Shown: in pieces, positions 1 through 48,342 of the stretch
Layout: each line of letters opens with the position of its first letter
How positions within the stretch are numbered: position 1 is the first letter of the stretch
Assembly: GCA_020722205.1 (NCBI GenBank)
Contig: DYLF01000008.1
Coordinates: forward strand, 1 to 48,342
Length of the DNA stretch: 48,342 nt
Direction: 5' to 3'
Origin: Desulfobacca acetoxidans
GTDB taxonomy: Bacteria > Desulfobacterota > Desulfobaccia > Desulfobaccales > 0-14-0-80-60-11
The notes under the pieces: model-generated
What the model saw: the letters and a program-made list of their open reading frames with translations, nothing else
Told to the model about the DNA's origin: nothing
Databases searched by the model: none
Program-made: the position numbers and the translations under genes

Positions 1-63
1 TAAGCCCGGCAACGCCGATGATACTACGTGGGTGACTGCGTGGGAAAGTGGAACGCCGCCGGA
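1..63 (+). rRNA. rrf: 5S ribosomal RNA, 3' part only
   Basis: The first ~63 bases match the 3' half of bacterial 5S rRNA: TAAGCCCGG, then CGCCGATG, a TACT..GTGGG.GA hairpin arm, GTGGGAAAGT, and the closing ACGCCGCCGG that pairs with the missing 5' end. The 5' half lies outside the window, so an rRNA operon probably ends here. No U-rich terminator follows. There is only a weak CCGG-type hairpin around 79-101. The exact 3' end is uncertain by a few bases. Confidence 0.85.
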
Positions 64-115
64 GTTAATTCAGCGAAGCCCGGTGGTTAACAGCAGCCGG
101 GTCAGGGGGAACATT

Positions 116-1003
116 TCACTTCCTGGCCAGGAGATACAATTCCGAGCCTAGGGAAGGGAAAAGGGCGCCCCACAGGTGGTTCAGCCGCACCCACCAGCGC
201 CAATTTTCCAGGGGGCTGCCTTTGGAGCGATAAAAGAAGAGGCCGTTCATGAGTTCGAGGGTGAGGCCGGCCTCGGCCACCAGTCGGCGCCAGCGGCCCG
301 GCCAGAAGGAGTGGATATGATCCCCCGGCTTCTTTATGCCCTGCCGCAGCAGGCGCTGGTGGCGCCATTGCCTGAGAGGGGCCACCCAGGCGGGCGCGAT
401 GGGACTGCCCCCCAAAAAGACGCCGCCGGGGCGGAGAATACGGGCCAGCTCAGCCATAGTGAAGGGCGGGCGGGGCAAGTGTTCGATAACATGCAGGAGC
501 ACTACTATATCCAGGGACTGGTCGGGCAGGGGGAGAAACTGGTCGAGATCGCCTTGATAGACCTCCTCATAACCTAGCCCGGCCAGACGCAGGGCATCAG
601 GCCGCCGGTCAAGAGCCAGCCAGCGCCCGGGGACACTGTGACCCATGAAACTACGTAATTTGCCAGGCCCGCAGCCGGCGTCCAGGATGGTGAGCGGCCG
701 CCCGACCCGCCGGGCTTCCTCAGCCAGGGCGCAACTGACCCACCAATACCGCATGGCCCCGAAGGGGTAGCGACTGGGGGCGAAGGAGCCTCGAAAAGGG
801 GGCTCGTCCCTAATCGGCCCCAGCCTTTCGGTCAAGGCGTCCACCGGCCAGGAGAGAAAAGCGGTGCGCCACTGCCAGCGGCAACGCAGCCGGTTAACCA
901 AGCTTTTCCGGATATCTTTACTGACTTTTCGCGCTTCTGCTTCCTTCCTGAAGGCTGTCTTGGCCGCGGTGTTTTGGTAGGGCTGGGGATGGGTTGGCAG
1001 CAA
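116..1003 (-). CDS. class I SAM-dependent methyltransferase (Methyltransf_11-like)
   Basis: The 295-residue protein carries the SAM-binding motif I LDAGCGPG at about residues 107-114. An acidic residue ends the second strand (ALDRRPDA), and a motif IV-like stretch (LDIVVLLHVIEHL) precedes a LRPGG turn, as in Methyltransf_11 proteins acting on small molecules or lipids. The N-terminal ~100 residues are basic and helical. The substrate cannot be told. The start is a TTG with a weak upstream G-rich stretch, so the true start may be internal. It runs convergent to the rRNA operon. Confidence 0.8.
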   Translation of the reverse strand: MLPTHPQPYQNTAAKTAFRKEAEARKVSKDIRKSLVNRLRCRWQWRTAFLSWPVDALTERLGPIRDEPPFRGSFAPSRYPFGAMRYWWVSCALAEEARRVGRPLTILDAGCGPGKLRSFMGHSVPGRWLALDRRPDALRLAGLGYEEVYQGDLDQFLPLPDQSLDIVVLLHVIEHLPRPPFTMAELARILRPGGVFLGGSPIAPAWVAPLRQWRHQRLLRQGIKKPGDHIHSFWPGRWRRLVAEAGLTLELMNGLFFYRSKGSPLENWRWWVRLNHLWGALFPSLGSELYLLARK

Positions 1004-1183
1004 TTTTATTCCCGCAAGGACTAATCCCCTGACCTATCACGGTGCGGAGTGCTTCAGCCTTGGGACGGTAGGGCTTGGTTTTCTTAATTTTAGCCCCTCA
1101 AAGCAAAAAAGGAAAGCGCTTAGGCAAAAAATCGCCTCCAGACCTCAGGTGGATTTTGAGGGTTCGAGCCTCAGATTATCATC

Positions 1184-1381
1184 TCAGTCCTTCATCCCTT
1201 TTTTTTCGGTCTCAATACTGAAGACCCCGGCCCCTGAGAGCCTGATTTCATCCACCACGTTTACCACCAGACCCAAAGTGGCTTCCCGGTCAGCCTTGAT
1301 GCGCACCGCCGGTAAGCTTGACTCCAGGCTTACCCACACAATATAACGAAGAGGCTTAAATTTTTTAACCCTGTTTTCCAA
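1184..1381 (-). pseudogene. ExbD/TolR C-terminal fragment
   Basis: A 65-codon reading frame whose residues ~22-60 (AVRIKADREATLGLVVNVVD, then IRLSGAGVFSIETE) resemble the periplasmic C-terminal domain of ExbD/TolR proteins. The family is normally ~130-140 residues with an N-terminal membrane anchor. That anchor is absent, and a stop codon lies immediately upstream. The only start is a TTG with GAGGT directly against it, too close for a normal ribosome site. I read it as a remnant. A translated small protein coupled to the upstream gene (3 bases away) is the alternative. Confidence 0.45.
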
Positions 1382-1384
1382 ACC

Positions 1385-1789
1385 TCAAGTATTTCGAGAA
1401 ATCGTTTCCGGTTCAACCTCGGCGCCGCGGTGGAAAAGGGTGAGAACCACGCCTTGTGGGGTTTTGGCCCCCCTGATCAGCTCCAGGTGCCTGAGGGTGG
1501 CCACCTGGGCTTGCAGCTCACGCTCGGAAATCCCCAAACGACGGGCCGCCTCGGCCGGGGGAATCTCCTTTTCTTGCACAATCAGGTCATAGAGTTGCTG
1601 CTGCCGCGGCGTCAGGGGTGGCAGTCCCTTACCCGTCAAGGTCTTCTTGGCGGAATGCACCGCCCAGGGGTCGCAGACCTTGGTGATTTCCAACCCCTCC
1701 AGAAAACAATCCTCACAGACCTGCCGACCGGCCTGCGCCCGCAGCTCTTCGGCCTCGCATTCCTGGCCGCACACTTCACATTTAGGCAT
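1385..1789 (-). CDS. Zn-ribbon plus winged-helix protein, function unknown
   Basis: 134 residues. The N-terminus has two CxxC-like pairs (CEVCGQEC near residue 4 and CEDC near residue 26) that could bind zinc. Residues ~60-125 look like a helix-turn-helix domain (LTPRQQQLYDLI, then PPAEAARRLGISERELQ). The ATG is preceded by GAGGTGAAACA, a good ribosome site. A DNA-binding role is inference from the fold. The ExbD-like fragment follows 3 bases downstream. No specific family name is recognised. Confidence 0.65.
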   Translation of the reverse strand: MPKCEVCGQECEAEELRAQAGRQVCEDCFLEGLEITKVCDPWAVHSAKKTLTGKGLPPLTPRQQQLYDLIVQEKEIPPAEAARRLGISERELQAQVATLRHLELIRGAKTPQGVVLTLFHRGAEVEPETISRNT

Positions 1790-2085
1790 TGTTTCACCTC
1801 TCTGTGGGGGTCGCTCTCAGCACTATTAAAATTAAGTATAGTTTCGCCCTTTTCAAGGGGAATAATCAACTAAATGAGCTGGCCGAAATAATGGTCCAAA
1901 ATCAAAATGTGGGACAGCCGCCCCTGGCTGCTTTTTAAAAGAGCAATCGGGGGCGCCTGCTCTCCATTAGTGGTGTTGCCTCGCTGGTCTCGATATGGCG
2001 AAATTAATATTAAAACCTCCTGAAAGGGCCTGCTGAGGAAGGCCTTTTACTGGTAAACATCTTGACCTACTCAGTCGCCGCGGTT
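1790..2085. other. intergenic gap, nothing clear
   Basis: About 300 bases, partly AT-rich, between the Zn-ribbon gene and the end of the CooC-like gene. An imperfect hairpin (AAAGGGCCT with AGGCCTTT) lies near 2022-2049 and could be the end of the CooC transcript. Its U-tract is poor. Confidence 0.4.
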
Positions 2086-2880
2086 TTAATCGCCTGATAA
2101 TTGTAAGGCTTTAAGGATATCCGCCGCTTCGGCGGGGGCCGGGAAATCATTTAAGGGTCTGCCCTCCAGACATGCTGATTGGATATTTTTACTATGCGGC
2201 AGGGCGGCGAGGATGGGAACCCCCAACTCAGTAAGCTTAGCGGATAAAAGAGCTTTTTCCTCGACAGTAGATATCTTGTTTAATATGGCCCCCTTGAAAG
2301 AGGCCCCAGCGGTCAGTGTCAGGTACATAATCTTGCCGGCCAAAGAGATGGATTCGAGAGACGGTTCGACCACGCAGATTACTTGGTCAACGCTGGTTTC
2401 CACACCGCGGCCGAAATGTTCGATGCCGGCGTCCAGGTCTATCAGGGCTAGCTCATTGGGAGCCAGGGAAAGTTTTTTGAGGAACTCCCTGGTGACCACC
2501 CCCATGGGGCAGGCGCAGCCCTCGAGGGACTGATGGATTTTGCCAGTGGCCACCATGCAGCGGCCTTCTTTTTGGACGATGTATTCCGATGGAATGGCCT
2601 CGCTGGTGATCTGGTCCCGCGCCCAGATGCTCATTGCCGGTTCTGTCTCGCCTTTGGTAAAGCGCGCCAGCATCTTTTGCTGCACCGCCTTTTTGCCGCC
2701 CGCCAAATCCAAAAGGGGCAGAGGCGGCCTCTCCATGCCCAACATCCAATACAGGCTGGCATTGGATTCGTCGGCATCCACAATTATTACTTTCTTGCCC
2801 AGCTTTTGAAAGGCGTTGGCCAACAGAGCCACCACGGTGCTTTTGCCGCTACCGCCTTTGCCGCAAATGCAAATCTTCAT
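2086..2880 (-). CDS. cooC: CooC-like nickel-insertion ATPase
   Basis: 264 residues. The deviant Walker A GKGGSGKST is at residues 7-15. A VDADESNAS switch stretch lies near 34-42, and a CxC pair (GCACPMG, Cys122 and Cys124) corresponds to the cysteines that bind metal and hold the CooC dimer. CooC proteins use ATP to load nickel into carbon monoxide dehydrogenase. The start is the ATG at 2880, because it overlaps the upstream methyltransferase stop as ATGA and follows AAAGGGG. No CODH gene lies in this window, so the client is unknown. The divergent nickel operon 1.5 kb away fits a nickel role. Confidence 0.8.
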   Translation of the reverse strand: MKICICGKGGSGKSTVVALLANAFQKLGKKVIIVDADESNASLYWMLGMERPPLPLLDLAGGKKAVQQKMLARFTKGETEPAMSIWARDQITSEAIPSEYIVQKEGRCMVATGKIHQSLEGCACPMGVVTREFLKKLSLAPNELALIDLDAGIEHFGRGVETSVDQVICVVEPSLESISLAGKIMYLTLTAGASFKGAILNKISTVEEKALLSAKLTELGVPILAALPHSKNIQSACLEGRPLNDFPAPAEAADILKALQLSGD

Positions 2881-3752
2881 ATTTTTTGTCCCCTTTCTTC
2901 CTCTGATGAAATACTTTGCCACCAGATAAGGGCGATATTATGGGTCTGGCCTTCCGAAGACCGTCCGCCTTGGCTTGTCTGCAGCAAGGAAATGATCAAC
3001 CTTTCCGTCTCCGCCTGGTCTTTTCCGAACAGCGAAAAATAACGACTATAAAATTTGCCCAAGGTCTCGGGGGGCGGGCTATTGGTGCGAAAACTTAGCT
3101 GCCGGATATTAGGCCGCCGTTCCAGGGTAAAAAGAAGATTGAAGGGGAGCAGCGCCGGGTACCGAAAGGTAGGCAACGGTTGCTGCATGACCGGCTCCCA
3201 GAGGAGATCCCGCATGCTGAACCCTTTCAGATCTGCGGCAACCAGCAGGGCGCACCAACCCTTGGAAAACCCTTCCAGGCGTCGCAGCGTCGGACCATCC
3301 ACAATGGCGGGAGAAAATGAGGCCACCACCAGGTCAAACCGGTCCCGAAAATGACAGTCCGCGAATGACTGGCAAACCGGAAAGATATTGCCCAGCCCAT
3401 GCCAACGCCCTGCAGCCCTCAGAACCTGCAGCATCTTGAAGGCCGGGTCCAAGGCCACTACCTGCGCGCCCCTGGCGGCCAAGGGCAGCGCCAAGGTGCC
3501 CGGGCCGCTGCCCACGTCCAAAACTTTGGCGCCCCCACGGAGAATACCGAGAGAAGACAGAAGTTCCGCCACGGTCTCCCCCAAGGGTAAGGAGTATTTT
3601 ACTACTTGCAAGTAAATATCGCTGACTTCATTCCAAAATTGGAACCAAACCTTCTTATTTTGGTGCATGCCACGACGCAGAGGCGACATCTCATAACACC
3701 GCTTCCAGGCTCGTTCCCAAAAAGCCGGTGAACAGAGGTCTTTTGGCGCCAT
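2877..3752 (-). CDS. SAM-dependent methyltransferase coupled to cooC
   Basis: 291 residues with SAM motif I VLDVGSGPG at about 77-85 and an acidic strand-2 end (VALDPAF). The start at 3752 is chosen because CGGAGAAG lies at correct spacing. A longer frame starts at 3830 without a ribosome site. Its TGA overlaps the cooC ATG, so the two proteins are probably made together. The N-terminal ~60 residues (FWERAWKRCYEMSP) are Trp- and Arg-rich and not family-typical. The substrate is unknown. Pairing with CooC suggests a metalloenzyme or cofactor context, but that is only inference. Confidence 0.75.
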   Translation of the reverse strand: MAPKDLCSPAFWERAWKRCYEMSPLRRGMHQNKKVWFQFWNEVSDIYLQVVKYSLPLGETVAELLSSLGILRGGAKVLDVGSGPGTLALPLAARGAQVVALDPAFKMLQVLRAAGRWHGLGNIFPVCQSFADCHFRDRFDLVVASFSPAIVDGPTLRRLEGFSKGWCALLVAADLKGFSMRDLLWEPVMQQPLPTFRYPALLPFNLLFTLERRPNIRQLSFRTNSPPPETLGKFYSRYFSLFGKDQAETERLIISLLQTSQGGRSSEGQTHNIALIWWQSISSEEERGQKI

Positions 3753-3983
3753 GGTTGCTTCTCCGCGCTGTCGGCATGGTTTAGCTTCCACCTGCGGTTT
3801 CTCACGGTGAGAAAAAAATTCCCCGCTCATCTCACCAGCCCGTGCTTTTTCTGAAGACCTGCTATTGAGTCTGACCCGATAATTTGAAAGCGGGGCCGGT
3901 CAGACACCGACCCACAATGATCATTGCCAACCATTTTTCTTTTCCGCTTTTGAGATTGTGATATTTTTCTTTTATATGGGGCG

Positions 3984-4079
3984 AAAAAAAACCACGAGGG
4001 CCGCACTTTCAGGCGCGTAAGCCTTCGTGGCTGATTGTTCTTAACAATAAGCTATTTTTGGGGGATTCATTTCCCCTTT
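3984..4079 (-). ncRNA. candidate small RNA or terminated leader, ~95 nt
   Basis: On the minus strand a TTGACA-17-TATAAA promoter (4114-4086) predicts a start near 4079. The transcript would fold into three hairpins: GGGGA..TCCCC (about 4076-4060), ATTGTT-AAG-AACAAT (4048-4034), and a 10-bp stem CCACGAAGGC/GCCCTCGTGG (4030-3992, one G-U pair). Eight uridines follow (3991-3984), a textbook intrinsic terminator. No reading frame is present. It could be a free small RNA or an attenuator ahead of the methyltransferase-cooC operon, whose start lies 230 bases further on. No known RNA family is recognised. Confidence 0.5.
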
Positions 4080-4083
4080 TTTA
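4060..4083 (+). terminator. possible plus-strand terminator hairpin
   Basis: GGGGA-TTCATT-TCCCC followed by TTTTTT. A weaker plus-strand promoter (TTGAGA-17-TATATG, 3950-3978) lies upstream, so a plus-strand RNA of ~100 nt overlapping the minus-strand candidate is conceivable. The same hairpin would be the first stem of the minus-strand RNA. Confidence 0.35.
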
Positions 4084-4085
4084 TT

Positions 4086-4114
4086 TTTATAAGTGAATTT
4101 TAATTTTTTGTCAA
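4086..4114 (-). promoter_or_regulatory. sigma-70 type promoter for the candidate small RNA
   Basis: Reading the minus strand, TTGACA (4114-4109), a 17-base AT-rich spacer and TATAAA (4091-4086) form a near-perfect promoter. It would drive the ~95-nt RNA and, by read-through, the methyltransferase-cooC pair. Confidence 0.7.
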
Positions 4115-4159
4115 GCGATTTTAATCTCCCGGGGGTGAAGTAGAGAAAAGCTTTTTTCC

Positions 4160-4188
4160 TTGACATAATCGGCATAATTATGAATAAT
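4160..4188 (+). promoter_or_regulatory. nickel operon promoter with internal palindrome
   Basis: TTGACA (4160-4165), 17 bases, AATAAT (4183-4188). A perfect 10-base palindrome CATAATTATG (4173-4182) ends the spacer, and CATAAT also occurs just upstream (4164-4169). An AT-rich repeat in this position is typical of a repressor site, such as a Fur-family or NikR-type regulator. Which protein binds is unknown. Confidence 0.55.
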
Positions 4189-4258
4189 TAGCGACAATCG
4201 GGGAATGAAGCCCCGAGGCGCACTCAAAGTTAACGTTGATCAGAGTTGTAGTGCAAGG

Positions 4259-4312
4259 CCATGAAGGCTTGCCGCCGGGGAAGGGCGGAGGTAAGCTTCA
4301 TGGTTTTTTTTT
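4259..4312 (+). terminator. intrinsic terminator in the nikM leader (attenuator)
   Basis: A long stem starts with CCATGAAG (4259-4266) paired to CTTCATGG (4296-4303) and continues inward through CTTGCC/GGTAAG with small bulges. Nine T follow (4304-4312). It lies between the promoter and the nikM start, 31 bases before the ATG. The 5' leader also holds a hairpin CGGGG/CCCCG (about 4199-4215) and a GCACTCAA/TTGTAGTGC stem (about 4219-4255). ATGAAG at 4205-4210 repeats the left arm, so it could pair with the right arm instead and prevent termination. This suggests regulated attenuation. Confidence 0.6.
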
Positions 4313-4343
4313 CGGGGTTGACCCCAACTTAGAAAGTAGTCTT

Positions 4344-4949
4344 ATGCATATTTCGGAAGGGGTGCTCAGCCCGGCGGTCTTGGCCGGGGGGGCGGGCTTG
4401 GCGGTGGTGGGCACCGCCATCGGCCTGAAAAAGATCGATTATGATGCTATTCCCCGGGTGGCGTTGTTGTCGGCGGCCTTTTTTGTGGCTTCTCTTATTC
4501 ACGTCCCGGTAGGGCCGGTGGGGTTGCATCTGGTGCTCAACGGCCTCATGGGCCTTTTTTTGGGGTGGCTGGCCTTCCCGGCTATCCTTATCGGCCTGTT
4601 TCTGCAGGCCCTTCTCTTCCAATTCGGGGGACTGACGGTGTTGGGAGTCAACACCGTCACCATGGCGGCCCCGGCAGTAGCTGGTTTTTATGCTTACCGG
4701 GGACTGCTGCGCCGACCGGGGCTGCCCGCCCTAGTGGGGGCCTTTGCCTGCGGGGCCAGCGCCATTCTCTTAAGCGGCCTGCTGGTGGCCGTTGCCCTCA
4801 TCACCACCGGCGAGGGTTTCTGGAAAGTGGCCCAACTGGTCCTCTTGGCCCATATCCCGGTGATGGTTATTGAAGGCCTGATAACATTGTTTGTTTTCCT
4901 GTTTCTCAAGAAGGTCAAACCTGAGATGTTGGAGGGAATTTATGCGTAA
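4344..4949 (+). CDS. nikM: nickel ECF transporter substrate-binding membrane protein NikM (CbiM family)
   Basis: 201 residues, very hydrophobic, with about six membrane segments. It begins MHISEG, the family signature in which the N-terminal Met-His forms part of the nickel/cobalt site, so the start must be exactly this ATG. It is the S-component that captures the metal at the membrane. Its stop overlaps nikL by 8 bases. Followed by nikL-nikN-nikQ-nikO-nikK. Nickel rather than cobalt is inferred from the NikL- and NikK-like companions and the nearby CooC-like gene. Confidence 0.88.
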   Translation: MHISEGVLSPAVLAGGAGLAVVGTAIGLKKIDYDAIPRVALLSAAFFVASLIHVPVGPVGLHLVLNGLMGLFLGWLAFPAILIGLFLQALLFQFGGLTVLGVNTVTMAAPAVAGFYAYRGLLRRPGLPALVGAFACGASAILLSGLLVAVALITTGEGFWKVAQLVLLAHIPVMVIEGLITLFVFLFLKKVKPEMLEGIYA

Positions 4950-5304
4950 CCAATCCTTGTTCAAAAGACTGCCGCGCCCCAACCTTTGGGTGCAAGGAAT
5001 CTTCTCGCTTTTGCTTATCTGTGCGGTAGCCGCCCCCGCTTTGGCCCATCGGGTCGTGGTCTTTGCCTACACCGAGGGCGACACCGTCCAGACGGAAAGC
5101 AAGTTTATGCCCAATACCCCGGTGAAACAGGGGAAAATCCTGGTCCTGGACGCAAAAACCGGGCGACAGCTCTTGACTGGCCAAACCGATGACCAGGGGA
5201 AGTTCTCGTTTAAAATCCCGCCTGAAGCGCAAAAGCAGGACCTGAAGATTGTGATTGAGGCGGGCATGGGGCACCGAGGCGAGTGGCTTCTGAAGGCCAA
5301 ATGA
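4942..5304 (+). CDS. nikL: NikL-like extracytoplasmic nickel transporter component
   Basis: 120 residues. An N-terminal membrane/signal segment (IFSLLLICAVAAPALA) ends right before HRVVVFAY, so the mature chain starts with a histidine. A small beta-sandwich like carboxypeptidase-regulatory domains follows (GKILVLDAKTGRQLLTGQTD). NikL proteins are accessory components of nickel ECF systems. The start ATG at 4942 follows TGGAGGGAATTT and overlaps the nikM stop, which indicates coupling. Confidence 0.75.
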   Translation: MRNQSLFKRLPRPNLWVQGIFSLLLICAVAAPALAHRVVVFAYTEGDTVQTESKFMPNTPVKQGKILVLDAKTGRQLLTGQTDDQGKFSFKIPPEAQKQDLKIVIEAGMGHRGEWLLKAK

Positions 5305-5339
5305 GGAGAAGGCTTTTTTGGAAAGGGGTAAGGTAACAT

Positions 5340-5681
5340 ATGGCGGAGAAATGGATTCAGCGAATAAAAGAGCGCTTATTCCTCTTCACAGCGGCGGTCT
5401 GCTTGATCCCGCTTATTTTTGCGGTCGCGGCCTCCACCGCCGGTTCTGCGACTACCGCCCCCAAGGCCCCGGAGACCACAATCACCGCCATGGACCGGCA
5501 GGTGTTGGAAGAAGTGGTGAATATGGCCTTGGAGCGTCAGCTGGCACCCATTAAAGAGATGCTCACGGAATTGACCATCCGCCAACCGACGCTGCCGGAT
5601 ATTCTTGGCGGCCTCGGCTATATCCTGGGACTCTTCGGCCTCTGGGCCTATTTTTTGAGCAAGAGGAAGAAAGACTCTTGA
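5340..5681 (+). CDS. nikN: NikN-like small two-helix membrane protein
   Basis: 113 residues: a membrane helix at about 13-32, an extracytoplasmic stretch with a short amphipathic helix (VLEEVVNMALERQLAPIKEM), and a second helix near 88-106 (ILGGLGYILGLFGLWAYF) before a KRKK end. Size, topology and position between nikL and nikQ fit the small NikN/CbiN-type subunit. Sequence identity with CbiN is not obvious, so the name rests mainly on context. Its stop overlaps the nikQ start. Confidence 0.6.
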   Translation: MAEKWIQRIKERLFLFTAAVCLIPLIFAVAASTAGSATTAPKAPETTITAMDRQVLEEVVNMALERQLAPIKEMLTELTIRQPTLPDILGGLGYILGLFGLWAYFLSKRKKDS

Positions 5682-6463
5682 CGGTTATCTGTGAGCCTTT
5701 TTCCGAAGGCACATCCCTGGTGCACCGCCTGGACCCCCGGGGCAAAATCATGGTGGCCGCCCTTTTTGCGGTGATGATGGCCGTGGCCCAAACCTATGCC
5801 GCCACCCTTGCGGGCCTGGCCCTAGCCATACTCTGTTTGACTCTGGCTCGTCTTTCTCTCAGCAAAGTGGCCTGCCGCCTCTTGGGAGTGAACAGCTTTA
5901 TTTTCTTTCTCTGGCTCTTGTTGCCGCTCACCTATCCGGGGGAAGCGATCTGGCGCTGGGGGCCCCTGGAATTCACCCGTCAGGGGCTGACCTATACCGG
6001 TCTGATCACCCTGAAGTCCAACGCCATCATCATCGCCCTGATCGCCTTGATTGCCACCGTGCCGGTGGTCACCTTGGGACAGGCATTGTCCCGGTTATGG
6101 TTTCCGAACAAGCTCTGTCATTTGCTGTTGTTCACCTATCGCTATATTTATGTGCTGGCAGAAGAATACCATCGTTTGGTGCAGGCCATGAAAATCCGGG
6201 GCTTCCGGCCGGGCACCAATCTTCATACATACCGCAGCTACGCTTATCTGGCCGCCATGCTGCTGGTGCGAAGTTATGATCGGGCTGAACGGGTGTTTCA
6301 GGCCATGCTGTGCCGGGGTTTTCACGGCACTTTTTACAGCCTGCGAGTTTTTTCTTGGCAACGCCGGGACAAAATCTTCCTGGCCGTTTCCCTGCTGGCC
6401 CTGACGGCGCTTATCCTGCTGGAGAGTCTGAAGCCCGCCTTAGTTCGGGGGCCACATGGGTGA
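5678..6463 (+). CDS. nikQ: ECF transporter transmembrane protein NikQ (CbiQ family)
   Basis: 261 residues, several membrane helices. Typical CbiQ features: the LDPRGKI stretch near residues 17-23, a coupling-helix motif with A-M-K-I-R-G (VQAMKIRGF), and the second AMLCRGF motif, both of which contact the ATPase. The start is a TTG that overlaps the nikN stop (TTGA). It transmits ATP-driven movement to NikM. The stop overlaps nikO by 8 bases. Confidence 0.88.
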   Translation: MTVICEPFSEGTSLVHRLDPRGKIMVAALFAVMMAVAQTYAATLAGLALAILCLTLARLSLSKVACRLLGVNSFIFFLWLLLPLTYPGEAIWRWGPLEFTRQGLTYTGLITLKSNAIIIALIALIATVPVVTLGQALSRLWFPNKLCHLLLFTYRYIYVLAEEYHRLVQAMKIRGFRPGTNLHTYRSYAYLAAMLLVRSYDRAERVFQAMLCRGFHGTFYSLRVFSWQRRDKIFLAVSLLALTALILLESLKPALVRGPHG

Positions 6464-7115
6464 ACCCTTGATCGAGCTCAGGAATATCACCTTCGCCTAT
6501 CCCGGCGCCTCCTGCCCGGTGTTCCAGGATTTTAGTTTCAAGCTCCTGCCAGGCCATCATCTGGGGCTCATTGGTCCCAACGGCTGCGGCAAGACCACCT
6601 TGCTGCATCTGATCATGGGGCTGTTACGGCCTCAGTCGGGCAGCATCCATATTTTCGGGGTAGAGGTCAAAAAAGAGCGGGATTTTCTCCAAGTCCGGCA
6701 AAAGGTGGGGCTGCTTTTTCAAAACCCCGACGATCAGCTTTTTTGTCCCACGGTGTTGGAAGATGTGGCTTTTGGTCCTTTGAACCAGGGTAAATCGCCC
6801 AAGGAGGCGGTAACCATCGCGCGGGAGACCATGGCCAGGCTGGGGCTAAACGATTTCGAGGACCGGATAACCTACAAACTGTCGGAGGGCGAGAAAAAGC
6901 TGGTGGCCCTGGCCACGGTGCTGGCCATGCAACCGCAATTGCTTCTCCTGGATGAACCCACCACCGCCCTGGATGAAGCCACCCGGCACCGGCTCATACA
7001 TATCCTGCAAGGACTGGACATTGCCTATATGATAGTGTCCCATGAGCGAGACTTCTTAAACCATACGGTTAGGACCTGCTGCCATGTGCATAAGAACTGC
7101 TGTATGGTTGAGTAA
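6456..7115 (+). CDS. nikO: ECF transporter ATPase NikO (CbiO family)
   Basis: 219 residues: Walker A GPNGCGKTT near 39-47, Q-loop FQNPDDQLF, signature LSEGEKKLVALA, Walker B LLLLDEPTTALD, and the switch His in IVSHERD. It energises nickel uptake with NikQ and NikM. It is shorter than many CbiO proteins (~270), with only a brief tail (HVHKNCCMVE) that contains His and Cys residues. The ATG overlaps the nikQ end. Confidence 0.9.
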   Translation: MGEPLIELRNITFAYPGASCPVFQDFSFKLLPGHHLGLIGPNGCGKTTLLHLIMGLLRPQSGSIHIFGVEVKKERDFLQVRQKVGLLFQNPDDQLFCPTVLEDVAFGPLNQGKSPKEAVTIARETMARLGLNDFEDRITYKLSEGEKKLVALATVLAMQPQLLLLDEPTTALDEATRHRLIHILQGLDIAYMIVSHERDFLNHTVRTCCHVHKNCCMVE

Positions 7116-7170
7116 AACAGCAGGAAGAACCTGCCTTCAATAAAAAAGTCGTGGAAAGGAGGAGGCAATT

Positions 7171-7953
7171 ATGCGGCGCTTGATTGTGGGAGTGTTATGC
7201 CTCACGGGCATCCTCGGTTGGGTGAACGTCAGTAAGGCTCATTTCGGCCTGATCCTGCCGGAGAGATCCATGGTGATGCAGAGCGACAAACCTGAACTGG
7301 AAGTGACCCTAGCCTTCTGCCACCCCTTTGAACAGAACGGCATGGACCTGGCCAGGCCCAAGAAATTTGGGGTGATGTCCGGAAAAACCAACACCGAGCT
7401 AACCAACAGCCTGCAGGAAACCCAAGTCCTGGGAAAAAAGGCCTGGAAAGGCGTTTACACTATAAAAAGGCCGGGTATTTACACGTTTTATTTTGACCCC
7501 CAACCCTACTGGGAGCCGGCGGAAGAAAAATTTATTATCCACCAGACCAAAACTTATGTAGCCGCCTGGGGCTACGAAGAGGATTGGGACCAAGAAGTGG
7601 GCCTCAAGGCGGAAATCATTCCCCTGACCAGGCCCTTTGCCGTTTACGCCGGCAACGTCTTCCGAGGGATCGTGAAATTTAAAGGTAGTCCCGTGCCCGA
7701 CACCGACGTGGAAGTGGAATACTGGAACCCCGGTGGGAAGGTGGAAGCACCCAATGAATATTTCGTCACCCTGAAGCTGAAGACCGATAAAAACGGGATC
7801 TTCGCCTTCGCTCCGCCCAAGGCGGGGTGGTGGGGCTTCTCCGCCATCAACGAGGAAAAGGACGCCTTACGAGGGCCGGACGGCAAGAAAAAGAAAGCCG
7901 AATACGGCGCGGTGATGTGGGTGCAGTTTAGCGAGTGGCCAGCGGTCAAATAA
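7171..7953 (+). CDS. nikK: NikK-like periplasmic protein (DUF4198)
   Basis: 260 residues with a signal peptide (LIVGVLCLTGILGWVNVSKA) directly followed by HFGLILPE. This His-containing mature N-terminus and the immunoglobulin-like body match DUF4198, the family named NikK when found with nikMLNQO. Residues FCHPFEQNGMDL lie near residue 50 and may contribute ligands. It has a strong AAAGGAGGAGGC ribosome site. It is probably a periplasmic nickel-handling partner of the transporter. The exact mechanism is not known to me. Confidence 0.75.
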   Translation: MRRLIVGVLCLTGILGWVNVSKAHFGLILPERSMVMQSDKPELEVTLAFCHPFEQNGMDLARPKKFGVMSGKTNTELTNSLQETQVLGKKAWKGVYTIKRPGIYTFYFDPQPYWEPAEEKFIIHQTKTYVAAWGYEEDWDQEVGLKAEIIPLTRPFAVYAGNVFRGIVKFKGSPVPDTDVEVEYWNPGGKVEAPNEYFVTLKLKTDKNGIFAFAPPKAGWWGFSAINEEKDALRGPDGKKKKAEYGAVMWVQFSEWPAVK

Positions 7954-8004
7954 CGAGTAGGAGTATATAGGGGAGAATTCACGAAAAACTTTAAAGTATA
8001 TAAA

Positions 8005-8344
8005 ATGATTCGGCTTTCCCTGGCCATGGTTCTGGCCTTAAGTTGGATGGCCACATCGCCGACCCTGGCCCAGGTGCCGGGCCCCCCGGAAACGGGGGAA
8101 GAATGCCCCTCCACCTTCGGTCCCATCATTACCGACACCGCCGTGCCCAAGTTTCTTCGACGGCGGCCGTCTCATCGGCCATAAAGCCAACCTCGCCCCC
8201 GGTGCCCTGATTTCCGTGCTGCCCGGCATAGAATACATGGCCACGGAAAAGCTCTCTTTTGCCCTCGGGGTGAATGTGGACCTGGCCGGTAAAAACACCG
8301 ACGCTGTGTTGACACCCAGGCTGTCTGCGGTGTATGCTTTTTAA
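8005..8344 (+). pseudogene. outer-membrane beta-barrel gene with internal deletion
   Basis: The first frame from ATG 8005 encodes a signal peptide (LSLAMVLALSWMATSPTLAQ) and the start of a mature protein (FGPIITDTAVP), then stops at 8182-8184. A second frame, in a different phase from about 8153, encodes IGHKANLAPGALISVLPGIE through LSAVYAF, ending in Phe as outer-membrane barrels do. The two pieces look like the N- and C-termini of one Phenol_MetA_deg-type barrel of several hundred residues whose middle has been lost, with a frameshift at the joint (~8150). Its place after nikK suggests a lost outer-membrane partner of the nickel system. That role is speculation. Confidence 0.65.
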
Positions 8345-8367
8345 AATCAACCCCTGGAGGATATCGT

Positions 8368-8835
8368 ATGAAACGATGGCAATTGGCGGCCACAGTCCTT
8401 CTTTTTTTATCCCTTTACTTGGGGGTTGGGGCCAGCCCGGGGTGGAGCCAGGGCCGGGGGCAGGGCTTCCGCCCCTGCCCGTATACGCCCTATGTGTGTC
8501 CGGTGACGGCTACTTGCCAACCTTTTCTGGAGAGCGGCAAGGTGGTTAAAGTGCTTACTGAAGCCCTGACGACGATCATGCACCCCGGCCTGGCTTTGGT
8601 GATGGAAACCAAAACCAAGGGGCAGGTTCTGGTCCACCTGGGCCCGGCATGGTATCTGGAGCGCCAGGTGTTTGAGCTTAATCGGGGGGATGAGGTGCAG
8701 GTCAAGGGAGTCTGTGAAAAAGAAAAGGACGGCAAGTTGGGGGTGATCGCCTATGAACTCAGCAAGGGCGATTATATTTTGCATTTGCGGGATTCGCAGG
8801 GTCGCCCCTACTGGGAGGCTTGGCGCAAAAAGTAA
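8368..8835 (+). CDS. secreted OB-fold-like protein, function unknown
   Basis: 155 residues: a signal peptide to about residue 28 (LLFLSLYLGVGASPGWS), a short Cys-containing segment (CPYTPYVCPVTATC), then a beta-rich domain (GQVLVHLGPAWYLERQ, GDEVQVKGVCE, VIAYELSKGD, LRDSQGRPYWEAWRKK) resembling small bacterial OB-fold proteins. GGAGGATATCGT precedes the ATG. It lies between the broken porin and the His-rich peptide and may be part of the metal locus. No activity can be named. Confidence 0.7.
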   Translation: MKRWQLAATVLLFLSLYLGVGASPGWSQGRGQGFRPCPYTPYVCPVTATCQPFLESGKVVKVLTEALTTIMHPGLALVMETKTKGQVLVHLGPAWYLERQVFELNRGDEVQVKGVCEKEKDGKLGVIAYELSKGDYILHLRDSQGRPYWEAWRKK

Positions 8836-8856
8836 AAAGCTGCAAGCAGAACCCCC

Positions 8857-8885
8857 TTGACAGGGAAAAGAGAAATGGATAATTT
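8857..8885 (+). promoter_or_regulatory. promoter of the His-rich peptide gene
   Basis: TTGACA (8857-8862), 17 bases, TAATTT (8880-8885), 25 bases before the ATG at 8910. It gives this small gene its own transcript despite the nickel operon upstream. Confidence 0.6.
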
Positions 8886-8909
8886 TTAAACTAGAAAGGA
8901 GGGATAGCT

Positions 8910-9071
8910 ATGTGCTGCCATAGTAAAGACAAGCATGAACATGAGCATCGCCATGAGGCCGTGACGCACAGCCACGACGGCCACGAGCATAGCCACGAGG
9001 CTATGGTGCACACCCATGAACATGCCCACAACGATGGGCATCACCAGCACGGGCACACCTGCTGCCACTAA
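8910..9071 (+). CDS. 53-residue His/Cys-rich metal-binding peptide
   Basis: The ATG follows AAAGGAGGGATAGCT, an excellent ribosome site. The product has 19 His and 4 Cys in 53 residues. The termini mirror each other (MCCH at the start, TCCH at the end), and the middle is made of HEHEH, HSHD, HEHSH, HTHEHAH and GHHQHGH units. Such composition is known in nickel- or zinc-storing peptides such as Hpn. There is no signal peptide, so it should be cytoplasmic. With its own promoter and terminator next to a nickel importer, a nickel store or buffer is the best guess. Zinc or copper remain possible. Confidence 0.75.
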   Translation: MCCHSKDKHEHEHRHEAVTHSHDGHEHSHEAMVHTHEHAHNDGHHQHGHTCCH

Positions 9072-9161
9072 GGAAAGCCACAATTCTGCCCCAGAATTGA
9101 GCCACGAAGGCCTAATCCGGTCTGAAGACCTGGACGAGAGCGTTTGTGGCTTTCCTTTTTT
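9071..9161 (+). terminator. branched terminator after the His-rich gene
   Basis: AGGAAAGCCACAA (9071-9083) pairs perfectly over 13 bp with TTGTGGCTTTCCT (9144-9156), followed by T's to 9161. Inside this stem sit two further hairpins: AATTCTG/CAGAATT (9082-9098) and TCCGGTC-TGAA-GACC.GGA (about 9116-9134). The result is a three-way junction, more elaborate than termination needs. Confidence 0.65.
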
Positions 9162-9177
9162 CTCCCAACCCTCTTCC

Positions 9178-9366
9178 TCATCCTCTCCCCAGTGGAATAT
9201 ACCAGGAGCCGGCTGACTTTCTGGCCTGCCGGCGCCGAAAATCGCAATGACAGCAAAGCAACTCCAGATTCCTCACCCGGTGGTAACTGCCGCAGGAGGC
9301 GCAATATGCGTAGTTTTCATGGTGAATTGACTCTTTGACCTTGGCTATGGCGGGCTGCGGGCTCAT
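9178..9366 (-). CDS. small Zn-ribbon protein, unknown function
   Basis: 62 residues with four cysteines as CASC and CCHC around a short basic loop (YCASCGSYHRVRNLELLCCH), typical of a zinc ribbon, and an Arg-rich stretch after it (RRRQARK). The ATG is preceded by AAAGGAGAGAGAGG. It runs convergent to the His-rich gene. Length and composition are like small nucleic-acid-binding or accessory proteins. No family is recognised. Confidence 0.5.
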   Translation of the reverse strand: MSPQPAIAKVKESIHHENYAYCASCGSYHRVRNLELLCCHCDFRRRQARKSAGSWYIPLGRG

Positions 9367-9500
9367 CCTCTCTCTCCTTTCTTCCTGCCAGGTGTGTCAT
9401 TGCAGCCCTTTTTAAACCATGAGCCAAGCGATCTCTAATACACATGAAACAAATGTCCCAGTAACCAGCACCGGCCAGATTTTGGGTTGGCCGTTTCCTC

Positions 9501-9541
9501 TTGCAGAGCTGCAAAAAATTATTGCAACCGAGTCGCAATAA
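9501..9541 (+). promoter_or_regulatory. Fur-type operator and promoter of the fur-family gene
   Basis: Two inverted repeats: TTGCA-4-TGCAA (9501-9514) and TTATTGC-9-GCAATAA (9519-9541). The second resembles TTGCAA..TCGCAA sites of Fur-family regulators. A TTGCAA-17-TAGAAT promoter (9523-9551) overlaps it and places transcription start at about the ATG (9557). This suggests autorepression and a nearly leaderless message. Confidence 0.55.
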
Positions 9542-9556
9542 AGATAGAATTTTCAC

Positions 9557-10003
9557 ATGCAGTCCGAGCAGGAGATCCTCCGCCAATATCTTAAAGAAAA
9601 CGGCCTCCGACGCACCCCCGAGCGGGAGCACATCCTGCAAGAGATTTTTGCCACGCACGAACATTTCGACGTCGATGAGCTTTACCTCAGACTCTGCCAG
9701 AAAGGCGTCAAGATCTCTAAAGCCTCCATCTACCGCGCGCTCAGGCTGTTCCTGGATTGCGGCCTAATCCGGGAGGTGGATTTCAGCGACGGGCACTGGC
9801 ATTTTGAACATATCTACGGGCATAACCAGCATGCCCATTTGCGGTGCCTGGGGTGCGGCGAAATCGTCGAATTTGAAGACCCCAACCTCACCTTACTCCA
9901 GGGACAACTGGGTCGGGACTATCACTATCAAATTGTCAGCTGCCATCTGGAAGTGAAAGGCTATTGCGCCACCTGTGGCAAAACCAGAGAAAAAAGCTTA
10001 TGA
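9557..10003 (+). CDS. Fur-family metal-responsive repressor
   Basis: 148 residues. N-terminal winged helix with LRRTPEREHIL and KASIYRALRLF (recognition helix). The HEHFD hinge motif is at 34-38, the His-rich sensor stretch HWHFEHIYGHNQHAH, and two structural zinc pairs Cys97/Cys100 (CLGCG) and Cys137/Cys140 (CATCG). Whether it senses iron (Fur), zinc (Zur), nickel (Nur) or peroxide (PerR) cannot be read reliably. Downstream feoA argues for iron, while the upstream nickel operon and His-rich peptide argue for nickel. Confidence 0.88.
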   Translation: MQSEQEILRQYLKENGLRRTPEREHILQEIFATHEHFDVDELYLRLCQKGVKISKASIYRALRLFLDCGLIREVDFSDGHWHFEHIYGHNQHAHLRCLGCGEIVEFEDPNLTLLQGQLGRDYHYQIVSCHLEVKGYCATCGKTREKSL

Positions 10004-10089
10004 AATTTTGCCTTAGACCTGTGGCTGAGAGCGATAACCTTGAACCCTAAACACGCTGCCTAAAGGCGACTAAGAAGACCCTCAAAACC

Positions 10090-10350
10090 ATGAACGAACA
10101 TTACACCGTCAGTGCTGAGTGCCCTTTGGCTCAGATGCCCATCGGCCAGCGGGCGCGGATCACAAGATTTCTCGGAGGTCGGATGTTGAGGTCCCGGCTC
10201 ATAGCTCTGGGACTGAATCTGGGTCAGGAAATAGATATCTTGCAGAATAATCGCGGCCTGCTCATTGTAGGTTTAAACGGCGGACGAGTGGCCTTAGGAA
10301 GGGGCATCAGCCAAAAAATCCTGGCCGTGCTGGCGTCAGCCTCAAAATAA
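10090..10350 (+). CDS. feoA: FeoA-type SH3-like protein
   Basis: 86 residues with the FeoA pattern: an N-terminal leader CPLAQMPIGQRARITRF, the RLIALGLNLGQEIDIL turn, and the closing RVALGRGISQKILA. FeoA is the small cytoplasmic partner of the FeoB ferrous iron permease. No feoB follows within the window, so this copy is isolated. It has no clear Shine-Dalgarno (AAAACC before ATG). Co-transcription with the fur-family gene, 86 bases upstream, is likely. Confidence 0.85.
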   Translation: MNEHYTVSAECPLAQMPIGQRARITRFLGGRMLRSRLIALGLNLGQEIDILQNNRGLLIVGLNGGRVALGRGISQKILAVLASASK

Positions 10351-10764
10351 AGCTCTGCCCAAATTTAAGGATATAAGGGGGGGAGCATAAGTTCCCACAA
10401 AGGAAAACCGGCCAGGTGGGGGAGGAACCTGACCGGTTTAGGTGAAAGGAGAAAATGGTATATGAACACTGATTAAGGGGGGGATGTGGGTCCTTATATT
10501 AGGTCCATATACGCCTATTGCTTATTGCAGCAATTATGCCATTGGCAGAAGTAAAATAAAATTATTAATATTATGAGTTAGTTATATTAAACGCCGCCTC
10601 TTCGCCCCACTTGTTTTCCTGCCTCCACCCATTAAATTGGTTCAAAAATTTGTACGCAAAAACCAGGCTTTCCGGGCAGTCTTTGTAAGATATGGATTTA
10701 ACAGCAGTATTAGGTTCTAAAATTTGGCCCGGGACAGCCCCAAAATCAAATTTTTTGTCCGGCC
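10351..10764. other. gene-free gap with a strong hairpin
   Basis: About 410 bases. AACCGG.CAGGT pairs with ACCTG.CCGGTT (10406-10438), a strong stem but without a T-tract. It is followed by AAAGGAGAAA and a five-codon ATG frame (ATG near 10455), which may be the ghost of a lost gene start (feoB would be expected here). Around 10520-10537 TTATTGCAGCAAT shares its left arm with the fur operator. No larger gene is seen. Confidence 0.45.
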
Positions 10765-12783
10765 TCAGGGGCATTCCACCACCATATGTCCCTGAGGGGT
10801 AATTTTTCCCTGCCAACCTGGTAAAAGGAAAAGAGTGGCAAATTCCTCGGCCACTACCGCCGGCCCTGCCAAGGTGAAGCCTGGTTCCAAAGCAGGGCGA
10901 TAATACAAGGGGGTAGTACTCAGCTCTCCCGTGGGCAACCTCAGGCGGCTTCGGAGGGGCAGATTCAAGGTGGAGGCGGCTGCCGCCCCTTTCATGACCG
11001 GTAAATCTTCGGTAACTTCTGACTCTGCAAAATAAAGGCGCATGACCACAGCTTCGATCTCGCGCCCTGGAAAGGCGTGGCCGTACAGGCGTTGATGCCG
11101 CATCTGGAAGTCTTCCCGAAAACTCGTCGTCAGGGGCACTGAGATCCTGTAGCTCTGCCCTCGATAGCGCATCTCCAGCTCCGCGTTCACCAGGAGGTGG
11201 TCGGGTTCCACGCCATCCGCCGCCAGCTCTGCCAGTCCCTGCTGCTTCAGCTCCTGGTATGCCCGGTGCAATCTCTCCCAGGTGAGGGCGGCCCCGCTGG
11301 CCAGCAAAGTGCGTCCCAGGTCCCGGCGGTGGCCGGCCAAGGCCATTCCCCAAGCCGACAGCACCCCGGCCTGGGCCGGCATGATAATCCGCCGGATACC
11401 CAATTCCTGCGCCAGCTCGCAGACGTGCAGGCCCCCGGCCCCACCGAAACAGCACAGGGTAAAATCCCGCGGATCATGCCCCCGCTCCAGACTCACCGTC
11501 TGCAAAGCTTTGGCCATATGGCTATTGGCGGTCCGGATTATTCCTAAGGCCAGTTCCTCCGGGGCGACGTTGAAGTCTCGGGCCAGCCTCTCCACGGCTC
11601 GCACAGTGGCCCCGACCTGCAACCCCATACGTCCCCCCAAGAAAGCCGCCGGCACCAGGCGCCCCAGGTAAAGTTGGGCATCAGTCACCGTGAGGGCTTC
11701 CCCTTGACCATAACATACCGGACCGGGATCAGCCCCGGCGCTGGCCGGGCCCACCCTCAAAGCTCCCCCCTGATCCCGCCAGGCGATGGAACCTCCGCCG
11801 GCCCCGACTGTATGTATGTCTATCACTGGCCGGCCCAGGGGATATCCCTCCAAAAGATATTCTGAGGTCAGAGGTATCCCCCCGGCCAATAGGGCCACAT
11901 CGGTGGAGGTACCACCCATATCCAGGGTGAGAATCTTTTTTTCGCCCAAGGCGCGGGCCAGCCTCCAGGCACCCAAAACCCCACCGGCCGGGCCCGACAG
12001 AACAGTGTTCAGACCCCAGGAAGCCGCCCGTCGGGCCGGCAGAAACCCACCGTTGGACTGTTGGATGAACAGGGGCGCCCCGGGCAATTCACGTTCCCAG
12101 ATGCTCAGATACCTTGCCAGCACCGGAGAAAGATAAGCGTTCAACACCGTGGCCGATGTGCGCTCATACTCCCGCAATTCCGGCAGCACCCGGCTGGACA
12201 GCGACAAGGGCACTCCCAGCTCAGCAAAAGCCGCCCCCAGACGTTCTTCGTGCTCCGGGTTCACATAGGCGTGCAATAGGCACACCGCCACGGCTTCCGG
12301 TACCAACTCCGCCACCCGCTGCTTCACCCGACTAACCTCGTCAGCCGTCAAGGCGGTGAGCACCGAGCCATCGGCCCGTCGGCGCTCTTTCACCCCCACC
12401 ACCTGTTCCCGGGATAACAGTGCCGGCGGCTTGCTGCCGGTCAGGGAAAACAGCTCGCCACGGGTTTGCCGCCCGATAAAAAAGACATCTTCAAAGCCCT
12501 GAGTGGTCACCAGCACCACCCGGGCCCCCCGGCGAGTGAGAAAGGCGTTGGTACCCACCGTGGTGCCGTGCACCACCTCCACCCCTGCCAAACCCTCCGG
12601 GCGCAGTTCTCTCAACCCAAGCCTGATGGCCCGCCAGGGGTCCCTGGGCTGGGAAGGCACTTTATGCATCCGCCCCTCGCCTTGGCCCAAAAAGACAAAA
12701 TCCGTAAAAGTCCCACCTGTATCAATGCCGATCCGCATACCATCGTGCGCCGGAAAACCAAACTTCCTTATACCTTCCACCAC
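10765..12783 (-). CDS. hyuA: hydantoinase/oxoprolinase A-type ATPase subunit
   Basis: Up to 672 residues; the conserved part starts at MRIGIDTGGTFTDFVF (ATG 12738), so the first 15 residues from a GTG at 12783 may not be translated. Other HyuA hallmarks: VHGTTVGTNAFL, LSGPAGGVLGA, LTLDMGGTSTDVAL, DIHTVGAGGGSIA, VGPASAGADPGP, and CFGGAGGLHVCELA. Family members cleave hydantoins, 5-oxoproline or acetone-type substrates with ATP, usually with a HyuB partner. No hyuB is adjacent, so the activity is uncertain. An extra HyuB elsewhere or a stand-alone role is possible. Confidence 0.85.
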   Translation of the reverse strand: MVEGIRKFGFPAHDGMRIGIDTGGTFTDFVFLGQGEGRMHKVPSQPRDPWRAIRLGLRELRPEGLAGVEVVHGTTVGTNAFLTRRGARVVLVTTQGFEDVFFIGRQTRGELFSLTGSKPPALLSREQVVGVKERRRADGSVLTALTADEVSRVKQRVAELVPEAVAVCLLHAYVNPEHEERLGAAFAELGVPLSLSSRVLPELREYERTSATVLNAYLSPVLARYLSIWERELPGAPLFIQQSNGGFLPARRAASWGLNTVLSGPAGGVLGAWRLARALGEKKILTLDMGGTSTDVALLAGGIPLTSEYLLEGYPLGRPVIDIHTVGAGGGSIAWRDQGGALRVGPASAGADPGPVCYGQGEALTVTDAQLYLGRLVPAAFLGGRMGLQVGATVRAVERLARDFNVAPEELALGIIRTANSHMAKALQTVSLERGHDPRDFTLCCFGGAGGLHVCELAQELGIRRIIMPAQAGVLSAWGMALAGHRRDLGRTLLASGAALTWERLHRAYQELKQQGLAELAADGVEPDHLLVNAELEMRYRGQSYRISVPLTTSFREDFQMRHQRLYGHAFPGREIEAVVMRLYFAESEVTEDLPVMKGAAAASTLNLPLRSRLRLPTGELSTTPLYYRPALEPGFTLAGPAVVAEEFATLFLLPGWQGKITPQGHMVVECP

Positions 12784-12818
12784 TAAAATCTTTTGCCTGC
12801 CCCCAGCGACAATCTGTT

Positions 12819-13130
12819 ATGATGTCTTTTGTGGCGGCCTCAAACATGCTCACTGTTCGGCAGGCGATCAAAGGGCTCCTCCTGCAACGGCCCTTTTCCG
12901 CCCTGCAACTGAGCCAGCAATTGGCTATCCCGGAAAAAGAAGTTTTGCACCACCTCAACCATTTGCTCCGCTCTCCCGGCCCTGGCTGCCGCTTTGAAAT
13001 CATCCCGGCGGTCTGCAAATCTTGCGGCTTTACCTTTAAAAAGCGAAGCCGCCTCACCAGCCCCTCTCGCTGCCCATTGTGCCGAAGCGAATCCATCCGC
13101 CGGCCGCGTTTTGGCCTAGTGATGCCTTAG
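12819..13130 (+). CDS. HTH plus Zn-ribbon regulator (COG3357-like)
   Basis: 103 residues: a helix-turn-helix near 10-55 (LTVRQAIKGLL, FSALQLSQQLAIPEKEVLHH) and a zinc ribbon with C-x2-C pairs (CKSC near 66, CPLC near 86). This matches the small predicted regulators of COG3357. It is divergent from hyuA with only 35 bases between the outermost starts, so it may regulate that gene or itself. The first ATG (MMSFV) lacks a clear ribosome site; MLTVRQ ten codons on is an alternative start. Confidence 0.7.
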   Translation: MMSFVAASNMLTVRQAIKGLLLQRPFSALQLSQQLAIPEKEVLHHLNHLLRSPGPGCRFEIIPAVCKSCGFTFKKRSRLTSPSRCPLCRSESIRRPRFGLVMP

Positions 13131-13433
13131 GAAGCCCGGTTTGACATGACATTCCCACTGACAGCCCAAGCGCCCCGCCCGAAACAGCAATTATCTTAAA
13201 CCTGAACCCTCAACTTTTGTAAACTCTAAAAAAATCTTTTTCCCCCACCTCTCTCCCCGCAGGTGGCGGCGGGAAATACTATCTATATCAATCAGAAAGA
13301 TATAATTACAGCCTAGATGCTCAACCTAAAAAAGAACATGGATTTAGGCCTTTTTACGCGGCAATCACCTTTCTCCTTTTACCAATTGCCCCGCCACAAA
13401 GGGTAAGGCCGGCAAGCCTCCTGATTGTTGCGT
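13131..13433. other. intergenic gap between convergent genes
   Basis: About 300 bases after the HTH/Zn-ribbon gene and after pheT. Around 13196-13230 there is weak 7-base periodicity (TTAAACC, TGAACCC, TCAACTT). No gene and no clear T-tract terminator are seen. Confidence 0.35.
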
Positions 13434-15830
13434 TCACCTCAGTTCCGCCCCCATTTCCCGGGCCAGCGCGGCAATAAGCTGCTCGTGGTGCCGGTTCACC
13501 ATGTCATCGGTCAGGGTCCTTTCCGGATCCCGATATGACAGGCGAAAGGCCAAGCTGCGTTTTCCAACGGGCACCGGTGCACCACGGTAGAGGTCAAAAA
13601 GACGCGCCTCCTCCAACCACGGCTGACCGAAGCGCCGCAGCGCCGCCATGACCTGGCTGACCGGCGTCTCGGTCGGCAACACCAAGGCCACATCCCGATA
13701 AACCGCCGGATAACGCGGCAGCGGCGTGTATCCCCGGAAAGGCTCACAGACCTTGGCCACTTCTGCAAACCATAAGTTAAACACAAAAACGGCCCCCGGC
13801 ACCTCCAGTTTCTCCACCAGAGGCGGAGTCAACTCCCCCAGAAAACCCAGTTCGCTCTCCCGGGAAAAGACCCTGGCCCCATAAAGCAGAAAGGAGGGCA
13901 GAGGCTCCCGCTGGAAATGGACCTCAGAAACGCCCAACCCGTCCAGAAGCGTTTCCACCACGCCCTTTAGATCGAAGAAATCCAGAGACTGCCTTTTTCC
14001 TTCCCAGAAGGGTTCCTCTCGGCTGCCGGTCATCACTCCGGCCAACACTGCCTTTTCCTGGGGCAAAGGTTCACCTTTCTGGGAAAGGAAGATCTTGGCC
14101 AGCTCAAACAGACGCACCTCCAGATTCTGCTTCAGGATATTGCGTCGCAGGGTCTCCAGCAGACCCGGCAACAGCGAGGTGCGCATCACGGCCTGTTCTT
14201 CGCTCAAAGGATTGGCCAACCTCAGAGCCGTCGAAACCTTTTCTGCCGACGCGGTCAGCTCCCACAAACGTTCCGGCTGGAAGGAATACGTAACCACTTG
14301 ACAGAAACCCTGGCCCACCAAGAGTTCTTCGGCCTCCCGGCGAAGGCGAGCCTCAAGTCCCGGCCTGGCGGTGGCGACTTCCCCGATGGGCAGGGTGACA
14401 GGAATCTCCTCATAACCCGCAATCCGGGCAATCTCCTCGATCAGATCCTCTTCCCGACAGAGATCGCCCCGGAAGCTCGGTGCCGCCACCGCCAGCGCAT
14501 CTTTGCCGTGAGATTCGGTCAGCAGATGCAAATTTTCCAAAATACCAGCCATCTTCTCCAAAGAAAAGTTCGTCCCTAACACCGCATTGGCTCGGGAGAC
14601 CCGCAAAGTAATGCGGGGACGGGAGACGGGCGTGGGATATTCGTCCAAACGTCCGGCCAGAATTTTGCCGCCCCCTAATGCCGCCATGAGCTGTGCGGCT
14701 CGCTCCAAAGCCCCGATGACCCCTTCTGGGTCCACACCCCGCTCAAAGCGATAGGAAGCCTCGGTGCTCATCCCTAAACGCTTGGCCGCCCGCCTGATGG
14801 TGCGGGGATTAAAATAGGCGCTTTCAATGAGTACCTGCCGGGTGGCGTCCATGACCTCCGATTCCTGGCCCCCCATGATGCCGGCCAAGGCCACAGGGTG
14901 GTGCGCGTCGCAAATCAGCAGGGTTTCTTCCTCCAGAGGCCTTTCCTGAGAATCCAAAGTAATGAACCGCACCTCCTCCGGCCGGGGTAGGCGCACCACA
15001 ATGGTCCCGCCGGCCAGCCGCTCAAAATCGAAGGCGTGTAAGGGCTGGCCCATCTCCCACAACACATAGTTGGTAACGTCCACCAGGTTGTTGATGGGCC
15101 TAAGACCTGAGAGCTGCAACCTTCTTCTCAGCCAGAAAGGCGAGGGCCTCACTGTTAGGTCCACCAGCAGCCGCGCCGCATAGCGCAGACAATGCTCCGG
15201 CGCCAAAATGGTTACCTTCGCCCGGGCTTCCACTGGCTCGGCGACCTCAGCCAGTTCCAGGGCGGGATAACGCAAAGGCTGGCCCAAAATGGCAGACACT
15301 TCCCGAGCCAGTCCCAAGATACTTAGGCAATCCGGACGGTTGGGCAGAACCGCCACTTCCAGGACTACATCGTCCAGGTTCAAGGCCGTCGCCAAATCCT
15401 GTCCCAAAGGTAGATTTTGGGGAATCTGCATCAGGGTGGTGTGGTCCGCTGATATTCCCAGCTCATCCTCGGCCAGCAGCATGCCCTCCGATATCACGCC
15501 CCTTAATTTGACCGCTTGAATTTCTCGGCCCCCTGCAATCCTTGCCCCCGGCGGCGCAAAAGGATACAGCTGACCGGCCTGCACATCCGGCGCGCCGCAG
15601 ACAACCCGGTAATGGCGGCCGCCATCAGTCACTTCCGTCACTTTTAAGCGGTCCGCCTTCGGATGAGGCTCCACTTTGACCACCCGCCCCACCACCACCC
15701 CGGCAAAATCCGCCTTATGCTCTTCCAACCCCTCCACTTCAAAACCGGCCATGGTCAGGCGGTCGGCCAAAATCTCAGGGGGCACCACGATTTCCACAAA
15801 GTCACGTAACCAGTTTAACGACACCCTCAT
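13434..15830 (-). CDS. pheT: phenylalanine-tRNA ligase beta subunit
   Basis: 798 residues, full length. The N-terminal MRVSLNWLRDFVE start, the tRNA-binding OB domain (EPHPKADRLKVTEV, CGAPDV), B3/B4 editing domain (NRPDCLSILGLARE), B5 domain with the YRFERGVDPEG stretch, and the C-terminal ferredoxin-fold anticodon domain (YPAVYRDVALVLP) are all present. It charges tRNA-Phe with PheS. The usual neighbour pheS is not present next to it, which is unusual. Upstream is the MucR-like gene instead. Confidence 0.97.
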   Translation of the reverse strand: MRVSLNWLRDFVEIVVPPEILADRLTMAGFEVEGLEEHKADFAGVVVGRVVKVEPHPKADRLKVTEVTDGGRHYRVVCGAPDVQAGQLYPFAPPGARIAGGREIQAVKLRGVISEGMLLAEDELGISADHTTLMQIPQNLPLGQDLATALNLDDVVLEVAVLPNRPDCLSILGLAREVSAILGQPLRYPALELAEVAEPVEARAKVTILAPEHCLRYAARLLVDLTVRPSPFWLRRRLQLSGLRPINNLVDVTNYVLWEMGQPLHAFDFERLAGGTIVVRLPRPEEVRFITLDSQERPLEEETLLICDAHHPVALAGIMGGQESEVMDATRQVLIESAYFNPRTIRRAAKRLGMSTEASYRFERGVDPEGVIGALERAAQLMAALGGGKILAGRLDEYPTPVSRPRITLRVSRANAVLGTNFSLEKMAGILENLHLLTESHGKDALAVAAPSFRGDLCREEDLIEEIARIAGYEEIPVTLPIGEVATARPGLEARLRREAEELLVGQGFCQVVTYSFQPERLWELTASAEKVSTALRLANPLSEEQAVMRTSLLPGLLETLRRNILKQNLEVRLFELAKIFLSQKGEPLPQEKAVLAGVMTGSREEPFWEGKRQSLDFFDLKGVVETLLDGLGVSEVHFQREPLPSFLLYGARVFSRESELGFLGELTPPLVEKLEVPGAVFVFNLWFAEVAKVCEPFRGYTPLPRYPAVYRDVALVLPTETPVSQVMAALRRFGQPWLEEARLFDLYRGAPVPVGKRSLAFRLSYRDPERTLTDDMVNRHHEQLIAALAREMGAELR

Positions 15831-16045
15831 AATGCCTGAAATCTATCCTCCTTGGCAGAAAAACTCAAGGTCTGGGGATCGCCATCGTCGCTGCGCCACC
15901 CCTCATAACCTATAGCTCATGGAATGCATTTTGGCAAAAAAAGAAAGAAGGACCACGTATGGTCCCCCTGTTTGGCAATGCCTAAGGAAGTGCTCAGGGA
16001 AGGGTGGCTTAAAAAAACCACTCCCGGCGTCTTATCCCTTGTCCC

Positions 16046-16510
16046 TCAGCTTACCTCGGCTACCTTCTTGCGGCCAAACCCCTTTTCGCCCAACCCTTTC
16101 TCCTTGGCCAATTTGCGCCGCTGTTCAGAATATTCTTTACAGACCAGGGGGAATTTTTTGGGATCTAAATCGTAACGCCGGAAATAATCAGCCGGCGCCA
16201 ATTTATGGGCTTTGCGCAGGTGGGCCTTCAAGGTCCGCATCTTCTTACCGCATACCAGACACACAACATAATCGTCCCTGACAATTTCATCCAGAGGCAC
16301 CGCAGGTTTCTTGCTGACTTCTACTTCTTTTTCTTTGACCCCAGTCGGGGCTGGTCGGGCTTCCGGCACTGCTAAGCCACCGCTGGTAAGACTGGTTAAG
16401 AGATGATAAACATCTTTGATCTCTTCTACTAATTCCTTGGGAGTAAGTTCACTCATCGAAGCATGTGAAATGACGATCTGGGCCGTCAGTTTGAGCACTT
16501 CACTGGACAT
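16046..16510 (-). CDS. MucR/Ros-family transcriptional regulator
   Basis: 154 residues. The C-terminal half has the Ros/MucR zinc finger: VCLVCGKKMRTLKAHLRKAH followed by LAPADYFRRYDLDPKKFPLV, matching the family C-x2-C..H..H layout. The N-terminus (LTAQIVISHASMSELTPKEL) is the family dimer region. MucR proteins bind AT-rich DNA and often silence surface, motility or acquired genes. GGAGGAAGACTTTT precedes the ATG. Confidence 0.88.
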   Translation of the reverse strand: MSSEVLKLTAQIVISHASMSELTPKELVEEIKDVYHLLTSLTSGGLAVPEARPAPTGVKEKEVEVSKKPAVPLDEIVRDDYVVCLVCGKKMRTLKAHLRKAHKLAPADYFRRYDLDPKKFPLVCKEYSEQRRKLAKEKGLGEKGFGRKKVAEVS

Positions 16511-16586
16511 AAAAGTCTTCCTCCTCTTTTACCCGCTATTTTAAAACTTCTGGGTTATTTAATTGATAATTAAAACCCCAATTAAA

Positions 16587-16616
16587 TTTATATGTAAGCC
16601 TGATTTAATCTGTCAA
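16587..16616 (-). promoter_or_regulatory. promoter of the mucR-like gene
   Basis: On the minus strand TTGACA (16616-16611), 18 bases, TATAAA (16592-16587), about 80 bases before the ATG. The AT-rich surroundings could also be a self-binding target, as is known for MucR. Confidence 0.6.
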
Positions 16617-16702
16617 GCTTTTTTTATATTCTAAGTTTAATTTTTTCCGGATTACAATTTCATGCATGTAAAACTAAATCAAAGAGCCACGAATATTACC
16701 TT

Positions 16703-17422
16703 TTAAATTTTTCGCCCCTTAGCTATATCCTGCAAAAGAAGAGGGTCGTTGATGGTAATCCGTCCTTTATCCATGGCTATTACGCCTAAACTTTTAAATC
16801 GCGCCAATGTTCTGGAAAGGGTTTCACTAATGGTCCCCAGATAAGCGGCCAGATGCGTTTTGGTAATAGGGAGATCAAGTGCCAGCCCTGCCTCAATCTT
16901 ATCATGCTTCTCCAGACATTTCTCCAGAAGATAGCGGGCTAAACGAGCTGAAACTTCTTTAAGAGACAGGTCTTCCAGTTGCCGGGTCAAATGATACAGC
17001 AAATGGCTCATAGTGGCCAGCATGTTGCGGGCCAGTCGCGGTGAGGACGTCAATAACTCTAAAAAATCCCGCTTGGGGAAATAGAGAGTCTGGCAATCCT
17101 CCAGGGAAATGGCGGTGACCGGATAAGCAGATTCCGCAAACACTGCCGCCTCTCCAAAGGTCTCCTTGGGATTTACCAATCGGATGATATATTCCTTGCC
17201 GTCCAAGGAACTCTTCACCAGTTTTACGTAGCCGCTGAGCAGGATGAAAAACCCCTGGGCCTCCCGCCCTTCCCAGAAAATCGGCGACTCCCGCAGAAAG
17301 TCTTTCCTGATACTGATGTTAGCCAAGGCCGCCAAATCACTATCCGCCAGCCCCGAGAAAAGGTAAATTTCCTTCAGCAGTTTCTTTTTGTCGCCAGGGT
17401 CCTTTAGGCTCGCATTAGTCAT
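16703..17422 (-). CDS. Crp/Fnr-family regulator (HcpR/DNR-like)
   Basis: 239 residues. Cyclic-nucleotide-type beta roll over residues ~20-130 (FILLSGYVKLVKSS, NPKETFGEAAVFAE), a dimer helix, and a C-terminal HTH with recognition helix TISETLSRTLA at ~197-207. The ETLSR pattern is typical of the DNR/HcpR group that responds to nitrogen oxides. There is no N-terminal FNR-type cysteine cluster. The start at 17422 is chosen for GGGAGGGCCA; a longer frame begins 12 bases upstream. A matching palindrome lies before hcp at 30714. Confidence 0.85.
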   Translation of the reverse strand: MTNASLKDPGDKKKLLKEIYLFSGLADSDLAALANISIRKDFLRESPIFWEGREAQGFFILLSGYVKLVKSSLDGKEYIIRLVNPKETFGEAAVFAESAYPVTAISLEDCQTLYFPKRDFLELLTSSPRLARNMLATMSHLLYHLTRQLEDLSLKEVSARLARYLLEKCLEKHDKIEAGLALDLPITKTHLAAYLGTISETLSRTLARFKSLGVIAMDKGRITINDPLLLQDIAKGRKI

Positions 17423-17741
17423 TGGCCCTCCCATAAATAAAAATTAGCCCTCTTGAGATACCTCTCCGTTTTACCCTCAGATCTTTCTCTGTGGCTTGTT
17501 ACCAAAGTTCTTCTGAGGTCGCGCCATGTAGCCGTTATTTCTCCCCATTGACAAGATGATTCGGGCAAACTCTTTGCAGTTGACGGCCCAAGCCCACCTC
17601 TGGTAGATTCCTTATGGTGTAACTTTTACCCATAATAACAAGTTTTTCATCCTTGCCACCGTTTCAAAGGTGTTAAACCCAAAATCCTGGCGAGGAACAA
17701 CACCTTTAAATCAAAACCCTCTTTCAAGAAAGGAACTTGTC
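17423..17741. other. intergenic gap, likely carries the crp and liv promoters
   Basis: About 320 bases between the divergent Crp/Fnr gene and the liv operon. Two TTGAC-containing stretches (near 17550 and 17579) could be -35 elements for the liv genes, but neither has a convincing -10. No gene is seen. Confidence 0.35.
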
Positions 17742-18887
17742 ATGGCCCGGCAGCTAATGGTGATAATGGTCGTATGGTCAGCTTTTTGCTTGGGGACGGC
17801 GGGTCTGTCACCAGCCGCGGAGGACATCCGCTTGGGGGTCAATGCCGAACTGACGGGCAGCAAACCCACCGTAGGCGATTCCTGTAAAAAAGCCATGGAA
17901 CTCTTGGCCGAACAGGTCAATCAGGCCGGCGGCTTGCGCCTCGGCAACAAAAGTTATCGACTTACTTTGTTTGTCGAAGACAACGAAGATAAGGCCGAAT
18001 CCGCCGCCGCCGCCGCCCAGAAACTTATTACCCAGAACAATGTCCTGGCCATAGTGGGCCCCAACGCTTCCGGCAACGCCATCCCGGCCGCCAGCATCTG
18101 CGAAGACGCCCAGGTCATCATGATCAGCCCCTGGTCCACCAATCCCAAAACCACCGAAGGGAAGAAATTCGTCTTCCGGGCCTGTTTTGTTGACGATTTT
18201 CAAGGGCAGGTGATGGCCAAATTCGCCCGGCAGCACCAGCAAGCCAAGACCGCGGCGGTTCTCTATGACGTGGCCTCGGAGTATAATAAAGGTATTGCCG
18301 AGTTCTTCAAAAAATTCTTCGAAGCCGCCGGCGGCCGGGTGGTGGCCTTTGAGTCCTATACCAAAGACGATAAAGATTTTTCCTCTCAGCTTACTAAAAT
18401 CAAGGCCGCCGCCCCGGAAACCCTCTTTCTCCCCAATTATTACAACGAAGTGCCCCTCCAGGTGCAGCAGGCCAGACGCCTGGGACTGACCTGCCCTATT
18501 ATCGGCTCAGACTCCTGGGGAAGCGAGGAACTCCTGCGCCTGGGCGGGCCGGCCCTCGAGGGCTCTTTTTTCAGCACCCATTATGCAGCCGATATCGCCA
18601 CTGCCAAAGCCCAAAAATTTATCCATGAATTTGAAACCAAATATGGCAAAAAACCTGATGATGTCGCCGCCCTGACCTATGATGCCGGCCAGCTCCTGCT
18701 GGCGGCCATCGCCAAGGCCGGCGTCCCCGACCGCCGCCGAGTACGTCAGGCCTTGGCCACCATCGCCGAGTTTGAGGGCGTCACCGGCAAGATGCAGTTC
18801 AAAGGCGCCGGCGACCCCCTTAAGAGCGCCGTCATCCTGCAAATCAAAAACGGCAAATTCTCTTATTTCTCCAGCGTCCAACCGTGA
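17742..18887 (+). CDS. livK: branched-chain amino-acid ABC transporter substrate-binding protein
   Basis: 381 residues with a signal peptide (LMVIMVVWSAFCLGTAGLS) cut near PAAED. The mature part follows the periplasmic-binding type I fold: IRLGVNAELTGSKPTVGDS, NVLAIVGPNASGNAIPAAS, TYDAGQLLLAAI. It captures branched-chain amino acids or related compounds for LivH/M/G/F. The start at 17742 follows AAGGAAC. The stop codon lies inside a 7-base repeat run (CCGTGAGCCGTCAGCC). Confidence 0.9.
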   Translation: MARQLMVIMVVWSAFCLGTAGLSPAAEDIRLGVNAELTGSKPTVGDSCKKAMELLAEQVNQAGGLRLGNKSYRLTLFVEDNEDKAESAAAAAQKLITQNNVLAIVGPNASGNAIPAASICEDAQVIMISPWSTNPKTTEGKKFVFRACFVDDFQGQVMAKFARQHQQAKTAAVLYDVASEYNKGIAEFFKKFFEAAGGRVVAFESYTKDDKDFSSQLTKIKAAAPETLFLPNYYNEVPLQVQQARRLGLTCPIIGSDSWGSEELLRLGGPALEGSFFSTHYAADIATAKAQKFIHEFETKYGKKPDDVAALTYDAGQLLLAAIAKAGVPDRRRVRQALATIAEFEGVTGKMQFKGAGDPLKSAVILQIKNGKFSYFSSVQP

Positions 18888-18917
18888 GCCGTCAGCCGCT
18901 GGCGATAAGCTGGATGA
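18883..18917. repeat. heptad repeat at the livK stop
   Basis: Degenerate 7-base units CGTGAGC, CGTCAGC, CGCTGGC, GATAAGC. The livK TGA stop lies within the first unit. Confidence 0.6.
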
Positions 18918-19110
18918 CGCCAACTGAGTCAGGCCTAGCGGGATATATTGGGGCTGCCACGCATGCACAGCCCATCACCCTTCTCATCTGCCCGCTGGGC
19001 TAAAGGGTGCCCTGGGCTAAAGGGAGATTTCCATCCGATATCGGAGCTATCAAATCATGCCCTGATGATCCTTTCCTCCCCTGGGGGGGGAGGGTTGGCG
19101 GAGGGTTTAT

Positions 19111-20022
19111 ATGTTCCCGATAATAGCTCAAAACATCCTCAACGCCTTGCAGTTGGGCAGCGTTTATGCCCTCATTGCGTTGGGCTACACCATGGTTTAC
19201 GGCATTCTCACCATGATCAACTTCGCCCACGGGGATATCTTCATGGTCGGTTGTTACCTAAGCTTGGCCGCCGCTTTGTTTCTTTTGGGGCTGCCGCTCC
19301 ATCTGCCGGCCGGCCTCATTTTCCTGGGGGCGCTGCTCTTCAGCATGCTGCTCACCGCCATCCTCGGAGTGGCCATCGAGCGCCTGGCCTACCGACCGCT
19401 GCGCCAGGCGCCTCGGGTCTCCGCCGTCATCACGGCCCTGGGCGTGGGTTTATTTTTAGAAAACTTCACCCTGGCCATCTTAGGCCCGGAACCTCGTCAC
19501 TTTCCGCCCCTGATCGCCATGACCCCCTGGCAGGTGGGCGGCCTCAGCCTCACTCTCCTCCAACTTCTGATTCTAATAGTGACCGCTCTAATACTCGTCC
19601 TACTGGACCTGTTGGTGCGCCGCACCCTGATGGGCATGGCCATGCGGGCCATCTCTGATAACCGACCCATTGTTCCCCTCATGGGGGTGTCGGTGGACCG
19701 GGTAATATCTTTCACCTTTGCCCTCGGCTCGGCCATTGCCGCCGCCGGCGGTTTGCTTTATGGCCTGGCCTACCCCGTTCTGGACCCTTATATGGGCATC
19801 CGCATCGGCTGGTGGGCCTTCATTTCTGCGGTGGTGGGAGGCATCGGCAATATCCGCGGCGCCATGCTGGGCGGCTTTATCCTGGGAGCGGTGGAAATCT
19901 TGACCCCCATGGTGCTGCCTTCCTCCACCTACCGGGACTTCGTCGCCTTTTCTCTGCTTCTCCTTCTCCTGGTGTTCAAACCCACCGGCCTCTTAGGCCG
20001 GCCATTATTTGAAAGAGTTTGA
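19111..20022 (+). CDS. livH: branched-chain amino-acid ABC permease LivH
   Basis: 303 residues with about eight membrane helices. Typical LivH motifs: ALQLGSVYALIALGYTMVYG near the start, INFAHGDIFMVG, the coupling helix region RAISDNRPIVPLMGVSVDRV, and GGIGNIRGAMLGGFILGAVE. It forms the channel with LivM. GGAGGGTTTAT precedes the ATG. A 220-base gap with no gene separates it from livK. Confidence 0.93.
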   Translation: MFPIIAQNILNALQLGSVYALIALGYTMVYGILTMINFAHGDIFMVGCYLSLAAALFLLGLPLHLPAGLIFLGALLFSMLLTAILGVAIERLAYRPLRQAPRVSAVITALGVGLFLENFTLAILGPEPRHFPPLIAMTPWQVGGLSLTLLQLLILIVTALILVLLDLLVRRTLMGMAMRAISDNRPIVPLMGVSVDRVISFTFALGSAIAAAGGLLYGLAYPVLDPYMGIRIGWWAFISAVVGGIGNIRGAMLGGFILGAVEILTPMVLPSSTYRDFVAFSLLLLLLVFKPTGLLGRPLFERV

Positions 20023-20089
20023 AGCAAGTAGTTTCGGATCACTGATTACTGACCAGCGGTCACCGATCTCTGATCAGGGACCAGCGGCC
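20016..20089. repeat. heptad repeat between livH and livM
   Basis: About ten 7-base units in phase: AGTTTGA, AGCAAGT, AGTTTCG, GATCACT, GATTACT, GACCAGC, GGTCACC, GATCTCT, GATCAGG, GACCAGC. The run starts over the livH stop codon (20020-20022) and fills most of the gap to livM. Confidence 0.75.
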
Positions 20090-20116
20090 GCCTGCTCTTA
20101 GGTCTGCAATCTGTCT

Positions 20117-21055
20117 ATGCAAAAACGTGTTACCATCCTCGCCGGCGTCGCTTTCCTGCTCTGCCTGGCCTGGGTCCTGCCGGCTTCCGGCTGGCTCAAC
20201 CCCTATCTGGTGATGATTTTCATGTACGTGGGGATCAACATGATCCTCACCCTCAGCCTCAATCTGGTGAACGGCTATCTGGGGGAATTCTCCGTGGGAC
20301 ACGCCGGCTTCATGGCCATCGGAGCCTATGTCTCTGCCATCCTGACGGTCTGGGTCCTGCCCCGGCCCTGGGCTCCCTGGCTGTTCCCCCTGGTGCTTGT
20401 GGCCGGCGGGCTGGTGACCGCCTTGGCCGGCCTGGTGGTGGCCTTCCCCTCTTTCCGTACTCGGGGCGATTATCTGGCCATTGTCACTCTGGCCTTTAAC
20501 ATGATAGTCAAGAGCATCCTGGAAAATTTAGAAATCCTGGGAGGTCCTCGGGGGTTTCTGGGCATGCCCCGCCTCACCAACCTTCCCTGGGTGGTCGCCT
20601 GGGTCCTGATCACCCTCTTTCTCTGCCGCAATCTGGTCTATTCCAATGTCGGCCGGGGTCTTATGGCCATCCGGGAAGATGAATTGGCTGCCAACCTGAC
20701 CTCAGTGGACACCCGACGCTTGAAAATCTACGCCTTCCTTATTTCGGCCTTTTTTGCCGGCATCGCCGGGGGACTGTTCGCCCATCTTCTGCAGTTCATC
20801 AACCCCCGAAGCTTCTCCATCCTGAAATCCACCGACATGCTGGTCATGGTCTATCTGGGCGGAGTGGGCAGCCTCACCGGCTCCCTGCTCGGCGCCGCCA
20901 TCTTCACGCTTCTCCTTGAGGCCCTGCGACCCCTTGGACTCTGGCGCTGGGTGGTGGGACCATTACTCTTGATCCTGCTCATGATCTTTCGCCCCCATGG
21001 CATCATGGGCTTCAGAGAAGCCCCCTGGCTCAGAACCGTGAGCCGTGAACCGTAA
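20117..21055 (+). CDS. livM: branched-chain amino-acid ABC permease LivM
   Basis: 312 residues with about eight to ten membrane helices: LNLVNGYLGEFSVGHAGFMA, TRGDYLAIVTLAFN, RGLMAIREDELAANLTSVDT (coupling helix) and MVYLGGVGSLTGSLLGAA are LivM hallmarks. It pairs with LivH. It has no clear ribosome site before the ATG. The last codons and the TAA stop fall within 7-base repeats, so the protein ends SREP. Confidence 0.93.
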   Translation: MQKRVTILAGVAFLLCLAWVLPASGWLNPYLVMIFMYVGINMILTLSLNLVNGYLGEFSVGHAGFMAIGAYVSAILTVWVLPRPWAPWLFPLVLVAGGLVTALAGLVVAFPSFRTRGDYLAIVTLAFNMIVKSILENLEILGGPRGFLGMPRLTNLPWVVAWVLITLFLCRNLVYSNVGRGLMAIREDELAANLTSVDTRRLKIYAFLISAFFAGIAGGLFAHLLQFINPRSFSILKSTDMLVMVYLGGVGSLTGSLLGAAIFTLLLEALRPLGLWRWVVGPLLLILLMIFRPHGIMGFREAPWLRTVSREP

Positions 21056-21060
21056 GCTGG
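21033..21060. repeat. heptad repeat at the livM stop
   Basis: GAACCGT, GAGCCGT, GAACCGT, AAGCTGG. The TAA stop is formed where units three and four meet (21053-21055). Confidence 0.7.
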
Positions 21061-21193
21061 GAGAACCTTAGAGAATAGTTGCTATCATTTTGTACAAGCT
21101 TGAAATTGTTGCCCGCACGAGAGATTTTCTGGATATTATTTATACTTATGGAAAAACACCATACACCTCCATTACCGCTAATATCCAATGGTA

Positions 21194-21228
21194 CCGTTCA
21201 CTGGTCTCTGACCACTGAAAACCCCAGA
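21194..21228. repeat. heptad repeat at the livG start
   Basis: CCGTTCA, CTGGTCT, CTGACCA, CTGAAAA, CCCCAGA. The livG ATG begins on the last base of the run, with no Shine-Dalgarno between. Confidence 0.65.
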
Positions 21229-22031
21229 TGACTCCGATTCTCGAAATAAAAGACCTCTGGCACTTCTTCGGCGGCCTGTGCGCCGTCGCCGATTTCTCCT
21301 TAACGGTGCAGCCCGGAGACCTGTTCGGCCTCATCGGCCCCAACGGCGCCGGCAAAACCACCGTTTTCAATCTGATCACCGGAGTCTTTCGGATCAGCCG
21401 GGGGCGGATTTTCTTCCGGGGAGAAGATATCACCGACTGGCGCTCTCCCCGCATCATTGCCGCCGGGTTAGCCCGCACTTTTCAGAATATCCGGCTTTTC
21501 AAAGACTTAAGTGCCCTGGACAACGTCCTCTTGGGGGCTTCGGCCCGGCACGACTACCATTTGTGGGATGCCTTGTTTCATACCCCCAGGTTCCAACGAG
21601 TTGAACAGCGCTGGAGCAAACGCGCTTACGAGTTGTTGGCGCGCTTTAACCTGACGCGCTATGCTGCCACCCCCGCCCGCCACTTGCCTTACGGCGACCA
21701 ACGCCGTCTGGAGATAGCCCGGGCCCTGATCAGCGCCCCTTCTCTATTACTCCTGGATGAACCCGCGGCCGGTATGAACGAGGCGGAGGCCACCGACTTG
21801 ATCAACCTGATCCGCGACCTGCACCGGGAATTCTCTCTCACCATCCTTCTCATCGAACATCAGATGCGGGTAGTGATGAACCTTTGCCAACAGGTGACGG
21901 TGCTCGATTTCGGGGAAACGATCGCCCAGGGGCCACCCCAGGAGATACAGCAACATCCGCGGGTCCTGGAAGCCTATCTGGGCCGGGAGGGAAACACCAG
22001 TGAGCAGTGGCCATTGAGCAGTAACCAGTAA
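21228..22031 (+). CDS. livG: branched-chain amino-acid ABC ATPase LivG
   Basis: 267 residues: Walker A GPNGAGKTTVF near 38-48, the LivG-specific long insert after the Q-loop (ARTFQNIRLFKDLSALDNVL), signature region LPYGDQRRLEIARAL, Walker B LLLLDEPAAGMN and switch His in LLIEHQMRVV. It pairs with LivF to energise uptake. It lacks a ribosome site and starts on a heptad run. Its last ten residues (SEQWPLSSNQ) are encoded by another heptad run, so the C-terminus is not conserved. Confidence 0.95.
   Translation: MTPILEIKDLWHFFGGLCAVADFSLTVQPGDLFGLIGPNGAGKTTVFNLITGVFRISRGRIFFRGEDITDWRSPRIIAAGLARTFQNIRLFKDLSALDNVLLGASARHDYHLWDALFHTPRFQRVEQRWSKRAYELLARFNLTRYAATPARHLPYGDQRRLEIARALISAPSLLLLDEPAAGMNEAEATDLINLIRDLHREFSLTILLIEHQMRVVMNLCQQVTVLDFGETIAQGPPQEIQQHPRVLEAYLGREGNTSEQWPLSSNQ
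21996..22030. repeat. heptad repeat encoding the LivG C-terminus
   Basis: ACCAGTG, AGCAGTG, GCCATTG, AGCAGTA, ACCAGTA. The run is translated as the LivG tail and contributes its TAA stop. Confidence 0.75.
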
Positions 22032-22094
22032 AAACACAGCTTTTCTTCTACGTGCAAAGGGTAGTATATTTTTAAAACCAGAACCCCAAACCAT

Positions 22095-22799
22095 ATGTTA
22101 GAAGTCGATAATCTCTGGATTTCCTACGATCGCATCGCCGCGTTGCGGGGCGTCTCCTTTACGGTCCAGAAGGGGGAAATCGTTACCCTGATCGGCGCCA
22201 ACGGCGCCGGCAAAACCACTATCCTGCGGGCCCTGTCCGGCTTGGTGCCGGCCGCCCGCGGCCGGGTGACCTTTGAGGGCGAGGATCTGCTCAGCCTGCC
22301 GGCGCATGTCCGGGTGCGGCGTGGTATGGCCCTGGTGCCGGAGGGTCGCGGCATCTTCGGCAACCTGACGGTTCTGGAAAACCTGCGGCTGGCCGCCTAT
22401 ACCCGCCGCCGCCAGGACCTGGAGAGAGACTTGGCTGCAGTCTTCGGCATCTTCCCCCGCCTGGAGGAACGCCGCCACCAATGGGGCAACACCCTCTCCG
22501 GCGGCGAACAGCAGATGCTGGCCGTGGGCCGTGCCCTCATGACTAAGGCCCGCCTCCTCCTCCTGGATGAACCCTCCATGGGCCTGGCTCCGGTCCTGGT
22601 GCAGGAAATCTTCCGGGTGCTGCGTCGCCTGAATGAGGCCGGCACCACCATCCTCTTGGTGGAGCAGAACGCCCGCTTGGCCCTGGAGGTGGCCCACCGC
22701 GCCTATGTCCTGGAAACCGGCCAGATCACCCTGTCTGGTCCCTGCGATGAACTGCGCCACCACCCCAAAGTCCGAGAAGCTTACTTGGGCGGCGCCTGA
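22095..22799 (+). CDS. livF: branched-chain amino-acid ABC ATPase LivF
   Basis: 234 residues: Walker A GANGAGKTT near 36-44, MALVPEGRGIFGNLTVLENL (the LivF signature around the Q-loop), LSGGEQQMLAVGRALM, LLLDEPSMGLAPVLV and LLVEQNARLAL. Second ATPase of the Liv system. The ATG follows CCCAAACCAT without a Shine-Dalgarno. It ends the five-gene transporter cluster. Confidence 0.95.
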   Translation: MLEVDNLWISYDRIAALRGVSFTVQKGEIVTLIGANGAGKTTILRALSGLVPAARGRVTFEGEDLLSLPAHVRVRRGMALVPEGRGIFGNLTVLENLRLAAYTRRRQDLERDLAAVFGIFPRLEERRHQWGNTLSGGEQQMLAVGRALMTKARLLLLDEPSMGLAPVLVQEIFRVLRRLNEAGTTILLVEQNARLALEVAHRAYVLETGQITLSGPCDELRHHPKVREAYLGGA

Positions 22800-23045
22800 A
22801 AAAAGGGTAGCCCCCATAGAGTCCATTTCTGGAGCACGTAAACACCACATAAACATTGCGCCATTTCCCGCCAAGAAATAACGCCTGCCCTTCTTCCTCC
22901 ATTGCTCCAGCTCCCGCTACCCCTTGCCGCCGGCCGTTTCCCTCTGCCCTTTTCCCCCTAATACTTTTGGTTTTTTCTTCCCGGCACTTGCATTACCCCA
23001 TAATCGGGTTATTAATTATAAGAAACTTTTTTCATAAAGGAGTTT

Positions 23046-24248
23046 ATGAACATGAACTCTTGTTCCCTTAGTGAGAAGGATAAGACCGAGGGTAGCCATA
23101 GATCCCCTGACTCTGACAAAACCCAGGAAGAGGAGAGAATTTTACAGACCCGTCGCCAGATCCGTCACAAGATCCTGATCATGAGCGGCAAAGGCGGGGT
23201 GGGTAAAAGCAGCGTGGCCGTCGGCCTGGCCCTGTCCCTGGCCCGCCGCGGCTTCAAGGTGGGCCTGATGGATGTAGACATCCATGGCCCCGACGTGCTC
23301 CGGATGCTGGGCCTTGATGAGGCCTTCGACCCCCAACACGCCCAGTTTCTTCTCCCTCCGGAACTGTTTGACAATCTCAAAGTCATTTCCATCGAAGTCC
23401 TGATGCGCAATCGGGACCTCGCGGTTATCTGGCGCGGCCCCCTCAAGCATCAACTCATCCGCCAGTTTTTAAGCGAAGTGCAGTGGGGGCCTTTGGATTA
23501 TCTGATCATCGACTCTCCTCCCGGCACGGGTGATGAACCCATGAGCGTGGCCCAAACCATACCCGAAACCCAGGCCCTGATCGTCACCACCCCACAGGAA
23601 ATTTCCTTGGCCGACGTGCGCAAATCCATCAACTTCTGTCAGAAGATCAACCTGAATATTGTGGGTCTGGTGGAAAACATGAGCGGCTATACCTGCCCCC
23701 ACTGCGGCAAAGAACTGCCACTCTTCCGCAAAGGGGGTGGGGAGGTTACGGCCAGCAGATTCAACGTGCCTTTTTTGGGGGCTCTGCCTTTTGATCCGCA
23801 GGTGGTGGAAGCCGCCGATGAGGGTCGCCTGCTTTTACTGGAAGAAAAAGACAGTCCCTTTTTCACGGCCCTCAAACCCCTGGTTAATTATCTGGTCAAA
23901 GTCCTGCCTCCCGCCGCACCCGAGAAGGCGCCGGAGGCGGCCTTCTTAAAGTTCGCGGTGCCGCTCCTGGATGGGAAATCCGCCCCCAAGCTCAGCGTCG
24001 CCAAGCAGTTCGCCATTTTCACGGTGCATGACAATAGGATTCAGGACAGGCAGACCCTCGCCGCCCCGGCCAATATCGCCGAGGTTCCCGCCTGGCTGGC
24101 AGAACTCGGGGTCACACACATCCTCGCCGGAGAACTGAGCCAAAACGCCCAAACCCTCCTGCAGCGCAAGGGCATGAAAGTAGTGACCGGCCTGCCCCAG
24201 GAAGACCCCGACCGCCTGGTGGAGGGCTATTTGCTTTTACATTCTTAG
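23046..24248 (+). CDS. Mrp/NBP35-type iron-sulfur carrier ATPase with C-terminal NifX-like domain
   Basis: 400 residues. Deviant Walker A GKGGVGKS at 48-55, DVDIHGPDVLRMLG, SPPGTGDEP and MSGYTCPHCGK (CxxC that holds a bridging 4Fe-4S cluster) place it in the Mrp/ApbC family that delivers clusters to apo-enzymes. The last ~95 residues (KFAVPLLDG, SVAKQFAIFTVHDNR, ELGVTHILAGELSQNAQTLL) form a dinitrogenase cofactor-binding (NifX/NafY-like) domain, a fusion seen in anaerobes. AAAGGAGTTT precedes the ATG at 23046. Confidence 0.9.
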   Translation: MNMNSCSLSEKDKTEGSHRSPDSDKTQEEERILQTRRQIRHKILIMSGKGGVGKSSVAVGLALSLARRGFKVGLMDVDIHGPDVLRMLGLDEAFDPQHAQFLLPPELFDNLKVISIEVLMRNRDLAVIWRGPLKHQLIRQFLSEVQWGPLDYLIIDSPPGTGDEPMSVAQTIPETQALIVTTPQEISLADVRKSINFCQKINLNIVGLVENMSGYTCPHCGKELPLFRKGGGEVTASRFNVPFLGALPFDPQVVEAADEGRLLLLEEKDSPFFTALKPLVNYLVKVLPPAAPEKAPEAAFLKFAVPLLDGKSAPKLSVAKQFAIFTVHDNRIQDRQTLAAPANIAEVPAWLAELGVTHILAGELSQNAQTLLQRKGMKVVTGLPQEDPDRLVEGYLLLHS

Positions 24249-24348
24249 GGAAATCCCTCATCACCGCCAACACAAAGGGGCGAGCTGCCAAGCCCGCCCC
24301 TCTTCACTTAAATATGCTGCGAGAATCTACGTAATCTGTGGATTACCC

Positions 24349-24816
24349 TCATCTGCCATAATGGCCCGTCCACTTGGCGCTGGCCAGCACCTTGCCCGCC
24401 AGGGCCTGGTTAAAACCGGCCAAGCCGGCGTCCGGCTTGAGGTCCAGCTTGGGCACCTTCAGGGCATAGAGCGTAAAGACATAGGGATGGTCGCCCGTGC
24501 CCGGTGGCGGCTGGGGGCCGCCATAGCCGGCTTTACCCCAGGAATTCTTGAGTTCCACCGCCCCCGCCGGCATCTTCCGGCCGGAGGCCCCTTCTTCCAA
24601 AGCCGTAGCACCGGCCGGAATATTAACGACCAGCCAATGCACCCAGTTTCTGGCCACCGGGTGGGGGTCCACCATGGAGAGAGCAAAAGACTGTGTGCCG
24701 GCCGGCGGCCCCGCCCAAGCCAGCGGGACGGACACATTCTGCCCGCCCGCCCCGGGCATCACATATTTTTGCGGAATTTTTCCTTCATCCGGAAAGGCAT
24801 TGCTGGTTAATTTCAT
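24349..24816 (-). CDS. YbhB/YbcL-type PEBP-like protein
   Basis: 155 residues with the bacterial phosphatidylethanolamine-binding-protein pattern: MKLTSNAFPDEGKIPQKYVM, LSMVDPHPVARNWVHWLVVN (the DPD-like and HW ligand-pocket residues), and GYGGPQPPPGTGDHPYVFTL. The start at 24816 follows AAGGAGGTGACGTC, a perfect ribosome site. A longer frame to 24951 adds a signal-like stretch (RLLMVMVMLAASQLQGG) but lacks such a site. The role of these proteins in bacteria is poorly known. Confidence 0.88.
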   Translation of the reverse strand: MKLTSNAFPDEGKIPQKYVMPGAGGQNVSVPLAWAGPPAGTQSFALSMVDPHPVARNWVHWLVVNIPAGATALEEGASGRKMPAGAVELKNSWGKAGYGGPQPPPGTGDHPYVFTLYALKVPKLDLKPDAGLAGFNQALAGKVLASAKWTGHYGR

Positions 24817-25007
24817 GACGTCACCTCCTTGCAGTTGGCTGGCCGCCAGCATTACCATAACCATTAACAACCTCCCCCCAGACCTCGCCCTGATTATCAT
24901 AATCACCTCCCGCTCAGCAAAAGTCCGGCTCTTGCCCCAAAGCGGAGGCAAGAGTCTAATACCCTCCTCGCCTGACGCCCAATTCCCAATCTCAAATCCC
25001 TATATTC

Positions 25008-25673
25008 CTACTTCCCCGCACTCAACCGCCCTTCCACCACCGTCCAGTCAATATTGTTAAAGAAGGCTTTGATATAGTCAGCCCGTTTTAAGCCGTAATC
25101 AGTTATATAGGCATGTTCAAAGACGTCCATCACCAATAGCGGCTTGCAGCCGGCCAGATGTCCCACCTCGTGTTCGTTTATCCAACTATTGAACAGCCGG
25201 CCGGTCTGCGGATCCTCATAAAGAACCACCCAGCCGATTCCCCGTATGGCACCGGTGGCCTTGAAATCTGCGGCCCATTTATCGAAGCTGCCGAAGTTTT
25301 CAGCCAAACGCTTCATCAGCCCGCCATCCTTTTTGAGTTCCCCTTTGCCTCCCAGATTGCCGAAATAGAGTTCATGCAGGCGCATGCCGTTGAATTCCCA
25401 GCCAAACCGCCGCTTGAGCTCGGCGTATGCCGGTGAGGCGGGATCTATCTGACCCAATTTTTCGGCCAGCAGGTTGGCATTCTTCACATAACCCTGATAC
25501 AAAGCAAAATGCTGGTCCAACAACTGGGCGCTGAATCCCTGCATACCCTTTAAGCGCCCAAAATCCCGGGCCTGATAGGGCTTAACCTCGGCAGTGGATG
25601 GACAAGCCCCTCCAAGCACGCATAATCCTAACAAACCTGCCATTCCCAAAATTACCATGGTATTAGACTGCAT
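25008..25673 (-). CDS. sodB: exported Fe/Mn superoxide dismutase
   Basis: 221 residues. An N-terminal export signal (VILGMAGLLGLCVLGGAC) with Cys24 in a lipobox-like GGAC suggests periplasmic, perhaps lipid-anchored, location, although the -3 residue is atypical. Metal ligands are His55, His100, Asp183 and His187 (in LHELYFG and MDVFEHAY). It removes superoxide, useful for an anaerobe meeting air. Manganese versus iron cannot be decided. A palindrome at 25830 lies upstream. Confidence 0.9.
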   Translation of the reverse strand: MQSNTMVILGMAGLLGLCVLGGACPSTAEVKPYQARDFGRLKGMQGFSAQLLDQHFALYQGYVKNANLLAEKLGQIDPASPAYAELKRRFGWEFNGMRLHELYFGNLGGKGELKKDGGLMKRLAENFGSFDKWAADFKATGAIRGIGWVVLYEDPQTGRLFNSWINEHEVGHLAGCKPLLVMDVFEHAYITDYGLKRADYIKAFFNNIDWTVVEGRLSAGK

Positions 25674-25829
25674 ATGTCCTCCTTACTTTTCAATTGGCGG
25701 GGCCCACCTCTGGTTGGGCATTTCCCCTATACCACTAACCTCTAAACCCTAACCCACCTCAAAATCCGGTGGCAGCTTCCCCACCTGCCTACCCTTTACT
25801 TTATTCTCACTGCCCTGGTTTCAAAATAT

Positions 25830-25844
25830 GACTTAATCTAAGTC
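25830..25844 (-). promoter_or_regulatory. palindrome upstream of superoxide dismutase
   Basis: Perfect GACTTA-3-TAAGTC inverted repeat. On the minus strand a TTGACT-17-TAGATT promoter overlaps it. The half-site TAAGTC also occurs in the candidate Crp/Fnr site before hcp (30721). Confidence 0.4.
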
Positions 25845-26272
25845 GCAACCTCAATTAAGTCAAGAGTACCCGGCAGTCGCCCCCACTTGAGCCCTTGATC
25901 TGGCGTCTCGCCTCATCTGATTGGCCAAAAATTTTGCACCACCGAAAATATTGCGGTTTTCTGATCAAAACTCTTTCCCCAGGTATGTGAGGAATACCAT
26001 TTTGAGCCAAACTTACCCTATTGTCTAGACGCGGTGCCAAGTTTCGGCTGGGCCGGGACCTGCCAGCATTTACACCATAAGTTCACTTCGGTGGAATGGC
26101 AGCACCACATCTCCAAATGGCGTATCGGGGAATTATGATCTCAGTATTTGAAGCCGCACAAAGATTCCTAAAGCAAATGGTGAACCAGTGATCTTGGTGC
26201 AGGACTATCTTGGTTCGGCACCGGTTCGCTTCCCTGACCAACCAAGACTTTCTTTCAATCCCTCCTGGCGTT

Positions 26273-26314
26273 ATGAACCTTGCACCTTGACAGTGGACTT
26301 TGAACTTTGATTGA
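26273..26314. repeat. heptad repeat upstream of the aminotransferase
   Basis: ATGAACC, TTGCACC, TTGACAG, TGGACTT, TGAACTT, TGATTGA, six 7-base units about 60 bases before the ATG. Confidence 0.6.
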
Positions 26315-26375
26315 CAAGCCTCAATCTTTGGGATAGTTTTGATTATATCGCCCGGTTATCCTTGAGGAGAGATAC

Positions 26376-27557
26376 ATGTACGAATTCCCCCGCATAGAGC
26401 GCCTGCCTCCCTATGTCTTCGCCACGGTGAACGCTCTCAAAATGGAAGCCCGCCGGGCTGGGGAGGATATTATTGACTTGGGCATGGGCAATCCGGACCT
26501 ACCCACCCCCCAGCACATCATCGACAAGCTCATCGAAGCCGCCCAAAAACCTCACAATCACCGCTATTCCGCCTCTCGTGGCATCACCAAACTCCGGGAG
26601 GCCATCTCTAACTGGTATAAGCGGCGCTTTAACGTGGATATCTGCCCCGAGACCGAAGCCATCGCCACCATCGGCGCCAAGGAAGGCCTTTCTCACCTCG
26701 TCCTGGCCACCGTCCGGCCAGGCGATGTGGTCCTGGTGCCCAACCCTACCTATCCTATCCACTCGGCCGGGGTGGTCATCGCCGGCGGCCACCTGGTGAG
26801 CATCCCCCTGACCCCAGAGCGGGATTTCTTTGAGGTCCTGGAGCAAATTACCGAACTCATCCGCCCCCGGCCTCACATGCTCATCATTTCCTTCCCCCAC
26901 AACCCCACCACCAGGGTGGTGGATTTGGAATTTTTTGAGCGCGTTGTGGAATATGCCAAGAGAAACCAGGTCTGGGTCATTCATGACTTCGCCTACGCTG
27001 ACTTGGTATTTGACGGCTACGTGGCGCCCAGCTTCCTCCAGGTACGCGGTGCCAAGGACGTGGGGGTGGAACTCTTCTCGCTCTCCAAGAGCTACAGCAT
27101 GCCCGGCTGGCGGGTGGGTTTCACCGTGGGCAATAAAACCCTAGTGCACGCCCTCACCCGCATCAAGAGCTATCTAGACTACGGCATGTACCAGCCCATT
27201 CAGATCGCCGCCATCATCGCCCTGAACGGTCCGGATGAGGTGGTACATGACATCGTCAACACCTACAAGGAGCGCCGGGACGCCCTCTGTCGTGGGCTGA
27301 ACCGTATCGGTTGGCGGGTTGACCCTCCCAAAGGCACTATGTTTGTCTGGGCCCGCATTCCCAAAAGGTTCCGCCACCTGGGCTCCATCGAATTCTCCAA
27401 AATGCTCATCCGGGAGGCCAAGGTGGCCGTCTCCCCCGGGCTGGGCTTCGGCGAAATGGGCGATGACCACGTGCGCTTCGCCCTGGTGGAAAATGTCCAT
27501 CGCATCAACCAAGCCATTCGCGGTCTGCGCCAGGTCTTCCGCGAGAAGCGCTCATGA
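26376..27557 (+). CDS. class I PLP aminotransferase (AlaC-like)
   Basis: 393 residues. The PLP lysine is Lys238 in [15 protein letters not shown]. Other fold I motifs: [12 protein letters not shown], the [13 protein letters not shown] substrate loop, FPHNPTT and the C-terminal arginine of VRFALVEN. The sequence and the tandem with homoserine dehydrogenase match a group annotated as alanine or broad aspartate-family aminotransferases. Exact substrates are not certain. GAGGAGAGATAC precedes the ATG. The stop overlaps hom (ATGA). Confidence 0.88.
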
Positions 27558-28879
27558 ACTCGGTGCAAGTGGGGATCATCGGCTTCGGCACTGTGGGCGG
27601 CGGCGTGGTGCGCCTGCTCAGAGACCGTCCGGACCTGTTGAGCCGCCGTCTGGGCATCCCCTTGGTTCTAAAACAAGTCGCCGACCTTGATCTCATCCGC
27701 CCCCGGTCCGTAACTCTCCCCCCCGAGTTGCTCACTACTTGCAACCAGGAGGTGTTGGACGACCCGGACATCGACATCGTGGTGGAACTCATCGGCGGCG
27801 TGGAGGCAGCCCGAAACCTGGTGCTGGCGGCCATCGAGCGCGGCAAGCATGTGGTGACCGCCAATAAGGCCCTCATCGCCTGGCACGGCAATGAGATCTT
27901 CGCCGCCGCCGCCCAGCAGGGAGTGGAAGTGGCTTTTGAGGCCTCAGTATGCGGCGGCATCCCCATCATCCTTGCCCTACGCCAGGGTCTGGCCGCCAAC
28001 CGCCTCCGGGAGATTCTTGGTATCCTCAACGGCACCACTAACTATATCCTAAGCCGGATGTCGCAGGAAAACTCCACCTTTGCTCAAGCCCTGGCCGAAG
28101 CCCAGACCCAAGGCTATGCCGAAGCCGACCCCACCCTGGATGTGGAGGGCATCGACGCGGCCCATAAACTTGCCATCCTCATGGCCTTGGCCTATGGCGC
28201 TCGGCTCGATTTTCCCGCCATTCACGTGGAAGGCATCAGCCGGCTTGAACCCCTGGACCTCCAATTCGCCCGGGAGTTCGGCTACGCCGTCAAACTTTTG
28301 GCCATCACCCGAAACGATGGAAACAAACTCGAGGCCCGGGTACACCCCACCCTCATTCCCCGGGACCACATGCTGGCCACCATCGGCGGCCCCTTCAACG
28401 CCGTATACCTCACCGGCGACGCCGTCGGGCCTCTGCTGCTCTCCGGCCAGGGGGCTGGGGCTCTGCCTACGGCCAGTGCCGTGGTCAGCGATATCCTGGA
28501 TTTGGCCCACAACCTGAAACTGGGGCTCCCCCGACGCCTGCCTCCTTTGGGCTCTGAAGCCGCCCTCGCCACTCACCGGCCGGTCAAACCCATGACTGAG
28601 GTGGTCACTAATTATTACTTCCGATTCGCCGCCAAAGACCGCCCCGGAGTGCTCTCCCAGATCTCCGGCATCCTGGGACAACACAACATCAGCATCGCCG
28701 CGGTTATCCAGAAGGGCCGGGAAGTCAAAGGCGCAGTGCCCATCGTCATGATCACCCATGAAGCCCAGGAAGCGGCGGTGCAACAGGCCCTGCGGGCAAT
28801 CGACGCCCTGCCCGTGGTCAGTCCCCCCACGGTCTTCTATCGCATCGAAGACCCCCATTTGCATGCAGCCCAAATTTAA
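27554..28879 (+). CDS. hom: homoserine dehydrogenase with ACT domain
   Basis: 441 residues: NAD(P)-binding [13 protein letters not shown] at the N-terminus, the [11 protein letters not shown] stretch, catalytic region [36 protein letters not shown], and a C-terminal ACT domain ([20 protein letters not shown]) for feedback by threonine. It makes homoserine for threonine and methionine. It is translationally coupled to the aminotransferase by an ATGA overlap. Full length for the family. Confidence 0.96.
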
Positions 28880-29268
28880 GCCCTTTTAATATTTTAAGAG
28901 TGGTTATGGTTGACAAGATTACAAATCGAGTCCCCGGCCCCTAAGGGGGCAAAATCCAAGAAGCATGGAACGAAGCAACGGGACGGAAATCGAAAAGCAG
29001 AACAGCCACTCTCGACACTCTTTAAAGAGCAGGCGGGGGGGTGCTCGACATCTCTAGCTTTCGCCGTCAAAAAGACCGATAGCCTCCTTGATCTTTGATA
29101 AACAAAATTTTTCAGGCTGCACATGTTAAGCTTGACGACACTTTAGAAAGCATTGCCAAAATTGAGGAATATACTTAAAATATCAGCAAAGAAGAGTTTT
29201 TAATAATATCATAATATCCGGACTCAGATGCAGTGGCGGCCACTGACCACTGTCCCAAGAGGTGCCCC
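28880..29268. other. 390-base gap with no clear gene
   Basis: It contains a short GC hairpin (GCCCC-TAA-GGGG near 28939-28952), a GC-rich patch, then an AT-rich stretch (29100-29220) that may hold the promoter of the next genes. Overlapping frames on both strands lack ribosome sites. A heptad run closes the gap at 29224-29258. Confidence 0.4.
29224..29258. repeat. heptad repeat before the Cys-rich small gene
   Basis: TCAGATG, CAGTGGC, GGCCACT, GACCACT, GTCCCAA. The run ends 10 bases before the ATG. Confidence 0.6.
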
Positions 29269-29451
29269 ATGTCCAAGACTTATATCCATAAAAATTGTGA
29301 ACTCTACCTCACCGGCAGCCCCTATCGGGAAGACATGTGCTCTCTGCCCCTGGACTGCTTCATCGACGAGGAAGATTACAACAAACTGCCCGAGGACCAG
29401 AAAAAGGAATACTGCCTCCTGGTGGACGGCAAGTGCCAGTGCCAGGTCTAA
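29269..29451 (+). CDS. 60-residue Cys-rich protein, unknown
   Basis: Starts MSKTYIHKNCELYLTG after AAGAGGTG. The product has six cysteines (Cys10, then MCS, DCF, YCL, KCQC at the end) in an acidic small body (FIDEEDYNKLPEDQKKEY). The spacing is not a standard zinc ribbon. A redox or metal role is possible. The longer frame from 29233 is less likely since its first residues fall in the heptad run. It sits directly before apgM, 50 bases away. Confidence 0.6.
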   Translation: MSKTYIHKNCELYLTGSPYREDMCSLPLDCFIDEEDYNKLPEDQKKEYCLLVDGKCQCQV

Positions 29452-29468
29452 TTAATCCTCTGCTTTAT

Positions 29469-29503
29469 TAACTGCGCACTGCTTGCTGCTCGTTACCAGT
29501 TAT
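29469..29503. repeat. heptad repeat abutting the apgM start
   Basis: TAACTGC, GCACTGC, TTGCTGC, TCGTTAC, CAGTTAT. The apgM ATG begins inside the last unit, with no Shine-Dalgarno. Confidence 0.7.
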
Positions 29504-30701
29504 GAAGTACGTCATTCTCATCGGCGACGGCATGGGGGATTATCCCCTTGACGCATTGGGGGGCCGCACCCCCTTGGAGGTCGCGGCCACCCCCAACCTG
29601 GATTTGCTGGCCCGCCGGGGAGTGTTGGGATTGGTCCGCACCATCCCTGAAGGCATGGAGCCGGGGAGCGACATTGCCAATCTGGCCCTCCTGGGTTATG
29701 ACCCAAAGCGCTACCACACCGGCCGGGCGCCCCTGGAAGCCGCTGCCCTGGGAGTGAGCCTGGCCCCCGATGAAGTGGCCTTCCGCTGCAATCTGGTGAC
29801 CCTCCGACCAGAAAACTCCGATCTCTACATGGAGTCTTACAGCGCAGGGCACATCAGCTCCGAGGAGGCCAAAGAGATCATCACCACCCTGGAAGAAACC
29901 CTGGGAGAAAACGGCCGCCATTTCTATCCTGGCGTCAGCTACCGGCATCTGCTGGTCTGGAACCGGGGCGGGGAGGGCTGGCGCACCTATCCGCCCCATG
30001 ACCTCACGGGTCAGGAAGTGGGACATCTGTTCACCGTCGGACCGGAGGCGCCGTTGTGGGACCTGATCCGGGCCTCCTGGCCGCTGCTAACCGAACACCC
30101 TGTCAACCAGGCCAGGCAGGCCCAAGGCAAAAAGCCGGCCAACTCCATCTGGCTCTGGGGGCAAGGACGCCCCCCTCAACTTCCTACCCTTCAGGAACGT
30201 TTCGGCCTCACCGGCGCCGTCATCTGCGCCGTGGACCTGATCCGCGGCCTCGGCATCTATGCCGGTCTCGCCCCCATCCGGGTCCCGGGCGCCACCGGCT
30301 ATCTCGACACCAATTATGCCGGCAAGGTGGCTGCTGCTCTTGATGCCTTAAAAGAAAAGGACCTGGCCTTTATCCATGTGGAGGCCCCGGATGAGGCCGG
30401 CCACTCCGGGAACTTGAAGCTCAAGCTCAAGGCCCTGGAAGACTTTGACGCCCAAGTGGTGGGGCCTTTGCTGGCGGGCCTGAAAGCGCTGGGAGAGCAC
30501 CGACTGCTGGTGTGCTGCGACCACCTTACCCCACTCACCCTAAAAACCCATTCCCGGGAACCCGTCCCCTTCATCATCTATGACTCCCGCCATACCCGCG
30601 AGCAGAACCGCTCCTACTCCGAAAACGAGGCCCAAAAGACGGGTTTGCTACTGGAACAAGGAGCTGACCTGCTGCTCCGCCTGCTGGCACCTGATCTCTG
30701 A
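29502..30701 (+). CDS. apgM: 2,3-bisphosphoglycerate-independent phosphoglycerate mutase, archaeal type
   Basis: 399 residues. Alkaline-phosphatase fold motifs: MKYVILIGDGMGDYPLDALG (metal Asp), ATPNLDLLARRG, PGSDIANLALLGYDP (catalytic Ser), FIHVEAPDEAGHSG and LLVCCDHLTPLT (metal His/Asp). It interconverts 3- and 2-phosphoglycerate in glycolysis/gluconeogenesis, or acts as the phosphoserine-type mutase proposed for members next to hom. The aminotransferase-hom-apgM order is common in deltaproteobacteria. Confidence 0.93.
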   Translation: MKYVILIGDGMGDYPLDALGGRTPLEVAATPNLDLLARRGVLGLVRTIPEGMEPGSDIANLALLGYDPKRYHTGRAPLEAAALGVSLAPDEVAFRCNLVTLRPENSDLYMESYSAGHISSEEAKEIITTLEETLGENGRHFYPGVSYRHLLVWNRGGEGWRTYPPHDLTGQEVGHLFTVGPEAPLWDLIRASWPLLTEHPVNQARQAQGKKPANSIWLWGQGRPPQLPTLQERFGLTGAVICAVDLIRGLGIYAGLAPIRVPGATGYLDTNYAGKVAAALDALKEKDLAFIHVEAPDEAGHSGNLKLKLKALEDFDAQVVGPLLAGLKALGEHRLLVCCDHLTPLTLKTHSREPVPFIIYDSRHTREQNRSYSENEAQKTGLLLEQGADLLLRLLAPDL

Positions 30702-30713
30702 AAAAAATCCCCC

Positions 30714-30755
30714 TTTAACCTAAGTCAAAGATTACCGGAGAACGGCGACTAATAA
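30714..30755 (+). promoter_or_regulatory. hcp promoter with Crp/Fnr-type site
   Basis: TTTAAC-CTAA-GTCAAA (30714-30729) is an imperfect palindrome like sites of HcpR/DNR regulators. A TAATAA -10 (30750-30755) puts its centre about 40 bp before the start, the usual place for activation. Between this and the gene a strong hairpin (CCCC.CCCCAGT/ACTGGGG..GGGG, 30807-30838) precedes the ribosome site. Confidence 0.5.
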
Positions 30756-30867
30756 TAAAGGCTAACAGAGTGATTCCGGTCCGCTCAGGGCCGGGGAGCA
30801 GCTTTTCCCCACCCCAGTCGTCGTTACTGGGGGAGGGGCTAAAAATTTATGCCGCAGGAGGAAGATC

Positions 30868-32496
30868 ATGTTTTGTTATCAATGTGAACAGACGGCCAAA
30901 GGCGAAGCCTGCACGGTTCTGGGGGTGTGTGGCAAGAACGAGGAAGTCGCGGCACTTCAGGACCTGTTGATCCATGTCCTGCAGGGTTTGTCTCAGGTGG
31001 CGGTGGCCGGGCGGCAAGTTGGGGTGAGCGATCGAGAGGTCAATGTCTTTACCGTTGAGGGCACCTTTGCCACCCTGACCAACGTGGATTTTGACCCGGA
31101 TAGGATCATCAAGCTTATCCACCAGGGCGTGGAGCTGCGGGAGCAGCTTAAGGCCAAGGTCAAGGCCACCGGTGGGGTGGCGGACTTTCCGGCCGGCCCG
31201 GCCGCTTTTCAGCCCGCCGCCTCCCAAGAAGGCCTGCTCCAACAGGCCGAAGGTGTCGCCTTAAGCTCCAAGCCCGGGGAAAACCCCGATGTCCGGGCCT
31301 TAAGGCATACCCTGCTGTTCGGCCTCAAGGGAGTGGCAGCCTATACCGACCATGCCCAGATTTTGGGGCGGGAGGATGAGAAGGTGTATGCCTTCATCCA
31401 TGAAGCCTTGGCCGCCACCGCAGATCAGAGCCTCACCATGCAGGACTATCTCCCCCTCTGCCTGAAATGCGGGGAGATCAACCTTAGAGCCATGGAGCTC
31501 CTGGATGCCGCCCACACCAGGCGCTACGGTCATCCCGAACCAACCCAAGTGCCCTTGGGCCACAAGAAAGGCAAAGCCATCCTGGTTTCCGGCCATGACC
31601 TGCTGGACTTGGAAGAAATCCTGAAACAGAGCGCAGACAAGGGCATCTACGTTTACACCCATGGCGAGATGCTGCCCTGCCACGGCTACCCCGGATTAAA
31701 AAAGTATCCTCATTTTTATGGGCACTATGGCACCGCCTGGCAGAACCAGGTCAAAGAATTCCCTGCTTTTCCCGGTCCCATCGTCATGACCACCAACTGC
31801 ATCCAAAAGCCCAAGGACTCTTACTTCGACCATATTTTCACCCGGGGGCTGGTGGGCTGGCCCGGAGTCAAGCATATCCCGGACCTCAATTTCACCCCGG
31901 TGATCGAGAAGGCCCTGGCCATGCCCGGCTTTACTGAAGATACCAACGGCAAGACCGTCATGGTGGGCTTTGCCAGAAACGCCGTCCAAAGCCGGATTGA
32001 TAAAGTCATTGCGGCCGTGAAGAACAAGCAGATCCGCCACTTCTTCCTGGTGGGCGGCTGTGACGGCGCCCGCGCCGCCAGAAGCTACTATACCGAATTT
32101 GTCGAGAAGGTGCCCAAGGACTGTGTAGTCCTCACCCTGGCCTGCGGCAAATTCCGCTTCTTCGACCAAGACCTGGGCGACATCGGCGGCATCCCGCGCC
32201 TGTTGGACGTGGGCCAGTGCAACGACGCCTACTCGGCCATCCAGATCGCCCTCGCCCTGTCCAAGGCCACAGGCCAGGATGTCAATGATCTGCCTCTGAC
32301 CCTGGTCCTGTCCTGGTACGAACAAAAAGCCGTCGCCATTTTCCTCACCCTGCTCTATCTGGATATCAAGAATATGTATCTCGGGCCCAGCCTGCCGGCT
32401 TTTCTTTCCCCCAATATCCTCAACTTCCTGGTGCAGCATTTCAATATCAAGCCCATCAGCACCCCGGACCAGGACCTCAAAGCTATCCTGGGATGA
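30868..32496 (+). CDS. hcp: hybrid cluster protein (hydroxylamine reductase / NO reductase)
   Basis: 542 residues. Class I N-terminal cluster ligands Cys3, Cys6, Cys15, Cys21 (C-x2-C-x8-C-x5-C). Hybrid-cluster ligands are seen in LCLKCGEINL, THGEMLPCHGYPG, TTNCIQKP, and VLTLACGKFRFF. Hcp reduces NO or hydroxylamine and protects anaerobes from nitrosative stress. GCAGGAGGAAGATC precedes the ATG. It is transcribed alone. Probable regulation by a Crp/Fnr protein is noted at its promoter. Confidence 0.97.
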   Translation: MFCYQCEQTAKGEACTVLGVCGKNEEVAALQDLLIHVLQGLSQVAVAGRQVGVSDREVNVFTVEGTFATLTNVDFDPDRIIKLIHQGVELREQLKAKVKATGGVADFPAGPAAFQPAASQEGLLQQAEGVALSSKPGENPDVRALRHTLLFGLKGVAAYTDHAQILGREDEKVYAFIHEALAATADQSLTMQDYLPLCLKCGEINLRAMELLDAAHTRRYGHPEPTQVPLGHKKGKAILVSGHDLLDLEEILKQSADKGIYVYTHGEMLPCHGYPGLKKYPHFYGHYGTAWQNQVKEFPAFPGPIVMTTNCIQKPKDSYFDHIFTRGLVGWPGVKHIPDLNFTPVIEKALAMPGFTEDTNGKTVMVGFARNAVQSRIDKVIAAVKNKQIRHFFLVGGCDGARAARSYYTEFVEKVPKDCVVLTLACGKFRFFDQDLGDIGGIPRLLDVGQCNDAYSAIQIALALSKATGQDVNDLPLTLVLSWYEQKAVAIFLTLLYLDIKNMYLGPSLPAFLSPNILNFLVQHFNIKPISTPDQDLKAILG

Positions 32497-32516
32497 CACC
32501 CCCATCAACCTGTAGG

Positions 32517-32534
32517 GGCGAGGCAGGCCTCGCC
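32517..32534. repeat. REP-like palindrome
   Basis: GGCGAGG-CAGG-CCTCGCC, a perfect 7-bp stem preceded by TGTAGG. Elements starting TGTAGGGGCG followed by a palindrome are common in environmental genomes. Here it lies just after hcp. Confidence 0.55.
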
Positions 32535-32672
32535 TCGACATCTAAAGGTCAGAATTTTTCTTAACCGCTTGGGCTAGCCTATTGGACATTTGACGGTTGA
32601 TCTTGCCGCGCTGGCCTGCGGCCAAGAAATTTTATCTCCGAAGATTGAGGATTATGTTATAATTGAAATTTA

Positions 32673-34019
32673 ATGATGGCTCAGGAGTTGCCCCACATTT
32701 TTACGGTGAGCAGTCTGACCCGGGAAATCCGGGAGCATCTCGAAACCCACTTCCCCCTGGTGTGGGTGAGTGGGGAAGTATCCAACCTGCGCCAGCCCCT
32801 GTCGGGGCATTTTTATTTCACCCTGAAAGACGCCGCGGCCCAACTGCGGGCCGTCCTGTTCAAGGGCAACCACCAACACCTGCGCTACAAGCCGGAAGAA
32901 GGCGGCCAGGTCTTGTGTCGGGGGCGGGTCACGGTCTATGAACCTCGGGGTGAATATCAGTTGGTGGTGGATTATCTGGAGCCCTTGGGGCTGGGGGCTC
33001 TGGCTCAGGCCTTTGAGGCCCTCAAACAACGCTTGCAGGCTGAAGGTCTGTTTGAGGAGCGTCATAAGAAACCCCTCCCTTATTTACCCCGCCGCCTGGC
33101 CCTGGTAACCTCCCCCACCGGCGCGGTGGTGCGGGATTTTTTGCGGCTCCAGAAACAGCGCTTTCCAGGGCTGGAGGTGCTTATCTACCCCGTGAAAGTG
33201 CAGGGGGTCGAGGCCGCCGGGGAAATCGCCCAGGCTCTGGATGACCTGGCTCGTTACCCAGGATTGGATGTCATTGTCCTGGCCCGGGGGGGCGGCTCCC
33301 TGGAAGATTTGTGGCCTTTTAACGAGGAAAGCCTGGCCCGGGCCATTCACCGTTGCCCTATTCCGGTAGTCTCGGCCGTGGGACACGAGGTTGATTTTAC
33401 CATTGCCGACTTTGTGGCCGATGTGCGGGCTCCCACCCCCAGCGCCGCGGTGGAATTGGTGATGCCGGAGCGGGCCGAGCTTTGTCGCCGTCTGGAGCTT
33501 TTATCGGCCTCTTTGTCCCGGGGCTGCCGGCGCCGATTGCAGGAAGCCCGCCGCCAGGCCCACCTGCTCAGCCGCCGCCTGCCCGATCTCAGGCAACGGC
33601 TGCAGGTTGAGCGCCTGAGGATTGATGAGCGAGCTGAGATTCTGATTCGCCGCTTGCGACGTCATCTGGCAAGCCAGAGCCAGCGGGTGCATCTTTTCCA
33701 CTCCCGGCTTTTTCTCCTAAGCCCCCGGCGCGCGGTGACCGCCGCCCAACAATGCCTGGAACAGCACAACCAGCGGCTTTTTTTAAGCTGGCACCGCCGC
33801 GCTCAGGAAATTCGGCGCCACCTGGATTATTGCCGCAGCCACTTACAGCAACTGAATCCCCAAGCCATCCTGGCACGCGGCTACGCCGTGGCCACCCGCC
33901 TCCCGGAAGGAACGGTAATTCGGGATGCTCTGACCGTTCCGCCTGACACTCCGGTGCGGGTGCGGGTGGCACGCGGTTGCTTGGACTGCCAGGTGAAGGA
34001 AGTGAGTGCTAAGCAGTAA
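32673..34019 (+). CDS. xseA: exodeoxyribonuclease VII large subunit
   Basis: 448 residues: N-terminal OB-fold (FTVSSLTREIREHLE, VWVSGEVSNLRQPLSGHFYF), the nuclease core (LVTSPTGAVVRDFL, VIVLARGGGSLEDLWPFNEE, PVVSAVGHEVDFTIADFVAD) and a long coiled-coil C-terminal part that binds XseB. It trims single-stranded DNA. The end falls in 7-base units (AGTGAGT, GCTAAGC, AGTAAGC), giving the tail VSAKQ. First gene of xseA-xseB-ispA-dxs. Confidence 0.96.
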   Translation: MMAQELPHIFTVSSLTREIREHLETHFPLVWVSGEVSNLRQPLSGHFYFTLKDAAAQLRAVLFKGNHQHLRYKPEEGGQVLCRGRVTVYEPRGEYQLVVDYLEPLGLGALAQAFEALKQRLQAEGLFEERHKKPLPYLPRRLALVTSPTGAVVRDFLRLQKQRFPGLEVLIYPVKVQGVEAAGEIAQALDDLARYPGLDVIVLARGGGSLEDLWPFNEESLARAIHRCPIPVVSAVGHEVDFTIADFVADVRAPTPSAAVELVMPERAELCRRLELLSASLSRGCRRRLQEARRQAHLLSRRLPDLRQRLQVERLRIDERAEILIRRLRRHLASQSQRVHLFHSRLFLLSPRRAVTAAQQCLEQHNQRLFLSWHRRAQEIRRHLDYCRSHLQQLNPQAILARGYAVATRLPEGTVIRDALTVPPDTPVRVRVARGCLDCQVKEVSAKQ

Positions 34020-34041
34020 GCGCCGAAAGAGGAGAATACAT

Positions 34042-34287
34042 ATGGCCAAAGCCAAAGCGGCGGAGTTGAGTTTTGAGGCGGGATTGAAGCGCCTGGAGGA
34101 GGTGCTGGAGGCCCTGGAGCATGGCAACCTCACTTTGGAGGAGGCCATGCGGGTCTTTGAGGAGGGGGTCGGCCTGGTGAAATATTGCAGCGCCAAGCTG
34201 GATGAAATAGAGCGCCGGGTGGAACTGATCCTCAAAGACCAAGGCGGCCTCTTCACCCGCCCCTTCCCGGAAGGGGACAATCAGTGA
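34042..34287 (+). CDS. xseB: exodeoxyribonuclease VII small subunit
   Basis: 81 residues, with the conserved LSFEAGLKRLEEVLEALEHG and LTLEEAMRVFEEGVGLVKYC helices. It binds the coiled coils of XseA. The start at 34042 follows GAGGAGAATACAT. The 12 earlier codons of the longer frame are not used. Confidence 0.95.
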   Translation: MAKAKAAELSFEAGLKRLEEVLEALEHGNLTLEEAMRVFEEGVGLVKYCSAKLDEIERRVELILKDQGGLFTRPFPEGDNQ

Positions 34288-34332
34288 ACCGCGGCCATCG
34301 AAACCGGAGGCCTGAGACTTGAAACCAATACC

Positions 34333-35223
34333 ATGGATTTGAAAGCTTATTTGGCGGAACGGCGGGATTTGGTCAACCGAGCGCTGGAAGGTTACCTCCC
34401 CCGGGTGCGGGGACCGGCCTTTCGGGTGATGGAGGCTATGCACTACAGCCTGTTTGCCGGCGGCAAGAGGCTCCGCCCCATCCTCTGCCTGGCCGCGGCG
34501 GAAGCCGTGGGGGGCAATGCCAGCGAAGTAATGCCGGCCGCCTGCGCCCTGGAGATGATCCATACCTACTCTTTGATCCATGATGATTTGCCGGCCATGG
34601 ACGACGATGATCTCAGACGCGGCCGCCTCACCTGCCACAAACAGTTTGATGAGGCCACAGCCATTCTGGCAGGGGACGGTCTACTGACCGAAGCCTTTCG
34701 CATCCTGGCGGATGCCGCCCCCCGCTACGAAGGACGGGAGTCGGTGCTGCTCGAGGTCATTCAACTGGTGGCGGCCGCCGCCGGCTACCAGGGCATGGTG
34801 GGCGGTCAGATGCTGGACCTGTTGGCCGAGGGTCGGGAAGTCACTTTCAAAGAACTGGAGACCATTCACCGCCTAAAGACCGGGGCCTTGCTCACTGCCG
34901 CCGTGCGGGCCGGGGCCTTGCTGGGAGGCGGCAGTCGTTCTGAGGTGGCCCTGCTTACCGCTTATGGGGAAAAATTAGGTTTGACTTTTCAGATTACCGA
35001 TGATTTGCTAGACGTAGAAGGGAATGCCGCTGAGATGGGCAAGACCCCGGGCGGGGATGCCCGGCGCCGCAAGGCCACCTATCCCGGCCTGCTCGGTGCA
35101 CACAAGTCCAGGGAATGGGCCAGCCGCCTGATGACAGAGGGTATTCGTCTGTTGGCGCCTTTGGGGGCCAAAGCCGAGCCGCTCCGGGAAATCGGGCGCT
35201 ATTTGCTGGTCCGCCGCAGTTAA
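34333..35223 (+). CDS. ispA: farnesyl/geranylgeranyl diphosphate synthase
   Basis: 296 residues. First Asp-rich motif DDLPAMDDDD at 84-93, preceded by GGKRLRPIL. Second DDLLD at 223-227. Residues LAGDGLL and GGQMLDL are typical of short-chain E-polyprenyl synthases. It makes C15/C20 diphosphates for quinones and undecaprenyl carrier. Between XseB and Dxs as in many proteobacteria. There is no close ribosome site (GGAGG lies ~20 bases upstream). The C-terminus is slightly short. Confidence 0.93.
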   Translation: MDLKAYLAERRDLVNRALEGYLPRVRGPAFRVMEAMHYSLFAGGKRLRPILCLAAAEAVGGNASEVMPAACALEMIHTYSLIHDDLPAMDDDDLRRGRLTCHKQFDEATAILAGDGLLTEAFRILADAAPRYEGRESVLLEVIQLVAAAAGYQGMVGGQMLDLLAEGREVTFKELETIHRLKTGALLTAAVRAGALLGGGSRSEVALLTAYGEKLGLTFQITDDLLDVEGNAAEMGKTPGGDARRRKATYPGLLGAHKSREWASRLMTEGIRLLAPLGAKAEPLREIGRYLLVRRS

Positions 35224-35238
35224 CAGGGGGAGTGGCAC

Positions 35239-37191
35239 ATGGATAACCGTCTGTTGTCCAGTCGGCAGGGCGAACGCCGCCGCTTGCTGGACACCATCAA
35301 AAGTCCTAAAGACCTCAAAAAACTGGCACCGGAACTGTTGCCGCAGCTGGCCCAGGAAATCCGGGAGAAAATCATCGCCACCGTCGCCAAGACCGGGGGC
35401 CACCTGGCTCCCAATCTGGGGGTGGTGGAGCTTACCATCGCGTTGCACTATGTCTTTGACGCCCCGACAGACAAAATTGTGTGGGATGTGGGCCATCAGG
35501 CCTATACTCACAAGCTCCTTACCGGCCGGGCCGATCAGTTCCATACCTTGCGCCAGTTCGGCGGCCTCAGCGGCTTCCCCAAGCGCAGTGAAAGCCCCTA
35601 TGACGCCTTCGACACCGGCCACAGCTCCACCTCCGTCTCCGCCGCCCTGGGTATAGCCAGCGCCCGCTGTCTCAAAAAGGAACGCGGCCGCGTCATCGCA
35701 GTCATCGGCGACGGTGCCCTGACCGCCGGTCTGGCCTTCGAGGGACTCAATAATGCCGGCGACCTCAACAAAGACCTGATCGTAGTCTTAAACGACAACG
35801 GCATGTCCATCGCCCCCAACGTGGGTGCGCTGTCCTCCTTTTTTAGCCGCAAACTCACCAAGCGTACTCTGGTTTTTCTCAAACAGCAGGTGGGGGAAAT
35901 CCTCCGCTCCTTTCCCGGCATCGGCGAAGACCTGTTCGCTTGGGCCAAAAAGAGCGAAGAGACCCTCAAGGCGTTTTTTACGCCGGGCATGCTGTTTGAG
36001 GCCCTGAAATTCAACTATCTGGGGCCAGTGCAGGGACACCGCCTGGAACACCTCGTCGAGACCTTCAATAACGTCAAGAATCTAAAGGGCCCCATCCTGG
36101 TGCACGTGCGCACCACCAAGGGGAAGGGGTATGAGCCGGCGGAAGTTGACCCCACCGGCTTCCATGGCTTGGGCAAGTTTGACCCCGACACCGGCGAACC
36201 CAAAAAAAGCGTCAGTGAGGTGCCTTCTTACACCCAGGTCTTCGGCGACACCATGGTGCGCCTGGCCCGGGAAAATCCCAAAATTGTCGCCATTACCGCG
36301 GCCATGCCTGATGGCACCGGCCTGGTGAACTTTCGCCGGGAGTTTCCGGAGCGCTTCATGGACGTGGGCATCTGCGAGCAGCACGCCGTTACCTTTGCCG
36401 CCGGCCTGGCGGTGGAAGGTCTGCGCCCGGTGGCCGCCATCTATTCCACTTTCCTGCAACGGGCCTACGACCAGGTGGTGCACGACGTCTGCCTCCAGAA
36501 CCTGCCGGTGGTCTTTGCCATGGACCGCGGCGGCATCGTGGGGGAGGACGGCGAAACCCACCAGGGGCTTTTCGACCTCTCCTATTTGCGGCATGTCCCC
36601 AACCTGGTCCTCATGGCCCCTAAGGACGAAGACGAACTCAGGCACATGCTTTACACCGCAGTTGAACACCCAGGACCCATCGCCTTGCGCTACCCCCGCG
36701 GCCAGGGGATAGGGGTGGCCTTCTCTTCCACCCTACGGAAAATTCCCATCGGCCGGGCCGAAGTGCTGCGGGAAGGAGAAGATCTCCTTATCCTGGCTTT
36801 GGGGGCCACGGTGTACCCAGCCCTGGAGGCGGCCGGGGAGCTGGCTCAAGAAGGTTACCAAGCCGCCGTGGTCAACGCCCGCTTTGTCAAACCACTGGAT
36901 GCGGACCTGATTCTTAACCTGGCGGCCCGGTGCGGCCGGGTCCTGACCGTGGAAGAGAACGTGGCAATCGGCGGCTTCGGCAGCGCTATATTGGAACTTC
37001 TGCATGACCGGGAGCTTATCGGCATACCGGTCAAGCGCTTGGCCATCCCGGACCTCTATGTGGAACACGGCCCCCCTAAAGTGTTGCGGGGAAAATATGG
37101 CCTGGATGCCGCCGGCATCCGGCAGGGGGCACTGGCCTTGCTGGCGAAAACGGCGCGGCCCCAGAGGGTGGTGTGGGGTATCTTTAAATAG
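35239..37191 (+). CDS. dxs: 1-deoxy-D-xylulose-5-phosphate synthase
   Basis: 650 residues. Thiamine-diphosphate binding region [18 protein letters not shown] with [29 protein letters not shown] near the N-terminus, the [19 protein letters not shown] stretch with the catalytic Glu, and the C-terminal transketolase domain ([16 protein letters not shown]). It makes DXP for the MEP isoprenoid pathway, feeding IspA just upstream. It starts 15 bases after the ispA stop. Confidence 0.97.
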
Positions 37192-37192
37192 G

Positions 37193-37213
37193 TACTGGGG
37201 TTTGGGTTCTGGG
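37193..37213. repeat. heptad repeat after dxs
   Basis: TACTGGG, GTTTGGG, TTCTGGG, two bases beyond the dxs stop codon. Confidence 0.55.
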
Positions 37214-37323
37214 TTTTTTGGTGACACTGGATACTGAAGAAGAGTTACCAAGTGTCCCCCCAGTGAGTAGCCGCCCTCGGCTGTTTTTCCCCAAATGTTA
37301 GGAGCTTACCTCGCCCTCTGTCA

Positions 37324-37743
37324 GTGCTTCACTTTGAATCCAAAGAGGTGGGTCAAAGGGAATGGCCCTGGAGGATATCGCACCGGAGCTTAAGGGATAC
37401 TGATATCAAAAACGTTGATCCTGTCAAACATAAGAGATTTATTATCGAACGGGTCTTAAAATTCGGCACCCCCAAGCAGATTTGCTCGCTTCTGGCCGCC
37501 TATGCCGAGGCTGATATTATTCCGGTGGTCAAAACCTCCCCCCACCCTGAGCGCAAGACCGCTAACTTTTGGGTCATCCACTGCGGCTTTCCCCCTTGAG
37601 CGGCCCAATGCCTGAAAACCCCCCATCTCTTTGGACTGCTTTTATTTATCCCCAAGCTGGCCCAATACCCTGAAAGCAAAAATAATATCTACCTGTACCT
37701 GGCCGGAGGCACCGACTTCCAGCCTGTGCTCATTCAGTCTTAA
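37324..37743 (+). pseudogene. decayed DUF6922 antitoxin + AbiEii-type toxin remnant
   Basis: The frame from 37324 encodes VKHKRFIIERVLKFGTPKQI and KTANFWVIHCGFPP, as in DUF6922 proteins that precede AbiEii-type nucleotidyltransferase toxins. It stops at a TGA (37597-37599), yet the same frame continues with AAQCLKTPHLFG and then PKLAQYPESKNNIYLYLAGGT. The latter matches the start of AbiEii (a LAGGT motif) but ends in a TAA (37741) without the rest of the enzyme. The start region is also degraded. The remnant interrupts the dxs-tlyA neighbourhood. Confidence 0.6.
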
Positions 37744-37810
37744 ACCTTCGGACTAATATTTACTTAATTTGCCGGAGACTAATGTGGATTAACACTGAGT
37801 TATGGGACTT

Positions 37811-37859
37811 GCGTAACCAATAACCAGTAGCTGAAAATTGAAAACTGATAATCGAAAAA
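37811..37859. repeat. heptad repeat over the tlyA start
   Basis: GCGTAAC, CAATAAC, CAGTAGC, TGAAAAT, TGAAAAC, TGATAAT, CGAAAAA: seven units in phase. They run over the proposed TTG start of tlyA and encode its first residues. Confidence 0.75.
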
Positions 37860-38599
37860 CCATAAAGTCCCGCTTAGATCAACATTTGGTCTCCCTGGGG
37901 CTGGCGGCCAGCCGCTCCCAGGCCCAAGCCCTCATTATGGCCGGGCGGGTCCTCGTAGCCGGCATGCCCGTGGCCAAGGCCGGCACCTTGGTGCACCCAG
38001 ACTCGGAGGTCACGGTGCTGGCCCCCGGGCGGCGTTTCGTCAGCCGGGGCGGGGAAAAACTGGCCCCGGCCCTGCAACATTTTCAGGTCGCGGTGGCCGA
38101 CAAGGTGGCCCTGGATGCCGGCGCCTCCACCGGCGGCTTCACCCACTGCCTGCTGGCTCATGGCGCACGGCGGGTTTATGCTGTGGACGTGGGCTATGGC
38201 CAGTTCGACCTGCAACTGCGCCAGGACCCCCGAGTGATCCTGCTGGAGCGCACCAACATCCGCCACCTCCCCCCCGAGGCCATTCCTGAACCCATCGATC
38301 TGGCCACTCTGGACCTGTCCTTTATCTCCCTCACCCTGGTGCTCCCCAAGATACTCGAATTCCTGCGCCCCGGCGGGATTATTCTGGCTCTGGTCAAGCC
38401 ACAGTTCGAAGTAGGGAAGGGCCAGGTGGGCAGGGGCGGGGTGGTGCGCGATCCGGCCCTGCAACAAGCTGCCATCGACAAGGTGGCCAAGGCGGCGCAA
38501 GACTTGGGCTTAGGCCTGAGCCCCGCCTTCCCCTCCCCCCTGACAGGCCCCAAGGGAAATCAAGAATATTTTTTACAGCTCTTCAGCCGTGAGCCATAA
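37838..38599 (+). CDS. tlyA: TlyA-type 16S/23S rRNA methyltransferase (S4 + FtsJ domains)
   Basis: 253 residues. An S4 RNA-binding domain (RLDQHLVSLGLAASRSQAQA, MAGRVLVAG) is followed by an FtsJ methyltransferase domain (ALDAGASTGGFTHCLL, LDLSFISLTLVLP, ALVKPQFEVGKG). It methylates rRNA 2'-O positions; some homologues are called hemolysins. The start is unsure: a TTG at 37838 within the heptad run, with no ribosome site. Its tail and TAA stop fall in another heptad run, so it ends SREP like LivM. Confidence 0.93.
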   Translation: MKTDNRKTIKSRLDQHLVSLGLAASRSQAQALIMAGRVLVAGMPVAKAGTLVHPDSEVTVLAPGRRFVSRGGEKLAPALQHFQVAVADKVALDAGASTGGFTHCLLAHGARRVYAVDVGYGQFDLQLRQDPRVILLERTNIRHLPPEAIPEPIDLATLDLSFISLTLVLPKILEFLRPGGIILALVKPQFEVGKGQVGRGGVVRDPALQQAAIDKVAKAAQDLGLGLSPAFPSPLTGPKGNQEYFLQLFSREP

Positions 38600-38604
38600 G
38601 CCAT
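38584..38604. repeat. heptad repeat at the tlyA stop
   Basis: CAGCCGT, GAGCCAT, AAGCCAT. It closely resembles the units at the livM stop (GAGCCGT, GAACCGT). Confidence 0.65.
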
Positions 38605-38753
38605 GAGAGGCTTGGCCACCATGGGCGACGGCTTCCGTGCTCCCAAGACGGCGTATTGGCATTGGTAGTTCATTTCTCCCAGGCGGAGAAAAAGGGGGTG
38701 GGACCATGGTCACTCTTCCTGCCGGCCCCGCACAAAATATTCTCAATCCCCAC

Positions 38754-39965
38754 TTACAGCAAATTCTGCATTATGGCGGCCAGCTCTTTGGCGGCCTGAC
38801 ATTTGGAGTTGACGGCCACCAAAGGCGTCAGTTCCTGAAGACTCTGATGAATTTCCTCCGCATAAGACATGGCCCCCAAAAACCTGACTTGAATCCCCAA
38901 CATTTTGCCAGCCACCTCCTGGAGACGGTGCACCACCGGCGCCACCTTTTCCCCCGGCCTTACTTTGTTGATCACCAGCGCGGGCTGATAGCTCTCTATG
39001 GTTTTTTGCAGGTAAGGGAAAAACTCTGGATGTTGTTGCTGCACTCTGGCCTTTAATTCCTGAAGGTTTTTTACCTTCCTGCCATTGCCCGGATAAGTAG
39101 CCTCAAAAATTAACTCTTTAAGGGCAAAGTTTTTTCGGGGCAAATCATCTTTTTCCGCCGCCCAACGGTTCAACCGGCGATACAGCCCTACTTTGATGAA
39201 ATTATAGGCCTCTAAATAAGAAGCCGGCTCGCAGGTGGAGAGGATGAGCTGAATATCAGCGGACAGAAAAAAATCCAGGATGTTGAAAGAAGTGTCACTG
39301 CCCAGGTCGATGATTACATAGTCCGCCCCCAAGCCACGCAGAGACTTCAACAGTCGCATCTTGGCAGTGAAACTGATATTGGCTGACCCCAGCTGGGAAC
39401 TGTCCCCCCCAATGAGCGCCGGGCCATACTTGCTGGCCATCAGAATATCGCTGAGAGCTGACACCCCTCCAGTCAAAAAATCATTGATGCTGGCCCGTAA
39501 CCTGGTTTCCCCTAAATACAGGTGCAGGTTGGCCCCACCCAAATCTAGGTCCACCATAAGTGTCTGATAACCTTGGGAACTTAGATAAACCCCCAGGTTA
39601 CAAGCCAACATGCTCTTGCCGATGCCGCCCTTGGCCCCACCCACCGCAATAATCTTCTTGTGGATGATGTTCCTGGGGCTGACGCCCTTCAAGCGGCGGT
39701 CCATGAAGCCTTTGAGAACCTCATACGATTCCTGCACACGCCGGAAGCGATCCTGCTTGTGCCGCAACATCTCGGGACTGGCCTGCGAATAAAGGTCAGG
39801 ATGGGAACGCTTGACCTGTTCCCGAAAGGCCCTCTTCAAAGTGACCGGCGTGAGATTATGCCAAAACTCTTTGTCGTTGATCTGCTGCCCCCCGAACAAA
39901 CAGCTGGCTGCAACCCGCAGCCGGCTCATTTCCTGGGATGACAGGTCTTGGACAACAAAGCTCAC
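38754..39965 (-). CDS. J-domain fused to MinD/ParA-type ATPase
   Basis: 403 residues. Residues ~22-90 are a DnaJ-like J-domain with the HPD triad at 55-57 (VKRSHPDLYS). From ~103 a MinD/FlhG-type ATPase follows: Walker A GGAKGGIGKSML at 109-120, VDLDLGGANLHLYLG, DYVIIDLGSDTS, and AVNSKCQAAKEL near the end. Such fusions may place or recruit cell-envelope machines and Hsp70. The partner is unknown. The start is a GTG after GAGGGAAAATT. Next is an HD-GYP gene. Confidence 0.85.
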   Translation of the reverse strand: MSFVVQDLSSQEMSRLRVAASCLFGGQQINDKEFWHNLTPVTLKRAFREQVKRSHPDLYSQASPEMLRHKQDRFRRVQESYEVLKGFMDRRLKGVSPRNIIHKKIIAVGGAKGGIGKSMLACNLGVYLSSQGYQTLMVDLDLGGANLHLYLGETRLRASINDFLTGGVSALSDILMASKYGPALIGGDSSQLGSANISFTAKMRLLKSLRGLGADYVIIDLGSDTSFNILDFFLSADIQLILSTCEPASYLEAYNFIKVGLYRRLNRWAAEKDDLPRKNFALKELIFEATYPGNGRKVKNLQELKARVQQQHPEFFPYLQKTIESYQPALVINKVRPGEKVAPVVHRLQEVAGKMLGIQVRFLGAMSYAEEIHQSLQELTPLVAVNSKCQAAKELAAIMQNLL

Positions 39966-40273
39966 AATTTTCCCTCAACAATTTCTTAGGGGAATATTTA
40001 GCAAAGAATATACCATCTTGGCCGCTTCCACCGTCAGAGAGCTACCCGCTGCGCTTTTCTATCCGCCCCCCTTAATCAATATGATGGAGACATCTCTGTC
40101 CGGTTGTTAATACCCTCCAAAGCAAAACCGAAAACCGCTGGCGCCGGCAGCAGGTAGGAAAAAATTGCATGCACCTTCCTTCGACAGGGGGAATCTTTCC
40201 GATGGCTTCGGATACGGACAGATTAGGGAGGGAAGGGGTCGCTGACCAAAGGAAGGTAAGGCCCCGCAACACC
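39966..40273. other. 308-base gap, nothing clear
   Basis: Between the HD-GYP gene end and the J-domain/MinD start. A GC-rich patch (CGCTGGCGCCGGCAGC near 40136) and AT-rich runs are present. I see no terminator with T-tract and no gene. Confidence 0.35.
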
Positions 40274-41266
40274 TTACCCCTGTTGCAGAAACCCAATAAA
40301 TTCGGCCAGTAAGACCGGATCGTAAACTTCCTTCCCTTTCAAGGTGGATTTCATCACTGCGAGAGCCTGGCTGGTATTGCAGGGCGGCCGCCAAGGCCGG
40401 ATGGAGGTAAGGGACTCAAAACTGTCAATAATTCGCAAAATTCTGGCCCAGGGATGGATAGCCTCCGCCGCTAACCCCTGAGGATATCCTGAACCATCGT
40501 AATTTTCGTGATGTTGAGCAACAACTGCCAGCACCCTTTCAGGTATAAGGGGAATTTTTGCTAACAATTTTTTGCTTTCTCCAGGATGATTCTTGACGTA
40601 ATGTCGGTCGATATCAGTCAAGCGCTCTGGTTTTTGGGTAATATCGTGAGGAAGAGAGGTCATACCGATATCATGCAACAGGCAGGCTAAACCTAATTCT
40701 CTGCTCTCTTCAACGCTCCACCCCTTAAAAAGCGAGAAGGCCATACTGATAAGAAAAACATTAATAGTGTGCGTGTATAGGTGGGAATCATGTCTTCTCA
40801 CCGTGCAGAGCAATTTTGCTAGATTTTTTTCATCCAGCAGATATTTTAGGATTCTTTCGATTATTGTTATTATAAATTTAATATTATCCGGTGCTTGAGA
40901 GGCGGGCGCAGTGAAAAAATTTTCCACCCAGGTCAAAGAGATATCATAGAGAAAAGCAATTTTATCGCAGTTCAGCAGGCTTGGTTTTCTTAAAAATTCC
41001 TCGACATTATCGCTAAAATATCTCAGCACGGCGGCAGCCTCAGAGGATGGGAAATAGGCCCAGCTTTTCCGCCCCTCATCTGAACCCAGAAGTTTATCCT
41101 GGAAAATCTTACCCTTGCGGCAGCTCAGGACCAGATGCCTGTCACAGCCGTTAAGGCCAGGGACTTCAAAATAGAGGTCGAAAAAGAGAGGCTTCCCAGG
41201 CCTCAGGCGACAAAGCCTTAAGGGGAAATACCCTTCGGCCGAGGCAACCGGGGATGCATTTGTCAT
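40274..41266 (-). CDS. HD-GYP domain protein (cyclic-di-GMP phosphodiesterase candidate)
   Basis: 330 residues. A poorly conserved N-terminal ~130 residues precede an HD-GYP domain: HTINVFLISMAF, LHDIGMTSLPHDI (HD at 198-199), HHENYDGSGYPQGL (252-265) and RILRIIDSFESLTS. The GYP signature is intact as GSGYP. It would break down cyclic-di-GMP. GCAGGAAGC precedes the ATG, and 10 bases separate it from the upstream unknown gene, so they form one operon. Confidence 0.88.
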   Translation of the reverse strand: MTNASPVASAEGYFPLRLCRLRPGKPLFFDLYFEVPGLNGCDRHLVLSCRKGKIFQDKLLGSDEGRKSWAYFPSSEAAAVLRYFSDNVEEFLRKPSLLNCDKIAFLYDISLTWVENFFTAPASQAPDNIKFIITIIERILKYLLDEKNLAKLLCTVRRHDSHLYTHTINVFLISMAFSLFKGWSVEESRELGLACLLHDIGMTSLPHDITQKPERLTDIDRHYVKNHPGESKKLLAKIPLIPERVLAVVAQHHENYDGSGYPQGLAAEAIHPWARILRIIDSFESLTSIRPWRPPCNTSQALAVMKSTLKGKEVYDPVLLAEFIGFLQQG

Positions 41267-41276
41267 GCTTCCTGCT

Positions 41277-42239
41277 TCATGGAGCGCAGGCCGTCGCGCC
41301 TTGCCCGAAATGGCGGTCCCTTTTCAGGGTCTTCACCACTTTTTGGTCACCATTTGGTACTGCGGGCTGAACCATGGAACTGACTAATTCGGTGAGAAAT
41401 TGACGCCCCTGCGGATGGTCGCGGGCATTCCCCAAGGGAGCGTACCACATCAGGCTTAGGAGCACCTGGGGGTCCTGCCGGCCGACAGCCAGCGCGGTTT
41501 TAAGCAGGTTCTGGTAATATGCTTGTTCAGATTCGCTTGGTGTATACAGAGCCGCCAAAATCTCCGGAGATGAAGCGACAAACGGATAGACGGTTCGCCA
41601 AGGAGTAATATCGGGACCTGCCGGGTGGCCAGTTATCTTTGTTCCGCAGGCAATAAGGCTGAGATATTGTTTCATCTCTTCGCTTAACCGGCAGGGAGGG
41701 GTTTCCCAGGGCGGAGACAACCAACGCAGAGACACTTGGGTGTCGGGGTCCGGAGAGGGAGGGAGGAGCACCAGCCCCCCTTCTCCATAAACCATGAGCT
41801 GAAAGGAGAGGACTAGAAACGAGGCTGGCGGCTGCCAGTCATCGGTGATGCTATAAAAATAGAGTCGGCGTCCCAGGCCGGTTTCGGCTACACAGGTGGA
41901 ACTCCCCCCTCCCGACAAGTAGGACAGAAAAACTCCTTCTTGTGTCGGCAATTCCATGACCAGCAAGCGTGACCCCTTTCCGGTCCGCACCCCCAAATTG
42001 ATTTCTTTTCCTTCCAGGGCCCAATCCACTAGTTGTCGGCTCCAGATCCTCTCCGGACCATGAAAATCGATCTCCGCATATAAATCGCCCCCAGCAGACA
42101 AGGCCACGATATCCCAACCCAGGGCGAGGAAGTGGCAGGCGCTCTGGTGCAAAGTCTCACCATATTCGACGCTGTCGTGTAATTCAAAGATGCGTCGGAT
42201 TTCCTCTTGGCAAACTCTTACCGACATCATTGAGCTCAC
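41277..42239 (-). CDS. 320-residue protein of unknown function, partner of HD-GYP
   Basis: No family recognised. The N-terminal part (ICQEEIRRIF-like start, LGWDIVALSAGGDLYAEIDF, RLLVMELPTQEGVFLSYLSG, SFLVLSFQLMVYGEGGLVLL) alternates helix and strand like a GAF-type sensor. The C-terminal half is helical. No membrane segments. It shares an operon with the HD-GYP gene and may be its sensory input, which is inference only. Confidence 0.6.
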   Translation of the reverse strand: MSSMMSVRVCQEEIRRIFELHDSVEYGETLHQSACHFLALGWDIVALSAGGDLYAEIDFHGPERIWSRQLVDWALEGKEINLGVRTGKGSRLLVMELPTQEGVFLSYLSGGGSSTCVAETGLGRRLYFYSITDDWQPPASFLVLSFQLMVYGEGGLVLLPPSPDPDTQVSLRWLSPPWETPPCRLSEEMKQYLSLIACGTKITGHPAGPDITPWRTVYPFVASSPEILAALYTPSESEQAYYQNLLKTALAVGRQDPQVLLSLMWYAPLGNARDHPQGRQFLTELVSSMVQPAVPNGDQKVVKTLKRDRHFGQGATACAP

Positions 42240-42604
42240 TAAGGCTTTGTCCCGTTGCGGCTAAGGACAATAGGTTGCCCGCAGCACTTGCACGGTTTGT
42301 CAACCCCGGCTGCTGGTCCCCTTCGCGCACCCGGAGCCAGCCTTAACCCGGGAAGAAGACCCCTACCAATAATTATCGGATGGCCGTTGTTAAACTTAAA
42401 TCCAACCCAACTGAATGTTAGTAATAATATTAAAGATTTTCAGTATAGACGGCATATTGGCCTGAAAGGGGACCTTCTTGCTCCTATGCCCCACATCAAA
42501 TCATGAAAAGTTTTCCGGCTGCAACTAACTCAGAACTCAGAACTTCTCCAAACGGCAGTCGGAACCTCGCCGCCAATGTCATTGCCCAACCTTCCCCCAG
42601 CCTA
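42240..42604. other. gap between divergent genes
   Basis: About 365 bases before the htpX promoter. A short heptad run CAACTAA, CTCAGAA, CTCAGAA, CTTCTCC lies at 42522-42549. No gene is seen. Confidence 0.4.
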
Positions 42605-42633
42605 TTGACAAGGATGCTGTAACTTATTAATAT
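42605..42633 (+). promoter_or_regulatory. htpX promoter
   Basis: TTGACA (42605-42610), 17 bases, TAATAT (42628-42633). The leader is ~70 bases. A 7-bp hairpin GCACCGC-GAA-GCGGTGC (42682-42698) sits directly against the GGGAG ribosome site. Confidence 0.65.
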
Positions 42634-42711
42634 TTTATAATGAGATGGTTTATAATCATTAAATATTGAGACTGCAGACAAGCACCGCGAAGCGGTGCGG
42701 GAGTGGTTATT

Positions 42712-43560
42712 ATGCCTAACCGAATCAAAACCTTTTTACTCTTGGCAGGTTTGACGGTGTTTCTGGTCCTCATGGGCAAGGTCATCGGCGGCCGCAGCGG
42801 CATGCAAATCGCCTTTGTGATTGCCTTAGCCATGAACTTCATCAGCTACTGGTTCTCAGACAAGATTGTCTTGCGCATGTATGGGGCCAAGCAGGTGAGC
42901 CAGGCCGAAGCTCCGGATCTGCACCGCATGGTGGAGGATCTGGCCCGGGAAGCCGGGGTGCCCAAGCCCCGGGTGTATATCCTTCCCGGCGATACCCCCA
43001 ACGCCTTTGCCACCGGGCGCAACCCCGAGCACGGGGCGGTGGCGGTCACCGAAGGCATCATGCGCCTGTTGACCCCCACGGAGCTCAAAGGGGTCTTGGC
43101 CCACGAAATGGGGCACATCCGCAACCGGGACATCCTCATCCAAACCGTGGCCGCCACCTTGGCCGGCGCCATCATGATCCTGGCCGATATGGCCCGCTTT
43201 GCCGCCTTTTTCGGGGGATCCCAGGATGAAGACGAAGGCGGCCTGGGGATGTTGGGCACTTTGGTCATGGCCATTATCGCCCCCCTCGCCGCCATGCTTA
43301 TTCAGATGGCCATCTCCCGCTCCCGGGAATACATCGCTGATGAGACCGGAGCCAGACTCTGCCACAACCCTGAGTCACTGGCCCGCGCCTTGGAGAAACT
43401 GACTTATGGCAATCAGGCCGCGCCCATGGCCGCCAACCCGGCCACCGCGCCCCTGTTTATCGTCAGCCCTCTCACCGGGGGCGGCTTCATGAACCTCTTC
43501 AGCACCCATCCGCCCCTGGAAGAGCGCATCCGCCGTCTCCGGGAAATGCGAAGCTATTGA
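42712..43560 (+). CDS. htpX: HtpX membrane zinc protease
   Basis: 282 residues. Two N-terminal membrane helices, zinc motif HEMGH at 131-135, downstream Glu in [13 protein letters not shown], two more helices between, and a [21 protein letters not shown]-terminus. It degrades misfolded membrane proteins. The start at 42712 is chosen because GGGAG is spaced 8 bases. It ends just before a strong terminator. Confidence 0.95.
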
Positions 43561-43587
43561 AGACGGGGTTTTTAGTCCTGGTTTTTG

Positions 43588-43623
43588 GGTTCTGGGAAAA
43601 GATTTTTTCCCAGAACCTTTTTT
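43588..43623 (+). terminator. htpX terminator built from heptad sequence
   Basis: GGTTCTGGGAAAA (43588-43600) pairs over 13 bp with TTTTCCCAGAACC (43605-43617), followed by six T. The arm starts with the same TTCTGGG unit seen after dxs, and the stretch before it (about 43561-43594) is 7-base periodic. Confidence 0.85.
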
Positions 43624-43765
43624 AGTTATCTTAAATCTGATTGCTTGATAAAATCTAAACAATCAGGCTCTTGCCAAAATTATCACCGCCCACCTGCCTG
43701 ATAGTCCTGAAATATCAGGCGAACGGTAGAGCGAAGAAAATATTTCGGCAAGAGGCTGCAATAGC

Positions 43766-43807
43766 TATCCCAGAACCCAGAACCTAAGTCCCAAAACCCA
43801 ATAAAAG
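43766..43807. repeat. heptad repeat before the TPR gene
   Basis: TATCCCA, GAACCCA, GAACCTA, AGTCCCA, AAACCCA, ATAAAAG: five or six units, ending about 10 bases before the ATG at 43818. Confidence 0.65.
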
Positions 43808-43817
43808 GTGGGCGTTC

Positions 43818-44546
43818 ATGAGCAGGAAAAATAGCGCCTGGTTTGTCATCCTAAGCGTGTTGTTTTTTTGCCCTGTAATCTGTCAAGCACAGGATCTGTT
43901 GACCCAGGGGCTGGCGGCCCAACAAGCTGGCAAACATGACCAGGCGGTGGAGTTGTTTCAGAAATATCTGACCCCTGATCAGGATTCCGTGGCCGCACGG
44001 CGATATCTGGCGGCTTCCCTGGCAGCCCTGGGAAGAAAAGAGGCAGCCTTGGCCACCTTGAACCAGGGGCTGCAAAAACACCCTCGGGATACTGCCTTAT
44101 TGTTGGCCAAAGGGAAACTACTGGCCGAGATGGAACGCCGCCAGGAGGCGCTTGAGACCTTCAACCGCATCCTCAGTGTGGACGGTGAGCACTGTGATGC
44201 CCTGAAAGAACGAGGCGACTGTCTGGCCCAGGAAGGGCGCTATGAGGATGCCCTGGCGGACTTCAACCGCGCCGCCGCCCTCAACCCGGCTGACCCCTGG
44301 ACCTTTCACCAACGCGGTATGGTGCAGTTCTGCCTGGGACATTATCAGCAGGCCGTAGATGATTTCAGCACCGCCATCCGTCTGAGGAACGATATCCCTC
44401 TATTTTACTTTGCCCGGGGACAGATTTACCTGCGCCATCTAAATGACCGCGACAAAGGCGTGGCCGATTTTAAACAAGGCTGCAAGCTGGGCCATCCGTT
44501 ATGCTGCCAGGAGCTGCAAAGCTTAGGGGTGGCAGGCGATAAATGA
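43818..44546 (+). CDS. exported TPR-repeat protein
   Basis: 242 residues. Signal peptide (FVILSVLFFCPVICQA) then about five TPR units: LAAQQAGKHDQAVELFQKYL, LAALGRKEAALATLNQGLQK, RQEALETFNRIL, RYEDALADFNRAAALNPAD, and HYQQAVDDFSTAIRL. It ends with a Cys-containing helix (CKLGHPLCCQELQSLG). It is a periplasmic scaffold of unknown partner. AAAGGTGGGCGTTC precedes the ATG. Confidence 0.85.
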   Translation: MSRKNSAWFVILSVLFFCPVICQAQDLLTQGLAAQQAGKHDQAVELFQKYLTPDQDSVAARRYLAASLAALGRKEAALATLNQGLQKHPRDTALLLAKGKLLAEMERRQEALETFNRILSVDGEHCDALKERGDCLAQEGRYEDALADFNRAAALNPADPWTFHQRGMVQFCLGHYQQAVDDFSTAIRLRNDIPLFYFARGQIYLRHLNDRDKGVADFKQGCKLGHPLCCQELQSLGVAGDK

Positions 44547-44647
44547 GACCTGCTCTCTTCGGCCTCAAGCCCCCGGCGGAGCTGATTGGAAACTTGCCAC
44601 TCAATACCTGACACTGTATAGGCAAATTTGATTTTAGGAGAAACACC

Positions 44648-45679
44648 ATGTTATCCAAAAAATGGCTATCGCTTTTGCTGGTAATCCTGACTCTGGGCTA
44701 CCTCATGGTTTTGGTTTTGCCCTCCGAGGCCTGGGCCCGGGTCGGCAGCAGCCGGGGCGGATTCATGGGCAGCCGCGGTTTTCGCTCCGCAGCACCCCCC
44801 AGGCCATACGTCGCCCCCCAACCGTTCCGCCCCTATACCCCCACAACCCCCGGGCAACCCAGGCGGCCTGGTATGACGCCTGCACCCACGCCAACGCCTT
44901 CAGCCTCTTCACCCTCCAGCTTCTGGCGCAGCTTCGGCGGCGGACTCTTGGGCGGTCTGGCCGGAGGTCTGCTGTTCCGCAGCCTCTTCGGCGGCGCCCC
45001 GGCTTATGGGGGCGCGGGCGGCGGGTTCGGCGGCGGCATCGGCCTCTTCGATATCCTGATCCTGGCCGGCATCGGCTACCTGATCTACTGGTACCTCAAG
45101 AAAAAACGCCTGGAGGCCGCGGCTGAAGGCCCTTATTACCAGAGTCGCCTGGAGACGCTGGAGCCACCCCAGCAACCCACCTATCAGCAGCCCCCCTATT
45201 ATGACCAACTCCCCCTCCAGGCGGACGACGATCTGGAGAAGGGCTTGGGCTATATCAGACAAACGGACCCCGGGTTCGACGAAACGCGCTTTAACGACCA
45301 GGTCATGGATATGTTCTTCAAAGTGCAAGGCGCTTACGCCAACCGGGATCTATCGCCGGTGAAGCATCTCCTCACCGAGGAGATGTACCGTCTGCTCCAG
45401 GAGGACGCGGCCCAGCTTAAGGCCGAAGGCCGCACCAACCGCCTGGAAAATATCGCCGTCCGAGAAGTGAATATTACCGAAGCTTGGCAGGAAGCGGGCC
45501 AGGACTACATCACCGCCCGGGTCTACGCCAACCTGTTGGACTATACAGTGGACGACAAGACCGGGGAAGTCATATCCGGCAGCAAAATTGATCCGGTGAA
45601 GTTTGAGGAATACTGGACCTTTACCCGGCCCCTGGGCAACAATCCCTGGCAGTTGTCCGCCATCCAGCAGGCGCCGTGA
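44648..45679 (+). CDS. Tim44-like domain protein
   Basis: 343 residues: an N-terminal signal/membrane helix (LSLLLVILTLGYLMVLVLPS), a Gly/Pro/Ser-rich linker with FGGGLLGGLAGGLLFRSLFG, a second helix (FDILILAGIGYLIYWYLKKK), then a Tim44-type domain (FNDQVMDMFFKVQGAYANRD, VKHLLTEEMYRLLQED, EEYWTFTRPLGNNPWQLS). This layout is common in proteobacterial inner-membrane Tim44-like proteins of unknown role. TTTTAGGAGAAACACC precedes the ATG. Confidence 0.9.
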   Translation: MLSKKWLSLLLVILTLGYLMVLVLPSEAWARVGSSRGGFMGSRGFRSAAPPRPYVAPQPFRPYTPTTPGQPRRPGMTPAPTPTPSASSPSSFWRSFGGGLLGGLAGGLLFRSLFGGAPAYGGAGGGFGGGIGLFDILILAGIGYLIYWYLKKKRLEAAAEGPYYQSRLETLEPPQQPTYQQPPYYDQLPLQADDDLEKGLGYIRQTDPGFDETRFNDQVMDMFFKVQGAYANRDLSPVKHLLTEEMYRLLQEDAAQLKAEGRTNRLENIAVREVNITEAWQEAGQDYITARVYANLLDYTVDDKTGEVISGSKIDPVKFEEYWTFTRPLGNNPWQLSAIQQAP

Positions 45680-46119
45680 CCACCATGCGAACCGCAAGAG
45701 GCTACAGGCGATGGACATTATCAGCGGGCTATCCTCTGTAGCCTCTTAACTAATTAAAACCGTTGCATTTTTCGCTTTCTGCCTTGCTGCCCCTTTGGAT
45801 AAAATAATTTTTCCCACTCCTTTTCACTTGACAAAAATTCTTTCCTGGGGATTACATAAATACAAACGTGACATTCTCGGGGGCACCATGAAACCCCAAC
45901 CCCCTGCTCCAGGGGCGGGTTTCGTCCTTTCGGCCCAAGCTGCGGCGGTAATTAGGCGTTGTTAATTGCCCCTTTCCACCACGTCAACCTGTCACTTACC
46001 AGCCTGATCACCTAACTATCAATATTCTTTACTCAAGAACTGAAGACCTTTTCTTTTGCCACCGATATGGCCCTCAGCTAAGGGGGCAAACCTCAACCCG
46101 GTAAACAAGGAGTGTGGCC
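45680..46119 (+). other. 440-base leader region of the sensor gene
   Basis: A TTGACA-17/18-ATTACA/TTACAT promoter (45828-45857) precedes an imperfect hairpin GAAACCC..CCCC/GGGG.GGGTTTC (45890-45923) and a second stem around GGTAATT/AATTGCC (about 45946-45970). A 25-codon ATG frame starts at 45888 but is unconvincing. The long structured leader could be regulatory. No known riboswitch consensus is recognised. Confidence 0.4.
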
Positions 46120-48342
46120 ATGGGTTCGCCAGGTGGCGTCCTTTCCGACCCCGTCTTTCTGGCTGGTGTCCTCTCCCGCCACAAAACCCGTTTATACGCT
46201 TCCTGGTATAAGTCCCTGCAGGAAAAGTGGGGGGAAGAGACCGCGTCTAAACTGCGGCTGCTGAAAAAAGACCGCAGAGCCGGGAAAGACCTCTTGACCC
46301 TAATAATGGCCGGCCTGTCAGGCGCCGGCGATGACCTCGGCTCCCGGATCGCCCCCATCCTTGCCCGGGTCCGGCTACCCGCCCCCCATTATTCCATCAG
46401 CGACTTTTTTGTGGAGGCTTCGTGTCTTAAAACCGCCGTTCAGGAAACCCTGCCGCATTCTCCAGAAGTCACCTGCGATGAACTCTTGGAGACCGTCACC
46501 CTGGTCAGAGAAAAGGTGGATGAGCTGGTGGCCTTGGTTCTGCGGGAGACCTCGGAGACCTATGAATATATCTTGGAGGGTGGTGCCCGAGGGTTTTGCC
46601 AGTTAGACCCGGCAGGTGTCATCGTGTACGCCAATAAGGAAATGGAACGGTTGGCTGGAGACAGGTCATTAATCGGGGTGGAGCTTGCAAGTCTGTTTGC
46701 CGGCGAGGAGCAGGAGTTTGTCCGGCAGGCGGCCGCCGGCCGGCTGGCGACTGGTTTAGGTGTGCGTTTGTTGACTCTGAGAGATCGGAAAAACCGAAAG
46801 AAGCCGGTGGGGGCCGAGATCGGCGCTCTGATGATAGCCAACCAATACCGCGGCGGTTTTGCCTGTTTTATGGCTCTATCCCACACCGTGCGCGCTCAGC
46901 AGACCATTTTGGATAAACATCCCTGGGGCGTGATCAAGGTTGGCCTGGATGAAAAGATAAACTTTGCCAACCGCAAATTTCTGGAATTATTAGGATGGAC
47001 CACCTGTCAGGATAAAACAGTGCGGGATCTGGCGCCAAGCGAAGAGATTTATCAGCTTTTAAAAGACAAACTGGCCCGGCGCCGTCGGGGATTAAGCGAC
47101 ACCTATGAAACTGTGTTTCGCCACTGGGAAGGCCGCCCGGTGCCGGTAGAAATTTCCTCCCTCCCCGACCTTGACCCACGGGGCAACATTGTGGGGTCTT
47201 TGGCCTTTATCAAGAACCGGAAGCTGGAAAAGGCCATCGCCGCCATCCACCGGGCGGTGGAAGGCGCCACCGACGGCCCCACCTTGTTCCAGGCGGTGGC
47301 CCAGGAAGTGGCCCGGATCATCCCCTATGACCTCTTCAGCCTCTCGGTATTCAGCAAGGACCGACACCACCTTTGCCGGCTGTTCGCCTACACCAACCAA
47401 GGCGAGCCGCCCAGGTGGGATGCCCGCTGGTGGGCCCCGCCTGCCAAATTGTTGCAATGGCTCAGAGGCCACCGAAAAATTCACCGCATCGATAACCTGG
47501 AGGTCTTCCTGTCCCAGGAAAAATGGCAGAAATTATTGACGCTGCCGGAAATCCAGGCCTATTTACAGGCCGGTTATCGCTCGCTGATACGTTATCCGGT
47601 GGTAAAGGAGAACCGGGTGGTGGCGGCTATTACCCTGTCCAAAAAAGCTACAGGATTTTACCACCGGCGCCACCAGAAAAGCCTGACGGCCCTGCCCCTG
47701 GACAAGGCCGTATTCCGGACCCTGGCGCTGGAAAGGGCCAAAGAAGAAAGGTTCCGGGGCAAGCTTATCCGAAAGCTGACCACCGGGTGCAACAACTTTA
47801 AGGCAGTGGTAAACAACCTGGTGGACAGCCTGGCGGATTTTTATGGCTGGGACAATGTGGCCCTGTTCAAAGTCGAAAAAGAGGAGGAGTTGTTGCGCCT
47901 TCTTTATCAGAAAGCCAGCCGGCAGGATTTCCGTTTGCCGGATGACTACACCCAACCCCTCAAGCCAGGGCCGGAGGGGGGCGTACTGAGTTATGTCTAT
48001 CTGAACCGCACCGCAGTCAATATCGGCAATGTCCGGGAAGACCCCAAATTTCGGGGCCACTTCCTAGGTCTCCTGACCGGCACGGCCTCAGAGCTTTGTG
48101 TCCCCGTTTTCACCAGTGAAGGCGACTGGCTCATCAATATCGAAGATGAACAGAAAGACGCCTTTTCCCTGGAACATCTGGAGGAACTTCAGGCTCTCTG
48201 CCGGGAGGTGAGCGCTTTCCTGGAGCGCTCCTGGCTGCATCATTCCCTGAAGAGCGCCTTTGAGTCCACCTCCGATGCCATTATCCGCACCGACCAGCGC
48301 GGCCGCATCCGCTGGCTCAACCAGGCGGGCCGGAAACTTTTA
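46120..48342 (+). CDS. multi-domain PAS/GAF sensor protein, 3' end outside window
   Basis: Open from ATG 46120 (after CAAGGAGTGTGGCC) to the window edge, 741 codons. N-terminal helical domain, RsbRD-like (LSRHKTRLYASWYKSLQEKW). PAS near 150-250 (CQLDPAGVIVYANKEMERLA), PAS near 265-370 (PWGVIKVGLDEKINFANRKF), a GAF near 375-530 (FQAVAQEVARIIPYDLFSLS), a second GAF near 550-700, and the start of a third PAS (SDAIIRTDQRGRIRWLNQAG). A histidine kinase or GGDEF output is likely beyond the edge. Confidence 0.85.
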   Translation, partial: MGSPGGVLSDPVFLAGVLSRHKTRLYASWYKSLQEKWGEETASKLRLLKKDRRAGKDLLTLIMAGLSGAGDDLGSRIAPILARVRLPAPHYSISDFFVEASCLKTAVQETLPHSPEVTCDELLETVTLVREKVDELVALVLRETSETYEYILEGGARGFCQLDPAGVIVYANKEMERLAGDRSLIGVELASLFAGEEQEFVRQAAAGRLATGLGVRLLTLRDRKNRKKPVGAEIGALMIANQYRGGFACFMALSHTVRAQQTILDKHPWGVIKVGLDEKINFANRKFLELLGWTTCQDKTVRDLAPSEEIYQLLKDKLARRRRGLSDTYETVFRHWEGRPVPVEISSLPDLDPRGNIVGSLAFIKNRKLEKAIAAIHRAVEGATDGPTLFQAVAQEVARIIPYDLFSLSVFSKDRHHLCRLFAYTNQGEPPRWDARWWAPPAKLLQWLRGHRKIHRIDNLEVFLSQEKWQKLLTLPEIQAYLQAGYRSLIRYPVVKENRVVAAITLSKKATGFYHRRHQKSLTALPLDKAVFRTLALERAKEERFRGKLIRKLTTGCNNFKAVVNNLVDSLADFYGWDNVALFKVEKEEELLRLLYQKASRQDFRLPDDYTQPLKPGPEGGVLSYVYLNRTAVNIGNVREDPKFRGHFLGLLTGTASELCVPVFTSEGDWLINIEDEQKDAFSLEHLEELQALCREVSAFLERSWLHHSLKSAFESTSDAIIRTDQRGRIRWLNQAGRKLL

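Follow-up and report, generated by a model that had tools for sequence, protein, structure and literature searches.

The RNA encoded on the minus strand at positions 3984-4114 of the window (the whole 48,342-nucleotide stretch of DNA analysed) is probably the leader of a methyltransferase-cooC operon, and would belong to a family of cis-acting attenuators that control genes for nickel (possibly nickel/cobalt) acquisition and nickel enzymes. These leaders would be off by default and opened by a factor that holds a short hairpin, P2. What the analysis shows is the RNA family itself, its two mutually exclusive pairings, the genes around it and how rarely NikR and ANTAR proteins occur.

The usual account of nickel uptake centres on NikR, a DNA-binding repressor. 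The leader RNA described here is shared by sulfate reducers, acetogens, clostridia, spirochaetes and other groups, nearly all lacking NikR, and stands on genes for nickel uptake, the nickel-pincer cofactor and CO-dehydrogenase accessory functions. If confirmed, the family would represent an undescribed RNA-based control of nickel homeostasis, and would provide a testable function for the protein family DUF3842 and a new context for the nickel-binding protein CooT.

The probable methyltransferase-cooC leader

The leader is preceded by a sigma70-type promoter at 4086-4114 on the minus strand (TTGACA, 17-nt spacer, TATAAA). This promoter had been proposed in a sequence-only reading of the window and was borne out; a simple promoter scan missed it solely because the scan accepts only -10 boxes that end in T. 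As that reading also stated, the leader is non-coding, with zero reading frames of at least 60 amino acids across it. Short AUG-started frames in the genome's three copies of the RNA were considered as leader peptides and rejected, being unconserved and, by eye, wrongly spaced from a Shine-Dalgarno sequence. The leader folds at -33.4 kcal/mol, compared with -21.8 ± 3.4 kcal/mol for shuffled sequences (z = -3.45), and is more stable than 200 of 200 shuffles.

Three stable hairpins had been described in the leader, two of which hold. The first is P1 (approximately 4060-4077, minus strand; GGGGA-AAUGAA-UCCCC), with core GGGG-AAAUGAAU-CCCC at 4061-4076, and the second is a strong intrinsic terminator at 3984-4030 (minus strand). 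The middle hairpin (AUUGUU-AAG-AACAAU) is weak, missing in the minimum-energy fold and not conserved among relatives. The terminator ends in U8 as described; the 10-bp stem attributed to it is not unbroken, since an A/C mismatch interrupts it. P2 (GCC-ACGAA-GGC; 4021-4031, minus strand), a putative antiterminator mini-hairpin, overlaps the terminator 5′ arm, and its formation and that of the terminator are mutually exclusive.

The first gene after the leader encodes a class I methyltransferase (2877-3830, minus strand; Pfam Methyltransf_25/11), and is followed by a gene for a CooC-like ATPase of the MinD/ParA type (2086-2922, minus strand; Pfam CbiA, Fer4_NifH). The name CooC is carried over from the sequence-only reading; no equivalog model established it for this gene.

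Further copies in the same genome

The divergent leader of nikM (4199-4312, plus strand) turns out to be this RNA again, a second copy that had previously been missed. Its parts stand in the same order as in its twin: a TTGACA promoter, a GGGGAAUGAAGCCCC hairpin, and GCCAUGAAGGCUU as the terminator 5′ arm. The promoter lies at 4160-4188 (TTGACA, 17 nt, AATAAT), P1 at 4199-4215 (CGGGG-AAUGAAG-CCCCG), P2 at 4256-4270 (AGGCC-AUGAA-GGCUU) and the intrinsic terminator, ending in U9, at 4259-4312, all on the plus strand. The start codon of nikM follows 31 nt after the terminator. This gene, nikM/cbiM (4344-4949, plus strand; Pfam CbiM, E = 4.6e-56), is the first of a nickel/cobalt ABC transporter operon that extends to approximately 7953 on the same strand through nikL-like, nikQ-like, nikO-like and DUF4198-type genes, named by eye from open reading frames. 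A Fur-family-like regulator gene, also recognised by eye, is located downstream of the nikM operon region (9557-10003, plus strand).

The third copy of the RNA, elsewhere in this genome, precedes a TonB-dependent receptor gene. A divergent leader pair arranged as in the window was also seen at locus L245 (G163:C46:88500-95200), where one side carries two tandem terminator units before a TonB receptor-like gene.

Distribution of the RNA family

From pattern searches and comparison with Rfam, the RNA family is widespread and undescribed in that database. A strict pattern, GCCAYGAAGGC-N(12-42)-TYRTGGTTTTT, was used with its reversed form as control. It matched 16 of 59 relatives, all within the same order, with 0 matches to the reversed pattern; the reversed pattern also had 0 matches in 395 genomes. 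When 84,980 named genomes were surveyed, the matches listed included members of Desulfobacterota, Nitrospirota, Clostridia, Spirochaetes, Synergistetes and further groups, along with a few chance matches in Bacteroidetes and similar groups. A looser pattern matched 95 of 247 genomes of the phylum, with approximately 13 matches for its reversed control.

All loci examined yielded 160 distinct copies from several phyla, with several paralogues per genome and with tandem units at some loci (L245, L246 and L084). No tested copy matched Rfam at the gathering score, and permissive thresholds gave only unconvincing sub-threshold matches near the RNA. Rfam lists no such family, and the genes downstream are mostly nickel/cobalt genes. 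The earlier proposal of an undescribed, nickel-linked RNA is supported.

Genes downstream of the RNA

Enough downstream DNA was available for 99 copies. Of these, 84 lie ahead of a same-strand gene of a listed set, mostly nickel/cobalt genes, compared with 0 of 12 chance loci, although the query genes were partly drawn from the same loci, so that this count is more a description than a blind test. The set comprised NikM, NikK/DUF4198, NikA-type ABC proteins, TonB receptors, CooT, DUF3842, LarEBC, CobN, ECF S-components and nickel-linked methyltransferases. Independent family models confirm NikM/CbiM, DUF4198, SBP_bac_5, TonB receptors, CooT and CobN downstream, and LarE, LarB and LarC score above NCBIfam cut-offs. 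Among metals, nickel accounts best for this gene set; cobalt is also possible.

Several individual loci extend this picture. A copy in a Clostridium metagenome-assembled genome without CooT is located upstream of larE-larB-larC, the nickel-pincer cofactor genes (L138:1005-4062). Class I methyltransferases like the neighbour of cooC directly follow the RNA at L043, L053, L075, L088, L136 and L246, and at L136 the methyltransferase is followed by NikBC-type permeases. The ECF S-component transporters at L077, L125, L137 and L142 carry this leader in the vicinity of DUF3842 and are candidate nickel transporters, not so annotated. CobN-type chelatases downstream of the leader (L100:1142-4117 and, by eye, L249:203-2347) may have a cobalt/cobalamin or a nickel role.

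Alternative pairings and their covariation

In all copies P2 has the form RCC-AYGAA-GGY, a consensus largely set by the search pattern itself, and can exist as a mini-hairpin or as the 5′ arm of the intrinsic terminator. The P2 hairpin and the pairing with the terminator 3′ arm exclude one another. Across the 160 copies, the pair formed by loop base Y with the terminator is C-G in 111, U-A in 32, U-G in 16 and C-A in 1, and the outer pair of P2 is G-C in 134, A-U in 15, G-U in 7 and other in 4. Both alternative pairings covary, with p-values that are inflated by relatedness; as a further caveat, the P2 outer base pairs in the terminator too, and the patterns fixed most of P2. Base pairs were counted by script on the leaders because whole-leader alignment with MAFFT misaligns P1.

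The P1 loop, of 4-6 nt, ends in NGAA (AUGAA, ACGAA, AGAA or UGAA), and the P1 stem varies freely, with every pair type seen. A shuffle control was used for P1 because the way in which P1 hairpins were picked favours paired stems: 48 of 85 leaders reached a P1 score of at least 8, compared with 0.8 of 85 dinucleotide shuffles. P1 was recognised in only about half of the copies, and the linker between P1 and P2 is variable, mostly 25-45 nt.

The terminators range from -20 to -26 kcal/mol and P2 from -2.5 to -4.8 kcal/mol. Given this much greater stability of the terminator, the leader would be off by default, and something must hold P2 for read-through to occur. The arrangement is that of a cis-acting transcription attenuator: a 5′ leader in which terminator and antiterminator exclude each other, followed by a co-oriented operon.

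Proposed mechanism

The transcript would begin approximately 10 nt ahead of P1. In the default state, the growing RNA would fold into the intrinsic terminator, and transcription would stop after approximately 97 nt. A factor, presumably a protein, may recognise both hairpins with NGAA loops, P1 and P2, and hold the latter (GCC-AYGAA-GGC); the 5′ arm of the terminator would then be sequestered, and RNA polymerase would read into the operon. Nickel shortage is the presumed signal for opening the attenuator, and the factor may be DUF3842, sometimes acting with the nickel-binding CooT.

A bolder extension can be advanced only tentatively. It holds that a phylum-crossing attenuator family is a main control of nickel uptake in NikR-less anaerobes, and that DUF3842 founds a new class of RNA-binding antiterminators, which would read paired AYGAA hairpins according to nickel status.

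Candidate partner proteins

NikR is missing from all 29 genomes examined in the order and turned up in 1 of 42 further carriers, leaving 41 without it; the same search was positive in 5 of 14 named control genomes. CooT, a nickel-binding dimer (Kd 9 nM) without a clear role (PMC6006190), occurs in 27 of the 29 genomes of the order and in 30 of the 42 other carriers. Its absence from 12 of 42 carriers ruled it out as a universal partner.

On patterns of co-occurrence, DUF3842 emerges as the best partner candidate, as a lead rather than a result. It is present in 10 of the 12 carriers without CooT, and in 53 of 58 tested carriers, compared with 0 of 8 chance genomes and 0 of 14 named controls; the 58 include 16 genomes of the order, all counted as carriers, two of which (G002 and G010) were matched by the looser search only. 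Within the phylum, DUF3842 was found in 46 of 50 RNA-positive and 42 of 197 RNA-negative genomes (odds ratio 42; p = 9e-21, inflated by relatedness), where RNA-positive status was assigned by eye among the matches listed and genomes with other matches were counted as negative. By family, a hand count gave approximately 20 of 21 RNA-positive and 12 of 63 RNA-negative. DUF3842 is also encoded near the RNA in 23 of the 105 copies around which DNA was examined, compared with 0.24 expected.

A strictly universal partnership was rejected, as DUF3842 is absent from 5 of 58 and 4 of 50 carriers in the two counts. The genomes in which it is missing are G028, G423, G433 (of the same species as G209), G439, G440, G087, G159 and G257; in G087, CooT alone is encoded before the RNA. 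A search for variant RNAs beside DUF3842 found 1 in 20 loci of pattern-negative genomes.

Structure prediction gives DUF3842, with confidence, a Rossmann-like domain in which a DGQGGGIG loop is conserved; the protein has no Cys or His residue that is conserved. A Foldseek search with this model returned generic Rossmann matches only, with no known RNA-binding protein among them, and a literature search returned no paper on DUF3842 or on a nickel riboswitch.

Alternative explanations

The two strongest alternatives concern the identity of the factor inside the attenuator model, and confidence in them overlaps with that in the main reading. It is quite possible that DUF3842 is a mere member of the regulon, such as a nickel-handling enzyme or chaperone, and that the antiterminator is another protein or a general factor. 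DUF3842 is often encoded downstream of the RNA and adjoining CooT (in this genome the two genes are adjacent, on another contig), and it is present in 42 RNA-negative genomes and missing from several carriers. However, nearly every carrier of the RNA has it, irrespective of the target genes, and in seven loci (L077, L089, L105, L125, L137, L139 and L142) it is upstream of, or divergent to, the RNA, and is therefore not merely a target of it.

That P1, the linker and P2 form a nickel/cobalt-sensing aptamer, with no protein required, is unlikely. Such a direct metal riboswitch would be consistent with an RNA found in several phyla next to nickel/cobalt genes, and with the lack of any tested protein universal among its carriers. 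However, the conserved parts amount to two short hairpins with like loops, of which P1 often goes unrecognised, and the linker is variable. Moreover, since the conserved alternative hairpin opens the gene, metal bound there would turn uptake on, which for an uptake regulon is the wrong sense unless the metal acts elsewhere.

The attenuator model itself competes with a free-standing, trans-acting small RNA of approximately 97 nt, the reading originally favoured for this element. This is now improbable, despite the RNA having its own promoter, a strong terminator and paralogues within a genome: copies keep to the 5′ ends of operons, directly upstream and in the same orientation, the conserved part of the terminator 5′ arm can fold into an alternative hairpin, both structures covary, and tandem terminator units precede one operon. 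The fallback offered in the sequence-only reading, an attenuating leader of the methyltransferase-cooC pair, is better supported. An ANTAR-type antiterminator RNA, which follows the same logic of two like hairpins with the second overlapping the terminator (PMC8934654), is very improbable, as an ANTAR partner is contradicted for this order by the occurrence of ANTAR proteins (PF03861) in 1 of 29 genomes and their absence from this genome.

Comparison with known systems

The NiCo riboswitch (Rfam RF02683) has a junction aptamer and controls efflux genes. Both it and the nickel RNA tie RNA-based control to Ni2+/Co2+; the nickel RNA, however, precedes uptake and nickel-enzyme genes, and no tested copy matched Rfam. 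The TwoAYGGAY motif, judged by its name, would have two hairpins whose loops repeat one short conserved sequence. It was classed as not cis-regulatory, with no nickel link in that paper (Weinberg 2010, PMC2864571). Its loops are AYGGAY, in contrast with AYGAA in the nickel RNA, and it occurs in different taxa.

The NikR regulon of delta-proteobacteria covers nikMQO and nikK (Rodionov 2004, PMC545781), both of which would also be controlled by the nickel RNA. NikR, however, is a DNA-binding repressor and is absent from nearly all carriers of the RNA.

The ANTAR leaders (eut and nas) carry two hexaloops in which A occupies position 1 and G position 4, whereas P1 and P2 of the nickel RNA have NGAA/AYGAA loops of 4-6 nt (a pentaloop in P2), and nickel genes follow. 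Their linkers also differ: EutV action was lost when the eut linker was extended by 20 nt (PMC8934654), whereas the P1-P2 distance of the nickel RNA is longer, mostly 25-45 nt. In both systems, two hairpins share a like loop, the second overlaps and excludes an intrinsic terminator, as P2 does, and several leaders belong to one regulon.
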